This document shows positions 1-64,000 of a DNA stretch of 64,000 nucleotides, in pieces. The translations under genes were made by a program, and so were the position numbers. Under the pieces are notes generated by a model, which had not been told where the DNA came from, made no database searches, and saw only the letters and a program-made list of their open reading frames with translations. This DNA is from Shimia ponticola. GTDB lineage: Bacteria > Pseudomonadota > Alphaproteobacteria > Rhodobacterales > Rhodobacteraceae. Position 1 is the first letter of the stretch; every line of letters begins with the position of its first letter. The stretch spans positions 62,001-126,000 of the forward strand of contig NZ_VCDK01000006.1 of assembly GCF_007995215.1 (NCBI RefSeq), written 5' to 3'.

Positions 1-1
1 G

Positions 2-1285
2 CATGCGCCAACGGCGCCCTTAGCCGAACGGTTGCGGCCCAAGACGCTGGACGAGGTTATCGGCCAACAACAGGTTCTTGGCTCGGAGGCACCGCTTGGC
101 GTGATGCTGGCGGCGGGGTCGTTGGGATCGCTGATCCTGTGGGGGCCGCCGGGGGTGGGCAAGACGACCATCGCGCGGCTTTTGGCGGACGCAACTGACC
201 GCCATTTCGTCCAGATCAGCGCGATTTTTAGCGGCGTTCCGGAACTTCGCAAGGTCTTTGACACGGCCAAGATGCATTGGAAAGCGGGTCGCGGGACGCT
301 GTTATTTGTTGATGAAATCCATCGCTTCAACAAAGCCCAACAGGACAGCTTCCTGCCGCATATGGAGGATGGGACGATCCTTCTGGTCGGGGCCACGACT
401 GAAAACCCATCCTTTGAATTGAACGCGGCTGTGTTGAGCCGCGCGCAGGTTCTGGTGTTGGAGCGGTTGTCGCTCACTGACCTTGAGCTTTTGGCGCAAA
501 GGGCGGAACAAGCGCTCGGCGCGGCGCTGCCCCTGAAGGGTCCGGCGCGCGAAGCGCTCTTGGAAATGGCAGACGGCGACGGCCGGGCGCTTTTGAACCT
601 GATCGAACAAGTCGTGGCGTGGGACATTGATCGTCCGCTGGATACCGAGGGGCTGTCGACACGGCTGATGCGGCGCGCGGCGGTGTACGACAAGTCGGGA
701 GACGAGCATTACAACCTGATCTCGGCTCTGCATAAATCCGTGCGCGGGTCTGACCCAGATGCGGCGCTCTACTGGTTCGCACGGATGCTGAACGGAGGGG
801 AGGATCCTCGGTATCTGGCACGGCGGATGGTGCGGATGGCGGTCGAGGATATCGGTCTGGCCGATCCGCAGGCGCAGGCGGTGTGTTTGCAAGCCTGGGA
901 AACCTATGAGCGGCTTGGTAGTCCGGAAGGTGAACTCGCGCTGTCGCAGGCGGTGATCTATCTTGCGCTCGCGCCGAAATCGAATGCGAATTACGTGGCC
1001 TACAAGGCCGCTGTCCGCGCCGCCAAAACCAGCGGGTCCGCGCCGCCGCCAAAACATATCCTGAATGCACCCACCGGCCTGATGAAAGATCAGGGATATG
1101 GGGCAGGCTATGCCTATGACCATGATGCGGAGGACGGGTTCTCTGGTCAGAACTATTTCCCCGAGGACATGGAACGACCGACTTTTTACGACCCGCCTGA
1201 ACGGGGCTTTGAACGTGAATTGCGCAAACGCGTCGATTATTTCGAGAAGCTGCGCGCCAAGAGGTCACAGGATCGGAGCGGTTGA
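2..1285 (+). CDS. rarA: Replication-associated recombination protein A (AAA+ ATPase), 5' partial
   Basis: RarA/MgsA is a clamp-loader-like AAA+ ATPase that acts at stalled replication forks. The reading frame is open to the window's first base (HAPTAPLAERLRPKTLDEV), so the true start lies upstream; a TTG at 32 sits inside the conserved N-terminal motif and is not the start. Walker A (GPPGVGKTT) is near nucleotides 150-175 and Walker B (LLFVDEIHRF) near 300-330. Sensor-1 region GATTENPSFELN and the C-terminal tetramer domain (YNLISALHKSVRGSDPDAALYW, APKSNANYVAYKAA) follow E. coli RarA closely. About 427 residues are present, close to full length. It is the first gene seen of a plus-strand run with crcB and the rluC-type gene. 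Confidence 0.95.
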   Translation, partial: HAPTAPLAERLRPKTLDEVIGQQQVLGSEAPLGVMLAAGSLGSLILWGPPGVGKTTIARLLADATDRHFVQISAIFSGVPELRKVFDTAKMHWKAGRGTLLFVDEIHRFNKAQQDSFLPHMEDGTILLVGATTENPSFELNAAVLSRAQVLVLERLSLTDLELLAQRAEQALGAALPLKGPAREALLEMADGDGRALLNLIEQVVAWDIDRPLDTEGLSTRLMRRAAVYDKSGDEHYNLISALHKSVRGSDPDAALYWFARMLNGGEDPRYLARRMVRMAVEDIGLADPQAQAVCLQAWETYERLGSPEGELALSQAVIYLALAPKSNANYVAYKAAVRAAKTSGSAPPPKHILNAPTGLMKDQGYGAGYAYDHDAEDGFSGQNYFPEDMERPTFYDPPERGFERELRKRVDYFEKLRAKRSQDRSG

Positions 1286-1316
1286 CTTTGCGTCGTCGCT
1301 TGTCGATGGGGTGTAG

Positions 1317-1703
1317 ATGTTTGGCGCATTCATTCAGGTCGCCCTTGGCGGGGCTTTAGGCGCGGTTTTGCGCTATGGCTGTGGTCTGTTGATGATCAGG
1401 TCAGGCGGAGGAACCCTCGCCGGGCTTCCGCTGCCAATCGTCACTGTGAATGTCTTGGGCTCGTTCCTGATGGGGGCTTTTGTGGTCTGGTCCGCGCATC
1501 GCGGGCTGTCGCATCTGTCGCCTTTGGTGATGACCGGGGTACTTGGCGGCTTTACGACGTTCTCGGCGTTCTCTCTGGAAACGGTGACGTTGATTGAACG
1601 CGGTCAGTTGGCGACCGCGGCTGTGTATGTGCTTTTGTCCGTTGGGCTTTCGATTGCGGCGCTGATGATGGGCGTGGCGGTGACACGTGGGGTGTTGGCA
1701 TGA
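1317..1703 (+). CDS. crcB: Fluoride ion channel CrcB (Fluc family)
   Basis: A 128-residue, four-helix inner membrane protein of the Fluc family, which exports fluoride as an antiparallel dimer. Seen here: the N-terminal GGALGAVLRYG motif, the conserved TVNVLGSFLMG segment (asparagine of the pore) and the GVLGGFTTFSAFS segment with the pore phenylalanines. Length is normal for the family. The gene follows rarA by 31 bases, and its stop overlaps the start of the next gene as ATGA, so translation of the two is probably coupled. No fluoride riboswitch is seen upstream, because the space is occupied by the rarA end. Confidence 0.95.
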   Translation: MFGAFIQVALGGALGAVLRYGCGLLMIRSGGGTLAGLPLPIVTVNVLGSFLMGAFVVWSAHRGLSHLSPLVMTGVLGGFTTFSAFSLETVTLIERGQLATAAVYVLLSVGLSIAALMMGVAVTRGVLA

Positions 1704-2740
1704 GCCGGGTACAGACGATTGAGGTCGCGTCAGGCGACGGCGGGCAACGGCTTGACCGGTTTTTGCGCCGGCTCTTTCCGCATTTGCGTCAGGGGCGCAT
1801 CGAAAAGATGTGCCGCAAGGGCGAGTTGCGTGTGGATGGCGGTCGGGTGAAGGCATCGACCCGCGTTGAAGCGGGGCAGATGATCCGGGTGCCGCCGATC
1901 CCTGATCCGGCGCTTGAGGGAAAGCCAGACGCGCCAGAAATCACTGACGCCGACGCCAAGATGATCCGGAGCTGCGTGATCTACCGCGACGATCACATCA
2001 TCGCGTTGAACAAACCGCCGGGCCTGCCGGTGCAAGGCGGTAGCAAGCTTACGCGGCATGTCGATGGTCTGGGACCTGCGCTGCGGTTTGGTCTGGATGA
2101 GGACCCTCGGCTGGTGCATCGGCTCGACAAGGACACTTCTGGTGTTCTGATCATGGCGCGCACGCGCGCTGTGGCCGCAGCGCTGACAGATGCGTTTCGC
2201 CATCGCGCGACGCGCAAAATATACTGGGCCGCTGTCGCTGGCGTGCCCAGCCCACGCATGGGCACGATCAAGTTCGGTCTCGTGAAGGCCCCCGGCCATG
2301 GCCGCAAGGGCGAAGGCGAAAAGATGCACGCTGTGCATCCCGATGACGTGGCCAGCACGCCGGATGCCAAGCGCGCCACCACCGATTTTGCAGTGATCGA
2401 GGCGCTGGGCCGACGGGCCTCTTGGGCGGCGCTTGTGCCGGTGACAGGCCGAACGCACCAATTGCGCGCGCACATGGCTGAGATCGGTCACCCGATAGTG
2501 GGCGATGGTAAATATGGCGGGTCCGGTCAGGAAAACCTCGGCGACGGTTGGGGCGCGCAATTGGGCGGTGACATCAGCAAGAAGCTGCACCTTCATGCGC
2601 GGTCTCTGACGCTGGAACACCCGGTATCCAAGGCGACGCTGCACCTTACGGCGCCGTTGCCTGAACACATGGCGCGTACCTGGGCGTCGTTTGGGTGGGA
2701 CGCCGCCGAAGCGCCCGTTGATCCGTTCGAGATCGAGTGA
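1700..2740 (+). CDS. rluC: RluC/RluD-family 23S rRNA pseudouridine synthase
   Basis: Converts uridines of 23S rRNA to pseudouridine. Of 346 residues, the first ~75 form an S4 RNA-binding domain (GQRLDRFLRRLFPHLRQGRI...GELRVDGGRVKA). The catalytic domain carries the diagnostic HRLDKDTSGVLIMAR motif with the catalytic Asp, followed by KIYWAAVAG and GRTHQLRAHMAEIGHPIVGD. It overlaps crcB by four bases at its start and touches the phosphatase gene at its end (TGATG). RluC and RluD paralogues cannot be separated with certainty from motifs alone, so the symbol is tentative while the family is firm. Confidence 0.9.
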   Translation: MSRVQTIEVASGDGGQRLDRFLRRLFPHLRQGRIEKMCRKGELRVDGGRVKASTRVEAGQMIRVPPIPDPALEGKPDAPEITDADAKMIRSCVIYRDDHIIALNKPPGLPVQGGSKLTRHVDGLGPALRFGLDEDPRLVHRLDKDTSGVLIMARTRAVAAALTDAFRHRATRKIYWAAVAGVPSPRMGTIKFGLVKAPGHGRKGEGEKMHAVHPDDVASTPDAKRATTDFAVIEALGRRASWAALVPVTGRTHQLRAHMAEIGHPIVGDGKYGGSGQENLGDGWGAQLGGDISKKLHLHARSLTLEHPVSKATLHLTAPLPEHMARTWASFGWDAAEAPVDPFEIE

Positions 2741-3399
2741 TGCTGAAGCTGGCCCTGTTTGATGTCGACGGCACACTTGTCGACAGTCAGGCTCATATCG
2801 TTGAGTCCATGGCCCAAGCGTTTGTGTCAGTGGGATTGCCCGCGCCGACACGGTCCGAAACGCTTGGTATAGTGGGGTTGTCGCTGCCGCAGGCGATGGC
2901 CGTTCTGGCCCCAGAAGGTCCCGTTGAGCATCTGGTTGACGCCTACAAGGCGGCCTACCAAAGCCTGCGCGGCAGCCACGGAGAGGCTGCTGCCTCGCCC
3001 CTGTATGATGGGATCAAGGGGGCATTGGACGCGATTTACGAGATGGATAACACATTGCTGGGACTTGCCACAGGCAAGAGCCGTCGCGGTTTGGATCATC
3101 TGGTCGAGACGCATGACCTAGCGTGGTATTTCGTGACACGGCAGGATGCCGATGGGCATCCGTCAAAGCCCCACCCGTCTATGGCAATGACGGCGATGGC
3201 CGAATCCGGCGCGGAGCAAGGTGTGATGATTGGTGACACCACGTATGACCTTGAAATGGGCCGTGCGGCAGGCTTGAAGACCATCGGTGTGACGTGGGGC
3301 TATCACCCGTCGGACTTGCTAGCGCCGTTGGCGGATGTGGTCGTCGGAGCGCCACAAGAACTACCTGCCGCGGTTGCGGCAATCTGGGATTATGTCTGA
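2740..3399 (+). CDS. HAD-superfamily hydrolase (phosphoglycolate phosphatase-like)
   Basis: A 219-residue haloacid-dehalogenase phosphatase of the Gph/pyrophosphatase type. Motif I is FDVDGTLVDS right at the N-terminus (nucleophile and acid/base Asp). Motif II is the region LGLATGKSRRG, and motif IV is MIGDTTYDLEMGRAAGLKTIGVTWG. A helical cap lies between motifs I and II. The ATG at 2740 is preferred over an adjacent GTG at 2737 because the shorter form begins directly before motif I. It is coupled to the preceding synthase and to the ATP12 gene through TGATG junctions. The substrate is not defined by sequence; phosphoglycolate is only the commonest family activity. Confidence 0.88.
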   Translation: MLKLALFDVDGTLVDSQAHIVESMAQAFVSVGLPAPTRSETLGIVGLSLPQAMAVLAPEGPVEHLVDAYKAAYQSLRGSHGEAAASPLYDGIKGALDAIYEMDNTLLGLATGKSRRGLDHLVETHDLAWYFVTRQDADGHPSKPHPSMAMTAMAESGAEQGVMIGDTTYDLEMGRAAGLKTIGVTWGYHPSDLLAPLADVVVGAPQELPAAVAAIWDYV

Positions 3400-4106
3400 T
3401 GAGCGAATGGAAACAGAAACGATTCTGGAAGGCTGCTGCCGCTGCCGAAGTTGAGGGGGGCTGGTCCGTGTCTTTGGATGGGCGCGCGATCAAGACACCC
3501 GCCAAAGCGCCTTTGGTCATGCCGACACAAGCGCTTGCTGACGCGGTGGCCGCGGAATGGGACGCGCAGGACGAAATCATTGATCCCGGCAGCATGCCGT
3601 TCACGCGCAGCGCGAACTCAGCGATCGATAAGGTCGTGCCACAGCGCAGCGATGTGATCGCGATGTTGGCGGATTACGGGGATTCGGATCTGTTGTGCTA
3701 TCGCGCCGAAGCGCCGGCTGAACTGGTCAATCGGCAGGCCGAGGCTTGGGACCCGCTGCTCGACTGGGCGCGCGACACCTATGGTGCGCCGCTGATCATG
3801 GCTCAGGGCGTGATGCATGTGGCGCAGCCGCCTGCGTCACTTGCGGCGTTGCGGGCCCCTTTGGAAGAGGCCAACGCGTTTGAAATCGCCGCGCTGCATG
3901 ATCTCATCGCGCTGTCAGGTTCGCTTGTCATTGGACTGAAAGCCACGGTTGTCGGTGATCCAGAGCCGCTTTGGCAGGCCAGTCGCGTGGATGAGCAGTT
4001 CCAGATCGACCAGTGGGGCGATGACGAGGAGGCTGCCGTAGCGTCAAGCATCAAGCAGCAATCCTTCGCGGATGCGCACCGATTCTACCATCTGGTTCAA
4101 AACTAG
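3399..4106 (+). CDS. ATP12-type F1-ATPase assembly chaperone
   Basis: A 235-residue protein of the ATP12 family, which in mitochondria and Alphaproteobacteria holds the F1 alpha subunit until it joins the hexamer. Family features seen: the N-terminal KRFWKAAAAAEVEGGWSVSLDGRAIKTPAK block, PLVMPTQALADAVAAEWDAQ, DPGSMPFTRSANSAIDKV and LLCYRAEAPAELVNRQAEAWDPLLDWA. The ATG at 3399 overlaps the previous stop by one base (TGATG); the frame is open upstream but reads through the phosphatase gene, so a longer protein is unlikely. It is the last gene of the run that begins with rarA. ATP12 is a lineage marker for Alphaproteobacteria among bacteria. Confidence 0.92.
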   Translation: MSEWKQKRFWKAAAAAEVEGGWSVSLDGRAIKTPAKAPLVMPTQALADAVAAEWDAQDEIIDPGSMPFTRSANSAIDKVVPQRSDVIAMLADYGDSDLLCYRAEAPAELVNRQAEAWDPLLDWARDTYGAPLIMAQGVMHVAQPPASLAALRAPLEEANAFEIAALHDLIALSGSLVIGLKATVVGDPEPLWQASRVDEQFQIDQWGDDEEAAVASSIKQQSFADAHRFYHLVQN

Positions 4107-4321
4107 GCGCGACAGCCCGAAACGCGCTTTCGGACTTTGCAAAAGATGAAAAATTCGCCTTTTTTGACGCGGTTTTCCTCAACGACCTGTTGACGATTGC
4201 AGCAAGTTGTGAGCACACTTTGCTCTATTGCCAGAGGGGAGACTGGCTGGCGAGGGTCGATGCACTAAGTCATCGGACACAAAACCCGTCATCACGGCGG
4301 GGAAATCAGGAAGAGGTTAAT
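4107..4321. other. Intergenic region upstream of bztA
   Basis: These 215 bases separate the rarA-ATP12 run from the amino-acid transporter. Two TTGACG hexamers (4164-4169 and 4190-4195) could serve as -35 elements, but no convincing -10 partner at 16-18 bases is visible for either. The strong ribosome site AGGAAGAGG lies just before the ATG at 4322. The bztA promoter is presumably here but I cannot place it. Confidence 0.4.
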
Positions 4322-5341
4322 ATGAAAAAATCGGTCATTCTTGGCGCACTGACGGTCGCCGGTCTGGCGGCTGGCGCAGCGGGTGCTGCGACGCTGGATG
4401 ATGTGAAAGCACGCGGAACTCTGAACTGCGGTGTGACCACCGGCGTTCCAGGTTTTGCTGAGCCTGACGCGAATGGCGTATGGCAGGGCTTTGACGTGGC
4501 GGTCTGCCGCGCAGTTGCTGCTGCTGTTCTGGGCGACGGCAACGCCGTTGAATTCGTTCCAACCACCGGTAAGACACGCTTTACCGCGCTGGCATCGGGC
4601 GAAATCGACATGCTGGCCCGTAACACCACATGGACATTCTCGCGCGACGTTGACCTGAAGTTCGAATTCACCGGCGTGAACTACTACGACGGTCAAGGCT
4701 TCATGGTTCCAAAGGACCTGGGCGTGACTTCGGCGAAGGAACTGGACGGCGCGACTGTCTGTATCCAAACCGGCACCACCACCGAACTGAACCTGGCGGA
4801 CTTCTTCCGCTCGAACGGCATCTCGTATGAGCCAGTGCCAATCGAAACCGGTTCGGAAGCTGTTCAGCTGTTCACCGCTGGTTCGTGCGACGTTTACACC
4901 ACTGACCGTTCGGCTCTGGCCGCACAGCGTGCAAACTTTGCCAACCCAGACGACTATGTGGTTCTGCCAGAAGTCGTTTCGAAAGAGCCACTGGGCCCAC
5001 TGGTTCGCCACGGCGACCACGAGTGGGGCGACATCGTTCGCTGGACTCTGAACGCTCTGATCACTGCTGAAGAGCTGGGCGTGACTTCGGACAACATCTC
5101 CGAGATGTCGATGGAAGCGGGCAACAACCCTGAAATCAACCGTCTGCTGGGTACCGAAGGCACCCTGGGCGAGATGCTGGGTCTGGACGCCGAGTGGGCG
5201 AAGCGCGCGATCATGGTTGGCGGCAACTATGGTGAAGTGTTCGCAAACAACATCGGCGAGTCGACCAACATTGGTCTGGCACGCGGCCTGAACGCACAGT
5301 GGACCGATGGCGGCCTGATCTACTCGCCACCATTCCGCTAA
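4322..5341 (+). CDS. bztA: General L-amino acid ABC transporter, periplasmic binding protein
   Basis: The solute-binding subunit of a polar amino-acid uptake system (BztA of Rhodobacter, AapJ of Rhizobium), binding mainly Glu, Gln, Asp and Asn. The 339-residue protein starts with a Sec signal peptide (MKKSVILGALTVAGLAAGAAGA, cleavage after AGA), then the SBP_bac_3 fold with LNCGVTTGVPGFAEPD, GFDVAVCRAVAAAVLGD and FTALASGEIDMLARNTTWT. The ATG at 4322 is chosen for its AGGAAGAGG ribosome site and signal peptide; the frame is open further upstream without a signal. Proline codons are only CCA or CCT, unlike the neighbouring genes, which fits a very highly expressed gene. A hairpin terminator follows and separates it from the membrane subunits. 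Confidence 0.95.
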   Translation: MKKSVILGALTVAGLAAGAAGAATLDDVKARGTLNCGVTTGVPGFAEPDANGVWQGFDVAVCRAVAAAVLGDGNAVEFVPTTGKTRFTALASGEIDMLARNTTWTFSRDVDLKFEFTGVNYYDGQGFMVPKDLGVTSAKELDGATVCIQTGTTTELNLADFFRSNGISYEPVPIETGSEAVQLFTAGSCDVYTTDRSALAAQRANFANPDDYVVLPEVVSKEPLGPLVRHGDHEWGDIVRWTLNALITAEELGVTSDNISEMSMEAGNNPEINRLLGTEGTLGEMLGLDAEWAKRAIMVGGNYGEVFANNIGESTNIGLARGLNAQWTDGGLIYSPPFR

Positions 5342-5356
5342 GTACCTGATTGGGAA

Positions 5357-5381
5357 GGGCGCGGTCATCCCGCGCCCTTTT
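5357..5381 (+). terminator. Hairpin with T-run between bztA and bztB
   Basis: GGGCGCGG (5357-5364) pairs perfectly with CCGCGCCC (5370-5377) around a five-base loop, followed by TTTT. This has the form of an intrinsic terminator. Because the membrane and ATPase genes follow on the same strand, it probably acts as a partial terminator or mRNA stabiliser, so that binding protein is made in excess over the permease. Confidence 0.8.
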
Positions 5382-5396
5382 CATATCCAATAACTG

Positions 5397-5462
5397 CCGG
5401 GTCATTGAGGTTAGGGTGAAACCCGAAACCTGAGAGTACGAAAAGTACCGGAAGGGGACCCG
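5397..5462 (+). promoter_or_regulatory. Predicted branched RNA fold in the bztB leader
   Basis: Three pairings can be drawn by eye. The outer stem is CGGGTC (5398-5403) with GACCCG (5457-5462). Inside it, one hairpin pairs AGGTT (5408-5412) and GGGT (5414-5417) with ACCC (5421-5424) and AACCT (5427-5431) around a GAA loop. A second, weaker hairpin pairs GTAC (5436-5439) with GTAC (5445-5448) around GAAAA. The whole has the look of a three-way junction ending about 20 bases before the bztB start. I do not recognise it as a known riboswitch class, and no covariation evidence is available. Confidence 0.4.
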
Positions 5463-5482
5463 ACGCCAACAGAGGACGACCC

Positions 5483-6703
5483 ATGTCGACCATCTCTGAT
5501 CCAGGGGCGGGGAACGACGGCTTCCGCATCGGAATGCTGATCAATGATACCCGCTACCGATCCTATACATTTCAATTTCTTGCCCTGCTCGCGCTGATCT
5601 TTGGCATCGGCTATCTGATCTCAAACCTTTTGGCGAACCTTGCCGCCAATGGTTTGAACATCAGTTGGGCGTTTCTGGGCGAACCCGCTGGCTACGATAT
5701 TAACCAGCGACCAATCGAATATACATCGCAGTCGACCCATGCTCGGGCCTCTATCGTAGGGGCGATCAATACACTGATCGTGGCGTTCCTCGCCTGTATT
5801 TCAGCGACAGTCCTAGGCATCATCGCCGGTGTTTTGCGCTTGTCGAACAACTGGATCGTCAGCAAGCTGATGAGCATTTATGTGGAAGCATTCCGCAACG
5901 TGCCTGTGCTGATCTGGATCCTGATCATCTTTCTGGCGATGTCGAATGCCTTTCCGCAGCCACGTGATTTCCGCGGCGATGATCCTGTCGCGAGCATGTG
6001 GTTCGACGCTGTGGCCTTTACAAACCGGGGCGTTTACATCCCGTCATTCGTGAATGGCGAAGGATCGGGCATCTTCTGGCTTGTTGTTCTGGCGTCGATC
6101 GTGGGCGTTTTCGCCTATCGCCGCTATGCGCGGTCGCTGCTTTACAGCACCGGTAGACTGCTTCCGACGGGCTGGCCGTCTCTGGCGATCCTGATCGCCC
6201 CGGGCTTGCTGGCTTTCTTTGCATTGGGCCAGCCGGTGTCGTTGCAATACCCGGAACTGCGTGGGTTTAACTTCCGAGATGGTATTCACCTGCGGTTGTC
6301 GCTGATCGCGCTTTGGTTCGCCTTGGCGATCTATACCGGTGCCTTCATCGCGGAGAATGTGCGGGCCGGTATTCAGGCGATCAGCAAAGGTCAAACCGAG
6401 GCCGCTGCTGCGTTGGGTATGCGTCCGGGTCGGATCATGAACCTTGTGATCCTGCCACAGGCGCTGCGGGTCATCATCCCGCCGCTGATTTCGCAGTATC
6501 TGAACATCACCAAGAACAGCTCACTCGCAATCGCGGTGGGATATATGGACATCACTGGTACACTGGGTGGCATCACGCTGAACCAGACGGGCCGGGCGAT
6601 TGAGTCCATCCTGCTTCTGATGCTGTTCTATCTGATCGTGTCGTTGAGCATTTCCGCGATCATGAACGTCTACAACAACTCAGTGAAACTGAAGGAGCGG
6701 TGA
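5483..6703 (+). CDS. bztB: General L-amino acid ABC transporter, permease subunit 1
   Basis: A 406-residue inner membrane permease of the HisM/AapQ type. It has the enlarged form typical of Bzt/Aap systems, with a long insert between the first transmembrane helices and the ABC-coupling core. The coupling EAA-like loop is GQTEAAAALGMRPGRIMNLVILPQALRVIIPPL, near residues 305-337, and is followed by QYLNITKNSSLAIAVGY. The start follows GAGGA at about 8 bases. It forms a heterodimer channel with BztC. The gene ends two bases before bztC begins, so these two are cotranscribed. Confidence 0.93.
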   Translation: MSTISDPGAGNDGFRIGMLINDTRYRSYTFQFLALLALIFGIGYLISNLLANLAANGLNISWAFLGEPAGYDINQRPIEYTSQSTHARASIVGAINTLIVAFLACISATVLGIIAGVLRLSNNWIVSKLMSIYVEAFRNVPVLIWILIIFLAMSNAFPQPRDFRGDDPVASMWFDAVAFTNRGVYIPSFVNGEGSGIFWLVVLASIVGVFAYRRYARSLLYSTGRLLPTGWPSLAILIAPGLLAFFALGQPVSLQYPELRGFNFRDGIHLRLSLIALWFALAIYTGAFIAENVRAGIQAISKGQTEAAAALGMRPGRIMNLVILPQALRVIIPPLISQYLNITKNSSLAIAVGYMDITGTLGGITLNQTGRAIESILLLMLFYLIVSLSISAIMNVYNNSVKLKER

Positions 6704-6704
6704 T

Positions 6705-8003
6705 ATGAGCGACACACATGCACAAACCGTCGCCTTCGTTCGCGAAACACAAATCCCGCCAGCGCCGCCACCGGCGACAGAAACTGGTGTGATCAAATGG
6801 GTGCGCGAGAACCTGTTCTCGAGCTGGGTCAACTCGATCCTGACCATCCTGTCGATCTACTTCATCGTGCGCGGCGTCATCGCGGTGTATCCGTGGTTCG
6901 CAAACGGGGTCTGGGGCACGTCCGATCTGGCGACGTGTCGGCAAATTCTGGATGGCGCGACCGGGGCCTGTTTCTCGGTTCTGCAGGACCGCTGGCGTCA
7001 GATGATCTTTGGCATTGCATATCCGGATGATCAGTACTGGCGGCCTTTGCTGGCCTTTGCTCTGCTTCTGGTTTGCGTTGCGCCGGTGCTGTTCTCGAAA
7101 CTGCCGCGCAAGCTCTTGATCCTCTCGGCGCTTTATCCATTCCTCGCCTACTGGCTGATCTGGGGCGGGACCATCATGATCCCGATCATGGTCATGGTCG
7201 GTTTTGTGGCAGGCTACTATGCCTTCACATGGGCCGAACGCGCCTCGGGGTTTGCGGCAGGGCTTGCATCCTTTGTGGTGACCGCCTCCGTCGTGTGGTT
7301 CATCGGCGGGTTGATTTCGGGCGCGATGCCCGGGTTCATCGCACTGCAAGAGGTTCCAAGCCGTGACATGGGGGGCTTCATGCTCAACATGATCCTCGGC
7401 ACGATCTGCGTTTCCCTGTCACTGCCGCTCGGTATTGTACTCGCGCTGGGGCGTCAGTCGTCTATGCCGATCATCAAGGGCATCTGCGTGGTGTTCATTG
7501 AGTTCATTCGGGGCGTGCCGCTGATCACTCTGCTCTTCGTGGCGAACGTGGTTCTGGCCTACTTCTTCCCTCCGGGGACAAACCTCGACCTGATCCTGCG
7601 GGTGATCATCATGATCACGATGTTCTCGGCAGCCTATATTGCCGAGGTGATCCGGGGTGGCCTCGCCGCCTTGCCGAAGGGTCAGTATGAGGCGGGCGAC
7701 AGCCTGGGCCTAAACTACTCGCAGTCGATGCGTCTGATCATCCTGCCGCAAGCGCTCAAGATTTCGATCCCTGGGATCGTGAACGTGGCGGTGGGTCTGT
7801 TCAAGGATACGACGCTGGTGTCGGTGATTTCGATGTTCGATCTGGTTGGCGTGTTGCGCGGCCCGATCCTGTCATCGACGGCCTGGACCGGCATTTACTG
7901 GGAGGCGTTTGGCTTTGCGGCCTTGCTCTTCTTCGTCGTCTGCTACGGCATTTCGCAATATTCGCAGTGGCTCGAACGCCAGCTGCGCACAGATCATAGG
8001 TGA
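6705..8003 (+). CDS. bztC: General L-amino acid ABC transporter, permease subunit 2
   Basis: The second permease of the Bzt/Aap system, 432 residues, partner of BztB. The N-terminus is cytoplasmic and proline-rich ([11 protein letters not shown]), and then come about eight hydrophobic stretches. The ABC-coupling loop is [35 protein letters not shown], with [15 protein letters not shown] after it, a typical HisM-family ending. It is unusually long for a polar amino-acid permease, as is normal for BztC/AapM. The stop codon overlaps the GTG/ATG start region of bztD. Confidence 0.93.
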
Positions 8004-8008
8004 TCAAC

Positions 8009-8800
8009 ATGGCTGAACTTCAGACCAACATGGACGTGGATACCTCGCAGATGAAAGTCTCGGACGAGGTCGCCATCGACATCCAGAGCATGAACAAATG
8101 GTACGGAGCGTTCCACGTTCTGCGAGACATCGACCTGACCGTATATCGCGGCGAACGGATCGTGATCTGTGGTCCGTCAGGGTCCGGTAAATCGACGCTG
8201 ATCCGCTGCATCAACGCGCTTGAAGAACATCAGGCAGGGTCGATCACGGTGGACGGCACGCTCTTGTCGTCGGACCTCAAGAACATCGACACGATCCGGT
8301 CAGAGGTTGGCATGTGCTTCCAGCACTTCAACCTGTTCCCGCATCTGACAATCCTTGAGAACTGTACGCTGGCTCCGATCTGGGTGCGCAAGACGCCCAA
8401 GAAAGAGGCCGAAGAAGTGGCGATGCATTTCCTTGAAAAGGTGAAGATCCCCGATCAGGCGAACAAGTATCCCGGTCAGTTGTCAGGTGGTCAGCAGCAG
8501 CGTGTGGCGATTGCCCGGTCGCTGTGCATGAAGCCGCGCATCATGCTGTTCGACGAACCTACCTCGGCGCTCGACCCCGAGATGATCAAAGAGGTGCTCG
8601 ACACCATGATCGAGCTCGCGGAAGAGGGCATGACCATGCTCTGCGTGACGCACGAGATGGGCTTTGCCCGTCAGGTCGCCAACCGCGTGATCTTTATGGA
8701 TGCGGGTCAGATCGTCGAGCAGAACGAGCCGGAAGAGTTCTTTATGAACCCGAAATCGGACCGGACAAAGCTGTTCCTGAGCCAGATTCTGGGTCACTGA
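8009..8800 (+). CDS. bztD: General L-amino acid ABC transporter, ATP-binding subunit
   Basis: The ATPase that powers the Bzt/Aap importer, 263 residues. Walker [11 protein letters not shown]-loop [12 protein letters not shown], signature LSGGQQQR, Walker [15 protein letters not shown] and the switch histidine in CVTHEMGFA are all intact. The ATG at 8009 is preferred over a GTG at 8000, because AGGTGATC directly before it is a good ribosome site. Last gene of the operon, followed by a terminator. Confidence 0.95.
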
Positions 8801-8821
8801 TTCCGGGACAGAATAAATTGG

Positions 8822-8847
8822 AGGGTCGCCTTTGGGTGGCCCTTTTT
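8822..8847 (+). terminator. Rho-independent terminator of the bzt operon
   Basis: AGGGTCGCC (8822-8830) pairs with GGTGGCCCT (8835-8843), nine pairs including two G-T wobbles around a TTTG loop, followed by a T-run to 8847. Position 22 bases after the bztD stop fits the end of the transporter operon. Confidence 0.8.
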
Positions 8848-8920
8848 CTTTGTACACACCCTTCGCTTGACCCATCATCGGTGCTGACGGTAGCCTTCCT
8901 TCAACCATAGGGGGTGTGAC

Positions 8921-9466
8921 ATGTTTGAGGCTGCTGACCGGATTAAGCTACCGCTTCAGTTTGATGCACAGCGCATGCTGGACGAGTTGAGCCGCGATCT
9001 GGCAAAGCCGTTCATGTATTACTCTGTCGTGATGCTGACCGTACCCGGCGATCTCAGCCAGCACTCCGGGGCGTCCCGCGCCCCATCCGTAGACAACGGC
9101 GATCTCAGCGACATTCCCTATATCAAGTCGGTGATTGATGGGTTCCGGGACGTGACCACCCTGACGCTGGCCCGTCTTCTGCGGCTAGAAGGCGGGGCAG
9201 AGGTGCAGGAACACACTGACCCAACGCTTGGGTTGGATGTGCCGGACAGCGTGGTGCGCCTGACGATCCCGATCACGCCCACAGACGACGTCGATTTTCT
9301 ACTGAACGGTGAAGCGGTTCCTATGCAGCCAGGCGAATGCTGGTACATGAAGCTTAACGATCGCCATCAGGTGCTGCACCACGGCACGGAAGAGCGGGTG
9401 AACCTGACGATTGACGTGGTGCCAAACGAATGGGTGCTGGATCAGTTGGGGTTGGTCGCGGCCTAG
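8921..9466 (+). CDS. Aspartyl/asparaginyl beta-hydroxylase-family protein
   Basis: A 181-residue protein of the Fe(II)/2-oxoglutarate-dependent aspartyl/asparaginyl beta-hydroxylase family (double-stranded beta-helix). Seen: the iron-binding HxD (EHTDPTLGL, residues ~98-100), the later histidine of RHQVLHHG (~149-154) and the following Arg of EERVNLTIDV, which in the family binds 2-oxoglutarate. It lacks membrane helices, so it is likely a soluble cytoplasmic enzyme whose substrate is unknown. The gene converges on ispE, and the two stop codons share the palindrome CTAG. Confidence 0.75.
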   Translation: MFEAADRIKLPLQFDAQRMLDELSRDLAKPFMYYSVVMLTVPGDLSQHSGASRAPSVDNGDLSDIPYIKSVIDGFRDVTTLTLARLLRLEGGAEVQEHTDPTLGLDVPDSVVRLTIPITPTDDVDFLLNGEAVPMQPGECWYMKLNDRHQVLHHGTEERVNLTIDVVPNEWVLDQLGLVAA

Positions 9467-10302
9467 CCCAATACACACGCTTCGACCCACCAGACCGGGT
9501 TTCGCGCGCTGATCAGGGTTGCCGCCGCGCGGGCCGTGTCCGTGTCAGGAAAGAGGCCAAAGCAGGTTGCACCAGATCCTGACATGCGTGCCAAAAGGCA
9601 TTCAGGAGCCAGATTAAGTTCATCAATGACGGTATCGATTTCCGGAGCCAGCTCGCGCGCCGGAGGTTCGAGGTCATTGCGTTGGGTGCCAATCCACGCG
9701 GCGCAGTCGATGACAGTGTCGAAGGCGGGAAGCGCCTCTGGCATCGGGGCGTTGGTTTTGCTGGGCAGGGCTTGAAAGACGGGCCCGGTCGGCACCTCTA
9801 CACCCGGGTTGATCAGTACAGCGGGCAAGGCAGGAAGCGTGACAGGTGTCAGCACCTCGCCAATGCCGGACATGCGTGTCGTTTGTGTGGCCATGCAAAC
9901 GGGGACATCCGCACCGAGTTGGGCGGTATCCGTGGGCAGTGGGCGGTCCAGCAACCGAGCGAGGGCGCGGAGTGTCGCCGCGGCATCAGAGCTGCCGCCG
10001 CCGATGCCTGCGGCGGCTGGTAGATGCTTTTCCAAAAGGATGGCGACCTCGTTGTCTGCCTCCATCATCCGGGCTGCTTTCCAGACCAGATTGCTGGCAT
10101 CTGTTGGGACCCCATCGGTCATGGGGCCTGCCACGTTCAGCCGCGCGTCAGAGGTGCGGGTGAGCGAAATTCGGTCACCGATATCGGCAAACACAACCAA
10201 ACTGTCGAGCAGATGATACCCATCTTCCCGCTGTCCTGTGACATGCAGGGTCAGGTTGACCTTGGCAGGGGCAAAGGCCTTAGCCGTCTTGGGCAACGGC
10301 AA
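9463..10302 (-). CDS. ispE: 4-diphosphocytidyl-2-C-methyl-D-erythritol kinase
   Basis: IspE phosphorylates CDP-methylerythritol in the non-mevalonate isoprenoid pathway. GHMP-kinase motifs are present: APAKVNLTLHV at the N-terminus, PAAAGIGGGSSDAAATLRAL (ATP loop) and ARMSGSGATCFGLF at the C-terminus. No ATG lies close to the first motif; TTG codons at 10302 and 10296 are the likely starts, giving about 279 residues, near the 283 of E. coli IspE. The start then overlaps the end of the upstream TPR gene by about 20 bases, suggesting translational coupling. The choice between the two TTGs is open. Confidence 0.88.
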   Translation of the reverse strand: MPLPKTAKAFAPAKVNLTLHVTGQREDGYHLLDSLVVFADIGDRISLTRTSDARLNVAGPMTDGVPTDASNLVWKAARMMEADNEVAILLEKHLPAAAGIGGGSSDAAATLRALARLLDRPLPTDTAQLGADVPVCMATQTTRMSGIGEVLTPVTLPALPAVLINPGVEVPTGPVFQALPSKTNAPMPEALPAFDTVIDCAAWIGTQRNDLEPPARELAPEIDTVIDELNLAPECLLARMSGSGATCFGLFPDTDTARAAATLISARNPVWWVEACVLG

Positions 10303-11980
10303 TGGCCGCTTCCTTTTCTTCTGCGAGAACGGCATCAAGGCCGATATCGAGCTTGCGACGGATGCGGTTGGCATCCTCCTCCTCTGGCCCGAATGACATC
10401 GCCCGGTTCCATTGGAAACGCGCCTCTGTATAGCGTCCAACGGACCAATAGACGTCTCCAAGATGGTCGTTGATGATCGGGTCCGTGGCCATCAGTTCGA
10501 CGGCGGCTTCCATAGGGGCGACGGCTTCGTCCGCGCGGCCAAGCCGATAGAGGACCCAGCCGAGGCTATCCATAATGTGCCCGCTGTCAGGACGCGCGAT
10601 GGCCGCCGTTTCGATCATCGCCAGCGCCTCGTCCAGTTTGAGGTTCTTTTCGACCAGCGAATAGCCAAGATAGTTCAAGACCTGTGGCTGCTCAGGCTGC
10701 AGTGTCAGAGCATGCCTGAAATCAGCCTCTGCGGCGTCCCAATTTCCTGAACGTTCATGGGTGATCCCGCGCGCGAAATAGGTGAACCACTGGCGCGGAG
10801 AGCTTTCCGTATAAAGCGCGATCCCGGCATCATAGGCGTCTGCGGCGTCACGGTAGGACTCCATCCGGCGCAGCGTGTCGCCCAAACGGATGTGGATGTT
10901 TGGATCGTCAGGAAAGGCTTCGGCCAGTTGGCTAAGGACTTCGACAGCTGCGTCGGGTCGATCGTCAGAGCTCAGCGCGCTTGCGCGGCCCAGTTCCGCC
11001 GAGACGAATTCCGGTGCGTTGCGTGGCACGCGATCATATGCGGCGGTTGCCAGATCGTGGCGGCCCAGCTTTTCCAGATACTCAGCCGACAGCAGGATCG
11101 CATCAATATGAGCAGGATCAAGCGCTTCGGCCAGACGAGTGTAAAGAAGGGAATAGCTGTCGCGAGCCTCTCCGTTCAACGCCGCACCTATTGTGTAAAA
11201 CACCTCGGCTGCGCCGTCAGAGGCGGATTTCACTTGAGTAAACGGGATGGGTTCGCCCGCCCGCAACCGGCGCAGGAGGGATGACAGTGTTGCGTCAGGG
11301 GAGGTGCCGAAGACCTCTGTAATCAGCGTGATGGCATCCGCATTGCGGTCAAGTTGGCTGAGCATCTGCGCGCGGGCAATGATGCCGCGCCGCGTGTGGG
11401 TAATCGGACCTTCGGCTTCGCCAGACAAGATCGCTTCGGCCCCGCCGTATTCGCCTACCATCCCAAGTGCCAGGGCTTTGTGATACAGCGCGAACTCACG
11501 CAGACCATTGTCGTCTGCGATGGCGTCAAACGCACTGAGGCCGTCATCGGTGTATCCGTCGCCAATCAGGCTCCATGCGTGGACAAGGCTATCGACCAGA
11601 GGGCCGATGCGCGTTGCCTCAGACAAGCTGTCAGTCACGGTTGTGAAACTGCCAGCCATCAGGTCATTGGTGACGCTGACCATATGCGCGATCTGGCTGT
11701 TGGAGCCGCTTTGCAGCATGCGCTGTGCCAAATCCGATGCGGCGGGCATGTCGCCCAACGCGAGATACGCCGCCATCGCGTTTTCCATATGCGCGTGGTT
11801 GCCCGGATGCCGGTTCAGCGCCTCGGTGTAGAACCGGGCGGCGGATTTGAAGTCTCGGTCGGCTGCGGCTTGTCGCGCGGCCAGATAGGATCCGGATGTC
11901 CCGAAAAAGATCGTGTCGGCCGATGCGGATACAGACATACCCATGGCGATCACGAGGCCCAGAATAGTCTTGGTCGTCAT
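10280..11980 (-). CDS. Tetratricopeptide-repeat protein, exported
   Basis: A 566-residue protein with an N-terminal signal peptide (MTTKTILGLVIAMGMSVSASA) and TPR-type helical repeats throughout. The clearest are ARFYTEALNRHPGNHAHMENAMAAYL near residue 45 and the C-terminal series around ADFRHALTLQPEQPQVLNYLGYSL and DSLGWVLYRLGRADEAVAPMEAAVEL. Such periplasmic or membrane-attached TPR proteins usually scaffold envelope protein complexes; the partner is unknown. Start at the ATG 11980, preceded by GGGGAG. Its 3' end overlaps ispE, a pairing often seen in Rhodobacterales. Confidence 0.85.
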   Translation of the reverse strand: MTTKTILGLVIAMGMSVSASADTIFFGTSGSYLAARQAAADRDFKSAARFYTEALNRHPGNHAHMENAMAAYLALGDMPAASDLAQRMLQSGSNSQIAHMVSVTNDLMAGSFTTVTDSLSEATRIGPLVDSLVHAWSLIGDGYTDDGLSAFDAIADDNGLREFALYHKALALGMVGEYGGAEAILSGEAEGPITHTRRGIIARAQMLSQLDRNADAITLITEVFGTSPDATLSSLLRRLRAGEPIPFTQVKSASDGAAEVFYTIGAALNGEARDSYSLLYTRLAEALDPAHIDAILLSAEYLEKLGRHDLATAAYDRVPRNAPEFVSAELGRASALSSDDRPDAAVEVLSQLAEAFPDDPNIHIRLGDTLRRMESYRDAADAYDAGIALYTESSPRQWFTYFARGITHERSGNWDAAEADFRHALTLQPEQPQVLNYLGYSLVEKNLKLDEALAMIETAAIARPDSGHIMDSLGWVLYRLGRADEAVAPMEAAVELMATDPIINDHLGDVYWSVGRYTEARFQWNRAMSFGPEEEDANRIRRKLDIGLDAVLAEEKEAAIAVAQDG

Positions 11981-12067
11981 CAAAATCTCCCCTCGCGCCT
12001 GTTTCTGCGCGTTGGCTCCCTTGGGCCGAGACTATCAGTCAAAGACACGGGCGCAATGTCACCAGTT

Positions 12068-12106
12068 AAAAAGGCGGCTCGCAGAACGCCCTGCAGCCGC
12101 CTTTTT
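12068..12106 (-). terminator. Strong hairpin with T-runs on both strands
   Basis: AAAAAGGCGGCT (12068-12079) is perfectly complementary to AGCCGCCTTTTT (12095-12106), and GCAG/CTGC extends the stem inwards. The minus-strand reading ends in a T-run, so it terminates the ETF-QO gene before the TPR-ispE pair. The symmetry would also allow termination of plus-strand transcripts. Confidence 0.85.
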
Positions 12107-12189
12107 CGATCACAATTTTAGCAACCTTGCGTCGTTCTGACCCAAATTGCCCGACTGACGCCAAGGTCACCCGAGCAGATGGGGAATCA

Positions 12190-13842
12190 TCACATGTTCG
12201 GATAGTTCGGTCCGTCGCCACCCTGTGGCGTGACCCAAGTGATGTTCTGGCTTGGGTCTTTGATATCGCAGGTCTTGCAGTGGACACAGTTCTGGAAGTT
12301 GATCTGGAACCGGGTGGGTTTGCCTTCTTCCTCGACGAATTCGTAGACGCCTGCCGGGCAATACCGGGCCGAAGGGCCAGCATATTCGGCGAGGTTCTTG
12401 TTCACCGGAATATCGGGATCGGTCAGGCGCAGGTGCGCGGGTTGCGATTCCTCGTGGTTCGTCATCGAGAAGCTGACATTTGTCAGACGGTCAAACGACA
12501 GTTTTCCATCGGGTTTTGGATAGTCGATGGGTTCGTGATGATACTTGGTCTCGGTCGCCTGCGCGTCGGTTTTGCCGTGCTTGAGCGTGCCGAAGAGCGA
12601 GGTCTTGAAGATCGTCTGGAACCACATGTCAAAGCCACCAGCGATCAATCCGCCCAGCGGCCCCAGCTTGGCGTTGAGAGGCGCGACGTTGCGGACAGGC
12701 TTGAGGTCCTGACCCACCGGCCCGGTCTTCAATGCCGTGTCATAGTCGGTCAGCCGGTCGCCAGAACGGCCCGCCTCGATCGCGGCAGCGGCGGCTTCTG
12801 CCGCTTCGATGCCCGAATGCATGGCGTTGTGGTTGCCCTTGATCCGCGGCAGGTTCACCAGCCCCGCCGAGCAGCCGAGCAATGCACCACCGGGGAACGA
12901 TACCTCTGGGATCGACTGGAAGCCGCCCTTGGTCACTGCGCGAGCGCCATAGGCGACGCGGCGGCCACCTTCGAGCACCTTGGCGATGCGCGAGTGATGC
13001 TTCCACCGCTGAAATTCCATGTAGGGGAACAGGTACGGGTTCTTGTAGTCCAGATTGACGATGTAGCCGACATAAACCTGGTTGTTGTCCAGGTGGTACA
13101 TGAACGACCCGCCACCGTTTTTCCAACCCAGCGGCCAACCCATGGAGTGGGTGACTTCGCCTTCGTTGTGGTTCTCTGGTTTGACTTCCCAGATTTCCTT
13201 CATGCCAATGCCGAATTTCGGCACATCGCAATTGGCGTCGAGGTTGTATTTGGCGATGATTTCCTTGGACAGCGACCCGCGCACACCTTCCGACAGGAAG
13301 ACGTATTTGCCGTGCAGTTCCATGCCCGGCTCGGTGTCGGGGCCGTAAGATCCGTCAGCCTCAAGCCCGAAGACGCCCGCGACGACGCCTTTGAGTTCGC
13401 CGTTATCGCCATAGACCAGCTCAGAGCAGGCCATGCCAGGGAAGATCTCGACGCCCATTGCCTCGGCTTGCTCTGCCAGCCAGCGGCACACATTGCCCAT
13501 CGAGACGATGTAGTTGCCGTGGTTGTTCATCAGCGGCGGCATCAGCGCATTTGGCAGGCGGATTTGGCCGTCTTCGCCGAGGATGTAGAAATTGTCTTCC
13601 TTTACCTCGACGGTGACAGGCGCACCTTTGTCCTTCCAGTCTGGGATCAGGCGATCAAGGCCCGCAGGATCAAGCACCGCGCCCGACAGGATATGCGCAC
13701 CAACCTCGGACCCCTTTTCGAGGACGACGACCTCAAGGTCTGCGTTGATCTGTTTCAGACGGATGGCGGCGGACAGGCCTGCTGGACCTGCACCGACGAT
13801 CACCACGTCATATTCCATCGCTTCGCGTTCGATTTCCGACAT
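12190..13842 (-). CDS. Electron transfer flavoprotein-ubiquinone oxidoreductase
   Basis: ETF-QO passes electrons from electron-transfer flavoprotein to ubiquinone, linking acyl-CoA and amino-acid dehydrogenases to respiration. About 550 residues: FAD-binding VVIVGAGPAGLSAAI near the N-terminus, a central region with GCSAGLVNLPRIKG and HNAMHSGIEAAEAAA, and a C-terminal [4Fe-4S] ferredoxin-like domain with RYCPAGVYEF and CVHCKTCDIKDPSQNITWV. The start is set at the ATG 13842 (MSEIEREAMEYDV); an in-frame ATG four codons earlier at 13854 is possible. The protein ends with the typical PQGGDGPNYPNM. The acyl-CoA dehydrogenase at 25793-27505 is a plausible upstream electron donor. Confidence 0.95.
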   Translation of the reverse strand: MSEIEREAMEYDVVIVGAGPAGLSAAIRLKQINADLEVVVLEKGSEVGAHILSGAVLDPAGLDRLIPDWKDKGAPVTVEVKEDNFYILGEDGQIRLPNALMPPLMNNHGNYIVSMGNVCRWLAEQAEAMGVEIFPGMACSELVYGDNGELKGVVAGVFGLEADGSYGPDTEPGMELHGKYVFLSEGVRGSLSKEIIAKYNLDANCDVPKFGIGMKEIWEVKPENHNEGEVTHSMGWPLGWKNGGGSFMYHLDNNQVYVGYIVNLDYKNPYLFPYMEFQRWKHHSRIAKVLEGGRRVAYGARAVTKGGFQSIPEVSFPGGALLGCSAGLVNLPRIKGNHNAMHSGIEAAEAAAAAIEAGRSGDRLTDYDTALKTGPVGQDLKPVRNVAPLNAKLGPLGGLIAGGFDMWFQTIFKTSLFGTLKHGKTDAQATETKYHHEPIDYPKPDGKLSFDRLTNVSFSMTNHEESQPAHLRLTDPDIPVNKNLAEYAGPSARYCPAGVYEFVEEEGKPTRFQINFQNCVHCKTCDIKDPSQNITWVTPQGGDGPNYPNM

Positions 13843-13938
13843 ATTCGTACCCATGATCCTGTTTGACGCAGATATCGGCGGTGTTGCCAAAAGGGTCAAT
13901 CAGGACGGCGCGTTAAAAGGTCTGTTCGCGACTTTGGG

Positions 13939-14409
13939 TCACTCTTTTTCGATTTCCGAGAGAATTTCGGCTGATGAGTTGCCCAAAAGATACCTAGGCC
14001 CGGCCCCTTTTTGGGCGGCGCGGTCGGTGGGGTTGTAGAGTTTGCAGGCCTCAAGGCTCAGACAGCCGCAACCGATGCAGCCATCTAGCGTGCTGCGCAG
14101 TTTTTGCAGGCGCTCGATTCGCTGGTCCAATTGGGCGCGGAAGCCTTCGCTTAGACGGGTCCAATCGGATTTGGTGGGTGTGCGCCCCTCTGGCAATGAG
14201 GACAAGGCCGCGCGGATTTCGGCAATCGAGAACCCCATCTGCTGCGCGATCATCACAAAGCTCAGGCGGCGAATGTCGGCGCGTTCATAGCGGCGCTGGC
14301 CGCCTGCATTGCGGCCGGGATGCACGAGGCCTTCGTCCTCGTAATATCGGATTGCAGATACGGCGAGCCCCGTGCGCGCGGCGATGGTGCCGATGGAAAG
14401 ATTTTGCAT
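13939..14409 (-). CDS. soxR: Redox-sensitive transcriptional activator SoxR
   Basis: A MerR-family regulator of 156 residues whose [2Fe-2S] cluster senses redox-cycling compounds and superoxide. The N-terminal winged helix is MerR-like (IGTIAARTGLAVSAIRYYEDEGLV), followed by a dimerisation helix. The cluster motif CIGCGCLSLEAC has the exact C-x2-C-x-C-x5-C spacing of SoxR. The gene is divergent from a VOC-family gene, and a near-consensus SoxR operator lies in the 86-base space between them. Outside enteric bacteria SoxR normally controls a small set of genes directly rather than through SoxS. Confidence 0.96.
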   Translation of the reverse strand: MQNLSIGTIAARTGLAVSAIRYYEDEGLVHPGRNAGGQRRYERADIRRLSFVMIAQQMGFSIAEIRAALSSLPEGRTPTKSDWTRLSEGFRAQLDQRIERLQKLRSTLDGCIGCGCLSLEACKLYNPTDRAAQKGAGPRYLLGNSSAEILSEIEKE

Positions 14410-14434
14410 GTACTGATTTTGCGCAAGAAAGGGC

Positions 14435-14465
14435 TTGAGCTCAAGTTAACTTGAGGAATTACAGA
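14435..14465 (+). promoter_or_regulatory. SoxR-controlled promoter with near-perfect SoxR box
   Basis: The palindrome CTCAAGTTAACTTGAG (14440-14455) matches the SoxR box core, and the 18-base form 14439-14456 differs from the E. coli soxS operator only at its first base. It lies between TTGAGC (14435-14440, -35) and TACAGA (14460-14465, -10), which are 19 bases apart, the overlong spacing typical of MerR-family-activated promoters. The orientation points to the VOC gene starting at 14496; soxR itself starts 30 bases away on the other strand, so autoregulation is possible. Confidence 0.85.
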
Positions 14466-14495
14466 GGTGGCGATCAATTCGAAAAGGAGATCGTT

Positions 14496-14876
14496 ATGGT
14501 CGAGTTGGAACATGCGAACGTGACCGTGTCTGACGCCCACAAGACAGCCGCTTGGATGGCAGATGTCTTTGGCTGGCACATCCGTTGGGAAGGTGAGGGG
14601 ATGGGCGGCGTCGGTCTGACCGTGCATTGCGGAACAGAGAACAGCTATATCGCGCTTTATCAGCCGAAAAAGGAGCCGGGAGCGGCTGTTCCGCGCTATG
14701 TGAACCGCGGCGGGCTAAACCATCTGGCTGTGACGGTCGACGATTTACAGGCCGTCCATGACCGCGTGGTCGCTGCCGGTTTCACGCCGGGTGAACACTA
14801 TGATTACGAACCGGGTGAGCGTTTCTACTTTCATGATGCGGATGGCATCGAATTCGAAGTGGTCTGCTATTCTTGA
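14496..14876 (+). CDS. VOC-family (glyoxalase/dioxygenase-like) protein
   Basis: A 126-residue protein with the paired beta-alpha-beta-beta-beta units of the vicinal-oxygen-chelate superfamily: ELEHANVTVSDAHKTAAWMADVFGW in the first half and GGLNHLAVTVDDLQAVHDRVVAAGF in the second. Candidate metal ligands are His in EHANVTV, His in LNHLAVTV and Glu in DGIEFEVVCY. The ATG at 14496 follows AAAGGAG. It is divergent from soxR and directly behind the SoxR box, so it is probably part of the response to redox-active compounds, perhaps binding or modifying one. The actual substrate cannot be read from sequence. Confidence 0.88.
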   Translation: MVELEHANVTVSDAHKTAAWMADVFGWHIRWEGEGMGGVGLTVHCGTENSYIALYQPKKEPGAAVPRYVNRGGLNHLAVTVDDLQAVHDRVVAAGFTPGEHYDYEPGERFYFHDADGIEFEVVCYS

Positions 14877-14914
14877 TCGCCGCTCCGGCGAAGAAGCGCC
14901 TTATCCGCTTGCAT

Positions 14915-14962
14915 TCGGTCCCCTGCTTGGGTCACATCGGCTGACCTCTGAAAGGGGACCGA
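14915..14962 (+). promoter_or_regulatory. Hairpin covering the greA ribosome-binding site
   Basis: TCGGTCCCCT (14915-14924) pairs without mismatch with AGGGGACCGA (14953-14962). An inner stem GGTCA (14930-14934) with TGACC (14942-14946) closes a seven-base loop. The greA ribosome site AAGGGGA lies in the 3' arm and the ATG at 14964 is immediately outside. Translation of greA should therefore depend on this fold opening. Confidence 0.6.
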
Positions 14963-14963
14963 C

Positions 14964-15434
14964 ATGGACAAGATACCACTGACGCCGGGCGGCCATGAGC
15001 GTCTGGAAGCAGAACTGAAGAACCTGAAATCTGTCGAACGCCCTGCGATCATCGCGGCGATTGCAGAAGCGCGCGAACTGGGCGACCTCAAGGAAAACGC
15101 CGAGTATCATTCCGCACGTGAAAAGCAGGGATTCATCGAGGGTCGGATCAAAGAGCTTGAGGCCATCATGGGCCTTGCTGATGTGATCGATCCAGCGCAA
15201 TTTTCGGGCACGATCAAGTTTGGTGCCACTGTCGAGATCGTCGATGAAGATACCGACGAAGAAAAGACCTATCAGATTGTGGGTGAGCCTGAAGCCGACA
15301 TCGAAAACGGCCGCCTGAACATCAAATCCCCATTGGCGCGCGCGCTGATCGGCAAAGATGAAGGCGATAGTGTCGAGGTTCGCACGCCAGGTGGTGTGCG
15401 CAGTTACGAGATCCTGAGTATTTCCTTCGTCTGA
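14964..15434 (+). CDS. greA: Transcription elongation factor GreA
   Basis: GreA stimulates RNA cleavage by backtracked RNA polymerase. The 156-residue protein has the N-terminal coiled coil ([31 protein letters not shown]) with the acidic tip motif [16 protein letters not shown] carrying the catalytic Asp and Glu, then the C-terminal FKBP-like domain ([29 protein letters not shown]). Length and motifs are normal for the family. A strong hairpin buries its ribosome site. A membrane protein gene follows 28 bases later on the same strand. Confidence 0.97.
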
Positions 15435-15462
15435 CGCCCAAGGCGCGATCCGGAACCGCGAA

Positions 15463-16482
15463 ATGGCCAAGAAGCCCGATAACCAGACCAATCTAGGCGT
15501 CTATGACACGCCAAAGAATCAGGGCATGTCCGCAATCGAAGTGATCGCGATTGCGCTCTCTGCGCTGTGGTTGCTTGGGTCTGCCGTATTCTTCCTTGGG
15601 ATGGGCGGGACATCGGTATTCGAGGCAGAAAACCGCGACACGCTCCAATTTGTCATGACTTTGCTGGCCGTGTTCCTTCCGGTGGCTGTCATCTGGGTTG
15701 CGGCTTCGGCGGCACGGTCGGCGCGGATCGTGCGCGAAGAAAGCCGTCGTTTGCAGGCAGCGATTGATGCGATGCGCCAGACCTATGTTGCCGACCGGCA
15801 GGCCCACGGGATCGCAAAGCAGCCCGAAGTCGAAAAGAAACTCGATGAAATCGCACAGGCCGCCAAGCAGACCGAGACCGCCGTTGCCACCTTTGCGTCG
15901 TCTCGCGAAAAGGCTGGGGCGGCCCCGGCGCGGGCTGCGGAGAGCAAGCCATCGGTCGATATGGATCAACCCGCTTTGCAGTTGGGGACCCCGCCAGAGG
16001 ATCTCGAGCCGCCCGTTGACCGCGCAGATTTCATTCGGGCGTTGAATTTCCCCGAAACGGCAGAAGATCAGGAAGGGTTCACCGCGCTGCGGCGCGCGCT
16101 GAAGGATCGCAAGGCCGCAGGCCTGATCCAAGCCAGCCAAGATGTTCTGACGCTTCTGAGCCAAGACGGCATTTACATGGACGACCTGCGCCCTGATCGC
16201 GCGAAACCGGACATCTGGCGCCGTTTTGCACAAGGCGAGCGTGGGGCGGCAGTGGCTGTTCTCGGCGGTATCCGGGATCGCTCAGCGCTTGCCCTCGCAG
16301 CGGGACGGATGCGGTCGGACGCGATTTTTCGTGATGCGGTGCACCACTTCCTGCGGAAGTTTGACACGATGCTAAGCGAGTTCGAGCAGGATGCGACTGA
16401 TGAGGATATCTCGGAACTCAGCAACACCCGCACCGCGCGGGCGTTCATGCTGATGGGGCGTGTCACCGGGATGTTCAGCTAA
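15463..16482 (+). CDS. Conserved membrane protein with coiled coil, unknown function
   Basis: A 339-residue protein I do not recognise from a named family. It has two probable transmembrane helices (about residues 24-47, SAIEVIAIALSALWLLGSAV, and 65-82, LLAVFLPVAVIWVAASAA), then an Arg-, Glu- and Ala-rich helix likely to form a coiled coil (about 88-150). A disordered Pro/Ala linker follows, and the C-terminal domain from about 185 is soluble and alpha-helical (DRADFIRALNFPETAEDQEGF... GERGAAVAVLGGIRDRSAL). The layout resembles a cytoplasmic scaffold anchored to the inner membrane. It follows greA by 28 bases and overlaps the GNAT gene tail-to-tail by 8 bases. Confidence 0.75.
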   Translation: MAKKPDNQTNLGVYDTPKNQGMSAIEVIAIALSALWLLGSAVFFLGMGGTSVFEAENRDTLQFVMTLLAVFLPVAVIWVAASAARSARIVREESRRLQAAIDAMRQTYVADRQAHGIAKQPEVEKKLDEIAQAAKQTETAVATFASSREKAGAAPARAAESKPSVDMDQPALQLGTPPEDLEPPVDRADFIRALNFPETAEDQEGFTALRRALKDRKAAGLIQASQDVLTLLSQDGIYMDDLRPDRAKPDIWRRFAQGERGAAVAVLGGIRDRSALALAAGRMRSDAIFRDAVHHFLRKFDTMLSEFEQDATDEDISELSNTRTARAFMLMGRVTGMFS

Positions 16483-17086
16483 CGCGCTGATCACCTGCAG
16501 GCGTCACAGGTCGCAACATGGTCGTGGCTGTCTTGAACCCCATGAGAGGTGCGAGGAAACCGGTTGAAACGGTGCCTGCGGGCGCAAAGCCACGCCTTTC
16601 GTAAAGCGCCCGAGCCCTCGGATTGGTGTCGATCACATCAAGGCGGACATCTTGATAGCCGTTCATTTCTGCCGTCCAGATGATCGCCTTGAGCAATTCG
16701 GTGCCGACACCTTGGCCGCGTGCGCTGTGTTTGACGAAAATCCCGTCCATCAAGAGCGTACCCGGCGCGACAGGACGTTCAAATTGTTCGAGAAGTATTC
16801 CGCGCCAAAGCCCGCCGATCCGCCCGTAGATTGCGTTCAGATCCTTCAGATCGCCGGTCAGGAACCCGCCTTTTTCGGTCTTGATTCCCGCCACACCCAG
16901 CAGGCTGCCATCCGGCGCGCAGGCGCTGAAGGCAAAGTTCCGGCTCAGGTTGGGGGCGATGAACCTGAGGGCCTTTTCTCGGGGACCCAGCGGCGTCATC
17001 AGTTTACCCTCGAAGGCCTGCCAGAAAAGCTCTGAGGCTTCGGCGCGGTGGGCCTCTGCAAAACCGGGTATCACTTTGATGGTCAT
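16475..17086 (-). CDS. GNAT-family N-acetyltransferase
   Basis: A 203-residue acetyl-CoA-dependent acyltransferase-fold protein. The acetyl-CoA loop is seen in HSARGQGVGTELLKAIIWTA (R-G-x-G-V-G type), followed by motif B with NPRARALYERRGFAPAGT, including the tyrosine usual for the general acid. The substrate is unknown. It is the last gene of the molybdenum-cofactor operon: its ATG overlaps the moeA stop (ATGA), so it is coupled to that pathway at least in expression. Alternatively it is a simple passenger. Confidence 0.85.
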   Translation of the reverse strand: MTIKVIPGFAEAHRAEASELFWQAFEGKLMTPLGPREKALRFIAPNLSRNFAFSACAPDGSLLGVAGIKTEKGGFLTGDLKDLNAIYGRIGGLWRGILLEQFERPVAPGTLLMDGIFVKHSARGQGVGTELLKAIIWTAEMNGYQDVRLDVIDTNPRARALYERRGFAPAGTVSTGFLAPLMGFKTATTMLRPVTPAGDQRVS

Positions 17087-19167
17087 AGGCCAAAGCCCGC
17101 GAAGGGCATGTAGGTCACGGGCGTGCCCGGTTCGATCACGGCAGCACCGTCTGGCAATTCAACGAGGCCATCGGCCCACGAGAGACCGGAGACGCGGCCT
17201 GATCCCTCGGACCCGAACACTTCTGAGCAGCCGTTTGTCAGGCGCGCGCGCAGATATTCGCGGCGACCGGGTTTCTTGTTCTTTGAAAAAGCCGCCGGGA
17301 CGGTGAGCTTGATCGGCTCTGACCAGCCTGCTCCGGCGAGTGCCGACAGCGCTGGGCGCGCGAAGATGAGCGTGCAGACGAAGGCGGCGACAGGATTTCC
17401 GGGCAGGCCAAAAACGGGCGCGCCGTTCCACACAGCCAAGGCCAATGGGCGCCCCGGTTTCACGGCAATCCGCCAAAGCGCCATGGAACCAGTGCCGCGC
17501 AGCAGGGCCGACACGTGGTCCTCGTCACCAGCCGACGCGCCGCCGGATGTCAGGATGACGTCGGCCTGTGAGGCACCTTGGTTGAGTTTGTTTTCGACGT
17601 CGCCTCGGTCGTCGCGGGCGATGCCCAGATCGACGACCTCATAGCCCCATTTGCGGATCACCTCGGCAAGCATGGGGCGGTTTGCGTCTGCAATCTGGCC
17701 CGGGGCAAGCGGCGCTCCAGGGGGCTGAACCTCGTCACCAGTGGACAGGATGCCAACGCGGAGCGGGCGGTGGACAGTGACGTCTTTGATCGCCGTGCTG
17801 GACAGCAGCGCGAGGTCAGGCGCCGTCAGGCGGCGACCGGCGGGCAGGGTGATGTCGCCTGCCACCACATCCTCGCCCGCCTTGCGGGTGTTCGCGCCCG
17901 GTTTGAGCGGACCTTCGACGGTGATCTCTGTCTCCGTAGCGCGCACGTCTTCCTCAAGCACAACGGTGTCGACGCCATCTGGGAGCGGAGCACCGGTCAG
18001 GATGCGGAGGGCTTGTCCCTGTGGCAGTGTGCCGGTCCATGGGACGCCAGCGGCGGCGCGGCCAGCGGCGAGCGGGATGTGATGCAGGCCGGGTGTCAGG
18101 CCACCTGCAAAGCCGTAGCCGTCAACAGCGGAGTTGGCGTGAGGCGGGTGGGAGCCTGCGGCAATCGCATCTTTTGCGAGGATGCGTCCCCCGGCAGCGT
18201 GGGCTGGAATGGTTTCGGTTCCGGTGACTGGGGTCAGGCGGTCGCGGAGCATATCCATCGCCTCATCGACCGGCGTCCAGTGAGTGCCGGGAGGAAGAGC
18301 GAAACAGTCGTTACGCAGGCGACCTTGTCGTGCTGCCGCGGCGAGCTTTTGCTCGTGGCCAAGGCCGAAAATCCAGCCTTCTTTCGGGGCGTGGACGTCC
18401 AGCATTTGCTCCAATTCGGTCGGAGAAAGGCGAGAGACCGCGGCAGCAAGGGTGCGGACTTGGGCCGCATCCTTGATTTCGTCTGGCTGCTGGTTCGCGG
18501 CAACTTCGGCTGCGATGAGCGAGGGCCAGATTTCGATGAAAGCGATGGGCCGGTCGAGAGGTTCGAACGGCCAGACTGCAATCTGGTCCGGGAACATCGC
18601 ACGCAAGGATTGAAGAATCGGCAAACCCATCAGGACCTGAGACCCAACTGCACCTGCACCGCCCATCTGCCAGCAGGTGAAAGCGCCCTTGGCGAGGGTT
18701 TCAGCCTTGCGCAGCTCGGTGACAGGCAGCGTCGGAGGTTTCTTGCGCGATAACCCGTCAATTTCGCGCTTGATCCCGTTGAACCAGAATGGGCCATCAC
18801 CGGGCAAAAGCGCGTTCATCTGCGCGGCAAGGTCAAAACGGTTTTTGCCATCCTTCAGGTCACCCGCACGGTCGGTGATCCATTGCCAAAGCGCAAAGGG
18901 ATCGTCAGACCCGGTGATGTGGCGCGCGAACCCCTGCGGGTAGCCGAAGGGAAAATCGAAGCCAATCATCAGACGTTCACCGGCGTCGAGCGTCTTCTGG
19001 ATTTCCTCGGCCAATCTGTCGCGCGCGATCAGGCGGTTGCGGACGTATTCGGGGGCGTCCGCATGGCCGCCTGCGGCACGAGCCATCCAGATGGCATCCT
19101 TCTTTGGCGTCGGCCCCGTGTCGCCGCCACCAGTCCAGTCGACCATGAGGACGGCGTCGAAGGTCAA
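17083..19167 (-). CDS. moeA: Molybdopterin molybdenumtransferase MoeA with extra N-terminal RNase-H-like domain
   Basis: A 694-residue fusion. Residues from about 290 are a full MoeA, which inserts molybdenum into adenylylated molybdopterin: SAVDGYGF, RILTGAPLPDGVDTVVLEED, GILSTGDEV, the MoCF-type loop TSGGASAGDEDH and GLPGNPVAAFVC. The first ~285 residues are not part of MoeA. They show spaced acidic motifs (VDWTGG with D10, GFDFPFGYP with D71, EIWPSL with E212, KDAAQVRTLAAA with D233) resembling the DUF429-type predicted nuclease with RNase H fold. No frameshift or stop separates the halves, so one polypeptide is made. Its start overlaps mobB, its stop overlaps the GNAT gene. What the N-terminal part does is unknown. 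Confidence 0.88.
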   Translation of the reverse strand: MTFDAVLMVDWTGGGDTGPTPKKDAIWMARAAGGHADAPEYVRNRLIARDRLAEEIQKTLDAGERLMIGFDFPFGYPQGFARHITGSDDPFALWQWITDRAGDLKDGKNRFDLAAQMNALLPGDGPFWFNGIKREIDGLSRKKPPTLPVTELRKAETLAKGAFTCWQMGGAGAVGSQVLMGLPILQSLRAMFPDQIAVWPFEPLDRPIAFIEIWPSLIAAEVAANQQPDEIKDAAQVRTLAAAVSRLSPTELEQMLDVHAPKEGWIFGLGHEQKLAAAARQGRLRNDCFALPPGTHWTPVDEAMDMLRDRLTPVTGTETIPAHAAGGRILAKDAIAAGSHPPHANSAVDGYGFAGGLTPGLHHIPLAAGRAAAGVPWTGTLPQGQALRILTGAPLPDGVDTVVLEEDVRATETEITVEGPLKPGANTRKAGEDVVAGDITLPAGRRLTAPDLALLSSTAIKDVTVHRPLRVGILSTGDEVQPPGAPLAPGQIADANRPMLAEVIRKWGYEVVDLGIARDDRGDVENKLNQGASQADVILTSGGASAGDEDHVSALLRGTGSMALWRIAVKPGRPLALAVWNGAPVFGLPGNPVAAFVCTLIFARPALSALAGAGWSEPIKLTVPAAFSKNKKPGRREYLRARLTNGCSEVFGSEGSGRVSGLSWADGLVELPDGAAVIEPGTPVTYMPFAGFGL

Positions 19168-19655
19168 AGGCCCACCTCGGCCAAAATGAAATCCGCAATC
19201 GACGACGTGTCATTCAGGTTGAATTTCTGACGGTCGGTCTCAATGTCCGTGTCGCTGGCCACCGCCTTGATCGTATCATCGCCGGGGGCGATCAGCGGGT
19301 TCTTTGTCTCGGCGCGCCATGCCTCGACCTTGGGATGGCGGTCGCGTTTCCACCCTTCGATCAAAACAAGGTCCACAGGCGCGAGCTTGGCGAGCAAGTC
19401 CGACAGTGGTGGCTCCTCTTCCTCGCGCAACTCGGTCATCAGCGCCCAGCGTTTGGACGAGGCCAAGAGAACCTGATGCGCGCCTGCGTCGCGGTGGCGG
19501 AAGCTGTCCTTGCCGGGCTGGTCGACATCGAATTGATGGTGTGCGTGTTTGAGGGTTGAGACGGTGAACCCGCGACCCGTGATCTCGGCCACCAGCCGCT
19601 CCATCAATCCGGTTTTGCCTGCGTTTTTCCAGCCAGTGATACCGTAGACCTTCAT
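19164..19655 (-). CDS. mobB: Molybdopterin-guanine dinucleotide biosynthesis adaptor MobB
   Basis: A 163-residue P-loop GTP-binding protein that assists MobA in adding GMP to molybdopterin. Seen: MKVYGITGWKNAGKTGLMERLV with the Walker A GWKNAGKT at the N-terminus, then STLKHAHHQFDVDQPGKDSFRHRDAGAHQVLLAS, the family signature, and DLVLIEGWKRDRHPKVEAWR. The ATG at 19655 is placed immediately before the P-loop and overlaps the mobA stop (ATGA). The frame is open upstream but reads through mobA. Confidence 0.95.
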   Translation of the reverse strand: MKVYGITGWKNAGKTGLMERLVAEITGRGFTVSTLKHAHHQFDVDQPGKDSFRHRDAGAHQVLLASSKRWALMTELREEEEPPLSDLLAKLAPVDLVLIEGWKRDRHPKVEAWRAETKNPLIAPGDDTIKAVASDTDIETDRQKFNLNDTSSIADFILAEVGL

Positions 19656-20260
19656 CGCAAAAGCTCCTGCGCGCGGATCAGGTCGTCCGGCGTGTTGACG
19701 TTGAAAAAGGGATCGAAAGGGGAGGCCGGGAATTCGGCCATGGCGGTGCCATGGCGGTCGGTCCATGCGACAACCTTGCGGGTACCATCGGCGAGCGCCT
19801 GTCGCAGATCGTCGGCGAGGTTGGTGGGCCAGAGGCCAAATGTGGGATGCCGGGCCATGCCGCGCTCGGGATCGGGAGTGGCTGCAAGAGCGATGGCGCT
19901 GTCTGGCGTTAGAGATGCCTTCAGCCGCGCGACCAGATCGGTCGGAAAGAATGGAGTGTCTGCGGCGACGGTCACGATGTGATCAGCCCCCTGCGCCGCG
20001 CCCCAGACCATGCCAGCCAGAACGCCTGCCAAGGGTCCAGCAAAGTCGGTTGTTTCGTCAGCGATGACAGGCAGCCCGTAATTTGCGAAACGGTTTGCAT
20101 CGCCATTGGCGTTCAGAGCCATGGTTCTGACCTGTGGTCCCAAGCGATCAATGACGTGCTGCAAAAGCGGTTTATCCCCAAGATCAAGCAGCCCTTTGTC
20201 ACCGCCGCCCATGCGCCGTGACAGGCCACCAGCAAGTATAACGCCGACAGGTGCAGTCAT
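19652..20260 (-). CDS. mobA: Molybdenum cofactor guanylyltransferase MobA
   Basis: MobA transfers GMP from GTP to Mo-molybdopterin, giving the bis-MGD cofactor used by formate dehydrogenase and DMSO-reductase-family enzymes. The 202-residue protein has the nucleotidyltransferase motif GVILAGGLSRRMGGGDKGLLDLGDKPLL at the start, then TVAADTPFFPTDLVARL with the metal-binding Asp and FFNVNTPDDLIRAQ at the end. The ATG at 20260 lies six residues before LAGG and overlaps the stop of the preceding gene (ATGA). Confidence 0.95.
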   Translation of the reverse strand: MTAPVGVILAGGLSRRMGGGDKGLLDLGDKPLLQHVIDRLGPQVRTMALNANGDANRFANYGLPVIADETTDFAGPLAGVLAGMVWGAAQGADHIVTVAADTPFFPTDLVARLKASLTPDSAIALAATPDPERGMARHPTFGLWPTNLADDLRQALADGTRKVVAWTDRHGTAMAEFPASPFDPFFNVNTPDDLIRAQELLR

Positions 20261-20598
20261 GAGGCCACCGTTGCGGGTTTGCTGAGCGCGATGGCTGACA
20301 ACAGACACAGCGTTGCGATCATGGCCGTGAGCCAGCCAAATGCCGCTGCGAGGATCAAAATCATCAAGGCGGCCTGCAAGGCGCAGAGGCTGCGGAAACG
20401 CAAAACCGCGGCCCGCAAATGAGGTGTGCCGCCTTCGACACCGCGCGCCATGATCCGCCAAGACAAAGCTTGGTCGCCTGCATCCAGATTGCCGATCTCG
20501 CTCACGCGTTGCCACGCGACAATCGCGGCAATGAACAGCGCAAGCAGCCCAAGGAAGGCGAGCACCAGCAACAGCACAATGGCGTGGATCGAGGTCAT
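20257..20598 (-). CDS. Small membrane protein in the molybdenum-cofactor operon
   Basis: A 113-residue protein with a hydrophobic N-terminal helix (about residues 4-28, LLLVLAFLGLLALFIAAIVAW), a polar middle and a second long hydrophobic segment or helical hairpin near 70-108 (LMILILAAAFGWLTAMIATLCLL). I do not recognise a family. The ATG at 20598 overlaps the fdhD stop (ATGA), and its own stop overlaps mobA (ATGA), so it is translated as part of the operon. A role in the membrane handling of a molybdoenzyme is conceivable but unproven. Confidence 0.75.
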   Translation of the reverse strand: MTSIHAIVLLLVLAFLGLLALFIAAIVAWQRVSEIGNLDAGDQALSWRIMARGVEGGTPHLRAAVLRFRSLCALQAALMILILAAAFGWLTAMIATLCLLSAIALSKPATVAS

Positions 20599-21428
20599 GT
20601 GTCCGCGTCCCAGATCAACCGCTCTGCGCCAGACAGGCATTCAAACCGTTTTCCCCGTAACCGGCCAATGACCGTGAGGCCAACATCGCGGGCAATCTCG
20701 ACACCCCAAGCGGTGAAGCCGGAGCGTGACACCAAAACCGGGATGCCCATGATTGCGCATTTGATGACCATTTCCGAAGTCAGTCGGCCGGTCGTATAGA
20801 GGATCTTGTCTGCGCCGTTTACGCCTTCGGCGCGCATCCATCCGGCGACCTTATCGACGGCGTTGTGGCGTCCGACATCCTCCATGTACACCAAGGGCTG
20901 GTCGCGGCCACAGAGGACCGTACCGTGGATCGCCCCTGCCGACAGATAAAGGCTCGGCGTGCGGTTGATGCGTTCGGCTAAGGTGTAGAGCCATGAAGTG
21001 TGGACCACAGCCTGCGGTAGCGTCAGCCCTTCTAGCCCCGCCATCATGTCTCCGAACACCGTACCAACCGCGCAGCCAGAAGTGCGGGTTTTCCGCTTGA
21101 GCTTGTCTTCGTGGTTCGTCTCGACCTCGGTGCGGACGACCACGGTTGCGACTTCTTCGTCATAGTCGACGGCAGTGACCTGATCGTCTGGCGACAGCAT
21201 GCCCTGATTGCGCAGGAAGCCAAGCGCCAGATACTGCGGATAGTCCCCTATCGTCATGGCGGTCACGATTTCCTGCCGGTTCAGGTATATTGTCAGGGGG
21301 CGTTCTTCGACGACTGAAACTTCGCTCGTTTCCCCAAGATGATTGGTAGAGGACACGGTGCGTGCCAGACCCGTTTTGTCAGGGTCCGGTGCGATCACGT
21401 AGCCGTCGATGTCGGACCGTGTGGCCAT
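20595..21428 (-). CDS. fdhD: Formate dehydrogenase accessory sulfurtransferase FdhD
   Basis: FdhD moves sulfur from a cysteine desulfurase to the molybdenum centre of formate dehydrogenase. The 277-residue protein shows EERPLTIYLNRQEIVTAMTIGDYPQYLALGFL, TSGCAVGTVFGD (with the conserved Cys), MEDVGRHNAVDKVAGW and the C-terminal TTGRLTSEMVIKCAIMGIPVLVSRS. Where E. coli FdhD has a Cys-x-x-Cys pair, only the first Cys is kept. First gene of the six-gene operon, which implies that the cell makes a formate dehydrogenase or related molybdoenzyme encoded elsewhere. Confidence 0.95.
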   Translation of the reverse strand: MATRSDIDGYVIAPDPDKTGLARTVSSTNHLGETSEVSVVEERPLTIYLNRQEIVTAMTIGDYPQYLALGFLRNQGMLSPDDQVTAVDYDEEVATVVVRTEVETNHEDKLKRKTRTSGCAVGTVFGDMMAGLEGLTLPQAVVHTSWLYTLAERINRTPSLYLSAGAIHGTVLCGRDQPLVYMEDVGRHNAVDKVAGWMRAEGVNGADKILYTTGRLTSEMVIKCAIMGIPVLVSRSGFTAWGVEIARDVGLTVIGRLRGKRFECLSGAERLIWDADT

Positions 21429-21533
21429 GGTCAGTCATCCTCCCTCCGCCAAGCACTCTGCGGAATTGTACCGATGGCGTTGCCAAGACGCAGGGCCAAA
21501 GATACCGCGTTGGCAGGAACTTAGGGATAAGCC

Positions 21534-22244
21534 ATGGCACGTGCCAGCGAGAAAAAGCTGATGAAGCGCGGGATTTTGGACAGCCTGCCATTTCTGGTGG
21601 TGCTGATTCCGTTTGCGATGCTGTTTGGCGTGGTCGGGACCGAAGCCGGGCTGAACATCGCGCAGGTGATGGGGTTTTCGGTGGTGGTGATCGCCGGGGC
21701 GGCACAGTTCACGGCGCTTCAATTGCTGCAGGAAGGTGCACCCGTTGCCATCGTTTTGCTCACGGCTTTGGCGGTCAACCTGCGTATGGCGATGTATTCG
21801 GCGGCTTTGACGCCCCATTTGGGGCAGGCCCCGTTCTGGCAGCGCGGGCTGGTGGCGTATCTGATCGTCGATCAGAATTTTGCCATCGCGGCCACCGCCT
21901 ATGAGCGGGAAACGCAGTGGTCGCTGGCCGACCGGATGGCCTATTTCATCGGTGTGTCTATACCAGTGGTGCCTGCATGGTACGCATTCACGTTGCTTGG
22001 TGTGTTGGTCGGAGCGACCTTGCCAGAATGGCTGGCGTTGGACTTCGCGCTTCCAGTTGCGTTCCTGTCGATTGTCGCGCCCGCGCTGAGGACTCTCGCG
22101 CATGTGGCGGCAGCGGCAGTGTCAGTCGTATTGGCGCTGTGCTTTGCGTTTCTTCCCTATTCCATCGGGCTCTTGATTGCCGGTCTGGGCGCGATGATGG
22201 CGGGCGCGCAGGTCGAAAAGATAATGGAGCGCGGCAATGGATAA
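21534..22244 (+). CDS. AzlC-family branched-chain amino acid exporter, large subunit
   Basis: A 236-residue inner membrane protein of the AzlC (LIV-E) family, which with AzlD exports branched-chain amino acids or analogues. Seen: the family opening GILDSLPFLVVLIPFAMLFGVVG, a central GAAQFTALQLLQEGAPVAIVLLTALAVNLRMAMYSAALTPHL, and five or more hydrophobic helices. The ATG at 21534 gives a short basic N-terminus. The stop overlaps azlD by eight bases. Confidence 0.92.
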   Translation: MARASEKKLMKRGILDSLPFLVVLIPFAMLFGVVGTEAGLNIAQVMGFSVVVIAGAAQFTALQLLQEGAPVAIVLLTALAVNLRMAMYSAALTPHLGQAPFWQRGLVAYLIVDQNFAIAATAYERETQWSLADRMAYFIGVSIPVVPAWYAFTLLGVLVGATLPEWLALDFALPVAFLSIVAPALRTLAHVAAAAVSVVLALCFAFLPYSIGLLIAGLGAMMAGAQVEKIMERGNG

Positions 22245-22560
22245 CGCGACGATCTGGATCGTGATCCTAGGGCTGGGCCTTGGCAGCTACCTGATCCGGC
22301 TGTCTTTTATTGGGCTGATCGGAGATCGACCGATGCCCGAATGGCTGCTGAGGCATCTGCGCTATGCGGCGGTCGGCATTCTGCCGGGGATCGCGGCCCC
22401 GCTTGTGGTTTTTCCGGCAGAAACTGGCGGCGCGATCGATCCGGTGCGGCTATGCGCCGGGATCGCGACGATCACGGTCGGCTACCTGAGCAAGAGCACG
22501 CTGTGGGCCATCGTTGCCGGTGCCGGGACGTTTGCAACACTGGCGATTGCGGGCCTCTAG
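22237..22560 (+). CDS. AzlD-family branched-chain amino acid exporter, small subunit
   Basis: A 107-residue, about four-helix membrane protein of the AzlD family, partner of the preceding AzlC protein. Recognised by GLGLGSYLIRLSFIGLIGDRPMPEWLLRHLRYAAVGILPGIAAPLV (read as consecutive family blocks) and the normal length near 105 residues. It overlaps the end of azlC. It converges on the lipoprotein gene, sharing four bases. Confidence 0.9.
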   Translation: MDNATIWIVILGLGLGSYLIRLSFIGLIGDRPMPEWLLRHLRYAAVGILPGIAAPLVVFPAETGGAIDPVRLCAGIATITVGYLSKSTLWAIVAGAGTFATLAIAGL

Positions 22561-23225
22561 AGCGCGAGACCCTTGATGCAGGTGTGTTTGTCTGGATCGT
22601 CGTCTTCACGCAGTTCCTGCTCGATTACACCGGGAACCCGAGCCATTTGTTTATGCAAGGCGCCTGGGAACCAGGTCGGGCGGACAAAGCCGCGGAATTC
22701 CGGCAGGTCGGCCAGCACAGACGAGATTGAGCGCGTGCAATACGCGTCGGGCTGAGGGCCCATGCCTTGGACACGACGCAGAGCGGTTTCGGCAGATTGA
22801 GGCGAGACCTCGACATATTGCAGCGCGGCCCAGAAGGTTGCACGCGCGTGGCAATCAAAGAAGCCCTTGAGCACACGTGGGTTTGCCCCGAAGAGCACGT
22901 CATGCCTCTCGGGGATTTTCGAATGCGAAAAGTCGCCTGCGGGGTCGAAGATAACTCGGTGAGATGCGTTGATCACCAGTGCCGAATGCGCGCCGTTGTT
23001 TGAGCCTGTGTTGAACATGCTCATGAGCTGTACGTATTTCGGGCCGGGATGTTGATAGAGGACCGCTTGGATCGCGGAACTTGGCGCGTATTTCACCGGC
23101 TGAGAGCTGCAAGCCGCGAGGGCCGCAGCAGGCGCGCCAAACAGGACGGCGCGCCGCGAGATCGATTTTAGCCGTTGATCAGGTACAAAAGAACCAGAGC
23201 TACCAAACAAATTCCTGTCCCCCAC
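22557..23225 (-). CDS. Predicted Tat-exported lipoprotein, possible permuted papain-fold hydrolase
   Basis: A protein of up to 222 residues with a twin-arginine and lipobox leader (SRRAVLFGAPAAALAAC, acylated Cys at 39). The mature part has a conserved-looking His (NNGAHSALVI, H80) followed by VIFDPAGDF, and, later, a Cys (DAYCTRSISSVL, C163). This His-before-Cys order is that of the permuted NlpC/P60 (YaeF/YiiX, LRAT-like) peptidase or acyltransferase fold; the assignment is inference. The start is unclear: GTG at 23225 or TTG at 23213, both inside the upstream cytochrome oxidase gene in another frame. The codons after that gene's stop contain no ATG, GTG or TTG before the Arg pair. Confidence 0.65.
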   Translation of the reverse strand: MGDRNLFGSSGSFVPDQRLKSISRRAVLFGAPAAALAACSSQPVKYAPSSAIQAVLYQHPGPKYVQLMSMFNTGSNNGAHSALVINASHRVIFDPAGDFSHSKIPERHDVLFGANPRVLKGFFDCHARATFWAALQYVEVSPQSAETALRRVQGMGPQPDAYCTRSISSVLADLPEFRGFVRPTWFPGALHKQMARVPGVIEQELREDDDPDKHTCIKGLAL

Positions 23226-23308
23226 GAGACGGCGCGGATGAATGCGTCGAAGGTCTTTTCCTGAACTTCAATGTTCATTTTGCCGTGTTCATGCTTTTCT
23301 TCAGCCAT
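23168..23308 (-). CDS. aa3-type cytochrome c oxidase subunit IV (46 residues)
   Basis: A small gene encoding MAEEKHEHGKMNIEVQEKTF (first 20 residues), then DAFIRAVSWGTG and a single transmembrane helix (ICLVALVLLYLIN) ending in G. The pattern, a charged His-rich N-terminus, the VQEKTFxxF motif and one C-terminal helix, is that of the bacterial aa3 oxidase subunit IV family (COX4_pro_2), a small stabilising subunit of the Rhodobacter/Paracoccus oxidase. The ATG at 23308 follows AGGGGAAAG. The catalytic oxidase subunits are not in this window. Its 3' end overlaps the start of the lipoprotein gene in another frame. Confidence 0.88.
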   Translation of the reverse strand: MAEEKHEHGKMNIEVQEKTFDAFIRAVSWGTGICLVALVLLYLING

Positions 23309-23398
23309 GTCTTTCCCCTGATCTTGAATTGGGTTCTGTTTGGCCTGTTCCTAGAATATCCGCGCGCCCCTGTCATTGGGTCAGTGGGCCGCAGTACG

Positions 23399-23860
23399 TC
23401 ACGCCTCTTTACCCAGATCCTCGGCCAGACGAAACCCGATGCGGCGGGCTTCGGCCTGTTCGGTCACCTTTGGCAGCGCGCGCAACATCACATTCAGTTG
23501 AGTGACGTGCTGCACAAGCTGGGTTTTCGCCCCGGTCGGGTCGCTGCCGTAAAACGTCACGACGTCAGGGTCGAAATACCCCATGCCTTCGATTCGCATC
23601 ACACCCATGTCCCCGCCAGCAAACCCCATGGCGACCTCATGGTTGCTATCCAGCTGCTTTTCAAAGTTCTGGATGTAGAGGATCAGCCGCTCATAGGCCC
23701 ATTCCGCCGGGCTTTTCTGGGCAACCGGCTTTGCGCGTGCCTTTTCCGGAAGGTTCTGGGGATCGACCTTGGGCGCCGAAGGATCAGTGTGCGCCTCTTT
23801 CAGGCGCGGCAGGGCTGCGGCTTCGAGGGCTTCTGCGGATGTGTCGATCAACTTGCTCAT
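23399..23860 (-). CDS. DUF6173-like conserved protein
   Basis: A 153-residue soluble protein without signal peptide. The first ~50 residues are Ala-, Pro- and Lys-rich and probably flexible; the rest is a compact domain (SPAEWAYERLILYIQNFEKQ, DSNHEVAMGFAGGDMGVMRIEGMGYFDPDVVTFYG). I associate this with a conserved Rhodobacterales family (DUF6173) of unknown role, but cannot confirm that by search. The ATG at 23860 is preferred over a TTG two codons earlier. It is divergent from the ACT-domain gene. Confidence 0.65.
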   Translation of the reverse strand: MSKLIDTSAEALEAAALPRLKEAHTDPSAPKVDPQNLPEKARAKPVAQKSPAEWAYERLILYIQNFEKQLDSNHEVAMGFAGGDMGVMRIEGMGYFDPDVVTFYGSDPTGAKTQLVQHVTQLNVMLRALPKVTEQAEARRIGFRLAEDLGKEA

Positions 23861-23941
23861 GGACAAACATTGGCGCGTCCGGTGTGAAAGGAAAAGTCAC
23901 AACTTGACGAAGCTAGGGGGGAATGTTGTGCCTATCTTGTC

Positions 23942-24343
23942 ATGACCGGCGAATCCGATCTTGGACGCTTGATTGCGTCGATGCAGCCTGTTCTTCGGGA
24001 CGGCGTTTACGTCTTTGCGCATGTCGAGACGCTCGCAGAGGCGGTCCAATTAGACCCAATGATGACCTTTCGCGAGGATGAGGCTTTGACCGTCATCGCA
24101 CGGCGCGAGACCGTGGAAGGCGCTGGTTTGCGCTACGAGTTCCCGTCGCGCAGCATCACCCTGAATGTGCATTCCTCGCTGGAGGCTGTTGGATTTCTTG
24201 CTGCCATCACCGCACGGCTGGCACAGTTGAAGATGGGCGTGAACCCAGTGTCAGCCTTTTACCACGACCATCTCTTTGTGCCTGAACATCGCGCCGAGGA
24301 CGCCTTGGCGGCCCTTATCGAAATGTCCGGAAGTCAGGTCTGA
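23942..24343 (+). CDS. ACT-domain protein
   Basis: A 133-residue protein with a tandem small-molecule-binding ACT-like fold: the first unit is RDGVYVFAHVETLAEAVQLDPMMTFREDEALTVIA, and the second contains ITLNVHSSLEAVGFLAAITARLAQLKMGVNPVSAFYHDHLFV. Standalone proteins of this type usually bind amino acids, but the ligand is not known. The last ten bases overlap the MBL hydrolase gene tail-to-tail. Confidence 0.82.
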   Translation: MTGESDLGRLIASMQPVLRDGVYVFAHVETLAEAVQLDPMMTFREDEALTVIARRETVEGAGLRYEFPSRSITLNVHSSLEAVGFLAAITARLAQLKMGVNPVSAFYHDHLFVPEHRAEDALAALIEMSGSQV

Positions 24344-25380
24344 TAGAGGAACGCGCCACTATCGGTCAGGCTTCGCTGAGCCTCGCCGGTGTGGAACAGG
24401 TGCTGGCAATGGGCAAAGGACTCAACAAGCGCGAGGCCATATTCACCTGCGCTGATCTCGCGCTTGAAAATCGGCTGAAAACACTCACCCGCCGTGGCCG
24501 GGGTCTTCAGGTGTTTGCGTAATCTGTTCAGAACGCCATGGTGATTGTCGATAAGCTGCCGCATCCGGGTCGGAAGGCCCACAAACGGGAGCTTGTGACC
24601 GCCCAAAACCAGCTGGTCTTCCTGGGCCATCGGCAAGAAACGGTTGCAGGCCTCTAGCCATTCACCCACGGGGTCCGCTTCTGGCTCGGTCGGGTAAACG
24701 CCAATATTGGGACTGATCGACGGCAGAATCTGATCACCCGCAAGGACGAGGTTGTCATCCATCGACCAGAAGGTCGCGTGTTCCGGGGCGTGGCCGTTGC
24801 CGACATGGACGGCCCAACGGCGTCCCCCAAAGCTCAGCGTGTCGCCTTGGCGAATGCGGTGATAGCCCAATGGCATCGGATCGCAGATATCGGCAAAGTT
24901 GAAGGGCCTTTCTTGAAGGCGGCCTTCAAGCACATCGGCGGCCATGCCGGCGCGTTTGTAGAAGGTGACGCTTTCGTCCGTGTAGGTGTCCTGCACATCA
25001 AGCGTGAGCATCCGCGCGGTCAAGTAAGCGGTGCGCGTTGCCCAAAGCTCGGCCCCGTCGCGCATCAGGCGACCGGCCATGCCGACATGGTCCGGATGGT
25101 GGTGGGTCAGGATCACGCGGGTGATGCGCTTGCCACCAAGTGGCCCCTCCATTACCGATTTCAGCGCTGCGATCCCGGCCTTGGTGCGCATGCCGGTGTC
25201 GATCAGCGTCCATCCGTCGCCGTCGTCCAGCGCATAGATATTCACATGATCCAGCTTCATCGGAAGCGGGAGGCGAAACCAGAGAACGCCCGGAGCGACC
25301 TCAATCGCGTCGCCCTCGGCAGGGGCATCTGGGAATGGGTAGCGTAGTTTGGCGGCTTGAGCGTGGCGATCTTCGGTCAT
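24334..25380 (-). CDS. Metallo-beta-lactamase-fold hydrolase
   Basis: A 348-residue MBL-fold enzyme. The zinc motif HHHPDH is present in ILTHHHPDHVGMAGRL; the later ligands are His in GNGHAPEHATFW, Asp in LVLAGDQILPSISPN and His near the GGHKLPF segment. The C-terminal ~90 residues form an added helical or winged-helix part, as in LACTB2-type hydrolases. The substrate is unknown, thioesters and glutathione-linked compounds being common for the fold. Its ATG overlaps the stop of the small lipoprotein gene (ATGA), which in turn overlaps the acyl-CoA dehydrogenase gene, so it may hydrolyse an acyl-CoA-derived product. Confidence 0.88.
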   Translation of the reverse strand: MTEDRHAQAAKLRYPFPDAPAEGDAIEVAPGVLWFRLPLPMKLDHVNIYALDDGDGWTLIDTGMRTKAGIAALKSVMEGPLGGKRITRVILTHHHPDHVGMAGRLMRDGAELWATRTAYLTARMLTLDVQDTYTDESVTFYKRAGMAADVLEGRLQERPFNFADICDPMPLGYHRIRQGDTLSFGGRRWAVHVGNGHAPEHATFWSMDDNLVLAGDQILPSISPNIGVYPTEPEADPVGEWLEACNRFLPMAQEDQLVLGGHKLPFVGLPTRMRQLIDNHHGVLNRLRKHLKTPATAGECFQPIFKREISAGEYGLALVESFAHCQHLFHTGEAQRSLTDSGAFLYQT

Positions 25381-25796
25381 GCGCCCTGCCTAGAGGAACC
25401 AAAGAGGGGCTGCACCACCAATTCGCATGGTAGGTTTGTGAAACGATAGTATCCGCCATCTCCCGCCAAGATGACGGAGCGGTTGATCTGTTCCTCTGTG
25501 ATCCCGGCGCATTTCAACCGAACGAATTCCTTCGCAAAGTCGAAGTCTTCCGTCGGCAGCGGTCGGGCGCTGATATAGGACATGACCTCGACGTCGTGGC
25601 GGTCTGGTTTGCCGTCGTCCTGCGAGACCCAGTGGACCGCAACAAGCGCGGTGTATGTGTCTATGTTGGCTCTGACCTGCAGATAGGGCGGTGAGCCATT
25701 CCGCCAGAGGCTATCTGGTGGCAGGCTCTTGGACGCACATCCCATCAAGGAGGCGGCAAGCACAAGGCCTGCCGCGCCCCGGTGTCGCCCGATCAC
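25377..25796 (-). CDS. Small predicted lipoprotein
   Basis: A 139-residue protein starting with GTG at 25796, which overlaps the acyl-CoA dehydrogenase stop (GTGA). It has a basic N-terminus, a hydrophobic helix and the lipobox LMGCASK, so it should be lipid-anchored. The mature part has two Cys (RLKCAGIT and NLPCELVV) that might form a disulfide. I do not recognise a family. It sits between the dehydrogenase and the MBL hydrolase, both junctions being four-base overlaps. Confidence 0.72.
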   Translation of the reverse strand: MIGRHRGAAGLVLAASLMGCASKSLPPDSLWRNGSPPYLQVRANIDTYTALVAVHWVSQDDGKPDRHDVEVMSYISARPLPTEDFDFAKEFVRLKCAGITEEQINRSVILAGDGGYYRFTNLPCELVVQPLFGSSRQGA

Positions 25797-27505
25797 GCGG
25801 CGAGTTCGTCGGCGCTGAGTTCGTAGATGCCAGCGGCACCCACGCGGGCGTGCGCACACAGGCCCACATGCTCTGGCAGCAGACGCTCGATGTAGAAGCG
25901 GGCCAGTTTGGCGCGCGTGGCGTCGCCCGTCATCGCGGCCTTGAGGTGGTAATGCGCGCCCAGAACTCGGGCAAATGCCCGGAGATAAGGGACCGCACCG
26001 GCAAAGCGATCATTCAGATCGCCTTGTGCGACCAACCATTCGGTTGTTTCACAAACCGTTTCGCAGGCTGACCATACGGCTTCGGCCAGATCAGGGAATT
26101 GACCCTTGGCCTTTTCAGCGTGGTTTTCGATCTCTTCAAAGATCGCGTTTGCGGCCTCGCCGCCATCCATCATCTTACGCGCGACAAGGTCCATGGCCTG
26201 AATGCCGTTGGTGCCTTCATAGATCGAAGTGATGCGCACGTCGCGGCTGAATTGGGCGGCGCCGGTTTCTTCGACAAAGCCCATGCCGCCGTGGATTTGC
26301 AAGCCTTCGGCGGAGACCGCGATGCCGACATCCGAACCAAAGGCCTTAGCAATCGGGGTCAGCAGAGCGGCGCGCGCCCGATGGGTTGCGTCGCCCGTGG
26401 CGGTTGTCAGGTCGATGGCCGATGCACAGGCGGCAGCGATGGCGCGTGCGGCAAAGATATCGGCCTTCATCGACGTCAGCATACGGCGAACATCGGCATG
26501 GTCGATGATGGTGCCTTTGCCGCCCTCAAGCTTGGTCGCTCCCTGTTTGCGGTCCATCGCATAAGCAACGGCGTGTTGATACGCGGCCTCGGCGATGCCC
26601 ACACCCTGAATGCCGACGCCCAGACGCGCGTTGTTCATCATGGTGAACATGGCAGCCATGCCGTTATGTTCTTCGCCCACGAGCCACCCGGTCGCGCCGG
26701 AATACTCCATGACGCAGGTTGGCGAGGCGTGGATGCCCAGTTTGTGTTCCAGGCTGACGACGCGCAGATCATTGGCGACGCCAGGATTGCCGTTTTCATC
26801 CGGGATGTATTTCGGCACCATGAACAGGCTGATGCCTTTGGGTCCCGGCACCCCATCGGGCAGACGCGCAAGGACAAGGTGGCAGACATTGCCGCCGAAA
26901 TCGTGATCTCCATAGGTGATGTAGATTTTCTGACCGCTGATGCTGTAGGTGCCGTCGCCATTTGGCTCCGCCTTGGTGCGCAAAGCACCAACATCGGTAC
27001 CGGCCTGAGGCTCGGTCAGGTTCATGGTGCCAGTCCATTCGCCGGAAGTCAGTTTTGGCAGGTACAGGTCCTTGATCGCGTCAGAGGCGTGATGTTCCAG
27101 CGCCTCAATCTGGCCTTGGCTCAGCAGCGGGCAGAGTTGCAGCGAGATGCACGCGCCGGTCATCATGTCGTTGACTGCAGTACACAGCGCCATCGGAAGC
27201 CCCATGCCGCCATATTCGGGATCGGCAGAGATGCCGACCCAGCCGCCTTCCGCCAAGGCGCGGAAGCCTTCGGCAAAGCCGGGCGCGGTGCGGACCACAC
27301 CGTTTTCGAGCCGTGCGGGGTTCAGGTCGCCAACGCGTTGCAGCGGCGCGAGGATGTCGTCGGACAGTTTCCCCGCTTCGGCCAGGATCGCATCGCTGAC
27401 GTCCTTTTGGGCATCGGCGAACCGTTCCGTCGCGGCGATGTCTGCCATCGGGACGATGTGATCAAAGATGAATTCGTAATCGGACACAGGTGACCGGTAA
27501 GGCAT
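25793..27505 (-). CDS. Acyl-CoA dehydrogenase with C-terminal extension (DmdC/FadE-like)
   Basis: A 570-residue FAD-dependent acyl-CoA dehydrogenase of the large subgroup that opens with MPYRSPVSDYEFIFDHIV. Seen: GWVGISADPEYGGMGLP, TMNLTEPQAGTDVGALRT (substrate and FAD region), YSISGQKIYITYGDHD, and YEGTNGIQAMDLVARKM near the catalytic base region, plus the extra C-terminal helical domain. The start ATG at 27505 gives the standard N-terminus. 3-Methylmercaptopropionyl-CoA dehydrogenase (DmdC) belongs to this subgroup, but a straight or branched acyl-CoA is also possible. Electrons would go through ETF to the ETF-QO of this window. Confidence 0.92.
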   Translation of the reverse strand: MPYRSPVSDYEFIFDHIVPMADIAATERFADAQKDVSDAILAEAGKLSDDILAPLQRVGDLNPARLENGVVRTAPGFAEGFRALAEGGWVGISADPEYGGMGLPMALCTAVNDMMTGACISLQLCPLLSQGQIEALEHHASDAIKDLYLPKLTSGEWTGTMNLTEPQAGTDVGALRTKAEPNGDGTYSISGQKIYITYGDHDFGGNVCHLVLARLPDGVPGPKGISLFMVPKYIPDENGNPGVANDLRVVSLEHKLGIHASPTCVMEYSGATGWLVGEEHNGMAAMFTMMNNARLGVGIQGVGIAEAAYQHAVAYAMDRKQGATKLEGGKGTIIDHADVRRMLTSMKADIFAARAIAAACASAIDLTTATGDATHRARAALLTPIAKAFGSDVGIAVSAEGLQIHGGMGFVEETGAAQFSRDVRITSIYEGTNGIQAMDLVARKMMDGGEAANAIFEEIENHAEKAKGQFPDLAEAVWSACETVCETTEWLVAQGDLNDRFAGAVPYLRAFARVLGAHYHLKAAMTGDATRAKLARFYIERLLPEHVGLCAHARVGAAGIYELSADELAA

Positions 27506-27602
27506 TGGATCCTCGCAAAGCACGGGGTTGTATCAGGGATTTCACTTGGTTGGCTTGCACGCTATAGCGAGCCTTTGACCGCACCAACTGAAACGCCACG
27601 TC

Positions 27603-28562
27603 ATGACCGACGCGACATCCCAGCGCTACAACACGGCCCGACTGGAGGCAGATGCAGACGGTATATCGCGCGCGGCAGAGATCCTGCTTGCGGGTGAAAC
27701 GGTCGCTTTTCCAACCGAAACTGTCTATGGGTTGGGGGCGGACGCGACGCAGCCACAGGCCGTCGCGCGAATTTTTGAGGCCAAGAATCGGCCCAGCTTT
27801 AATCCCCTGATCGTGCATGTCCCTGATCTGGAGGCTGCAAGCCGATGGGTTGATTTGCCGGATTGGGCGGAGGCGCTGGCAACGGCTTTCTGGCCCGGTG
27901 CGTTGACGCTGGCTCTGCCCAAGAAGACGGCGTTGCCTGATATTGTCACCGCCGGTCACGATACGCTGGCTATCCGCATCCCCGCGACACAGGTGGCGCA
28001 ACAGCTCTTGCGAGCGGTTGGACGGCCAGTTGCTGCGCCGTCCGCAAACCCCTCTGGTCGCGTAAGCCCGACCACAGCCGATCATGTGCTGGACGGGCTG
28101 GAGGGTCGCATTGCCGCCGTCCTTGACGATGGCCGCTGCGCGGTTGGCGTGGAAAGCACGATCATCGGTGGACCTGAGCCAACATTGCTTCGGCCCGGTG
28201 GAGTTGCCGTGGAAGCCATTGAGCAAGTGCTTGGCAGGTCGATTGCGCGGCAGGCCCGCACGGATGATGCCGCGCCATTGGTGCCGGGGCAGCTGACGTC
28301 GCACTATGCGCCGGATGCACCGGTCAGGTTGAACGCGACCAAGGCGCGCCCCGGCGAGATCCTTTTGGGCTTCGGGGCGATTGCGGGAGAAAGAACGCTT
28401 TCGGCTTCGGGCGATTTGGTAGAGGCCGCCGCTACGCTTTTTGCTCTGCTGCGTGAGTTAGACGGGGTTGGAAAACCCATCGCCGTCGCGCCGATCCCGT
28501 TGGACGGTTTGGGCGCTGCGATTAATGATCGGCTTCAACGGGCGGCTGCACCGCGCGGTTAG
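27603..28562 (+). CDS. L-threonylcarbamoyladenylate synthase (Sua5 type)
   Basis: Makes threonylcarbamoyl-AMP, the precursor for t6A37 in ANN-decoding tRNAs. The 319-residue protein has the YrdC-like core (GETVAFPTETVYGLGADATQPQAVARIFEAKNRPSFNPLIVHV in consecutive blocks, PVAAPSANPSGRVSPTTADHVLDGL, GVESTIIGG) and, joined by PGQLTSHYAPDAPVRL, a C-terminal Sua5 domain. This makes it the long Sua5 form rather than the short TsaC. It is divergent from the acyl-CoA dehydrogenase gene. Confidence 0.95.
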   Translation: MTDATSQRYNTARLEADADGISRAAEILLAGETVAFPTETVYGLGADATQPQAVARIFEAKNRPSFNPLIVHVPDLEAASRWVDLPDWAEALATAFWPGALTLALPKKTALPDIVTAGHDTLAIRIPATQVAQQLLRAVGRPVAAPSANPSGRVSPTTADHVLDGLEGRIAAVLDDGRCAVGVESTIIGGPEPTLLRPGGVAVEAIEQVLGRSIARQARTDDAAPLVPGQLTSHYAPDAPVRLNATKARPGEILLGFGAIAGERTLSASGDLVEAAATLFALLRELDGVGKPIAVAPIPLDGLGAAINDRLQRAAAPRG

Positions 28563-28574
28563 GTCCAATACTGC

Positions 28575-29150
28575 TTAGGCAGTGCCGCCCAAGGCCGACA
28601 GCATTAGCGGATCAATCCCAAGTGATTTGATGGCCGCAATCCATTTTCCTTCGGTCGCGTCTTCGCCAAAAATCAGCCCGTCCGAGGCATCACAGGTCAG
28701 CCATCCGTTCTGGACGATCTCTGATTCAAGCTGACCGGGCCCCCAGCCTGCATATCCCAGAGCCAAGACAGATGTGCTCGGGCCGCGTCCGTGGGCGATG
28801 TCTTCGAGAATATCCAGCGTTGCCGTCATCCCGATGGTGCCTGTCACGTTCAGTGTGGATTCGTTTGAGACGTAATCGTTCGAATGCAGGACAAAGCCGC
28901 GCCCATTTTCGACGGGTCCGCCGAACAGGACTCTGATCTCTTTGTTTTGGGGCGGGGCTTGGATATCGAGTTGGGACAACAAATCTTTAAACGCGATATC
29001 CTGCGCTGGTTTGTTGACGATCAAACCCATCGCGCCGTCGGAATTATGGGCGCACATATAGACAACTGACCGTTCAAAGCGTGGATCACCCATGCCCGGC
29101 ATCGCTATGAGCATCTGCCCTGTCAGATTTGTCTGGGTTCCGTCCGCCAT
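28575..29150 (-). CDS. YqgE/AlgH-family protein (UPF0301)
   Basis: A 191-residue cytoplasmic protein of the YqgE/AlgH family. The signature elements are present: LIAMPGMGDPRFERSVVYMCAHNSDGAMGLIVNKP at the N-terminus, LFGGPVENGRGFVLHS and ALGYAGWGPGQLESEIVQNGWL. The molecular role is not established. The ATG at 29150 is used; the frame is open a little further upstream without a good ribosome site. It converges closely with the Sua5-type gene and is divergent from the DsbD-N-like gene. Confidence 0.93.
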   Translation of the reverse strand: MADGTQTNLTGQMLIAMPGMGDPRFERSVVYMCAHNSDGAMGLIVNKPAQDIAFKDLLSQLDIQAPPQNKEIRVLFGGPVENGRGFVLHSNDYVSNESTLNVTGTIGMTATLDILEDIAHGRGPSTSVLALGYAGWGPGQLESEIVQNGWLTCDASDGLIFGEDATEGKWIAAIKSLGIDPLMLSALGGTA

Positions 29151-29293
29151 AGCTATACCATGGCGTGCTGCTGGTGCGCGCACAACAGCCTTAATGTCAC
29201 GCGCGGGCAGGAATTCGCCTTTTGATTGTGTGTCAGTTCTTCGCTGGATTGTGACTTTGCATTCGCAGCGCAGTGGTTAAGTAGCTGAGCAAG

Positions 29294-30115
29294 ATGATGC
29301 ACAAGCTTTGGACCTTTTTGCGCCGTTCGGCGGCCGTGGCATCCACCTGTCTGGTGGCAAGCACTGGTGCTGCCATGTCGCTGGATGAGGTCATAGACGC
29401 CAAGGTTTTGACCGGCTGGCGGGCGGATAATGGTGATCACATCGCGGCGCTTCATGTGACGCTTGCACCGGGTTGGAAGACCTATTGGCGCGCGCCGGGT
29501 GACGCGGGCATCCCGACGCAGTTCGACTTTTCGGGGTCGCAAAACATGACCGGTCACAGCACCCATTGGCCCGTGCCAAAGGTGTTTTGGCAAAACGGGA
29601 TGCGCTCTATCGGGTATGAAGGGCAGGTCGTGTTGCCTTTGCGCATAGCGACGGTGGACCCCGCCGCCCCGGTTCAAATAGATGCCAAAGTGTCGATGGG
29701 CGTGTGCGAAGAAATTTGCATCCCGGCGCATCTGCAAATCCGGGCGACGTTGCCGGCCACTGACAATACCGATCCGATGATCCGGTCCGCTCTGGCAGAT
29801 CGCCCGATGACAGAAACCGAAGCCAGCGTAGGCCCGGTCGTGTGCCACATCGAACCGTTGCATGATGGGCTGCGCCTGCATGTTCAAGTGACGATGCCGA
29901 AGGTGGGACCCAGTGAGGTTGCCGCAATTGAAACAGCGGATAAGTCGGTCTGGGTCGCAGAGCCGAAAGTGGAACGGGACGGCGCGACGTTGGTTGCTGT
30001 TACGGAACTTGTGCCGCCGCAATCGGCCCCGTTTGCACTGGATCGCTCAGGCATCCGCGTGACCGTCTTTGGCCGAAATCAGGCCGTCGACATTCGGGGC
30101 TGCACCGCGAATTGA
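29294..30115 (+). CDS. Periplasmic DsbD N-terminal-domain-like protein
   Basis: A 273-residue exported protein with a signal peptide (LRRSAAVASTCLVASTGAAM) and the fold of the DsbD alpha (DsbC/DsbD_N) domain: HVTLAPGWKTYWRAPGDAGIPTQFDFSGS, GYEGQVVLPLRI, and the Cys pair in MGVCEEICIPAHL (C138, C142), followed by an immunoglobulin-like C-terminal part. In DsbD this domain passes reducing power to periplasmic thiol oxidoreductases. Here the membrane domain is missing, so an electron source such as CcdA or ScsB must be encoded elsewhere. Three bases separate its stop from the convergent PPOX gene. Confidence 0.85.
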   Translation: MMHKLWTFLRRSAAVASTCLVASTGAAMSLDEVIDAKVLTGWRADNGDHIAALHVTLAPGWKTYWRAPGDAGIPTQFDFSGSQNMTGHSTHWPVPKVFWQNGMRSIGYEGQVVLPLRIATVDPAAPVQIDAKVSMGVCEEICIPAHLQIRATLPATDNTDPMIRSALADRPMTETEASVGPVVCHIEPLHDGLRLHVQVTMPKVGPSEVAAIETADKSVWVAEPKVERDGATLVAVTELVPPQSAPFALDRSGIRVTVFGRNQAVDIRGCTAN

Positions 30116-30118
30116 CGC

Positions 30119-30742
30119 TTAGCTCGCGTCTGCATTCCACATGGTTTTTGCCGCCCGTGCCGACCAGTTGGCGTCATAGCTTTTGCCATCCACAGCGCCC
30201 GAGGTCTGCGCCCTGAGGATGTCGCCCATACTGGGCAGAGCAAGGTCGCTGTCGTCCCTCGACCACAGACCCGAGCGGATCAAGGCACGTGCGCATTGGC
30301 TGTAGATTTCGCCAACAGAGATGCGGATCACCAGCCGGGGCTGTCGGCCTTTGACCTCAAACCGCTGCATCAGGTCGGGATCCTGTGTCAGCGCTGCTGT
30401 GCCGTTGACGCGGATAACGTTGGTTTTGCCCGGCACCATGAACATCAAAGACACGCGTGGATCGCGGATGATGTTGCGCAGGGAATCGGCGCGATTGTTG
30501 CCACGCCAGTCTGGCATCAAGAGCGTCGTCTCGTCTGCGATTTGCACAACAGGGTGGTCGTCGCCGCGCGGGCTGCCATCGGTGCCTTCGGGGCCGACAG
30601 TCGACAGCACGCAAAACCGAGAGGCAGAAATCCAAGCACCGTATTCGGCGGTGACTGTCGATGCCACCTTGTGGAGGGAGTTCGGATCTACGGTGCCGTA
30701 AATCACTTCGAGTTGATCAAGTGTGGTGATGTCATGCGTCAA
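30119..30742 (-). CDS. Pyridoxamine 5'-phosphate oxidase-fold FMN/F420-binding protein
   Basis: A 207-residue split-barrel flavin-binding protein of the MSMEG_1061-like PPOX family. Seen: FCVLSTVGPEGTDGSPRGD, LLMPDWRGNNRADSLRNIIRDPRVSLMFMVPGKTNVIRVNGTA and the C-terminal RSGLWSRD. The enzyme activity is not predictable from these motifs. Its start overlaps the plsC-type gene by eleven bases, so it is the last gene of the ftsE-ftsX-plsC run. Confidence 0.85.
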   Translation of the reverse strand: MTHDITTLDQLEVIYGTVDPNSLHKVASTVTAEYGAWISASRFCVLSTVGPEGTDGSPRGDDHPVVQIADETTLLMPDWRGNNRADSLRNIIRDPRVSLMFMVPGKTNVIRVNGTAALTQDPDLMQRFEVKGRQPRLVIRISVGEIYSQCARALIRSGLWSRDDSDLALPSMGDILRAQTSGAVDGKSYDANWSARAAKTMWNADAS

Positions 30743-31451
30743 AACCGATTTCCTTCATCAATTCGTTGGATTTGGCTTCGATGCGAGTCTCGATCTCTTG
30801 CATGAAGGTTTCCATCGGTTGGCCCGGTTCAATCGGATCCATGAACTCGACAATGGCCAGACCGGGAGTGCGCGGGATTCCTTTGCGTGGCCACAGAACC
30901 CCGACATTGGTTGCAACCGGAACGCAAGGTTGACCAAGTTCCTGATAAAGAACGCCAGTTCCGATCTTGTAGGGGGCTTTGACGCCCGGCGCGACGCGGG
31001 TGCCCTGGGGATAGATCACGAGCTGCCCCGGGCGCGACCGGCCGGCTTTGACATCGGCCAGCATCTTTTTGATCGCCTCGGTCCGCCGGCCCCGGTTTAC
31101 TGGAACGCTGCCCAGCCGGTACGCGTATTGGCCGATGAAGGGCGTGTAGAGGAGTTGCTGTTTCATGATGAATTTGGCCTGCGGGAGGGCCTCGAAAATC
31201 ATGATGATGTCGAGAAAGCTTTGATGTTTGGCGGCGACGAGGACTTCGCCCTCTGGTACCTTGCCGCGCACCTCACAACGAATGCCAATCATCAAGCGAG
31301 CCGTCCACATGGCGTAGCGCGCATAGGTACGGCAGGCAAAGGATGCGCCGTTCGGTGTGATCAGTGCATAGGGAAAGAACACGAAGGCCATAATGGCCAT
31401 CATGATGTAGGACTGCGTCATGTAGAGGACGGAGATTGCGGTGCGGATCAT
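30732..31451 (-). CDS. plsC: 1-acyl-sn-glycerol-3-phosphate acyltransferase
   Basis: Adds the second acyl chain to make phosphatidic acid. The 239-residue protein has an N-terminal membrane helix (MTQSYIMMAIMAFVFFPYAL), the catalytic AAKHQSFLDIIM motif (H76 and D81 in H-x4-D), VNRGRR and the substrate motif YPQGTR, followed by the VPVATNVG block. The start ATG at 31451 shares one base with the ftsX stop (TGATG). Paralogues of PlsC are common, so another acyltransferase role (for example ornithine lipid synthesis) cannot be excluded. Confidence 0.92.
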   Translation of the reverse strand: MIRTAISVLYMTQSYIMMAIMAFVFFPYALITPNGASFACRTYARYAMWTARLMIGIRCEVRGKVPEGEVLVAAKHQSFLDIIMIFEALPQAKFIMKQQLLYTPFIGQYAYRLGSVPVNRGRRTEAIKKMLADVKAGRSRPGQLVIYPQGTRVAPGVKAPYKIGTGVLYQELGQPCVPVATNVGVLWPRKGIPRTPGLAIVEFMDPIEPGQPMETFMQEIETRIEAKSNELMKEIGFDA

Positions 31452-32356
31452 CAGGTCAAGCTCCGAAGCATGCGGCGTGCGGCGGCGTTGGTTGCGCTGA
31501 ATGCTACTCCTGCCACGAAAAATGGCAAAAGCACAGCCAGCAGCCATCCACCGCCGGTAAAACCGAAATCTGTCAGCAGGCCGTTTCCGGCTGCCCCTGA
31601 CGGAAGCACGATCATGAAAATCACAGCCAGTGCGGTGCCGATGGCGGATCCTGTCAACGCGCGCAGGGTGAAGCGGCGCACAAAGGCCATGGCGATATAG
31701 GCGTCGCGCGCGCCCACCTGTCGCAGCACAAAGATCACTTGCCGGTTCGCCGCGAGGGCCGCATTTGCGGCCAACGTGATGATCGCGGCGGTCGTCAGCG
31801 CGATCAACAGAATGGCCATCCACCCGACTAGCCGCAGGCGATTGGCAGAGGCGACAAGCGGGCCTCGCCAACGGGCATGATCGTCGACTTGTGCGCCGGG
31901 GGCTTCGGCCTGCAACCGCAGTCTGAGACCATTGATGTCGAGCGACCCGTCGTCTTCAATCACCTCGATCAGTCGCGGGATCGGCAAGGCGTCGATTTGC
32001 ACGTTGGCGCCGAACCAAGGGGCGAGCAGCGCTTGCTGTTCTTCATCCGTAAAAGCACGCGCCGAGGCGATCCCGGGCGTGGTGTTCAGCACGTTCAGCG
32101 CTGCGCTTGTTTGCGCATCCATTTGCTCCGCAGGGGCAGAAATGCGAACGGTGAGCGACTGGGCCAATTCGTCAGACCAGCGGTCTGCAAGACGGCCCAT
32201 TGACGATGACAAAGCGAGGGAAAAGATGGCCAGAAAGGCCATAACAGCCGCCGCAAAAATCGTCAGTTCGGCTGTATACCCCGTTGGTGGCACGATGCGA
32301 TCGGCCTGAGCGTCGCCCGCAATGAACCTGGTGATCTGTTTGGGCAACTGCTTCAC
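31451..32356 (-). CDS. ftsX: FtsX-family cell division permease
   Basis: Membrane partner of FtsE in the divisome, which regulates peptidoglycan hydrolases. The 301-residue protein has the FtsX layout: a transmembrane helix near residues 30-50, an extracytoplasmic domain of about 115 residues (LTVRISAPAEQMDAQTSAALNVL... LIEVIEDDGSLDINGLRLRL), and then three C-terminal helices including LVGWMAILLIALTTAAIITLAANAALA. Divergent from textbook FtsX, as usual in Alphaproteobacteria. It starts with GTG overlapping the ftsE stop (GTGA). Confidence 0.9.
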   Translation of the reverse strand: MKQLPKQITRFIAGDAQADRIVPPTGYTAELTIFAAAVMAFLAIFSLALSSSMGRLADRWSDELAQSLTVRISAPAEQMDAQTSAALNVLNTTPGIASARAFTDEEQQALLAPWFGANVQIDALPIPRLIEVIEDDGSLDINGLRLRLQAEAPGAQVDDHARWRGPLVASANRLRLVGWMAILLIALTTAAIITLAANAALAANRQVIFVLRQVGARDAYIAMAFVRRFTLRALTGSAIGTALAVIFMIVLPSGAAGNGLLTDFGFTGGGWLLAVLLPFFVAGVAFSATNAAARRMLRSLT

Positions 32357-33030
32357 AGGTCAGCCCCCGCAAGATGCAGCCTGCGTTCCGCAATCCGCAG
32401 GACGCGGGCCTGCACCTGCGCCTTGGCGGCGCGGATCAGTGTCAGGTCATGCGTGGCGATCAAAATCGTTTTGCCAAGCCGGTTCAATTCGACAAGCAGT
32501 GTCAAAAGCCGCTGCGACATTTCCCAATCCACGTTGCCGGTCGGCTCATCCGCAAGAATGACGGATGGCGACATGATCACCGCCCGGGCCAATGCGGCGC
32601 GCTGACGCTCGCCGCCCGATAGCTCTGGCGGGTAGGCATTGGCGTGGTTCGTCAGCCCCACCCATCGCAGAAGGTCATCCAGGTTGGTTTGCGCGGACCC
32701 CGTATCGCGGCCCGACACCAAGAGCGGCAGCGAAATGTTCTCAACGAGCCGTAGATGGTCCAGAAACTGCGTATCTTGTGGGACCATGCCGATGGAGCGG
32801 CGCGTCAGGGCGATTTGATCACGCGACATGCTGCGCGTGTCGATCCCGCCCAACCGGACGTGACCTGCCGTTGCAATCAGTTCGCCATAGAGCATTTTCA
32901 GAAAGGTCGTTTTGCCTGATCCGGAGGGCCCGGTCAGAAAATGGAACGAGCCCGGCTGAATGCTCAGCGAGACATTGCTCAGCAATTCGCCACCGCCGTA
33001 ACTGTAGGCGACATTTTCCAACTCGATCAC
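32353..33030 (-). CDS. ftsE: Cell division ATP-binding protein FtsE
   Basis: ATPase of the FtsEX complex, 225 residues from the GTG at 33030 (VIELENVAYSYGGGELL). Motifs: Walker A LTGPSGSGKTTFLK, Q-loop VPQDTQFLDHLRLVENI, signature LSGGERQRAALA, Walker B VILADEPTGNVDWE and ATHDLTLI. Immediately followed by ftsX and plsC. It is divergent from the zinc-ribbon protein gene, and the 211 bases between them should hold both promoters, though I cannot place them. Confidence 0.95.
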   Translation of the reverse strand: MIELENVAYSYGGGELLSNVSLSIQPGSFHFLTGPSGSGKTTFLKMLYGELIATAGHVRLGGIDTRSMSRDQIALTRRSIGMVPQDTQFLDHLRLVENISLPLLVSGRDTGSAQTNLDDLLRWVGLTNHANAYPPELSGGERQRAALARAVIMSPSVILADEPTGNVDWEMSQRLLTLLVELNRLGKTILIATHDLTLIRAAKAQVQARVLRIAERRLHLAGADL

Positions 33031-33241
33031 GTGACGTGCCCCACCGCTTTGCGGCCAGACAGTGCCGCAACCCCGCCACGGTTTCAATCGGTGCTAGCGG
33101 TAAACCGTCAAACAACTTGTTTTTCTGCCGCAAGCATAAGACAACATTAGCCAATCCTTGCCCAAACGGCACAGGAACCCGCAAAAGATCGCCGGGACAC
33201 ACCCGGGGCTGAACAGGACACAGGACAAGAGCGCGAAACCC

Positions 33242-34147
33242 ATGCGGCTGATCTGCCCCAATTGCGATGCGGAATACGAAGTTCCCGACAGCGCGATCCC
33301 GCAGGAGGGACGCGATGTACAGTGCTCTAATTGCGGGCATACGTGGTTCTTTGATCCATCTCAGCCCGTTGAACCTGAGCCTCCGGTTGAAGAGGATGAT
33401 CCTGCGCCCGTCGATGCGCCCGAAGTGTCGGGAGACTACGATGCTGTTGCGCAAGAGGATGAGCCAGCGCCCGTTGCGCCCCGTCGCCCACCGCCGCGCC
33501 CAAAACGCACGCCCAACCCTACATTCACACCTCCGTCAGAGGCGCCACCGGACTATCCGGTCGAAGACGCCGAGGCGCGCCCAAAGTCGGACCCAGCGCC
33601 GAGCGCCGCCGAGCCGGAGCATAAACCCGCCGCCAAGCGCCGCGAGTTGCAGCCGGAAGTCGCAGAGGTCTTGCGTCAGGAAGCCGAGTTCGAGGCCACC
33701 GCGCGTGCGCGAGAGGCAGGGCTTGAGGTTCAGGGTGATCTGGGGCTCGACGCCCCCATCGCGCCACCGCCGCCGGTGGTAGAGGACGTGGCCACAACCG
33801 GTGACAAGGCTGCCCGCCGGGACCTGTTGCCCGACATTGATGAGATCAACTCTACACTGCGCGCCGCAGGAGACCGCGATGCGCCCGTGGCAAGCAGCGC
33901 AGAGACCGAAGCCGATGCCCAGACGCAACGCAAAGGTTTTCGCTTTGGGTTCGGCCTGACCCTCTTGGTTATGGTCGGTTTGGCCGCGCTTTACGCTTAT
34001 GCCCCTCAGGTGGCGAACTATCTGCCCGGTATTGAACCGCAGCTTGAGCAATACACACAGGTCGTGAACGATCTGCGCGTGTGGCTTGCTCAGACGGTTG
34101 AACGTGGTGTCGCCGCCATTCAGGACCTTACGGAAGGATCGGTTTAG
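33242..34147 (+). CDS. Zinc-ribbon membrane protein (MJ0042-type; possible ZitP relative)
   Basis: A 301-residue protein. Residues 1-36 form an MJ0042-type zinc ribbon (Cys 5, 8, 28 and 31, with the following GHTWFF). A long disordered Pro-, Glu- and Ala-rich linker follows to about residue 230, then one transmembrane helix (about 238-258, GFGLTLLVMVGLAALYAYAP) and a short outer tail. This order of zinc ribbon, disordered linker and helix is the layout of Caulobacter ZitP, a polar organiser that binds PopZ; the relation is inference from layout. It is divergent from ftsE, and its stop overlaps the TIGR02302 gene tail-to-tail by four bases. Confidence 0.78.
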   Translation: MRLICPNCDAEYEVPDSAIPQEGRDVQCSNCGHTWFFDPSQPVEPEPPVEEDDPAPVDAPEVSGDYDAVAQEDEPAPVAPRRPPPRPKRTPNPTFTPPSEAPPDYPVEDAEARPKSDPAPSAAEPEHKPAAKRRELQPEVAEVLRQEAEFEATARAREAGLEVQGDLGLDAPIAPPPPVVEDVATTGDKAARRDLLPDIDEINSTLRAAGDRDAPVASSAETEADAQTQRKGFRFGFGLTLLVMVGLAALYAYAPQVANYLPGIEPQLEQYTQVVNDLRVWLAQTVERGVAAIQDLTEGSV

Positions 34148-36753
34148 AACCGATCCAGCAGCCGTTCCAGATAGTCGCGTTCCTGCTGGGGGCGGTCCGC
34201 TTCGGCAGACCGACGGCGGATTTCATCAAGAAGTTCTTCGGCGCGGCGGCGCACATCTTCACCTTGCAACAGGTCTTCATCGCTGCCAATGCTGCCGTCC
34301 GAGGACGGATCGCGACCAAGCGGGTCCCGCTGCTGCGGTGACTGGTTGCCAGCCTGCTGGTTTTGCTGACCTTGGCCTTGCTGTTCCTGTTGCATCGCGT
34401 CAGCAAGGTTTTGCATGCCTTCCCGCAGCGCATCCATGGCCTCGGCCTGATCGTCGATCGCTTCTGCGAGTTGGTCATTGCGCAGCGCGTCCTCGGCGTT
34501 GTCCATGGCCTCGCCCGCACGATCAAGCGCGTCGCGAGCGGCGTCACCCTCTGGAGTGCCTGCGCCGGGCAAGCCGTCGCGCTGACGCTGCAATTCATTG
34601 CGCAGTTGCTGCTGCCGGTCCGCCAATTGCTGAGCTGGGTCGCCTTGTTGGTCGCCGCCTTGCTGCTGGTTCTGGCCCTGTTGCTGGCTGCGGTTGCTGC
34701 CTTGGCCGTTGCCTTGGTTTTCGCCTTGCTGTTGACCTTCGCTGTGTTGGTCACCTTGGCCCTGATTTCCGCTGCGGCCTTGGTTTTGCTGGCTCTCACC
34801 GGCTTGGGCGTTCGGGTTGAATTGCTCCTGCAGATCGCGGAAGGCTTCGTCGCTTAGCCCTTGCTGCTCGCGCAGCGTTTCAGCGAGGCCTTCCATGGCC
34901 TGCTGACCTTCGCTTTGCTGACCTTCGCCGCCTTGCTGGCCCTCGGTGACCTGCATGTTCTCCATCATCTGCTGAAGCTGATCCAAAAGCTCCTGCGCCT
35001 CGGCCATGCGTCCCTGTTCCATCAGTTCTTGCAACTGATCGAGCATGTCCTGAAGATCCTGCTGAGACATTTCCTGCATGTTTTCGGGGTTAATCGGTTG
35101 CTGCTGATTGTTGGGGTCTTGGCTCTCGGCCAGCTGCTGCATGTAGTCCTGCATCGCCTCGCGCAGTTCCTGCATCAATTCGGCGATTTCCTCTTCGGTC
35201 GCGCCGTTTTCGATGGCCTCTTGCAGGCGTTCCTGCGCGCGTTGCAGGCGCTGGGCGGCATCGGCAAGATCGCCTTCTTCCAACTGGATGGCGAGGTCCC
35301 AGAGGGCTTTGGAGATTTCAGCCTGCTGTGCGTCGCTGATGCCATAGGGCGCGAGGGTCTCCAGGCGTCGGCGGATTGATTCAAGCTGCAGGCGCGTGGT
35401 TTCCGTCCGAAACAGCCCGTCAGCGTTGTAGTTGATCGCGCGCAGGATCATCGCGATGCGGTCTGCATTCTCGCGGTTCCAGAGCAGATCGCGGCGTTGT
35501 TCGATCACCGCCTTGGCGACAGGGTCAAAGAACCGTCGACCGGGCAAGAGCATCGGCTTGGCGTTCGAGGAACCTGTCTGGCCAATCGCGTCCTCGACTT
35601 CCAGAGTCAGCGACACGGGCAGGTTGGCCCATGGATGCTCGGAGAGGTCCTCTGTCAAAATCTCCGTGAAATCGGACCGGTCGCCGGAGATTGTCATCGG
35701 CAATTGCAACTCAAGTGGGCCGCGTGGTTCAGGGTCGATGGACATGCCGTGGCGGCGATCAACATCTTGGATCAAGAGTTCAAAAACACCGGATCCTGCG
35801 ATAACCGCATAATCATCGGTTGCTGTGAACGTCTCCTCCAGCATGCTGGCCGGGGTAAAAGCGTCTTCGCCGCTGTCCAGAATCGTGGAGAACGCCACGC
35901 TCGGGGGCAGGTCAGGAGTGATTGCTATTTGCCATGTCCGACCGCCGGGGCCGTCGACGGCGATTTCACCAGTTCTTGTCACCTCGAAGCTTTGCGTCGA
36001 TGCGCTCGCGACAGCGACTTCGTCTGACGGGGGACTCACGGTTTCGAACACGGTCAGCGCGCCGACCTCTCCGTAGAGGCGCAGAGTGATCAGAGTTCCG
36101 CGCGGGACAGTCAGTGTCGGGTCGGTGATATCAGGCAGGTAAATTGTTGGCAGACCGGTATAGCGCGGTGGCTCTGCCCAGCCTTCCCATGATGGGCCAA
36201 TCGCCGCCTCGGCGGTGCCTTGGGTTAGGTCGCCCACCTGTCCGACGCGCAAGATCGAGCCAAAAAGCAGACCCACGGCCAGAAGCAGCACAGCGACATA
36301 GCGCAGGGCAAAGGGATCAAAGCGTGCCACGCGCAGGCCCGGAGCAACGGGCCGCGCCTGTGCGGCGCGGTGGCGCATGCGTTTGCGGTGCGCTTCCCAA
36401 ACGGCGTTGGCCGCGTCGTCGTCACCACCAATGGCAAGCGTATCATTCAATGTGCTGATCGGGCGACCGGGCAAGGTTGCGTCCAGACGGTCGCGTGCCT
36501 CTTCGCTGCTGGGCCAGGCAAAGCCACGGACGCCACGCCACAACGACCAGACGGCCAATCCGGCGGAGCCGACGATGCCGGCCCACAAACCTTCGACCGG
36601 GAGGTTTTCCGGAATGCCGATCAGGATCGCACCAAGGACGGCAAAGACAACACTCCACAGCGGCCAGAAGGCCAATGTCAGCCGTTCAGCCACCATACCC
36701 GCCCGCGTCCAGAACAGGGCGCGGCGGGTCTTACCGGGAATGTCATGCATCAT
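34144..36753 (-). CDS. TIGR02302-family membrane protein with Gln/Glu-rich coiled tail
   Basis: An 869-residue protein of the TIGR02302 (DUF4175) family. Three hydrophobic segments lie near the N-terminus (about 28-46, 52-66 and 152-172), followed by a beta-rich extracytoplasmic-looking region up to about 440. The rest is alpha-helical and very rich in Gln, Asn, Glu and Met (MQEMSQQDLQDMLDQLQELM, then repeated QG/QQG/NQG runs at about 650-700). The Gln/Asn/Gly section is coded by CAG/CAA-rich DNA (roughly 34330-34800) and is probably disordered. It has no assigned function. It lies 29 bases after lysA, a common neighbour in this group. Confidence 0.85.
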   Translation of the reverse strand: MMHDIPGKTRRALFWTRAGMVAERLTLAFWPLWSVVFAVLGAILIGIPENLPVEGLWAGIVGSAGLAVWSLWRGVRGFAWPSSEEARDRLDATLPGRPISTLNDTLAIGGDDDAANAVWEAHRKRMRHRAAQARPVAPGLRVARFDPFALRYVAVLLLAVGLLFGSILRVGQVGDLTQGTAEAAIGPSWEGWAEPPRYTGLPTIYLPDITDPTLTVPRGTLITLRLYGEVGALTVFETVSPPSDEVAVASASTQSFEVTRTGEIAVDGPGGRTWQIAITPDLPPSVAFSTILDSGEDAFTPASMLEETFTATDDYAVIAGSGVFELLIQDVDRRHGMSIDPEPRGPLELQLPMTISGDRSDFTEILTEDLSEHPWANLPVSLTLEVEDAIGQTGSSNAKPMLLPGRRFFDPVAKAVIEQRRDLLWNRENADRIAMILRAINYNADGLFRTETTRLQLESIRRRLETLAPYGISDAQQAEISKALWDLAIQLEEGDLADAAQRLQRAQERLQEAIENGATEEEIAELMQELREAMQDYMQQLAESQDPNNQQQPINPENMQEMSQQDLQDMLDQLQELMEQGRMAEAQELLDQLQQMMENMQVTEGQQGGEGQQSEGQQAMEGLAETLREQQGLSDEAFRDLQEQFNPNAQAGESQQNQGRSGNQGQGDQHSEGQQQGENQGNGQGSNRSQQQGQNQQQGGDQQGDPAQQLADRQQQLRNELQRQRDGLPGAGTPEGDAARDALDRAGEAMDNAEDALRNDQLAEAIDDQAEAMDALREGMQNLADAMQQEQQGQGQQNQQAGNQSPQQRDPLGRDPSSDGSIGSDEDLLQGEDVRRRAEELLDEIRRRSAEADRPQQERDYLERLLDRF

Positions 36754-36782
36754 GCAGGATCGCTCTCATGACCTCTATGGCG

Positions 36783-38048
36783 TCATAGCCATTCAGGTAT
36801 GGTATCGCGATTGATGATGTCGTCAAAGGTTGGGCGTGGGCGGATAACCGCGAATTGATCGCCCTGAACCAGAACTTCGGGGATCAGCGGGCGGGTATTG
36901 TATTCGCTGGACATGACCGCGCCATAGGCCCCCGCACTGCGGAAGGCGACCAGATCGCCTGCATTCACGGCTGGCATGTCGCGGTGTTTGGCAAAGGTAT
37001 CACCGCTTTCGCAGACGGGACCGACGATGTCATATTTGGCGGGCTCGGCGCCCGGTGTAGGTTCGACGACGGGAATGATATCGTGATGCGCGCCATACAT
37101 CGCAGGGCGGATCAAATCGTTCATTGCGGCGTCGAGAATCAGGAATTGGCGATCCTCGCCTTCTTTCACGTAGATGGTCGAGGCCACGAGGATACCTGCA
37201 TTGCCCGAAATCAGGCGGCCCGGCTCAATCTCGATTTCGCAGCCCAAATCCCCGACGGTTTCGCGGATCAGTTCGCCATAATCCGTCGGCAGAGGCGGAG
37301 CGAGGTTCGAGCGTTCATAAGGAATGCCCAGTCCGCCGCCGAGGTCCAGGCGGGTAATCTCATGACCTTCGGCGCGCAATTGACGTGTCAGGTCGGCAAC
37401 CTTGGTATAGGCCATCCGGAAAGGTTCCAGATCGGTCAACTGAGACCCGATATGGACGTCGATGCCGATCACTTTGAGGCCGGGCAGGCTGGCGGCCAGC
37501 GCATAGACCTCGGACGCGCGCGAAATCGGAATCCCGAATTTGTCGCCTTTGCGCCCTGTGGCAATCTTTTCGTTGGTCTTGGCGTCGACATCGGGGTTCA
37601 CGCGGATCGTGATCGGGGCAGTCACGCCCATCGCAGTTGCGACCGCCGAGAGCGCACGCATTTCCGGTTCGCTTTCGATATTGAACTGACGAATGCCGCC
37701 AGACAGGGCCATGCGCATTTCGTCGACCGTTTTGCCGACGCCGGAAAAGACGATGCGATCCCCGGGAACGCCAGCTGCGCGGGCACGGGCATATTCACCG
37801 CCAGACACCACATCCATACCGGCACCTGCATCCCCTAGAAGTTTCAGGATGGCCTGATTGGACGCGGATTTCATCGCAAAGCACACGAGGTGGTCACCCC
37901 ACGAGAGCGCGTCGTCGAACAGCGTAAAGTGACGCAGCAGAGTGGCGCTTGAATAGACGTAGAAAGGCGTGCCAACCGCCGCAGCAATTTCCGCTACGGG
38001 TACGTCTTCGGCGTGCAGAGCACCGTCGCGATATAGAAAATGATCCAT
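36783..38048 (-). CDS. lysA: Diaminopimelate decarboxylase
   Basis: Last step of lysine synthesis, meso-diaminopimelate to lysine, PLP-dependent. The 421-residue protein has the PLP lysine in CFAMKSASNQAIL, VSGGEYARARAAG, the glycine loop LDLGGGLGIPYE, EPGRLISGNAGIL, and the substrate-binding CESGDTFA. Start at the ATG 38048 (MDHFLYRDGALHAEDVPV); the frame runs on upstream only into non-conserved sequence. Fold type III PLP enzyme of normal length. Confidence 0.96.
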   Translation of the reverse strand: MDHFLYRDGALHAEDVPVAEIAAAVGTPFYVYSSATLLRHFTLFDDALSWGDHLVCFAMKSASNQAILKLLGDAGAGMDVVSGGEYARARAAGVPGDRIVFSGVGKTVDEMRMALSGGIRQFNIESEPEMRALSAVATAMGVTAPITIRVNPDVDAKTNEKIATGRKGDKFGIPISRASEVYALAASLPGLKVIGIDVHIGSQLTDLEPFRMAYTKVADLTRQLRAEGHEITRLDLGGGLGIPYERSNLAPPLPTDYGELIRETVGDLGCEIEIEPGRLISGNAGILVASTIYVKEGEDRQFLILDAAMNDLIRPAMYGAHHDIIPVVEPTPGAEPAKYDIVGPVCESGDTFAKHRDMPAVNAGDLVAFRSAGAYGAVMSSEYNTRPLIPEVLVQGDQFAVIRPRPTFDDIINRDTIPEWL

Positions 38049-38097
38049 GGCGTCCCGATACGAAAGGCGCGGGTGTGCTGCAACCCTTGTGAGGCGG

Positions 38098-39012
38098 CTA
38101 GGTGCATCCCAAAGCATGCGCGACCTGCCATGCGCGCTGCGCATGCGTATTTGACAGGCAGACAGGCGGGTTGATGGCAAATTGCACACGCCGATGGGCA
38201 GGGTGCCTGCGAGATCGGCAAAAACGTTCAAGAAGTAGGCGATTGCGATCCGGCATTTGCTCGTGGATCGGCCGCAGCGCAGACAGATTCGCGCTGATCC
38301 AGCCCGCGTAAGTGCCGTTCAGCAGCCGATGTATCCGCCGCATCCGCGCGCGCGCACCCTGATTGCTGCCAATCGCGTTGGCGGCGTGTTGTCGGTAGAG
38401 GACAACCGGTGTCGGGTCCCAGATAAGGGGGGCGTCCATCGCGCTCAGACAGAGGTAGGCCCACCAGTCATGGGCGGGCACAGCCCAAGCCGCTTTGCTG
38501 GCTGGTTTAAGGGCGGCCACTGCCGCAGGGTTTAGCACGATGGTGTTTCCGGGTGCCTGATTCTGGACAAGCGCGTTTTCAAAACACAGCCTTGGCGCAT
38601 CGCGATACGCAGGAGGGCCGATCGGCAGCAACGCCGTATCACAGGGTTGGGTCGCCGCGCACACCATCGCCGGTCCTTGGTTTCCGCGCAGTTGGGTCAA
38701 TGCGCGGCCCAGTTTGTCCCTGTGCCAGATATCGTCTTGATCGCAAAACGCGACGTAGTGGCCGGCAGGCACCTGACGCAGCAAGTGCAGGAAATTCTGA
38801 GCAAACCCCGCACCCGGCCCACGGATCACACGCGCCAGCTTGCGACCGGCGGTGCGGCGAATGATGCCCAGCGTGTCATCAACCGACCCATCGTCAGATA
38901 CCCAGAGCCGCCAATGCGTGTGGGTTTGAGACACAAGCGATCTGATCTGGGCGTCTACAAAGGCCGCACCATTCAGGGTGGCCATCAAAATCGCCACGCG
39001 CTCATGCGGCAT
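38098..39012 (-). CDS. Family 2 glycosyltransferase
   Basis: A 304-residue GT-A fold sugar transferase. Seen: VAILMATLNGAAFVDAQIRSL at the N-terminus, WVSDDGSVDDT (nucleotide sugar), CDQDDIWHRDKL, which holds the metal-binding Asp pair, and HDWWAYLCL further on. These features are typical of RfaB/rhamnosyl-type GT2 enzymes in surface polysaccharide synthesis. The ATG at 39012 is preferred; earlier in-frame starts reach back into the sulfotransferase gene, which it overlaps by 11 bases. Third gene of a minus-strand trio. Confidence 0.9.
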   Translation of the reverse strand: MPHERVAILMATLNGAAFVDAQIRSLVSQTHTHWRLWVSDDGSVDDTLGIIRRTAGRKLARVIRGPGAGFAQNFLHLLRQVPAGHYVAFCDQDDIWHRDKLGRALTQLRGNQGPAMVCAATQPCDTALLPIGPPAYRDAPRLCFENALVQNQAPGNTIVLNPAAVAALKPASKAAWAVPAHDWWAYLCLSAMDAPLIWDPTPVVLYRQHAANAIGSNQGARARMRRIHRLLNGTYAGWISANLSALRPIHEQMPDRNRLLLERFCRSRRHPAHRRVQFAINPPVCLSNTHAQRAWQVAHALGCT

Positions 39013-39817
39013 GGGCGATCTCTGCATTGCCAGAGAGGTCATTCACATCGAAACCGAAGGTCTCAATCAAGGCGTGGCGTTGCGGGTCAAAGATGGCGCG
39101 AAGCCATGCGCGCATGCGTTCATCTGCAAAGGGCGGCGGATTTTTGGTGATCGAAGCCTTTGAACCGCCCGCAGGGCTCAGCGCAGCGGCGAGCGCGTCT
39201 TCGCATGCGATCCGCGACAAGGATGGGTTGGCGCGCCATGCGGGTAGGGTCCAGTCCATGGCGGACGTGGCGGGGATCAATTGGGTCAGCGTCGCGCGGA
39301 TGTCGCGATGGTGGGCCAAATGCAGGCGTGCTGACGGCAGGGCGGTTTGCCACGCCGCAAGAAAATCTGCCGGTTGGATATCCTTCTGCCGCGCCCAGGC
39401 AAATTGCCGAAAGCTGCGCCCGTGAAACGCGCGCCCGGTTTCGATAAATGCTGGTAGATTCTGGCGCAGGGTCTGCGAATAATCGCCAAGAATGATTTCA
39501 TCGAAAGGCCGCAGAAAGGCGGTGATATCGACCTGCACATCCATGCGCTCGACCAGATGCCGCAGACGGGTGGCCCGCGCGGCCTGCGCGAACAACAATT
39601 CGTGCGACAACATCAGTATCGGCGCGCGTTCGAATTGGCGGGTCAGCCACGGTTCGGGGACCTCATAGATGACCTCGCCATTGCCGGGATGACCGGGGCC
39701 AAGATGCGGGTAATTCAATCCAAGGTCACACAGCTTGCCCCGGTTCTTGAGCATCACACGCTGGAGAAAGGTCGAGCCGCATTTCGGAGCGCCGACATGC
39801 AGGATCAGGCGGCGCAT
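39002..39817 (-). CDS. Sulfotransferase-like P-loop protein
   Basis: A 271-residue protein starting with LILHVGAPKCGSTFLQRVML, where PKCGSTFLQ matches the 5'-phosphosulfate loop (PKxGTTxL) of PAPS-dependent sulfotransferases. A second element, ITAFLRPFDEIILGDYSQTL, resembles the 3'-phosphate motif (RxPxxxxxSxY) loosely. The setting, between two glycosyltransferases, suggests a sulfated or otherwise modified polysaccharide. The match rests on the N-terminal loop and context, so kinase-like alternatives remain. Overlaps both neighbours by 11-13 bases. Confidence 0.72.
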   Translation of the reverse strand: MRRLILHVGAPKCGSTFLQRVMLKNRGKLCDLGLNYPHLGPGHPGNGEVIYEVPEPWLTRQFERAPILMLSHELLFAQAARATRLRHLVERMDVQVDITAFLRPFDEIILGDYSQTLRQNLPAFIETGRAFHGRSFRQFAWARQKDIQPADFLAAWQTALPSARLHLAHHRDIRATLTQLIPATSAMDWTLPAWRANPSLSRIACEDALAAALSPAGGSKASITKNPPPFADERMRAWLRAIFDPQRHALIETFGFDVNDLSGNAEIAHAA

Positions 39818-42030
39818 CTTTGTGACCCTTCGCTCAGACGGGCATCAATGGCGCACGCCACATGATCAAGCGAGTGTCCCAGCGCGGTGAGAGAGATGCC
39901 GCGTTGCGCTATTGTCGGCTCAGGCATGTGCCAGGCGCGGCTGAGCGCGGCAGATAAGGCTGGCACAGTCATATCCGACGACAGGATATGCGGGGCCAAT
40001 GTGCCAAGATCCTTGGGGCCAAAGCGGTTTGTGACGACCCGCATGCCAGCGGCGGCCATCTCAATCGGCGGATGACTGGGATGAGGGGACATCATGAGCG
40101 AGAGGCCAACATCGCTATTGGCCAGAAAGCCGGGATAATCTGACCAAGGCAGTTTGCCGCGCGACTGCACCTCAATCCCGCCGGGCAAGAGCACGTTGCG
40201 GTGCTTGAGGCCAAGGCTGACGATTTCAATTTCGGATTTGGTCAGGCCCTCAGATTCCACGAAGCGACCAAGGCTTTCAATCGCGAGAGGGAAAAGATTG
40301 CGCGGCACCTCTGGGCGTCCGTAGAGGACCAGCCGTGGTTTTCTGCGCGAACGGCGATCTGGGCGGGGCAAATCGGCGTATTGGGCGACGTTGATGGATG
40401 GCGCAAAGACCAGCGGTTCGGCGGCGAAACGGTGCCCTTGCATCCGCGTGTAATCGGCCAAAAGGCGGGTATTAAAGACCGGGCGCGCACCCAGATCGTA
40501 GGACGCCAAAGCCCCTGCATGTTCTGTCCCCCACGGATAGAACAGAGGTTCGTAGTCCTGAATGAGATAGTAAAAATCTCGCGCACGGAGACGCGGGTCC
40601 TGCGTCAGCGTCTGTGCAAGGTGGGCCGTCCACCACGCGGTTGCGACGTACAGATCCCCTGGATGCGTCGGCAAGGTGCCGCCCTTGACCCCGCAGGTCA
40701 GGGTGACGTGGTCGCGGACCGCGGGCTGTGAGGCGCGAGACAGAACAAAGGCACGTGAGGCGGCAGGTGCAGCAACCGGCAGGTCCGTGGCAATGAAACG
40801 CACCGCATGGCCCCTCTTGGCCAGCAAGAGTCCAAGGTCGATGGCCGTCGCGATGCCTGCAAATATTTCGGACGGGTTCAAACTTGGGACAAGGACATTG
40901 ATGGCAGGGCGCGGCGCGGTAAATGCGGGCGTCCACCGCAACCGGGTGCGAGGATCAAAATGCACCCACCACGGCTCTGCCGATTGCGTCGCACTTTGCT
41001 CTGTGCCTTCGGATTCAGGGGCATGCGGCTGTTGTCCGGGTGACATTGCATAAAGCCGTTCATCAAGACGTGTAAGTTCCCCGCGCAGGGCCTTGGGCCC
41101 CAATCCTGACGCCGCGCGCCCCACGGCCCATGCCGGACGTGCGGCGCTGATCGCTGCAAAGATTATTGCCTGACGGGCGGGCCCGAAGCGACCTGTTGCG
41201 GCATGTCGGGCCGCGTCACCGATAAAGCGGACCGCATGGGTCGGTTTCCAGAACGGCCGCAAATTACGCGTTTCGCCAACGCGTTGCCGCAGGGAAATGG
41301 CAAGGAAGCGCGCGAGGGCATAGCTCGCGGCAGCCTCGCGCAAGGATGCTGGGCCTTGACCCCTTGATGCGCCCAGCGTGTTCGTCTCGTGTTGGCGATA
41401 GGCGACCAGCGGTTTGGAAAGGCGTGTGATGCCGCGACCCGCGGCGGCGATCAGGGCAAGCCAAAGGTCGTGGTAGAAATGCACCCCGTCCTGCGGAGGA
41501 AAGGGCAAAGCGCGTTCCACGACACTGCGCCGGAACAAGGCGGTCATGCCGGTGACCGTGTTGCCGCATAAAAGCGACCGCGCATCATCGCGCTGCGGGC
41601 GCTTGTCATAGTGAAAAAGGAACTGGCCGATTTGCCGACCCTGGTGGTCGATCAGCGTCGCGTCCGAATGCACCAGATCGGTGTCCGCACGTTTTAACGC
41701 CGCCAACCCGTCACCAAGCCGCGATGGCAACCAGATATCGTCCTGATCCGCCAACGCGAAAAACTGCGTGTCGGGAAAAGCCTCCAGAGCCCGGGTTAAA
41801 CCGAATTCAAACGCCCGCACGGCATCAAGCGGAGTGTCGGGACGCAGCAAGAGCACATCCAACCCGGCCTCACGGGCGGTTTTCACGACGAGGTCATCCG
41901 ACGTCCTGTCGGCGATGACGCAAAGCAGATCGTGCTGTGTATGAGTCTGGGCCGCGATGGATGCGAGTTGTTGAAGCAGAAATTCTGCATTTGGCTGATA
42001 CACAGCCATTACAACGCAAATGCGCGTCAT
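39805..42030 (-). CDS. Two-domain glycosyltransferase: GT2 fused to WsaF-like GT4
   Basis: A 741-residue fusion. Residues 1-~250 are a GT2 domain (ICVVMAVYQPNAEFLLQQLASI, FFALADQDDIWLPSRL, HSDATLIDHQG, and a YHDLWLALIAAAGR block). From about 355, after a linker (APESEGTEQSATQSAEP), there is a second transferase: INVLVPSLNPSEIFAGIATAIDLGLLLAKRGH, DFYYLIQDYEPLFYPWG, LVLYGRPEVPRNLFPLAIESL and SLMMSPHPSHPPIEMAAAG, which read like the WsaF rhamnosyltransferase family (GT4). One protein may thus add two sugars in sequence. ATG at 42030, one codon after a GTG. Followed by the sulfotransferase-like gene with a 13-base overlap. Confidence 0.85.
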   Translation of the reverse strand: MTRICVVMAVYQPNAEFLLQQLASIAAQTHTQHDLLCVIADRTSDDLVVKTAREAGLDVLLLRPDTPLDAVRAFEFGLTRALEAFPDTQFFALADQDDIWLPSRLGDGLAALKRADTDLVHSDATLIDHQGRQIGQFLFHYDKRPQRDDARSLLCGNTVTGMTALFRRSVVERALPFPPQDGVHFYHDLWLALIAAAGRGITRLSKPLVAYRQHETNTLGASRGQGPASLREAAASYALARFLAISLRQRVGETRNLRPFWKPTHAVRFIGDAARHAATGRFGPARQAIIFAAISAARPAWAVGRAASGLGPKALRGELTRLDERLYAMSPGQQPHAPESEGTEQSATQSAEPWWVHFDPRTRLRWTPAFTAPRPAINVLVPSLNPSEIFAGIATAIDLGLLLAKRGHAVRFIATDLPVAAPAASRAFVLSRASQPAVRDHVTLTCGVKGGTLPTHPGDLYVATAWWTAHLAQTLTQDPRLRARDFYYLIQDYEPLFYPWGTEHAGALASYDLGARPVFNTRLLADYTRMQGHRFAAEPLVFAPSINVAQYADLPRPDRRSRRKPRLVLYGRPEVPRNLFPLAIESLGRFVESEGLTKSEIEIVSLGLKHRNVLLPGGIEVQSRGKLPWSDYPGFLANSDVGLSLMMSPHPSHPPIEMAAAGMRVVTNRFGPKDLGTLAPHILSSDMTVPALSAALSRAWHMPEPTIAQRGISLTALGHSLDHVACAIDARLSEGSQRCAA

Positions 42031-42093
42031 CACGATCCTCCACCGGGGCTACCTGTTTGGGACCGACCGTGACGGCATGGGTTTAAGAAGCCA

Positions 42094-42771
42094 TTAAGCG
42101 TGATGCGGATTGGGACGATTTCTGATCAGAGACAGGTGATGATCAATGGCAGCCTCCACATCAAGGTAGTGTGTGATGCGCCCTTGTGAGAGGACAACCG
42201 CCTCGTCGCAAATCTCACGCAAGAGCGGCAAGGTATGCGATACGACAATGGCTCCCGCCCGCTGCATGCGATCCAGAAACAGTGTCTTTGACCTTTCCTT
42301 GAACCCGGCGTCACCGACGGATGTCACCTCGTCGACCAAATACGTGTCGAAGGGAATGGCCATCGCACAGCCAAACGCCAGCCGCGCCTTCATGCCCGCG
42401 GAATAGGTTTTGACTGGCTGGCGCAGATGACGCCCAATCTGCGCAAAGGATTCGACAGCATCGACCATCGATGCGGCATCAACCCCATAGACCCGCGCCA
42501 AGAAGCGGATGTTTTGCCTGCCGCTCAAGTCACCGTGGAACGAGCCCGTGATCCCGATGGGCCAAGACACCCGCCCAGAGGTCTCGACGCGGCCCTGATC
42601 GGGGTCCATCGTCCCGGCGATAATGCGCAGCAGGCTGGATTTTCCGGCCCCGTTGCATCCCAAAAGCGCAATGGATCGACCGCCGCGAAATCGGGCCGAG
42701 ATGTTGTCGGCCACGACCGTGGCACCGGCCCCGCGGCCATAGCGTTTCGAAACCCCTGAGAGCGTAATCAT
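42094..42771 (-). CDS. kpsT: Polysaccharide export ABC transporter ATP-binding protein (KpsT-like)
   Basis: A 225-residue ATPase of the capsule/O-antigen export type. Walker A LLGCNGAGKSSLL, a truncated signature region TYSAGMKARLAFGCAMAI and Walker B YLVDEVTSVGDAGFKE, all as in KpsT/Wzt, then VSHTLPLLREICDEAVVL. No C-terminal sugar-binding domain is present, so the KpsT form fits better than Wzt. Its ATG overlaps the stop of the KpsE-like gene. The permease partner is coded divergently at 44115-44930. Confidence 0.92.
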   Translation of the reverse strand: MITLSGVSKRYGRGAGATVVADNISARFRGGRSIALLGCNGAGKSSLLRIIAGTMDPDQGRVETSGRVSWPIGITGSFHGDLSGRQNIRFLARVYGVDAASMVDAVESFAQIGRHLRQPVKTYSAGMKARLAFGCAMAIPFDTYLVDEVTSVGDAGFKERSKTLFLDRMQRAGAIVVSHTLPLLREICDEAVVLSQGRITHYLDVEAAIDHHLSLIRNRPNPHHA

Positions 42772-44063
42772 CGGCGATCCCGAATAGCGGCGAACAGGAT
42801 TGAGCCGATGGCCCAGAGCAGGAAAAAACCTCCTGCGATGAGGCTCAAAAGCACATAGCGGCGCGGAAAGCTGGCGCTTTCGGCGCGGGTAGGTGGCACA
42901 TGGGCCGCGAGGTATCGTGTGGTGCGCCGGGCTTCGGCCTCTGCGCCGTTCAGCGCAGCGCGAGCGGCGACATAGGCGTCCTGAGCAAATCCAAGATCGA
43001 CGGTCAAACGTTCGAATTCTGCGACCACACCCGCATAGCTTGTTCCTGTTGCCGTGGTTTGCGTTGTCAGCGCGGCCCGTTCCTCTGCGATGAGGTTTCG
43101 AATGATGGCGATGCGATTGTCCGCCTCTTGGCGGGCGAATGCGCGGTTGGGACGGTCTGCAGCGACCAGCGCGTCATATTCGATCATGGCCTGTGCCAAT
43201 TGCTCTTGCAGGGATGAAACGACGCCCATGCGACCTTGAATGTCCGCGGCCGGGTCGACCATTTGAGTGCGGGCGCGAAAAGCTGTCATCGCCAGTCGCG
43301 CTTCGCGCAAATCGTCTTGCGCACGTTCGAAATCCGCACGGGCATATGCGGTGGCGTCACGTCGTGCGCTGTCGGACAGCGCATTAATCATCCGCGCGCT
43401 TTCATCATAGACGGCCTGCGTGATGGCCTGCGCGTCGCTTGGGGAAAAGGCCAAGGCGCGGATTTTGATGAGGTGAGAATTCGGGTCGTAGTCTACTTTT
43501 ACCATCCGTCGCCAATGCCTGTGCAAAGCCTCAATCGACGGACTGTCGCCCAAGCCAAACACAGGGTCCGAGGGCACGCGCCATACGCGTTCCAAATCGG
43601 TCGTGCCGGAGACGGCCAAAACCAACGCCTGAGACCGTGTGTAATCAAAAAGGATGTCTGCGTCGGTGCTTGACGCGGCAGACAGCTCACCGAGCCCGCT
43701 GAGGAAGTCGACGGGTGAGGCGATTTCCTCGGAGCGGACCGAAAACCCGACATAAGAGGCATATTGCGGCGCTGCGACAGCAAAGAGGTAATACACCGCC
43801 AGCGCAGCAGGAAGCGCAACGCAGAGCAAGAACGACGTCCACAAGCGCCGATTGCGAGCCCCCTGCCGCAAGGAGGTATTGGTCTGAGGCCTGCGCTGGC
43901 GCGGGAGCGGTTCGGCGGGCGGCAAAGGCGAGAACCCGCTGGGTAGCCCTGTGCCGGGACGGGTGCGACGCAGCAAAGCCTGAACCTTGGGCGACGGAGA
44001 ATGCCCAGGGATGCGCAAGGCGTCGGGCGCAGGTTTTGGAACAGTTTTCTGCACTTCATTCAC
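42768..44063 (-). CDS. kpsE: Capsule export inner-membrane protein (KpsE-like, polysaccharide co-polymerase family)
   Basis: A 431-residue PCP/Wzz-type protein of the KpsE branch. About 85 cytoplasmic residues rich in Pro and Arg come first, then a transmembrane helix (SFLLCVALPAALAVYYLFAV), a periplasmic coiled-coil region (ASDTDADILFDYTRSQALVLAV, AQDDLREARLAMTAFRART, EAEARRTTRYL), and a C-terminal helix (YVLLSLIAGGFFLLWAIGSILFA). The long basic Pro-rich N-terminus is more than most KpsE proteins have. GTG at 44063 is the longest start; a GTG three codons on has a better-spaced AAGAAAGG. Divergent from kpsM. Confidence 0.85.
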   Translation of the reverse strand: MNEVQKTVPKPAPDALRIPGHSPSPKVQALLRRTRPGTGLPSGFSPLPPAEPLPRQRRPQTNTSLRQGARNRRLWTSFLLCVALPAALAVYYLFAVAAPQYASYVGFSVRSEEIASPVDFLSGLGELSAASSTDADILFDYTRSQALVLAVSGTTDLERVWRVPSDPVFGLGDSPSIEALHRHWRRMVKVDYDPNSHLIKIRALAFSPSDAQAITQAVYDESARMINALSDSARRDATAYARADFERAQDDLREARLAMTAFRARTQMVDPAADIQGRMGVVSSLQEQLAQAMIEYDALVAADRPNRAFARQEADNRIAIIRNLIAEERAALTTQTTATGTSYAGVVAEFERLTVDLGFAQDAYVAARAALNGAEAEARRTTRYLAAHVPPTRAESASFPRRYVLLSLIAGGFFLLWAIGSILFAAIRDRR

Positions 44064-44114
44064 CCTTTCTTAATCGCGGGGCAGCGACACCGGAGGCTGA
44101 GGAGCGATTTCCCG

Positions 44115-44930
44115 ATGCCGAATTCAAACCCGGAGACACTACCCGACCTTGCGCGTGCCACGCGTGCACGTCCGGCGACGGGGCCGATCATCATGGCTTT
44201 GATCCTGCGGGAAATGGCGACCACCTATGGTCGCTCGCCCGGCGGCTATATCTGGGCGGTGCTTGAACCGGTCGCGGGGATTGCGCTTTTGACCTTCGTT
44301 TTCACGCTGGCCTTTTCGGCACCGCCGCTGGGCCAGAGCTTTCCGTTGTTTTATGCAACGGGGTTCCTGATCTATGCGGCTTACCTGAACCTCTCGAACA
44401 AGCTGACCGTGGCGATCCGGTTTTCCAAGCCGCTGCTGTTTTACCCGGCCGTGCGTTTCACCGACCCGCTCATGGCGCGCTTTGTTTTGAACGGGCTGAC
44501 CGAGTGTGTGGTTGCCGCCATTGTCCTGACAGGGATTGTTGTTATTTTCGCGGTGGAGCCCGCCTTCGATTATCTGACGCTGACGATTGCCTTTGGCTTG
44601 ACCCTTTTGCTGGGTCTCGGTGTCGGAACGCTGAATTGCGCATTGGTTTCGCTGTTTCCCGTGTGGGAACGCGTTTGGGCCATTGCGAACAGGCCGCTCT
44701 TCATCGTTTCGACGATCTTTTTTGTGTTTGAAAGCGTACCCCAACCCTATCGCGACCTTCTTTGGTTCAATCCGCTCGTTCACGTGGTTGGGTTGGCACG
44801 GCGCGCCGTTTATCCCGCCTATGACGCAAGCTATGTGTCGATCCCCTTTGTGGCCGGGGTGGCCGGGACGACCTGCCTGATTGGCTTGATCCTCTTGTCG
44901 CGGTGGTATCGCGAGATCATCAACAACTGA
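44115..44930 (+). CDS. kpsM: Polysaccharide export ABC transporter permease (KpsM-like)
   Basis: A 271-residue ABC-2 type permease with six predicted helices, closest to KpsM. Seen: IMALILREMATTYGRSPGGYIWAVLEPVAGIALLTFVFTLAF at the N-terminus, LNLSNKLTVAIRFSKPLLFYPAVRFTDPL, and FNPLVHVVGLARRAVYPAYD near the C-terminus, all characteristic of the KpsM/RkpT group. Divergent from kpsE by 51 bases, with which, and with KpsT, it makes the inner membrane part of a capsule exporter. The KpsC/KpsS lipid-linker enzymes and the outer membrane KpsD are not in the window. Confidence 0.93.
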   Translation: MPNSNPETLPDLARATRARPATGPIIMALILREMATTYGRSPGGYIWAVLEPVAGIALLTFVFTLAFSAPPLGQSFPLFYATGFLIYAAYLNLSNKLTVAIRFSKPLLFYPAVRFTDPLMARFVLNGLTECVVAAIVLTGIVVIFAVEPAFDYLTLTIAFGLTLLLGLGVGTLNCALVSLFPVWERVWAIANRPLFIVSTIFFVFESVPQPYRDLLWFNPLVHVVGLARRAVYPAYDASYVSIPFVAGVAGTTCLIGLILLSRWYREIINN

Positions 44931-44960
44931 CTAACCAAAGACGGACCGGGGCGGCCTGCT

Positions 44961-47657
44961 TCAGCCGAGAAAGATAAAATCAGACACATCCAGATCGTCG
45001 GCCATGACGTCCTGAAGCAGGATGTCATGCCCGCGATAGGTGATCTGGGCGTAGTGATTTCCGCCAATCGTCACGTCGGAGATGTCTAGCCCGTCAAAGC
45101 GGCCGACGACGTATTTCATGCGCAAGGCATCCTCACCCAAGGTGAAATCGCGGATGATGTCGCGCTCTCCTTGGGTGAAGCTATTGAAGACGAAAATGTC
45201 ACCTTCGGCTCCACCATAAAGCGTGTCGTTTCCGTCACCGCCATTCAACGTGTCCTGCCCGGTGCCGCCATACATCCGGTCATTACCTGCGCCGCCGCCC
45301 AAAAAGTCGTTGCCCGTTCCGCCATAGAGACGGTCATCGTCGTCACCCGCGCCGAGCAGGTCGTCGCCTGCATCTCCGTACAATTCATCCGTGCCTGTGC
45401 CGCCGCCAAGGCTGTCATTGCCAGCACCGCCGCGAACGATGTCGTTGCCATAGCTGCCGGCCAAGGTGTCGTCGCCAGCACCCCCTTCGACCTGATCGGT
45501 GCCCCAGCCCCCACTGGCGACATCATCGCCGTTCCCTGCAAAGATGAAGTCATCATCGGGACCTGAGCCGATGATGTCATTTCCATTGCCGCCATACATG
45601 GTGTCGTTGCCAAAGCTGCCGCCAAGCAGGTCGTTGCCGTCCCCGCCATAGACCTGATCATCGCCGTCATGGGCTGCGATATTGTCATCGCCCGCCTCAC
45701 CATAAAGCCGGTCATTGCCATCGCGCCCCAGTACGGCGTCGTTGCCGTCTCCGCCGCGGATGACATCATGGCCGTCCCCGCCATCCAGCCAGTCATCTCC
45801 GTCGCGCCCATAGAGGGTATCGGCCCCAGTCAGACCGCGCAGCACGTCATCACCGTCGCCGCCATCCAGAGTGTTCGCCGCATTGTCCCCGATCAACTCA
45901 TCGCCAAAGGCTGACCCGATCAGACCCTCGATCGACACAAAGCTGTCGCCCTCGGCCTGTCCGGTATTTGTTTCGGGGTTCAATAGACTGACGAAGACGG
46001 CTGATCCGGCAGGTGCGTAGCTTGCCTCATCGTGGCCGGCACCACCGTCCAACCTGTCGGCTCCTTCTCCGCCGATGAGGACATCGTTGCCGTCGCGGCC
46101 CCGGATGGTTTGCCGGTCATCGCCGCCCGCGAGTGTTTCTGAGGCGTCGGTGCCTGTGATCTCGTCGCCGGTAAACGCGTAGGTCGCGCCAACATAGCTC
46201 AAGTCCACATGGGTGGCGTTCAGAACATGTGCGGTGGTCCATGCGTCAGGGTCGAGCGATTGCCCATCTGCTGAAAACAGGCGTAGAGAATGTGCCCCGA
46301 ACGCGATGACCGCGCCGTCATTGCGCGATGTGATCGTCAGTTGCGAGATGTCCCTGAGATACCCCCATGCCGAGAGGTCCAGCCGATCCTCTGCCAGATC
46401 AAAGTCCGTGATGATGTCCCGGTGCCCATCAGCCCCGATCACGAACAAGTCCGCTCCACCGCCACCCGTCAACGTATCGAGCCCTGCGCCATCTACCAGA
46501 ATGTCGTCGCCCCACCCGCCATCCAGAGTGGCGCCACTGTCATCGGCCACGAGAATGTCGTGCCCTGCGCCCGCTGTGAGTGTCCCGACATGCTCTGCAA
46601 TCACGCCGGGTGGACCCAAGTCCAACTCAAGCTGAGTGATGCCGTTTTCCTGTGTCGATGTGACGAACACTTGAAAGGTATCTTCTGTCTGCACCACCTC
46701 GATATTGTTGATGTTGCTCAGCCCCGCATCGGTCGTATCGGCGATGCTTTCGACATGTATCAGGCGGCCATCCGGCATCAGGGTAAAAAGGCTTAGCCCG
46801 TCATCCTGTCCTGCGACCAGCACATAAACTCGCTCGCCATGGGAAAAGCTCTCCATGACGGCGGTGCCTTCCATGCAGGTCGTGCGGTCATCCATGATTT
46901 GGTCAACCGGGGTCAGCGTCCCGTCATGAGACAGGCGCAGGACCGTCAGGCTTGAGGTGTCAGAGGCTGTGACCAACACAAAGGTTTCAGTTCCGCTTTG
47001 CACCACGTCAACGGATGTGACCGTGTAGACCGGTAGGAATTGGTCATAGCCGATGGCGGATATCGGCGTGATGTCACCATTGCTGCTGAGGTGCAGCACC
47101 GCGATGCCGTTGTCGTTGGCCCCGGCAGCAATCACATAGGTCTGATTGCCCATGCGCGCCGTGCTGAGCGCCGATATGCCGGACATATAGGAGTCTGGCT
47201 TGTCCCATTGCGCGTTTTCCCGCGTCAGGTGGGTGCCATCGTACGAATAACACGCCAACCCGCCGCCAGTCGGTTGCGCCATCACGATGAAGTCGCGGTT
47301 CCCGACGCTGATGGCCAGCGCTTCGATGGCATCCGAAAACTCACCACTTTGCTCGGCATAGATCGTGAGGCTTTGCGAGGTCTCAACGGCCGAGACGACG
47401 TCAAGATCGGAGCGTGCGACACTCAACGAGGTTCCGGAGAACCAACGCGCATCTGTCATCTGGGTTGCGGTGGTCTCAACCTGAGTCACGACACGCGCGG
47501 CGGCGTCTGACGTCACCGAAAGCGTGGTTGTCCCACCGCCCAACAGGTTCTGCACCACCAACGCGCTACCGTCATACCACATCTCTGCCGTCGTGTGATG
47601 CTGTCCAAGCAACCCAGACGTCATCGTGCCCACAATGCTGAATTGCACCACAACCAC
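44961..47657 (-). CDS. Large RTX-type calcium-binding repeat protein with propeller-like N-terminus
   Basis: An 898-residue protein. Its N-terminal ~345 residues contain repeated units like GISALSTARMGNQTYVIAAGANDNGIAVLHLSSNGDITPI (in blocks) suggesting a beta-propeller, then three clusters of hemolysin-type GGxGxD repeats (about 360-405, 505-545 and 585-820), each followed by an IxDFxxGEDxL type ending such as RDIIRDFTLGEDALRM. There is no N-terminal signal peptide, and the C-terminus is short and hydrophobic (DVSDFIFLG), as in type I secretion substrates. Start is a GTG; 47657 is the longest choice and 47654, 47651 or 47648 (GTG in series) may be the real one. Next to capsule genes; no secretion ABC/MFP genes nearby. 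Confidence 0.85.
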   Translation of the reverse strand: MVVVQFSIVGTMTSGLLGQHHTTAEMWYDGSALVVQNLLGGGTTTLSVTSDAAARVVTQVETTATQMTDARWFSGTSLSVARSDLDVVSAVETSQSLTIYAEQSGEFSDAIEALAISVGNRDFIVMAQPTGGGLACYSYDGTHLTRENAQWDKPDSYMSGISALSTARMGNQTYVIAAGANDNGIAVLHLSSNGDITPISAIGYDQFLPVYTVTSVDVVQSGTETFVLVTASDTSSLTVLRLSHDGTLTPVDQIMDDRTTCMEGTAVMESFSHGERVYVLVAGQDDGLSLFTLMPDGRLIHVESIADTTDAGLSNINNIEVVQTEDTFQVFVTSTQENGITQLELDLGPPGVIAEHVGTLTAGAGHDILVADDSGATLDGGWGDDILVDGAGLDTLTGGGGADLFVIGADGHRDIITDFDLAEDRLDLSAWGYLRDISQLTITSRNDGAVIAFGAHSLRLFSADGQSLDPDAWTTAHVLNATHVDLSYVGATYAFTGDEITGTDASETLAGGDDRQTIRGRDGNDVLIGGEGADRLDGGAGHDEASYAPAGSAVFVSLLNPETNTGQAEGDSFVSIEGLIGSAFGDELIGDNAANTLDGGDGDDVLRGLTGADTLYGRDGDDWLDGGDGHDVIRGGDGNDAVLGRDGNDRLYGEAGDDNIAAHDGDDQVYGGDGNDLLGGSFGNDTMYGGNGNDIIGSGPDDDFIFAGNGDDVASGGWGTDQVEGGAGDDTLAGSYGNDIVRGGAGNDSLGGGTGTDELYGDAGDDLLGAGDDDDRLYGGTGNDFLGGGAGNDRMYGGTGQDTLNGGDGNDTLYGGAEGDIFVFNSFTQGERDIIRDFTLGEDALRMKYVVGRFDGLDISDVTIGGNHYAQITYRGHDILLQDVMADDLDVSDFIFLG

Positions 47658-47662
47658 ACCTT

Positions 47663-47687
47663 CCCAAACCCCTGCGATGGGTTTGGG
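47663..47687 (-). other. Stem-loop just upstream of the RTX gene
   Basis: CCCAAACCC (47663-47671) pairs exactly with GGGTTTGGG (47679-47687) around seven bases. On the minus strand it lies between the dctM stop and the RTX start, and the GGGAAGG sequence that could bind the ribosome runs out of its 3' arm. No T-run follows on that strand, so it is not a classical terminator. It could stabilise the dctM transcript end or influence RTX translation. Confidence 0.4.
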
Positions 47688-47748
47688 CGGTGTCTCTTAA
47701 TCGGTTGTTAATTCGGCGCGATGATCCACCGGGCCTTTGTGTCAAATC

Positions 47749-49146
47749 CTACGCAAGCGAGGGGAGCCACAGCACGATCGCCGGGAAGGCCACCAAAAGC
47801 GCGATGGTGATCGCGTCGGCGATGAAAAATGGAGTCACGCCCTTGAACACGTCCTGAACGGTCAGATCCTCGCGCACACCCGCGACCACGAAACAGTTCA
47901 GGCCAATCGGTGGGGTGATCAAACAGAACTCTGCCATCTTGACCACGAGTATCCCGAACCAGATCGCGCACATCGGGCCTGACATGCCAAACGCGGCCTC
48001 TTCGGCGCTGACGAATTCGCCTCCGTTCAGTGCCATGACAGCCGGGAACACCACCGGCAGGGTCAGTAGCAGCATCCCGATCGCGTCCATGAACATGCCA
48101 AGAACGGCATAGGCCAGCAGGATGCAGACAAGAATGAGCCATGGCGAGTATTCCAACCCGCTGATCCAGTCAGCGAAAGTGCCCGGAAGGTCAGCAAAGC
48201 CAAGGAACCGTACATAGATCAACACACCCCAGATGATCGTAAAGATCATGACCGTCAGCTTGGCCGTCTCAACCAGCGCGTCTTTCAACTGACCGAACTT
48301 CATTCCGCGCGCGACGGCCCAGAGGAACACGATGAACGCACCCACGGCGCCGCCTTCGGTCGGGGTACCCCATGCGTCGCCAAAGGGGTTGTAGACGAAC
48401 ATGATGATCATCACGACCACCAGAACGATGGGCAGGGCAGGCGGAAGCGATGCGAACCGTTCGCTCCACGTAAAGCCCCGAACCGGTGGTCCGACGTTTT
48501 TGAATGTCATCGCGATGCCGATGATCAGGGCGGCGTAAACAAAGGCCGAGAACATGCCCGGGATGAAGCCTGCCAACAGCAGCTTACCCACGTCCTGTTC
48601 TACGATGATCGCGTAGATCACGAGGATGGCTGATGGCGGGATCAAAGAGGCCAGCGTGCCGCCTGCAGCTACGACTCCGGCAGCGAATTGCTTGTTGTAG
48701 CCAATCTTCAACATCTCTGGGATCGCGATGCGGGCAAAAACTGCCGCTGTTGCGACGGACGCGCCGGAAACGGCGGCAAAGCCTGCGGTGGCAAACACCG
48801 TCGACACGGCTAGCCCACCAGGTACCCAAGCGATCCAGCGTTTCGCGGCTTCGAACAGCGCTTGGGTCAGCTTGGCGTAGTATGCAAGGTAGCCGATCAG
48901 GATGAAGGTCGGGATCAGCGACAAGGCATGGGCCGATACCTTTGAATGCGGAACCTGACCCGCGAGCTTGACGCTGATTTCGAGCGATTTCCAGAAGCGG
49001 TCCGGGTCGTAGTCAAAGCCGTTCCAACGGACCCAGACCAACCCGACGAACCCCGCAATGCCCGCCGCAAACGCCACGCGCATGCCCAGAAAGACCAGCA
49101 CGAGCATGCCGCCGGTGACCCACAATCCAATCTCGGTCTGGGTCAT
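47749..49146 (-). CDS. dctM: TRAP transporter large permease (DctM-like)
   Basis: A 465-residue membrane subunit of a sodium-driven TRAP importer, with about twelve helices. Typical blocks: IGYLAYYAKLTQALFEAAKRW, GGLAVSTVFATAGFAAVSGASVATAAVFARIAIPEM, GGTLASLIPPSAILVIYAIIVEQDVGKLLLAGFIPGM and CLITPPIGLNCFVVAGV. ATG at 49146 overlaps the dctQ stop (ATGA). The substrate cannot be read from this subunit. Confidence 0.95.
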   Translation of the reverse strand: MTQTEIGLWVTGGMLVLVFLGMRVAFAAGIAGFVGLVWVRWNGFDYDPDRFWKSLEISVKLAGQVPHSKVSAHALSLIPTFILIGYLAYYAKLTQALFEAAKRWIAWVPGGLAVSTVFATAGFAAVSGASVATAAVFARIAIPEMLKIGYNKQFAAGVVAAGGTLASLIPPSAILVIYAIIVEQDVGKLLLAGFIPGMFSAFVYAALIIGIAMTFKNVGPPVRGFTWSERFASLPPALPIVLVVVMIIMFVYNPFGDAWGTPTEGGAVGAFIVFLWAVARGMKFGQLKDALVETAKLTVMIFTIIWGVLIYVRFLGFADLPGTFADWISGLEYSPWLILVCILLAYAVLGMFMDAIGMLLLTLPVVFPAVMALNGGEFVSAEEAAFGMSGPMCAIWFGILVVKMAEFCLITPPIGLNCFVVAGVREDLTVQDVFKGVTPFFIADAITIALLVAFPAIVLWLPSLA

Positions 49147-49775
49147 TTGTCAGCGCCTTCCAACTGGGCGGCTTCGGCATGGGCCTGTTCAGCGGCGGAT
49201 TGCACGAGAGGAACGGCGACGGGGCGCTCAAGCCCCAAGATAGCGGCGCGTCCGTAGCCCCATATTTGCAGGATCAGTCGTAGGGACAGGACGAAAAAGG
49301 CGACCGGCACGATCAGCTTGGATGGCCAAATCGGCAGGCCGATGTCGATGGAACTGTCGCGAGAACAGAAGGGGCGGGCACAGTCAAACGACCGGTCAAA
49401 ATGGCTCCATGACCCCCAAAGCAGGGCCAGAACCAGACCAAGGATCAAGATGACCATGATCAATTCAATGATCCAGAGCAGCCGACCGGATAGCTGCCCG
49501 ATCACGATATCCATGCGGATGTGAACGCCGTCACGCTGTACATAGCTCACGCCCAGGATCGCGATGATGGGCATCAGCGCTTCGATAAAGTCCACATAAC
49601 CGGGCAGGGGGCTTTCAAAGAATTCACGACCTGCCACGGAATAGGCCGCCAGAAACATCAGGGAAAACGCGGCAAGGCCTGACACGAAGGCAAGCGCGCG
49701 TTCAACGGGCACAAGCATGCGGTCTAGGCGCGACAGGAGCGAGCTGTCCTCTAGGACGGTGGCTGAAGCAGGCAT
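49143..49775 (-). CDS. dctQ: TRAP transporter small permease (DctQ-like)
   Basis: A 210-residue four-helix membrane protein (SGLAAFSLMFLAAYSVAGREFF near residues 33-54, then helices at about 75-95, 96-120 and 155-175) of the DctQ type. It has short basic loops and a C-terminal polar tail. It is longer than many DctQ proteins, with a periplasmic loop between helices 3 and 4 containing two Cys (DCARPFCSRD). Overlaps dctM by four bases and follows dctP after an untranslated hairpin. Confidence 0.9.
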   Translation of the reverse strand: MPASATVLEDSSLLSRLDRMLVPVERALAFVSGLAAFSLMFLAAYSVAGREFFESPLPGYVDFIEALMPIIAILGVSYVQRDGVHIRMDIVIGQLSGRLLWIIELIMVILILGLVLALLWGSWSHFDRSFDCARPFCSRDSSIDIGLPIWPSKLIVPVAFFVLSLRLILQIWGYGRAAILGLERPVAVPLVQSAAEQAHAEAAQLEGADK

Positions 49776-49799
49776 GGACGGGCTTTCAGTCTGTGAGAG

Positions 49800-49819
49800 G
49801 CCGGGCCTTGTGACCCGGC
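49800..49819 (-). other. Hairpin between dctP and dctQ
   Basis: GCCGGG (49800-49805) pairs with CCCGGC (49814-49819) around eight bases in the 93-base gap between the binding-protein gene and the permease genes. There is no T-run, so transcript stabilisation after dctP is more likely than full termination. Confidence 0.45.
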
Positions 49820-49868
49820 GCTCTGCAGTCTTGAAATGGGCGCATGCTGGCGCGCGCCCAGTGAAGGA

Positions 49869-50891
49869 TTACGAGCCGTTGGCGCGGAATTCTTCCAGCG
49901 TGGTCACGACGAGGTCGTAGAGTTCCTGACCGGGCAGGCCCTGACCTTCCATGCTCGCGATCCACTCTTCACGGATCGGATCAGCAGCGGTCGCGCGGAA
50001 TTCGGCAAGCACGGCGTCATCCATCTCGACCTTGGTCACGTTCTTTTCGGCCAAAACGCTGTCCCAACGCTCAAGCAGGTTGCCGTAGTTTTCGAGGTAC
50101 CAGTCCAGCGCCTCTGGCACCGAGCTGTCCAGGGCAGCGCGATGTTCATCCGAGAGCGACTCGTATGCGTCGATGTTCACCACGACCGGGCAGTTCACGG
50201 TGCCGGGGTTCAGGTTGGCAGTCCACCAGTCAGCTTCGTTAATGGTGCCAAATGACAGGTGCGCGTGCTGGGCGAATGCCACAGTGTCCACAACGCCGCT
50301 TTCCATCGCCTGATAGGCCTCAGATGCGGTCACGGACGTTGGTGTTGCACCAACCGATGAAAACGCATTGCCGATACCGCCTGTTGCACGAACGCGCATA
50401 CCTTCAAAGTCTGCCAGCGTTGCTGGTGGCTCACCGGTGCCGACGAGGTTGTATTGCGGCATAGGCGAGGTCATCAGCAGTTTCGCATTCCACTGTGACA
50501 TTTCTTCTGCGGCTGCCGGATGGTTGTAGACGGCTGCCGAAACGGCGACTTCTTCCTCAAGGTTGGCCACGCCAAGGAACGGCAGTTCCAGAACGGTGAT
50601 AACTTGGTTCTTGTCGCGGTGATAACCTGCGCAGAACTGCGCCATCTCGAACGCGCCGATTTCGATCCCGTCGAGATTTTCGCGGTTGCGCGACAGGGTT
50701 TCGCCATAGGCAATATTGATGGTGAATTCGCCGTTCGTTTTCTCGCTGACCAGTTCCGCCAGTTTCTCGACATGCTCGGTAAAGGCACGACGCTGACCCC
50801 AGAGCGAGGCATTCCATTCAGTTGCCAAAGCTTCGGTGCCGAACGCAACACAGATCGCCGCCACGCAGGCGCGGCCCAGATATTTGTTCAT
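49869..50891 (-). CDS. dctP: TRAP transporter substrate-binding protein (DctP-like)
   Basis: Periplasmic binding subunit of the TRAP importer, 340 residues. A signal peptide (LGRACVAAICVAFGTEALA) precedes the mature fold. DctP-type blocks seen: FTEHVEKLAELVSEKTNGEFTINIAYGE, RNRENLDGIEIGAFEMAQFC, DFEGMRVRATGGIGNAFSSVGATPTSVTASEAYQAMESGVVD (conserved Arg that binds the carboxylate, in MRVRA). The ligand is unknown; carboxylates are the rule. First gene of the dctP-dctQ-dctM operon. Confidence 0.94.
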   Translation of the reverse strand: MNKYLGRACVAAICVAFGTEALATEWNASLWGQRRAFTEHVEKLAELVSEKTNGEFTINIAYGETLSRNRENLDGIEIGAFEMAQFCAGYHRDKNQVITVLELPFLGVANLEEEVAVSAAVYNHPAAAEEMSQWNAKLLMTSPMPQYNLVGTGEPPATLADFEGMRVRATGGIGNAFSSVGATPTSVTASEAYQAMESGVVDTVAFAQHAHLSFGTINEADWWTANLNPGTVNCPVVVNIDAYESLSDEHRAALDSSVPEALDWYLENYGNLLERWDSVLAEKNVTKVEMDDAVLAEFRATAADPIREEWIASMEGQGLPGQELYDLVVTTLEEFRANGS

Positions 50892-51341
50892 GATGTTCTC
50901 CCAATGTGGATCGCGTTTGTTTTGGTGCGAACCTTATGCCGCATACTTTAGCCTGTAATTCCGACTTGCAAAGACCCCAGAAGACACGCTGCCGCCTGTG
51001 ATCGGGGTTGCCTGCGCGAATCGTCCTTCGAATGGGGCTGACCCTAACCTTCGTGGAGCCGATGCAGCGGGCATTTGGCGGGTCGAAAAGAAACCGCATC
51101 CCCGCAAGCTTGGGAACCCAAGGTTGTATCAAATTGCTGTCGGCATGTTGCTGACACAGCCTGCCTTATCGCGACCACAATTCGGCCTGCATCCCATCAG
51201 ACCTTGGTATGAAAGCCGTCAATACACTGGTTCTATTTGGCTTTTTCCGACCCTCGGCGGATATCTGAATGCCGCTGCAGGGCGCATTGTCTTCTCATCC
51301 CGGGTCACACCGACCCATCCAACCATGAGTGAGACTGACCA
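50892..51341. other. Intergenic region between the TRAP operon and the tad locus
   Basis: These 450 bases separate divergently transcribed dctP and flp. I see no credible gene: the only ATG-started frames are very short, for example 51209-51268 (19 codons plus stop, no ribosome site). It must contain two promoters, but no clear -35/-10 pair or operator palindrome stands out. Confidence 0.6.
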
Positions 51342-51551
51342 ATGAAACCTACATTTATCCGCAAAATGATCGCTTCCTTTGCCAAGGACGAAGAGGGCGC
51401 GACCGCCATCGAATACGGGCTCTTTGCTGCTCTTGTCGGTGCAGGCATCGTGGCCATCGTCGCCACGCTCGGTGACCAGACCGAAGTCGGATTCACCACG
51501 ATCAGCACCGAACTTGAGACCGCGGGTATCGAAGCGCCACCATCAACCTGA
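51342..51551 (+). CDS. flp: Flp family type IVb pilin
   Basis: A 69-residue prepilin of the tad (tight adherence) system. It has a short basic leader, cleavage after G19 in EEGATAIEYGL, the mature Glu/Tyr pair (E5, Y6) and a hydrophobic helix GLFAALVGAGIVAIVATLG, followed by a short polar tail. These are the defining marks of Flp pilins. First gene of the tad locus; a stable hairpin follows, so pilin mRNA is likely to outnumber assembly mRNA. Confidence 0.95.
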   Translation: MKPTFIRKMIASFAKDEEGATAIEYGLFAALVGAGIVAIVATLGDQTEVGFTTISTELETAGIEAPPST

Positions 51552-51559
51552 TCCTCCAA

Positions 51560-51597
51560 GCGCGGGCGGGCTCGGCGTTTCAACGTCCCGCCTGCGC
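51560..51597 (+). other. Stable stem-loop between flp and tadZ/cpaE
   Basis: GCGCGGGCGGG (51560-51570) pairs with CCCGCCTGCGC (51587-51597), eleven pairs with a single G-T wobble; CGT/ACG extends the stem within the loop. No T-run follows. Its place directly after the pilin stop suggests mRNA stabilisation or partial read-through control. Confidence 0.55.
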
Positions 51598-51642
51598 ATC
51601 CCCATGACCTTCCAATCTCCCATTCGTCTGAGGAGCTTTCTC

Positions 51643-52845
51643 ATGCCGTTTGACACCAAGAGCACCCCCCCAATCCGCGATCTTGCTGCCTATATCTGTA
51701 GCGATGAAGGTGCACAGGTTGCCTCCGACATCTTTGCCGTGGCGAACATAGCGGCAGACAATCTGCATGGTGGTGGGCTAAGCGGTGCAGCGCGGCTCTC
51801 GCCCGAGGTGTTGGGCGGCGGCGTGATCCTCGCAGAGATGGGCGACATCCCCCTTTCCATGGCATGTGAATGCGTGGCCGAACTGGACCGACACGACCTG
51901 CGTGTGATCGTTCTGGGGCATGCCACCGACCTTGCCAGCTACCGCGCGCTTCGCCATGCCGGTGCAGCCGAGTATTTCACGATGCCCGCCGATGCCGAAG
52001 AGGTGGCGCTGGCATGTATTGCGCCATCGCTTGACCCACGCGGCCAACCTGTCGCGGCCGTTGCAGCACCTGCCACCCAGGGCCCCGTTGTCGGTATTGT
52101 CGGTACCGCAGGCGGCGTTGGAGCCAGCCTGCTTGCGCAGAACCTCGCGGCCTATGCCAGCGGCAAAAAAGGCCCCGGATTGCACACCGCGTTGCTGGAC
52201 GCCGATCTTGAGTTCGGTACGCAAGCCATCGATTTCGGGCGCGAAGAGACCTCCGGATTGCTGGACGCCCTCGCGGCCACGGATCGCGTCGACCAGACCT
52301 TTTTGAATGCCACGATGGACCACGTGGAAGAGCGCCTGTCGCTTTATTCTGGTCAGGTCACACAAGTTCAGGCCAGCAAGGAGTTCGAAGCCGGGTTGCC
52401 GGCGCTCAGCACGTGCTTGGGCGCAGCGTTCGAGAGCGTCATTGCAGACATTCCACGAGCCACGCTGATGCGGCAGCCGGGCCTTGCCAAAGCCATGAGC
52501 GCCATTGTTCTTTTGGTGCCGGCCGGCTTTGCCGGTGTTTACACCGCACGCCGTCTGATGGCGCAGATCACGACTGAGGCACCGCAGACGCGGATTGTTC
52601 CGGTCTTGGCGGACCTGCGCCGTGATGCGCGGCTGTCTGCCAAGGATATTGAGCGGACGTTAAAGACAAGAATGGCGGTCACGCTTCCTGAATGCGGAGC
52701 CGTGCTTGCCAAGGCGCATCGCGCCGCGCGGCCATTGATCGAACAGCAACCTCGCGGGGCATGGGCCAAGTCGGTCCGCAAGGTTTGGTCAGCGGCCACT
52801 GACACACAAACCAAGGCCAAGTCGCGCTGGGCCCTCTTCAAGTGA
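51643..52845 (+). CDS. cpaE: Pilus assembly protein TadZ/CpaE
   Basis: A 400-residue MinD/ParA-like protein that localises the tad machinery. Residues ~1-135 resemble an inactive receiver domain (DLRVIVLGHATDLASYRALRHAGAAEYFTMPAD), followed by the ATPase-like part (GPVVGIVGTAGGVGASLLAQNLAAY, HTALLDADLEFGTQAIDFG). The nucleotide loop reads GTAGGVGAS: both lysines of the deviant Walker A motif (KGGxGKS) are lost. The start ATG at 51643 has a very good GAGGAG site. The stop overlaps cpaF (GTGA). Confidence 0.9.
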   Translation: MPFDTKSTPPIRDLAAYICSDEGAQVASDIFAVANIAADNLHGGGLSGAARLSPEVLGGGVILAEMGDIPLSMACECVAELDRHDLRVIVLGHATDLASYRALRHAGAAEYFTMPADAEEVALACIAPSLDPRGQPVAAVAAPATQGPVVGIVGTAGGVGASLLAQNLAAYASGKKGPGLHTALLDADLEFGTQAIDFGREETSGLLDALAATDRVDQTFLNATMDHVEERLSLYSGQVTQVQASKEFEAGLPALSTCLGAAFESVIADIPRATLMRQPGLAKAMSAIVLLVPAGFAGVYTARRLMAQITTEAPQTRIVPVLADLRRDARLSAKDIERTLKTRMAVTLPECGAVLAKAHRAARPLIEQQPRGAWAKSVRKVWSAATDTQTKAKSRWALFK

Positions 52846-54470
52846 GAGATCACCCCGACACCTTGCCGCGCACGGATGACACGGTGCTCGACGCTGTTTT
52901 GCGGATTGCGCAGCAGATCAGCCATGACGGCTGGAGCGCGCAGGAGCGTGCCAACACAGCCTTGTCGCTGGTGCTGGAAGCCTCCGACGCGCCGATGTCC
53001 CTGCATGAGCAACGACAGGTGCTGGAACAGGCGACGACGGCGCTGAGTGCGGGTGGTGCGCCCAAGGTCTCAGCGTTACGCACGCCCGTTGATGTTAAGC
53101 ATGACGACCAGGCGACCGCGCCAGAGACAGGTGGCGAGCCTGAACATTCCTTTAGCAGCGCAGCCCTTCCGGCGGTCGTCCCGCCTTCCCCGAAACCTGC
53201 TGCGCCAGACGTCGATCTGATGGGGATCAGCAGCGAAGTCGTGAAAGAGCTGTCTGACTCTCTGAATTTTACCGAGCTGGCAGCTCTGCCGCGCGAAGAT
53301 CAGCATGCCCGCATCCACGACGCGATCCGCGATCTGAGTGAAAAACGAAAACTGCGCCTGAACGGGCGTGAGGTCAGTGATCTGGTCAAGATGGTACTGG
53401 CAGACATGCTTGGCCTCGGTCCGCTGGAGCCGCTTTTGTCCGACCCGACCGTGACCGACATCATGGTGAACGGACCGAGGCAGGTGTTTGTCGAACGCGG
53501 TGGTAAGCTGGAACTGACGCCGGTGAGGTTTCGCGACGATGCGCATGTCTTTGCTGTGGCCAGCCGGATCGTCGCCGATGTCGGCCGTCGGGTGGATGAA
53601 AGCCAACCCATGGTCGACGCCCGCCTGAAGGATGGAAGCCGTGTCAACGTCGCCGTGCCGCCGTTGGCGATCGACGGGCCGACGATCACGATCCGCAAAT
53701 TTCCCGATACGCCAGTCAAATTGGACAGCCTTGTCAAAGGTGGCTCGCTGTCTGCGCAGATGGCGGGCTTCCTGGCGATTGCCGCGCTCCTGCGGCTGAA
53801 CATCCTGATTTCGGGTGGCACGGGCTCCGGCAAGACAACGCTGATGAATGCGATGTCAGAATACATTCCGGCTGGTGAGCGGCTGGTCACCATCGAAGAC
53901 GCTGCAGAACTTCGGTTTCAACAGCCGCATGTGGTCCGGTTCGAAACCCGCCCGCCCAACGTCGAAGGCGTGGGTGAAGTCACCATGCGGACGCTGGTGC
54001 GCAACGCGCTGCGGATGCGGCCTGATCGGATCATCATTGGCGAAATCCGCGGCGATGAGGTCCTCGACCTATTGCAGGCCATGAACACGGGTCACGACGG
54101 CTCGATGAGCACGTTACACGCGAACTCGCCGCGCGAGGCGCTGACCCGCGTTGAAAGCATGGCGGCGCTGGCCGGGTTCGACCCGAGCACCGGCGTTGTC
54201 AGGCGGCAATTGACGGATGCGGTGCACTTGATCGTGCAAGTATCGCGCATGCGGGATGGCAAACGCCGCATCACGTCGATTTCCGAGGTCGTCGGCATCG
54301 CTGGAGACGTGATCACCCTGCAAGACCTGTTCACCTTTGACGTTGATCCTAACAGCAGCCGAACCGAGGTGCGCGGGAGCTTTCGATACTCAGGATATCG
54401 ACCGAAATTTTCATCCCGCGCGGCCGATTATGGGGTCGGGCATGATCTTGACGCTTTGCTGAAAGGATAG
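52842..54470 (+). CDS. cpaF: Tad secretion ATPase CpaF/TadA
   Basis: The hexameric ATPase that drives Flp pilus extension and retraction, 542 residues. About 140 N-terminal residues are variable, then the N2 domain ([24 protein letters not shown]) and the RecA-like core: Walker [11 protein letters not shown] near residue 324, Asp box [13 protein letters not shown], Walker B region [14 protein letters not shown] and the His box [21 protein letters not shown]. It starts with GTG overlapping cpaE. All motor motifs are intact. Confidence 0.96.
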
Positions 54471-54473
54471 ACG

Positions 54474-55406
54474 ATGACGGGTGCCCTAATACTTCTGGTC
54501 GCAGCTGTCGTGGTGTTTGTCGCACTGGGCTTGCTTATGCTGATCCATGCGGATCGCACGCGGCAGATGCTGCGCGCGCGTCTGGATCGGGGCAAACCGG
54601 TGGTTACGATCGATGCATCCGACGCGCCAACGAAAGAACGCGCTGCGCCGCACGGTGTTCTGGTGCGCCTCGAGGCGGAGTTGGCGCGCACGGCGTTGAA
54701 GGCCACGGTGAACGAAGTTCTCCTTCAGGTCGCTTTGGGTACTCTTGGTCTTTATGGCCTGATGGTCCTGTTTTCGGGGGTTCATCCGGTCTTGGCCGTT
54801 CCGGTGGCCGTCGGTATGGCGATTGGTGCTGCAGTTCTTGTGCTGCGTGCGGCGCAAAGCCGGTATCGTGCCGCATTTACCGAAGCGCTGCCTGAAACGA
54901 TGGACGTTTTCGTGCGTGGACTGCGCGCCGGGCGCCCCATTGTCGACAGTCTGGGCATTGTGGTGGACACGGTCGAAGGCCCTGCCAAAACCGAGTTCGC
55001 GCGCTGCCACGGCGAGATCGCGATGGGAACCGATCTTCCCACCAGCCTTGCCCGGATGGAGCAACGCCTGCGCACCCCCGAGGTCAGTTTCTTTGCCGTT
55101 GCCACAGCGCTTCAGGCCGAAAACGGCGGAAACCTCATTGAGACGATGGAGAACCTGTCCAACCAACTTCGTGAGCGGCGCAAGCTGCGCAAGAAGGCGC
55201 GCGCGCTGACATCAGAGGCAAGGGCCAGTGCCACGATCCTAGCGGCTTTGCCTTTTGCCGTATTCGCCGCGATCTCATTGCTGAACTGGCGTTATATCGA
55301 GCCGCTTTACAGCGACCCGCGGGGTCAGGTTATGGCGGCAATCGCGATCGCCGGTGTGGCATTTGGTGTGTTCGTGATGGTCCGCATGGGGAAGATACAT
55401 GTCTGA
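54474..55406 (+). CDS. tadB: Tad inner-membrane protein TadB
   Basis: A 310-residue GspF-type platform protein. It has an N-terminal membrane helix, two helices near residues 85-125, the type II secretion F domain (FTEALPETMDVFVRGLRAGRPIVDSLGIVVDT, FFAVATALQAENGGNLIETMENLSNQLRERRKLR), and C-terminal helices. It follows cpaF by 3 bases and overlaps tadC by eight bases. Together with TadC it is thought to couple the CpaF motor to pilin. Confidence 0.94.
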   Translation: MTGALILLVAAVVVFVALGLLMLIHADRTRQMLRARLDRGKPVVTIDASDAPTKERAAPHGVLVRLEAELARTALKATVNEVLLQVALGTLGLYGLMVLFSGVHPVLAVPVAVGMAIGAAVLVLRAAQSRYRAAFTEALPETMDVFVRGLRAGRPIVDSLGIVVDTVEGPAKTEFARCHGEIAMGTDLPTSLARMEQRLRTPEVSFFAVATALQAENGGNLIETMENLSNQLRERRKLRKKARALTSEARASATILAALPFAVFAAISLLNWRYIEPLYSDPRGQVMAAIAIAGVAFGVFVMVRMGKIHV

Positions 55407-56367
55407 GTTCGTGCTGAACAACATCGCGGTGATCTCATTTGTTGGACTGGTTCTGATCCTCTTTGGATTTGCGGCCTTGATGGCTGCGGAACGCCAACGT
55501 GCGCAGATCCTGCATCGGCTAAACCGCTATGAGGCCGGCGAAAGCTGGTCTGGCGCGCGAGGGTCTGCTCAAACCGGCAGCCTCGTCTATTGGGCGGGGC
55601 GATTGCGCGGCCTTGTCACGCAATTGGGCGAACGGCTAGAAGCGTTCCTCGGAGGAGAGGCTGAAGAGACCGCTGCAAAGCTTGCCGTGGCCGGGTTTCG
55701 CAGTCGCGATGCCTTGCTCCTATATGCGTTTGCCAAGACTGTATTGCCGGTTTTGACCTTTGTTTCCGGCTTGCTCTGGCTACTGCTGACACGCACTCTC
55801 GATCTCACGCTGATGGGGCCGGTGACGTTGGTGATCGGGGCGGCGTTGGGGATTTCCAAGGCCGTGGACATGTATGTCGACGCCAAACAAAAGGCGCGGC
55901 TTGAGGCCATTCGCCTTGGCTTTCCCGATTTCCTCGAACTGTTGGTAATTTCCTCTGAGGCGGGACTGGGACCACATCAGGCCTTGCATCGGGTCGCACG
56001 CGAAATGCGGAGCGGTTGCCCCGAACTGGCCAGTGAATTGCTTCAAATGGTGTCTGAGGCGTCGATGACGGCAGACACGGGCAGCGCTTATGAAAAGCTG
56101 GGTCAAAGGGTGCCTTTGCCTGAGGTGTCGGTCTTTATTCACGCGGTTGTTCAGTCGCAGCGCTATGGCACCCCGTTTGCCAAGGCGATGCGCGTCCTTG
56201 TTGCCGAACAGCGCGCGAACCGCCTGACACGCATCGAAGAACGCGCCGCAAGGTTGCCGGTCATCATGACCATCCCCCTGATCTTTTGCATCATGCCTGC
56301 GATCTTTGTCGTGCTGGTTGGCCCCGCAGCGCTGAGCGTGATCGACAACATTCTGAACGGAGGCTGA
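55399..56367 (+). CDS. tadC: Tad inner-membrane protein TadC
   Basis: A 322-residue paralogue of TadB with the GspF domain (GFPDFLELLVISSEAGLGPHQALHRVAREM, VSVFIHAVVQSQRYGTPFAKAMRVLVAEQRANRLTRIEE), two helices near residues 115-160 and a C-terminal helix MTIPLIFCIMPAIFVVLVGPA. Overlaps tadB at its start and tadE by one base at its end (TGATG). Confidence 0.94.
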   Translation: MSEFVLNNIAVISFVGLVLILFGFAALMAAERQRAQILHRLNRYEAGESWSGARGSAQTGSLVYWAGRLRGLVTQLGERLEAFLGGEAEETAAKLAVAGFRSRDALLLYAFAKTVLPVLTFVSGLLWLLLTRTLDLTLMGPVTLVIGAALGISKAVDMYVDAKQKARLEAIRLGFPDFLELLVISSEAGLGPHQALHRVAREMRSGCPELASELLQMVSEASMTADTGSAYEKLGQRVPLPEVSVFIHAVVQSQRYGTPFAKAMRVLVAEQRANRLTRIEERAARLPVIMTIPLIFCIMPAIFVVLVGPAALSVIDNILNGG

Positions 56368-56807
56368 TGACGATGAAATCCCTTTTGGATCGTGGATTTT
56401 TGAAGCGCCTGCGGAGAGACGATCGCGGTGCGGTTGCAATCGAATTTGCGCTGATTGCGCCGATCCTCTTTGCCCTGCTTTTCGGCGTCGTCACGCTTGG
56501 GTTTTACATCGGCGTCAGCCAATCGGTGCAACAGCTGGCCACCGCTGCGGCGCGGGCTTCGGTTGCCGGCCTCGACGAAACCGAACGGCGCAGCCTCGCC
56601 AACGCATATCTGGCAGAGGCCGGAACACATTATCCGCTTTTGACCGATGACGCGCTGACCACGTCGCTGACCTATGACGGCAACCCGGTGCCCGGCATGA
56701 CGGTCTATGTCAGCTATGCGGCCGAGGGGACGCTTTTGGATGTGGCCAACGGGTTTCTGGGGTTGGGGCTGACCACTGTGCGCGGGAGTGCCTACCTTGC
56801 TTACTGA
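56367..56807 (+). CDS. tadE: Tad pseudopilin TadE
   Basis: A 146-residue minor pilin-like protein. A leader rich in Arg ends in DDRGAVAIEFALIAPILF, where the prepilin peptidase would cut after G21, leaving the Glu5-Phe pair. A transmembrane helix then leads to a small periplasmic domain (TADE-like). ATG at 56367; overlaps tadC by one base and tadG by 20 bases. Confidence 0.92.
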   Translation: MTMKSLLDRGFLKRLRRDDRGAVAIEFALIAPILFALLFGVVTLGFYIGVSQSVQQLATAAARASVAGLDETERRSLANAYLAEAGTHYPLLTDDALTTSLTYDGNPVPGMTVYVSYAAEGTLLDVANGFLGLGLTTVRGSAYLAY

Positions 56808-58563
56808 ACGCCTGAGAAACCTGCGCCGCTTTGCACATGATGAACGCGGCGCCGTGGCGGTGATCGTTGCCATGATGCTGACCGTGTTGATGGGCTTTGT
56901 GGCCTTAGGTGTCGATGTCGCCTCGATCTATCGGGACACGGACCGCGTGCAAGGCATGAGCGATCTGGCCGCGATGAGTGCCATGGCCGATGTCGCAAAC
57001 GCGGATGAGCGCGCAGCCCACGCCGTTTCGGTCAACGGGCGGCGGCAGGAAACGCTTGTTTCGGTTGAGCAAGGGCGGTTCCTGCGCAATCCAGCTGTGC
57101 CGCGTGAAGATCGGTTTCAGCCGCTGACGCCCGGCTCGGCTGGGATCAATGCCGTCCGGACGGTGGTCTCAGATAACGCACCGCTGCACTTCGCTCGGGT
57201 CTTTGCCAATGGAGAGACTGTGGCCATTCACCGATCCGGCATGGCGATCCGCACGGGCGCTGCAAGCTTTTCGCTTGGCAGTCACCTCGTCGGATTGGAC
57301 GGTGCGGCGCTGAATTCTGCGCTGACAGATGCCTTCGGCGCATCAGCCCAGATTGCAATGGGTGACATGGCGATCCTTGCAGAGGCCACCATTAATCTGG
57401 GTGATCTGATGCAGGCGCTGGGCGGGTCTGAAACGGCAAATCCGGCAGAGATATTGGACCAGACCGTGACGGTCACCGCGCTGATCGGCGCAGTGCAAGA
57501 TCTGCTGCCTTCCGGGTTGGGCAGCGCCCTTCAAGGGCTGGCCAGCGCCGGGCAAGGGCGGACAGTCGATGTCAGCGCCGTGGTTGGCGGGATTGATACA
57601 GCGCTTGGTCTGACAGTGACCGAGTTTCTGACTGACATCGACCTGTCTGTCCTCGATATCATCAAAGCAATCGTGCAGGCCGAACCTTCGCAAGCCTCGC
57701 TGGATTTGGCGGGCGGCGTGCCCGGTTTCCTGGACGTGAACGCGGGTGTGAGCGCGGGCGGCCCACCGGCGCAATCGGGGTGGATGGCCCTCGGCGAAGA
57801 GGGTGTCACACTGCACCGGGCTGCCGCCCGCGTCGACATCGACGCAGAGCTTGAACCTCAGCTTCTGAGCGGATTGGGCGTGGGCATTGAGGCTTTGTCC
57901 CTGCACCTACCCGTGACGACGGAACTGGCCGGAGCCACAGCAACACTGGATCATTTGAGTTGCGCGGACCAAGACCCTGACGCCGTGGCGGCGTCTGTTT
58001 TGGTGTCTTCAACGCCGCTTCATCCGGCGAACGGCTCGGCGATTGCAACCCTGATCCTCGGCAGCGTTGCGTTCGAAACCGGCAATGCGATTGCACCAGG
58101 TGATGTCGACTTTGCGGATATTCTAAGTGTGCGCATCACGATCCCGGTGCCTCTGTTGCCTGATATCGTTCTGAGCGATCTGGTCGTGCAGGCGCGCTCG
58201 CATGTCAGTCTTGGCCAGTCTGCGGTCGAGCGGGTGGACTACAGCTTTGCCGAAGTAGGTGCAGGTGACACAAAGCGGACCTTTGGGTCAGCGCAGGTGC
58301 TTGGCACCGCTGTCGGACAACTGCTTTCACCTGAACATCTGGAGATCCGGGTCAAGCCCGGGCAGGCCGGGTTGGTGACGGGGCTCGTTGCGCCGATTGT
58401 GGAGGGGCTGCTTCAGAGTCTGCCTGGCGCGCTGCTGTCAGCGGTGACAACACCCTTGGATGCCGTGCTGGATACAACACTGGCAAGCCTTGGTGTGACC
58501 GTTGGGGCAGGTGAGTTGAACCTGACAGGCCACCATTGCGAGCGTGTCAGGTTGGTGCAGTAG
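56788..58563 (+). CDS. tadG: TadG-like pilus assembly protein
   Basis: A 591-residue protein that begins like a pseudopilin (DERGAVAVIVAMMLTVLMGFVALGVDVASIYRD, the Tad domain) but lacks the cleavage-region Glu, so processing is uncertain. The helix is followed by DRVQGMSDLAAMSAMADV and a long periplasmic part, Ala-, Leu- and Val-rich with repeated amphipathic segments (ALTDAFGASAQIAMGDMAIL, FLTDIDLSVLDIIKAIVQ). Start is GTG at 56788 or TTG at 56797. Last gene of the locus; converges on the LuxR-type gene. Confidence 0.85.
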   Translation: MPTLLTERLRNLRRFAHDERGAVAVIVAMMLTVLMGFVALGVDVASIYRDTDRVQGMSDLAAMSAMADVANADERAAHAVSVNGRRQETLVSVEQGRFLRNPAVPREDRFQPLTPGSAGINAVRTVVSDNAPLHFARVFANGETVAIHRSGMAIRTGAASFSLGSHLVGLDGAALNSALTDAFGASAQIAMGDMAILAEATINLGDLMQALGGSETANPAEILDQTVTVTALIGAVQDLLPSGLGSALQGLASAGQGRTVDVSAVVGGIDTALGLTVTEFLTDIDLSVLDIIKAIVQAEPSQASLDLAGGVPGFLDVNAGVSAGGPPAQSGWMALGEEGVTLHRAAARVDIDAELEPQLLSGLGVGIEALSLHLPVTTELAGATATLDHLSCADQDPDAVAASVLVSSTPLHPANGSAIATLILGSVAFETGNAIAPGDVDFADILSVRITIPVPLLPDIVLSDLVVQARSHVSLGQSAVERVDYSFAEVGAGDTKRTFGSAQVLGTAVGQLLSPEHLEIRVKPGQAGLVTGLVAPIVEGLLQSLPGALLSAVTTPLDAVLDTTLASLGVTVGAGELNLTGHHCERVRLVQ

Positions 58564-58574
58564 TAGCGCGTGCT

Positions 58575-59132
58575 TTAGGCGACTTCGGTTGCGCGCGATG
58601 CCAGAGGCAGGGCCTCTGCCGTTGCGATCTTGGCCGTGGCCCTGTCGCGCAGGTCTAAAGGAATTTTGGCCATGTTCACCACCTCGTCGGTAACGAAAGC
58701 GATCAATTGATAGCGTGTTTCTAGGCCCGACTTGCTGTAGATGTTGCTGAGTTGGGATTTGACCGTTGCGACCGCGCTGCCGCGCATCTCTGCGATTTCG
58801 CCGTTTGAAAAACCTTTAGCCACAAAGATCGCAACGTCGGCCTCTGATTTTGAGAGACCCCAGCTTGGTGCGTGCTTGAGGATGACGGTTTCCTTGGCGA
58901 CGGGCTCTCCGGCACCTGGAACCAGCTTTTCCTTGCGCTGCTTTTCCAGCAGGTTTCGCAATTGCGTGTAGGTCACGTAGGCCACCACAGCCGTCAGCGC
59001 AAAGAACAGCGCAAAGAGCCCGGAAAGCGTTGAGAGCGATACGTCCGTCAGAACCAGATTGCTGACCAGAAAGGTCTTCAAAGCGGCGATGACAGTGACA
59101 AGTGAACCACCAAGTATCCAGAAACGTTGCAT
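58575..59132 (-). CDS. Membrane-anchored LuxR-type transcription regulator
   Basis: A 185-residue protein with two N-terminal transmembrane helices (about residues 5-28 and 37-58, SLSTLSGLFALFFALTAVVAYVTY), a short linker, and a C-terminal LuxR/GerE helix-turn-helix (WGLSKSEADVAIFVAKGFSNGEIAEMRGSAVATVKSQLSNIYSKSGLETRYQLIAFV in consecutive parts). There is no receiver or autoinducer-binding domain, so it is a one-component membrane-tethered regulator. Its stop is 12 bases from the tadG stop. Control of the pilus genes or of the divergent sensing genes is possible but not shown. Confidence 0.88.
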   Translation of the reverse strand: MQRFWILGGSLVTVIAALKTFLVSNLVLTDVSLSTLSGLFALFFALTAVVAYVTYTQLRNLLEKQRKEKLVPGAGEPVAKETVILKHAPSWGLSKSEADVAIFVAKGFSNGEIAEMRGSAVATVKSQLSNIYSKSGLETRYQLIAFVTDEVVNMAKIPLDLRDRATAKIATAEALPLASRATEVA

Positions 59133-59310
59133 GATCCTTCACCTTCAAAAATACAGACAGTGACCTGAGGATAGGAAGGGATTGTGTCAAAACTGCGTCT
59201 CAAGCCCCGAGTGACCCTACGGAGAGCAGAAGGAATTTCAGTTGCCCTTCAAAATTTTGGCCGATTATAGTCGTTGAGCCGGTGGTTCCTTGGCCTAAGG
59301 AGGGCATGAA

Positions 59311-59850
59311 ATGCGTAGGTTGTGGACGTCTTGGTTGGATACAACCTCAGTGCTGAGTTTTGCGATTTTGGTCACTTTTTTCTCGCAAATCGGCCCGTCC
59401 GCGGGCCGGGCAGAAGGTCTGTCGGCGCCGACGGGGGACGTTCTGCTGACGATCTCGGGCGAGATTGCGCACACAAATGCCGGCGACACGGCGGAAATCG
59501 ACTACGAGATGCTTGCAGCCTTGCCTGCGCAGGTCATTGTGACGTCTACACCGTGGACGGAGGGAGAGACAGAATTCACAGGCGCTGCTTTGTCTGATGT
59601 GCTCGACATGGTCGGCGCGCAGGGGACAATTCTGCATGCGGTGGCTCTGAACAACTACCTCGTCGAAATCCCGGTCAGTGATGCAAATGACCAAGCTCCG
59701 ATCATAGCGTATTTGCAGGATGGCAATCGTATGCCAGTTCGCAACAAGGGGCCGCTTTGGGTGATCTATGACTTTGACGATTTGCCTGGCGATGAAGAGA
59801 TATATTTCGTGCGAGCAATCTGGCAGCTGAGTCGCATCGAAGTCCGTTAG
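59311..59850 (+). CDS. Periplasmic molybdopterin-oxidoreductase-fold protein
   Basis: A 179-residue protein with an N-terminal signal (TTSVLSFAILVTFFSQIGPSAG) and a single domain of the sulfite-oxidase/molybdopterin-binding fold: VLLTISGEIAHTN, STPWTEGETEFTGAALSDVLDMVGAQG, LNNYLVEIPVSDAND, GNRMPVRNKGPLWVIYDFDD. The cofactor-binding Cys of true oxidoreductases is not seen, so it is probably a non-catalytic ligand binder. The frame of the next gene starts 11 bases downstream. Such proteins are often paired with sensor kinases, which fits here. Confidence 0.8.
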   Translation: MRRLWTSWLDTTSVLSFAILVTFFSQIGPSAGRAEGLSAPTGDVLLTISGEIAHTNAGDTAEIDYEMLAALPAQVIVTSTPWTEGETEFTGAALSDVLDMVGAQGTILHAVALNNYLVEIPVSDANDQAPIIAYLQDGNRMPVRNKGPLWVIYDFDDLPGDEEIYFVRAIWQLSRIEVR

Positions 59851-59860
59851 GATTGCCCTT

Positions 59861-62101
59861 TTGACCACGATTGAGCCAACAAAAGTAGTCCCGCGAAAGA
59901 ACCGTAGGGTCCTTTGGCAGGTTCTTGGTGCCTTGCTTGCAACGGTGATCGTCCTACTCGTTTGGGCTGCCATAGCTCTTGCGATTCAGCTCGTCGAAAC
60001 GGTGGAGGTCCTTCAGGAACGGAACACCGAAAACCCGCAATGGACGGTGAACAATACCGAGATCGAGTTCTTGGAGTTTTTGCGCCAGACGGCGTTGGCG
60101 CAGATTGACGACGACTCCGATCTGGCGCCGGTCAGGCTTACCTTCGATATATTTTATAGCCGGATACAGACCCTAAACGAGGGAAAGTTACTCGTGCCTC
60201 TGCGGGGCAATCCGGTATTTACCGAAGATTTGGCGGCATTGACCGAGTTCGTTACAAGCTCCACCAGCATTATCGATGCGCCTGACCCAGAGTTGCGCGC
60301 TGCCTTGCCCGCATTCGCAGCGCGCGCCGAAAGCCTTCGTCCGACTATGCGTCGGACAAGCATGTTCACGATTAACGGCTGGGCCTTTCAAGCGATAGAT
60401 TTGCGAGAAACCGTGTTGGATACGCTCACACGGATGGCTGTCGCTCTTGCCGGTGCTTTTGCGCTCTTGGTCGGCGGGGTGGTCGGGTTGTGGTTGTTGT
60501 ACCGTGAAAACATGCGTCGCGCTCTGTTCGTCGCTAGAGCGCGAGACCGCACCCAAGCCGCAGAAGCAACTTTGCGTGTCAGTGAGGCCCGCCTGCGAGA
60601 AGCACAAAAGATCGCAAAACTAGGCTCTTGGGAGGTGGATGCCGAAGGTAGAATGTATTGGTCCGACGAAACCTTTCGTATTTTCGATATAACGCCTGCC
60701 GATTTCGACGGGACAGTCGCCAGCTTTTACAAGCGCTGCTTTCCTGAGGATGTCATCAAGAGCAAGCAAGCGGGTATGGAGGCGTGGGATACGCAAAAAG
60801 CGTATGAGCTGACATACCGCATCAAATTGCCGTCTGGCGAGGTTCGGAACGTTATCCAGCGGACCAAGCCTGTCGTTGATGACAGCGGTAAGACGGTCCG
60901 TCTGGTCGGAACCGTGCAAGACATTACCGAGCAAACCATTGCTGAAGAAAAGCTCCGTCAGTCCCAAAAGATGGAAGTTGTTGGGCAACTAACCGGAGGT
61001 GTGGCCCATGATTTCAATAATTTGCTGGCGGTCATTCTGGGCAACCTTGAACTGCTTCGCGAAAAAAATGACCAAAATGGGAACGACGTCTTTATCGAAG
61101 CCGCAATGACGGCCTCAAACCGCGGCGCAGAATTGACCAGAAATATGTTGAGTTTTGCCCGGCAGTCCCGCCTCGCACCTAAGTCTACCGATCTCAATCA
61201 GCTTGTGCGCGAAACTGAGTCTTGGACCTCTCGGGTGTTGCCGTCGTCCATCGCGGTCGAGGTGTCACTGTCCACGGACCTTTGGAGTGTCGAAGTGGAC
61301 CAATCGCTGGCTCAGAACGCGCTGTTGAATCTTTTTCTGAATGCGCGTGATGTCATGCCGGATGGCGGAACGTTGACGATTGAGTCCTCCAATATCCGCC
61401 TCGACGAAGGTTCGCCGGATTTCAACAAAGACGATGTCGAACCCGGGCAGTATGTGTTGCTGTCGGTGAGTGATACCGGGACAGGGATCGCGCCCTCAGA
61501 GCTCTCTCGGATATTTGAGCCTTTTTACACCACGAAGCAGGTGGGGAGCGGCTCGGGCCTTGGGCTGTCCATGGTTCAGGGCTTCATGCGGCAATCTGGT
61601 GGCATGGTGCATGTGGAGTCTGAGCGGGGTCGTGGAACAACATTCAAGCTGTATTTCCGAGCCTGCTCTGCGGTTGATAGCGAGACCAAGGTCATTTCCC
61701 CGCCCACCGAAACCAAGCCGCAAAGTGGTGTGAGGATACTTTTGGTTGAGGATGAGCCTGCCGTACTCGACGTAACGGCGCATCATCTTTCGAACGCTGG
61801 GTATTCTGTGACACCGGCGACCTCTGGCGACGCAGCGCTTCGGATGTGGGATGAGGAGGAGGATTTCGATCTTCTGATCACAGATATTGTCATGCCGGGT
61901 ACGCTTCAGGGCCCCGATCTCGCCAGAGAACTACGTGCGCGGCGCTCAGATCTGCCGGTGGTGTATATGTCGGGATATGCGAATGAAGCGATGTTTCCGC
62001 AAACCGGTCAGCTGGTCCAGGACACCCGGCTCATGAAACCAGTGCCCGGTGCTGATCTGATTTCGGCGGTCGAACAGGCTTTGGATTTCGCTGGCAAATG
62101 A
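59861..62101 (+). CDS. Hybrid sensor histidine kinase/response regulator
   Basis: A 746-residue kinase starting with TTG at 59861. Transmembrane helix at about 22-46, a helical periplasmic domain of about 140 residues, a second helix at 194-214, then a coiled segment and a PAS domain (about 245-358). The HisKA phospho-acceptor is H383 in GGVAHDFNNLLAVI. The ATPase domain follows (N-box NLFLNARDVM, DTGTGI, GSGLGLSMVQGF), and a C-terminal receiver domain has D675 in LLITDIVMPG. It directly follows a periplasmic SUOX-fold protein that could supply the signal. No separate response regulator with an output domain is adjacent. Confidence 0.94.
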   Translation: MTTIEPTKVVPRKNRRVLWQVLGALLATVIVLLVWAAIALAIQLVETVEVLQERNTENPQWTVNNTEIEFLEFLRQTALAQIDDDSDLAPVRLTFDIFYSRIQTLNEGKLLVPLRGNPVFTEDLAALTEFVTSSTSIIDAPDPELRAALPAFAARAESLRPTMRRTSMFTINGWAFQAIDLRETVLDTLTRMAVALAGAFALLVGGVVGLWLLYRENMRRALFVARARDRTQAAEATLRVSEARLREAQKIAKLGSWEVDAEGRMYWSDETFRIFDITPADFDGTVASFYKRCFPEDVIKSKQAGMEAWDTQKAYELTYRIKLPSGEVRNVIQRTKPVVDDSGKTVRLVGTVQDITEQTIAEEKLRQSQKMEVVGQLTGGVAHDFNNLLAVILGNLELLREKNDQNGNDVFIEAAMTASNRGAELTRNMLSFARQSRLAPKSTDLNQLVRETESWTSRVLPSSIAVEVSLSTDLWSVEVDQSLAQNALLNLFLNARDVMPDGGTLTIESSNIRLDEGSPDFNKDDVEPGQYVLLSVSDTGTGIAPSELSRIFEPFYTTKQVGSGSGLGLSMVQGFMRQSGGMVHVESERGRGTTFKLYFRACSAVDSETKVISPPTETKPQSGVRILLVEDEPAVLDVTAHHLSNAGYSVTPATSGDAALRMWDEEEDFDLLITDIVMPGTLQGPDLARELRARRSDLPVVYMSGYANEAMFPQTGQLVQDTRLMKPVPGADLISAVEQALDFAGK

Positions 62102-62350
62102 TCCGGTTAGTCTCGTTGCTAGGGCTGTGGGTCGTGATCGATCCATGCCCCGCGACTTAGATCCGCGACTTCGACCACCAGCCAGCTTAGCTGCATGCAC
62201 GTATCTCTTGCTGAAGAGCTTGAGTGCTTTTGCGCAGGAGGGGCGGCCAATCGGGTCTATGTGTGGCCCAGGATGAATAACCGGCAACCTTTGAGAAGGT
62301 GCCCACCGTAAGCACTTTGGCGATAGACTAGATCTGAGAGAGCGGTTTTT
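62102..62350. other. Non-coding space between the hybrid kinase and tRNA-Ala
   Basis: About 250 bases without a convincing gene. No T-rich terminator is seen for either the kinase transcript or the tRNA. Confidence 0.5.
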
Positions 62351-62426
<76 letters not shown>

Positions 62427-62438
62427 ATCCGTTCCGTG

Positions 62439-62467
62439 CATGTACGGAAGGGGGCGAAAGGGATCAA
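62439..62467 (-). promoter_or_regulatory. Candidate promoter of tRNA-Ala
   Basis: On the minus strand, TTGATC (62462-62467) and TACATG (62439-62444) are 17 bases apart and the -10 lies 12 bases before the tRNA 5' end. The match to the sigma-70 consensus is moderate. The inverted repeat TTCCGT/ACGGAA overlaps the -10 and might also be a hairpin ending the preceding transcript. Confidence 0.4.
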
Positions 62468-62506
62468 GTCTAAAACGACCCCATTCGCCTTTGTTATCGA
62501 CCGATA

Positions 62507-62842
62507 TTAGTCGTCGCTGTCATCGGCTGGCACATCGGCCAGTTCGTCGAGCGATACGTTCTGATCATCGTCGTCATCATCCAGAACATCATCGCCCAGA
62601 TCCACGTCGACATCCGAATCGTCATCATCGTCCAGAACGACATCTTCTTCGTCCGTGCTCGATGTTTTCAGCTTTTTGGTTTGCGCATCTTCGGCATCCG
62701 CAACCATGGTGCGGCCTTTGCCGGTGTCGAGCGTCACGACCTCGCCCGTGTAAGGGCTGACGATTGGGTCTTTGTTCAGGTCGTAGAAGCGTTTGCCTGT
62801 GGTCGGGCAAACACGTTTTACACCCCATTCTTCCTTGGGCAT
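62507..62842 (-). CDS. TIGR02300-family protein with acidic tail
   Basis: A 111-residue protein of the TIGR02300 (FYDLN acid) family. Start MPKEEWGVKRVCPTTGKRFY, directly followed by DLNKDPIVSPYTGE, the diagnostic motif. The second half is a very acidic tail: long runs of Asp broken by Val and Leu, with Lys only near its start. Function unknown; the short conserved head with a single Cys might bind metal or nucleic acid-related partners. It is conserved across Alphaproteobacteria. The ATG at 62842 is preferred; upstream in-frame sequence is not conserved. Confidence 0.92.
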   Translation of the reverse strand: MPKEEWGVKRVCPTTGKRFYDLNKDPIVSPYTGEVVTLDTGKGRTMVADAEDAQTKKLKTSSTDEEDVVLDDDDDSDVDVDLGDDVLDDDDDDQNVSLDELADVPADDSDD

Positions 62843-63101
62843 GGCGGCTTTCCTTTTTCCGCTGACGGTCCCGTCCAGATGGTTGTCGGTGTCGTCGCTG
62901 CAATTTGTACAATCTTGGCCTGCTGCCACAGCCGCGCAGGGCTGTCAAACCAAAGCGCGCTCATTCGGCAGGTGCCGAGCATATGTGGTGCTTAGAACGG
63001 TGAAACAAGGGCTGTGCGATCAAGGTTGGTCTGGCTTAACCCAGCAAAGACGCTTGTTCCCGATCAGGTGGGCTGGCACCTTGCGCCAGAGGAGAAATGG
63101 C

Positions 63102-63797
63102 GTGGCAGACAGTCTTACACTAGAGGGCGATCCGCCGATTACCGTGCATTTGCGCCGCTCGGTGCGCGCGCGACGGTTGAGCTTGCGTGTCTCGCGTTTG
63201 GATGGTCGCGTGACGATGACCGTTCCCAAACGCCTGCCCTTGCACGAGGCGCGCGCCTTTGCAGTGGACAAGCAGTCTTGGCTGACACGCCATCTGGCCG
63301 AGCAGGTGCCGCCCGCTGCGGTAGTGCCCGGTGCGGTCCTGCCGTTTCAGGGACAAGGGCATGAAATCGTTCCGGCACCTCTACGGTCACCACGTATCGA
63401 GGATGGACGATTGTTGGTTCCGGAACGCGACAGTGACAGGACGCCGGCCCGCGTTGCGGCATTCCTAAAGGCCCAGGCGCGCGAAAGGCTGGTGACCGCC
63501 TCTGATCATTACTCCGGACTGTTGGGCCGCCCATATGCGCGAATGACTTTGCGCGATACGCGCAGCCGTTGGGGCTCGTGTTCGTCGCAAGGGGCGTTGA
63601 TGTATTCATGGCGATTGATCATGGCGCCGCCTGAGGTGCTGAACTACGTGGCCGCGCACGAGGTCGCGCATTTGGCCGAGATGAACCATTCGCCCGCCTT
63701 TTGGGCCATCGTAGAGCGCCTCTTTCCGGATCATGCCCAGCAGAAACTGTGGCTGCGCAAGCATGGTCACCAGCTTCAGCGTTGGCAATTCGCATAA
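63102..63797 (+). CDS. YgjP/DUF45-type metallopeptidase
   Basis: A 231-residue protein of the YgjP-like zinc metallopeptidase family (M48-related). The zinc motif is YVAAHEVAHLAEMNHSPAFW, with the two His and Glu of HExxH (HEVAH) and a third His in the NHSPAFW segment. The N-terminus has the family opening TVHLRRSVRARRLSLRVSRLDGRVTMTVP, then DTRSRWGSCSSQG. The GTG at 63102 follows AGGAGAAATGGC, a good ribosome site. A substrate is not known for this group. Confidence 0.9.
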   Translation: MADSLTLEGDPPITVHLRRSVRARRLSLRVSRLDGRVTMTVPKRLPLHEARAFAVDKQSWLTRHLAEQVPPAAVVPGAVLPFQGQGHEIVPAPLRSPRIEDGRLLVPERDSDRTPARVAAFLKAQARERLVTASDHYSGLLGRPYARMTLRDTRSRWGSCSSQGALMYSWRLIMAPPEVLNYVAAHEVAHLAEMNHSPAFWAIVERLFPDHAQQKLWLRKHGHQLQRWQFA

Positions 63798-63836
63798 GGA
63801 TTGACGGCGCGCCACAATTTGTGATCACGTTTTTCA

Positions 63837-64000
63837 ATGTTGATCACGTCTCGCCCCGATGTTCCCGGCACCTCAGCCCATGACACTGTCTACAGGGCGC
63901 TACGGTCCCGCATCATGCACGGAGAACTGGAACCGGGCGCGGCACTGACCTTGCGCGGCATCGGCAAGGAATTTGGCGTGTCGATGACTCCGGTGCGCGA
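63837..64000 (+). CDS. GntR-family transcription regulator, N-terminal fragment
   Basis: The window ends inside this gene. The 54 readable residues contain AHDTVYRALRSRIMHGELEP and GAALTLRGIGKEFGVSMTPVR, the winged helix-turn-helix of FCD-type GntR regulators. The ATG at 63837 has no strong ribosome site; the start is likely but not certain. The ligand domain and target lie beyond the window. Confidence 0.85.
   Translation, partial: MLITSRPDVPGTSAHDTVYRALRSRIMHGELEPGAALTLRGIGKEFGVSMTPVR

Follow-up and report, generated by a model that had tools for sequence, protein, structure and literature searches.

The MoeA frame in the analysed stretch of Shimia ponticola DNA (64,000 nucleotides, hereafter the window) is a fusion of a complete MoeA with an additional N-terminal domain, referred to here as domain X. 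X represents a real domain family that has been overlooked and is repeatedly associated with cofactor enzymes, and comparison with its relatives identified it as a separate protein family of Alphaproteobacteria. MoeA, MobA, MobB and CobH are well studied, yet many Alphaproteobacteria carry this highly conserved, uncharacterised domain attached to them, and our search of the open-licence literature found no description of it in Moco or B12 synthesis. We infer, with a probability of about 0.4, that X is a predicted metal-dependent phosphoester hydrolase that acts beside cofactor assembly and is fused to neighbouring cofactor enzymes. Should X have a cofactor-related activity, it would supply an accessory function that is so far missing from the picture of Moco and B12 assembly.

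Fused frame and operon of the window

The initial annotation described a single frame that joins an N-terminal domain of about 285 residues to a complete MoeA, and both the 694-codon frame (Table 1), which is identical in the whole genome, and its Pfam domains bear this out. MoeA_N, MoCF_biosynth and MoeA_C each scored over their cut-offs and span residues 299–689. The MoeA half aligned over its full length with the E. coli MoeA chain 1fc5 (E 9e-74), and this alignment shows that the fused protein retains the active-site residues of the E. coli enzyme, namely the aspartates and the lysine that we take to be D59, D228, D259 and K279. Because the two halves are encoded by separate genes in some relatives, we consider the domain border to be real. 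That X is a known MoeA insertion is ruled out, since no part of MoeA is missing when X is left aside and relatives have X as a gene of its own. The term "fused" denotes one stop-free frame throughout this work, from which a single polypeptide is presumed. We saw no convincing ribosome-binding site before any start codon between the two halves, and the first in-frame ATGs of X-moeA are codons 304 and 306, which lie within MoeA.

The frame is part of an operon with the gene order fdhD, small membrane-type ORF, mobA, mobB, X-moeA and GNAT acetyltransferase, in which all five junctions are 4-base overlaps, as expected from the six-gene coupled operon proposed initially. The TTG start of X-moeA overlaps the mobB stop as TTGA. 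In several relatives (e.g., L005, L009, and L014), GTG occupies the X start position instead and overlaps TGA. The 113-codon membrane-type ORF, which could not be assigned to a family, is inserted between fdhD and mobA with a 4-base overlap on each side.

A GNAT acetyltransferase gene was located near X in 11 Moco-type loci (the window, L028, L043, L065, L174, L180, L185, L186, L193, L200, and L201), including loci that contain neither moeA nor mobB. This protein may be part of the same module as X. A riboswitch connecting the Moco and B12 operons was considered and dropped, as Rfam searches of ten X loci and the window returned no match except one tRNA. The results speak neither for nor against the regulatory nucleotide function that was suggested initially.

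Table 1. Positions of the operon genes, domains and selected residues in the window.
Feature	Position	Strand	Basis or remark
fdhD	20595..21428	minus	Pfam FdhD-NarQ
Small membrane-type ORF, 113 codons, no family	20257..20598	minus	Pfam/NCBIfam searches; junctions
mobA	19652..20260	minus	TIGR02665 above its cut-off
mobB	19164..19655	minus	Pfam MobB; stop overlaps X-moeA start
X-moeA frame	17083-19167	minus	694 codons (694 aa), TTG 19167 to stop 17085-17083
Domain X, residues 1-285	18313..19167	minus	TTG start overlapping mobB stop; predicted RNase-H-like fold
D10	19138..19140	minus	End of strand 1 (strand 5-10); invariant in 134 X and 7 sister sequences
D71	18955..18957	minus	Just after strand 66-70; invariant
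E212	18532..18534	minus	In strand 208-213; invariant
D233	18469..18471	minus	Start of helix 232-246; invariant in X
E263	18379..18381	minus	EEGWILG motif; invariant in X
Linker followed by the full MoeA (domains I-IV, residues 299-689)	17083..18312	minus	Pfam; E. coli MoeA chain 1fc5
R573 (E. coli K282 position)	17449..17451	minus	KPGRP motif of MoeA half
A594 (E. coli S303 position)	17386..17388	minus	GLPGNPVAA motif of MoeA half
GNAT acetyltransferase	16475..17086	minus	Pfam; ATGA overlap with X-moeA stop

Family, fold and conserved residues of domain X

Residues 1–285 matched no Pfam family. In NCBIfam, residues 2–276 matched positions 166–448 of the model NF011066 (PRK14495, "MobB/unknown domain fusion") with an E-value of 4.5e-52, and the C-terminal unknown domain of PRK14495 thus belongs to the same family as X. 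As a whole protein, the window frame scored 177.6 bits against this model, below the cut-off of 596, and it has no N-terminal MobB. In PRK14495 the domain sits behind MobB, whereas in the window X precedes MoeA, and MobB is encoded by a gene of its own that overlaps X-moeA. Because the match is to the second half of PRK14495, the X family was known earlier, but as a nameless domain. On annotated plasmids the X-MoeA fusion is labelled merely as a gephyrin-like molybdotransferase, so that the X domain goes unnoticed.

To model the fold, we used an alignment of 63 sequences, composed of the window and 62 of the 64 fetched loci, which are named as Rhodobacteraceae or related genera. The resulting AlphaFold (AF2) model of X has a pLDDT of 92.8 and a pTM of 0.92. 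Foldseek returned no match below E 0.01 with this model, and its top PDB rows were mostly RNase H, YqgF and terminase nucleases. With VIA-align the best Z was 7.4 and nearly all rows were RNase-H-like proteins (RuvC, Spt6, Cas9/Cas12, terminase, and RuvX), including a Lactococcus phage RuvC, whose core fold resembles X with a Z of 7.0 over 129 residues. Among solved structures, none is related to X by detectable sequence similarity. The model supports the placement of X in the RNase-H-like (RuvC-type) fold class; with Z below 8 and Foldseek E above 0.01, this assignment is based on the consistency of the hits and on the positions of the acidic residues.

These acids follow the arrangement of RNase-H-like folds, at the end of strand 1 (D10), after strand 4 (D71) and at the start of a late helix (D233), and thus occupy places equivalent in fold order to those of RuvC, YqgF, RuvX and other RNase-H-like nucleases. 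In contrast to these nucleases, X has strands 4 and 5 separated by a large insertion and contains many additional invariant residues. The RNase-H-like character proposed initially for the N-terminal domain, which folds separately from MoeA, is therefore upheld by the model, the structural matches and the retained acids, and the fold search led to RuvC/RNase-H-like folds rather than to a known MoeA insertion. The acidic residues D10, D71, E212 and D233 were located as claimed in the initial annotation and, together with E263, are invariant in the 63 close relatives and throughout the 134 X sequences compared.

For comparison by genomic context, the 134 sequences were divided into 85 Moco, 20 B12 and 29 other members. 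R45, N118, W128, R153, Q177, G181 and P200 are identical in all of them, whatever the context, and R110 and Q236 are constant in all but one. Since all contexts, including those outside cofactor operons, keep the same residues, we argue for one common activity of X. The many invariant arginine, asparagine, glutamine and tryptophan residues would be unusual for a non-specific nuclease and identify no substrate. At twelve positions the residue type distinguishes the Moco from the B12 group (e.g., Y41/N, N44/T, Q167/K, and W214/Y); these positions may mark descent rather than substrate, because X sequences from other contexts mostly agree with the B12 group.

A sister family of X is present in other Alphaproteobacteria (L131–L138). 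Its members are about 290 residues long, carry DWSGA and DHxGDAL motifs and belong to no Pfam family, and they match X at 99.9%. A phage origin of X was dropped, as the phage collection gave no match.

Distribution, gene contexts and history of X

We identified X in 240 of 391 Rhodobacterales genomes, with one copy in each. A MobA match was present in all 391 genomes and was above its cut-off in 385, and by this comparison X is accessory. Across the class, 43 of 385 genomes contained a strong X match (E 1e-39 or better), and the other matches were weak and partly represent the sister family. About 150 of the 391 Rhodobacterales genomes thus have MobA without X. This weakens the suggestion, made initially, that the fusion points to an unrecognised step of the molybdenum pathway, which also appears too narrow because close relatives of X occur in cobalamin operons and form fusions there. 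The same genomes favour a reading of X as an operon passenger, i.e., a protein with a general cell function, such as nucleic-acid or nucleotide housekeeping, which would have nothing to do with cofactors and would have been put in cofactor operons, and fused there, for expression.

In the 144 X loci retrieved with flanks, nearby markers corresponded to Moco genes in 86, to cobalamin genes in 20 and to neither in 38, the last including eight sister-family loci; this sample is not random, as close relatives were collected first and many non-fused cases were later taken deliberately. Fused frames in this non-random sample comprised X-MoeA in 50 loci (49 in the tree set), X-CobH in 14, MobB-X in one (L186) and MobA-X in one (L192). 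In Rhodobacteraceae, X is mostly located in a mobA/mobB/moeA operon, either fused to MoeA or separate, as in Ruegeria pomeroyi, whose operon contains X as an independent gene. About 15 loci of this family have X behind mobA and lack both mobB and moeA nearby.

The second recurrent setting is the B12 operon. The order cbiX-X-cobH-cobL-cobI was found in 10 of 32 non-Rhodobacterales loci, and eight Rhodobacteraceae loci contain X-CobH in the same B12-operon setting. In other Rhodobacteraceae and other Alphaproteobacteria, B12 operons have X placed between cbiX and cobH and often fused to CobH. For the X-CobH frame of L103, Pfam identified the CobH half as CbiC (E 5e-66) and the X half was matched by NCBIfam.

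X was also found outside any cofactor operon, in about 20 of the 32 non-Rhodobacterales loci and in some Rhodobacteraceae, and its link to cofactors may accordingly be loose. The neighbours in these loci are varied and include transporters, CCA/poly(A) polymerase, ScpB, a MutY-like gene and a HyuA-like frame. Because many X genes outside Rhodobacteraceae have such unrelated neighbours, the passenger reading is a serious rival. On the other side, the cofactor association recurs, as cbiX-X-cobH in several families and as mobA-X in Rhodobacteraceae, and X is fused to four different cofactor enzymes, so that we regard a mere passenger as somewhat unlikely. In two of these loci the partner was identified by eye. 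In L100:3663-6674, from a fragmented assembly, X shares one frame with a hydantoinase/oxoprolinase A-like protein, and in L175:3923-5894, a Rhodobacteraceae locus with no cofactor operon, X directly follows the MutY-like gene.

In a quick tree, most Moco-type members of X group together, and some B12-type Rhodobacteraceae are placed among them. A single Moco clade was not rejected by the one-clade test (p-AU 0.805), in which the better tree was the constrained one; hence, we do not claim that within Rhodobacteraceae X has moved repeatedly between the two types of operon, Moco and B12. The fusion state changes up to 27 times on the quick tree, a figure that is inflated by frame calling, and these changes suggest frequent fusion and fission of X.

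The MoeA pocket pair and the proposed role of X

The genome of the window contains two MoeA genes, the X-fused one with an R/A pocket and a housekeeping one with a K/S pocket. The latter is located on contig 6 of this genome (G000; L002:1498-2673) behind a moaC-like gene and carries the motifs RPGKP and GLPGNPVSA. All 61 readable X-linked MoeA frames carry KPGRP and GLPGNPVAA. In Methylorubrum extorquens, the tungstate-selective MoeA1 is reported to feature Arg291 and Ala312 at the pocket positions and to work with MobB, whereas MoeA2 serves Mo (PMC13197769). The fused MoeA has the same pair in R573 and A594, with the arginine in KPGR and the alanine in NPVA, and its gene, like that of MoeA1, shares an operon with mobB; an X domain is not mentioned in the passages of that study considered.

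The R/A pair was also read in 21 of 22 mobAB-type MoeA loci (L212–L233), many of them from genomes without X. Since mobAB-linked MoeAs without X have this pair too, we attribute it to the mobAB branch rather than to X. A requirement for X with R/A-type MoeA is ruled out by the occurrence of R/A-type MoeA without X, and several mobA-X genomes gave housekeeping-type MoeA matches only. The formate dehydrogenase (FDH) of Rhodobacter capsulatus is a Mo enzyme, and for this reason the R/A pair may be a marker of the bis-MGD branch and not of tungsten.

X is often its own gene within a cofactor operon and has been fused to whichever cofactor enzyme adjoins it, i.e., MoeA in the window and CobH, MobB or MobA elsewhere. 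Under the preferred reading of X as a phosphoester hydrolase, the domain would be catalytically active and dependent on a divalent metal, with D10, D71 and D233 together with E212 as the putative catalytic acids. Its target, at a guess, would be a nucleotide or a phosphorylated small molecule linked to the late stages of cofactor assembly, and clearing a by-product or a wrongly made intermediate is a possible task. The purpose of being fused to MoeA would lie in co-expression and proximity, with the chemistry of MoeA left unchanged.

X looks like an accessory enzyme common to several cofactor pathways rather than a one-gene quirk. A more specific version, in which X performs one catalytic or metal-handling reaction usable in both corrin (B12) and bis-MGD assembly and has been fused in turn to CobH, MobA, MobB and MoeA, strikes us as quite improbable. 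If true, it would mean an unrecognised accessory step common to two unrelated metal cofactors, with a single-copy gene serving either pathway.

Alternatively, X could be a non-enzymatic scaffold or a metal/cofactor handler that holds intermediates between MobA, MobB and MoeA or between CbiX and CobH. Its fusion to several successive late-Moco enzymes, and to CobH beside the cobalt chelatase CbiX, is consistent with this role, as are the contacts of Methylorubrum MoeA1 with both MobA and MobB (PMC13197769). However, the acidic cluster and the arginine, asparagine and glutamine residues are strictly kept in every context, also outside cofactor operons, and look catalytic, and X is dispensable in many genomes; we therefore consider a scaffold unlikely.

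The initial description of the domain as DUF429-like did not hold at the sequence level: Pfam searches with PF04250 (DUF429) gave no match for the window X, for any of the 63 relatives, or for the sister family, and none in the window's own genome, and hhalign of X against a profile of nine PF04250 members gave a probability of 2.5% (E 0.019, 29 columns). DUF429 has been placed in the RNase H-like superfamily (PMC3985635), so that the two may be remote cousins, and its motif DMPIGLP resembles GFDFPFGYP after strand 4 of X. A DUF429-type nuclease acting on nucleic acid would agree with this similar local motif and with a general fold class that the two may share; set against the search results and the small-molecule cofactor enzymes that neighbour X, it is an improbable identity for the domain.

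In L155:577-2211, a single frame carries a pyridoxal-kinase-like sequence followed by DUF429 proper (PF04250), and in L164 the two adjoin each other, the kinase being recognised by eye. These two loci would provide a further link between an RNase-H-like domain and a cofactor pathway.
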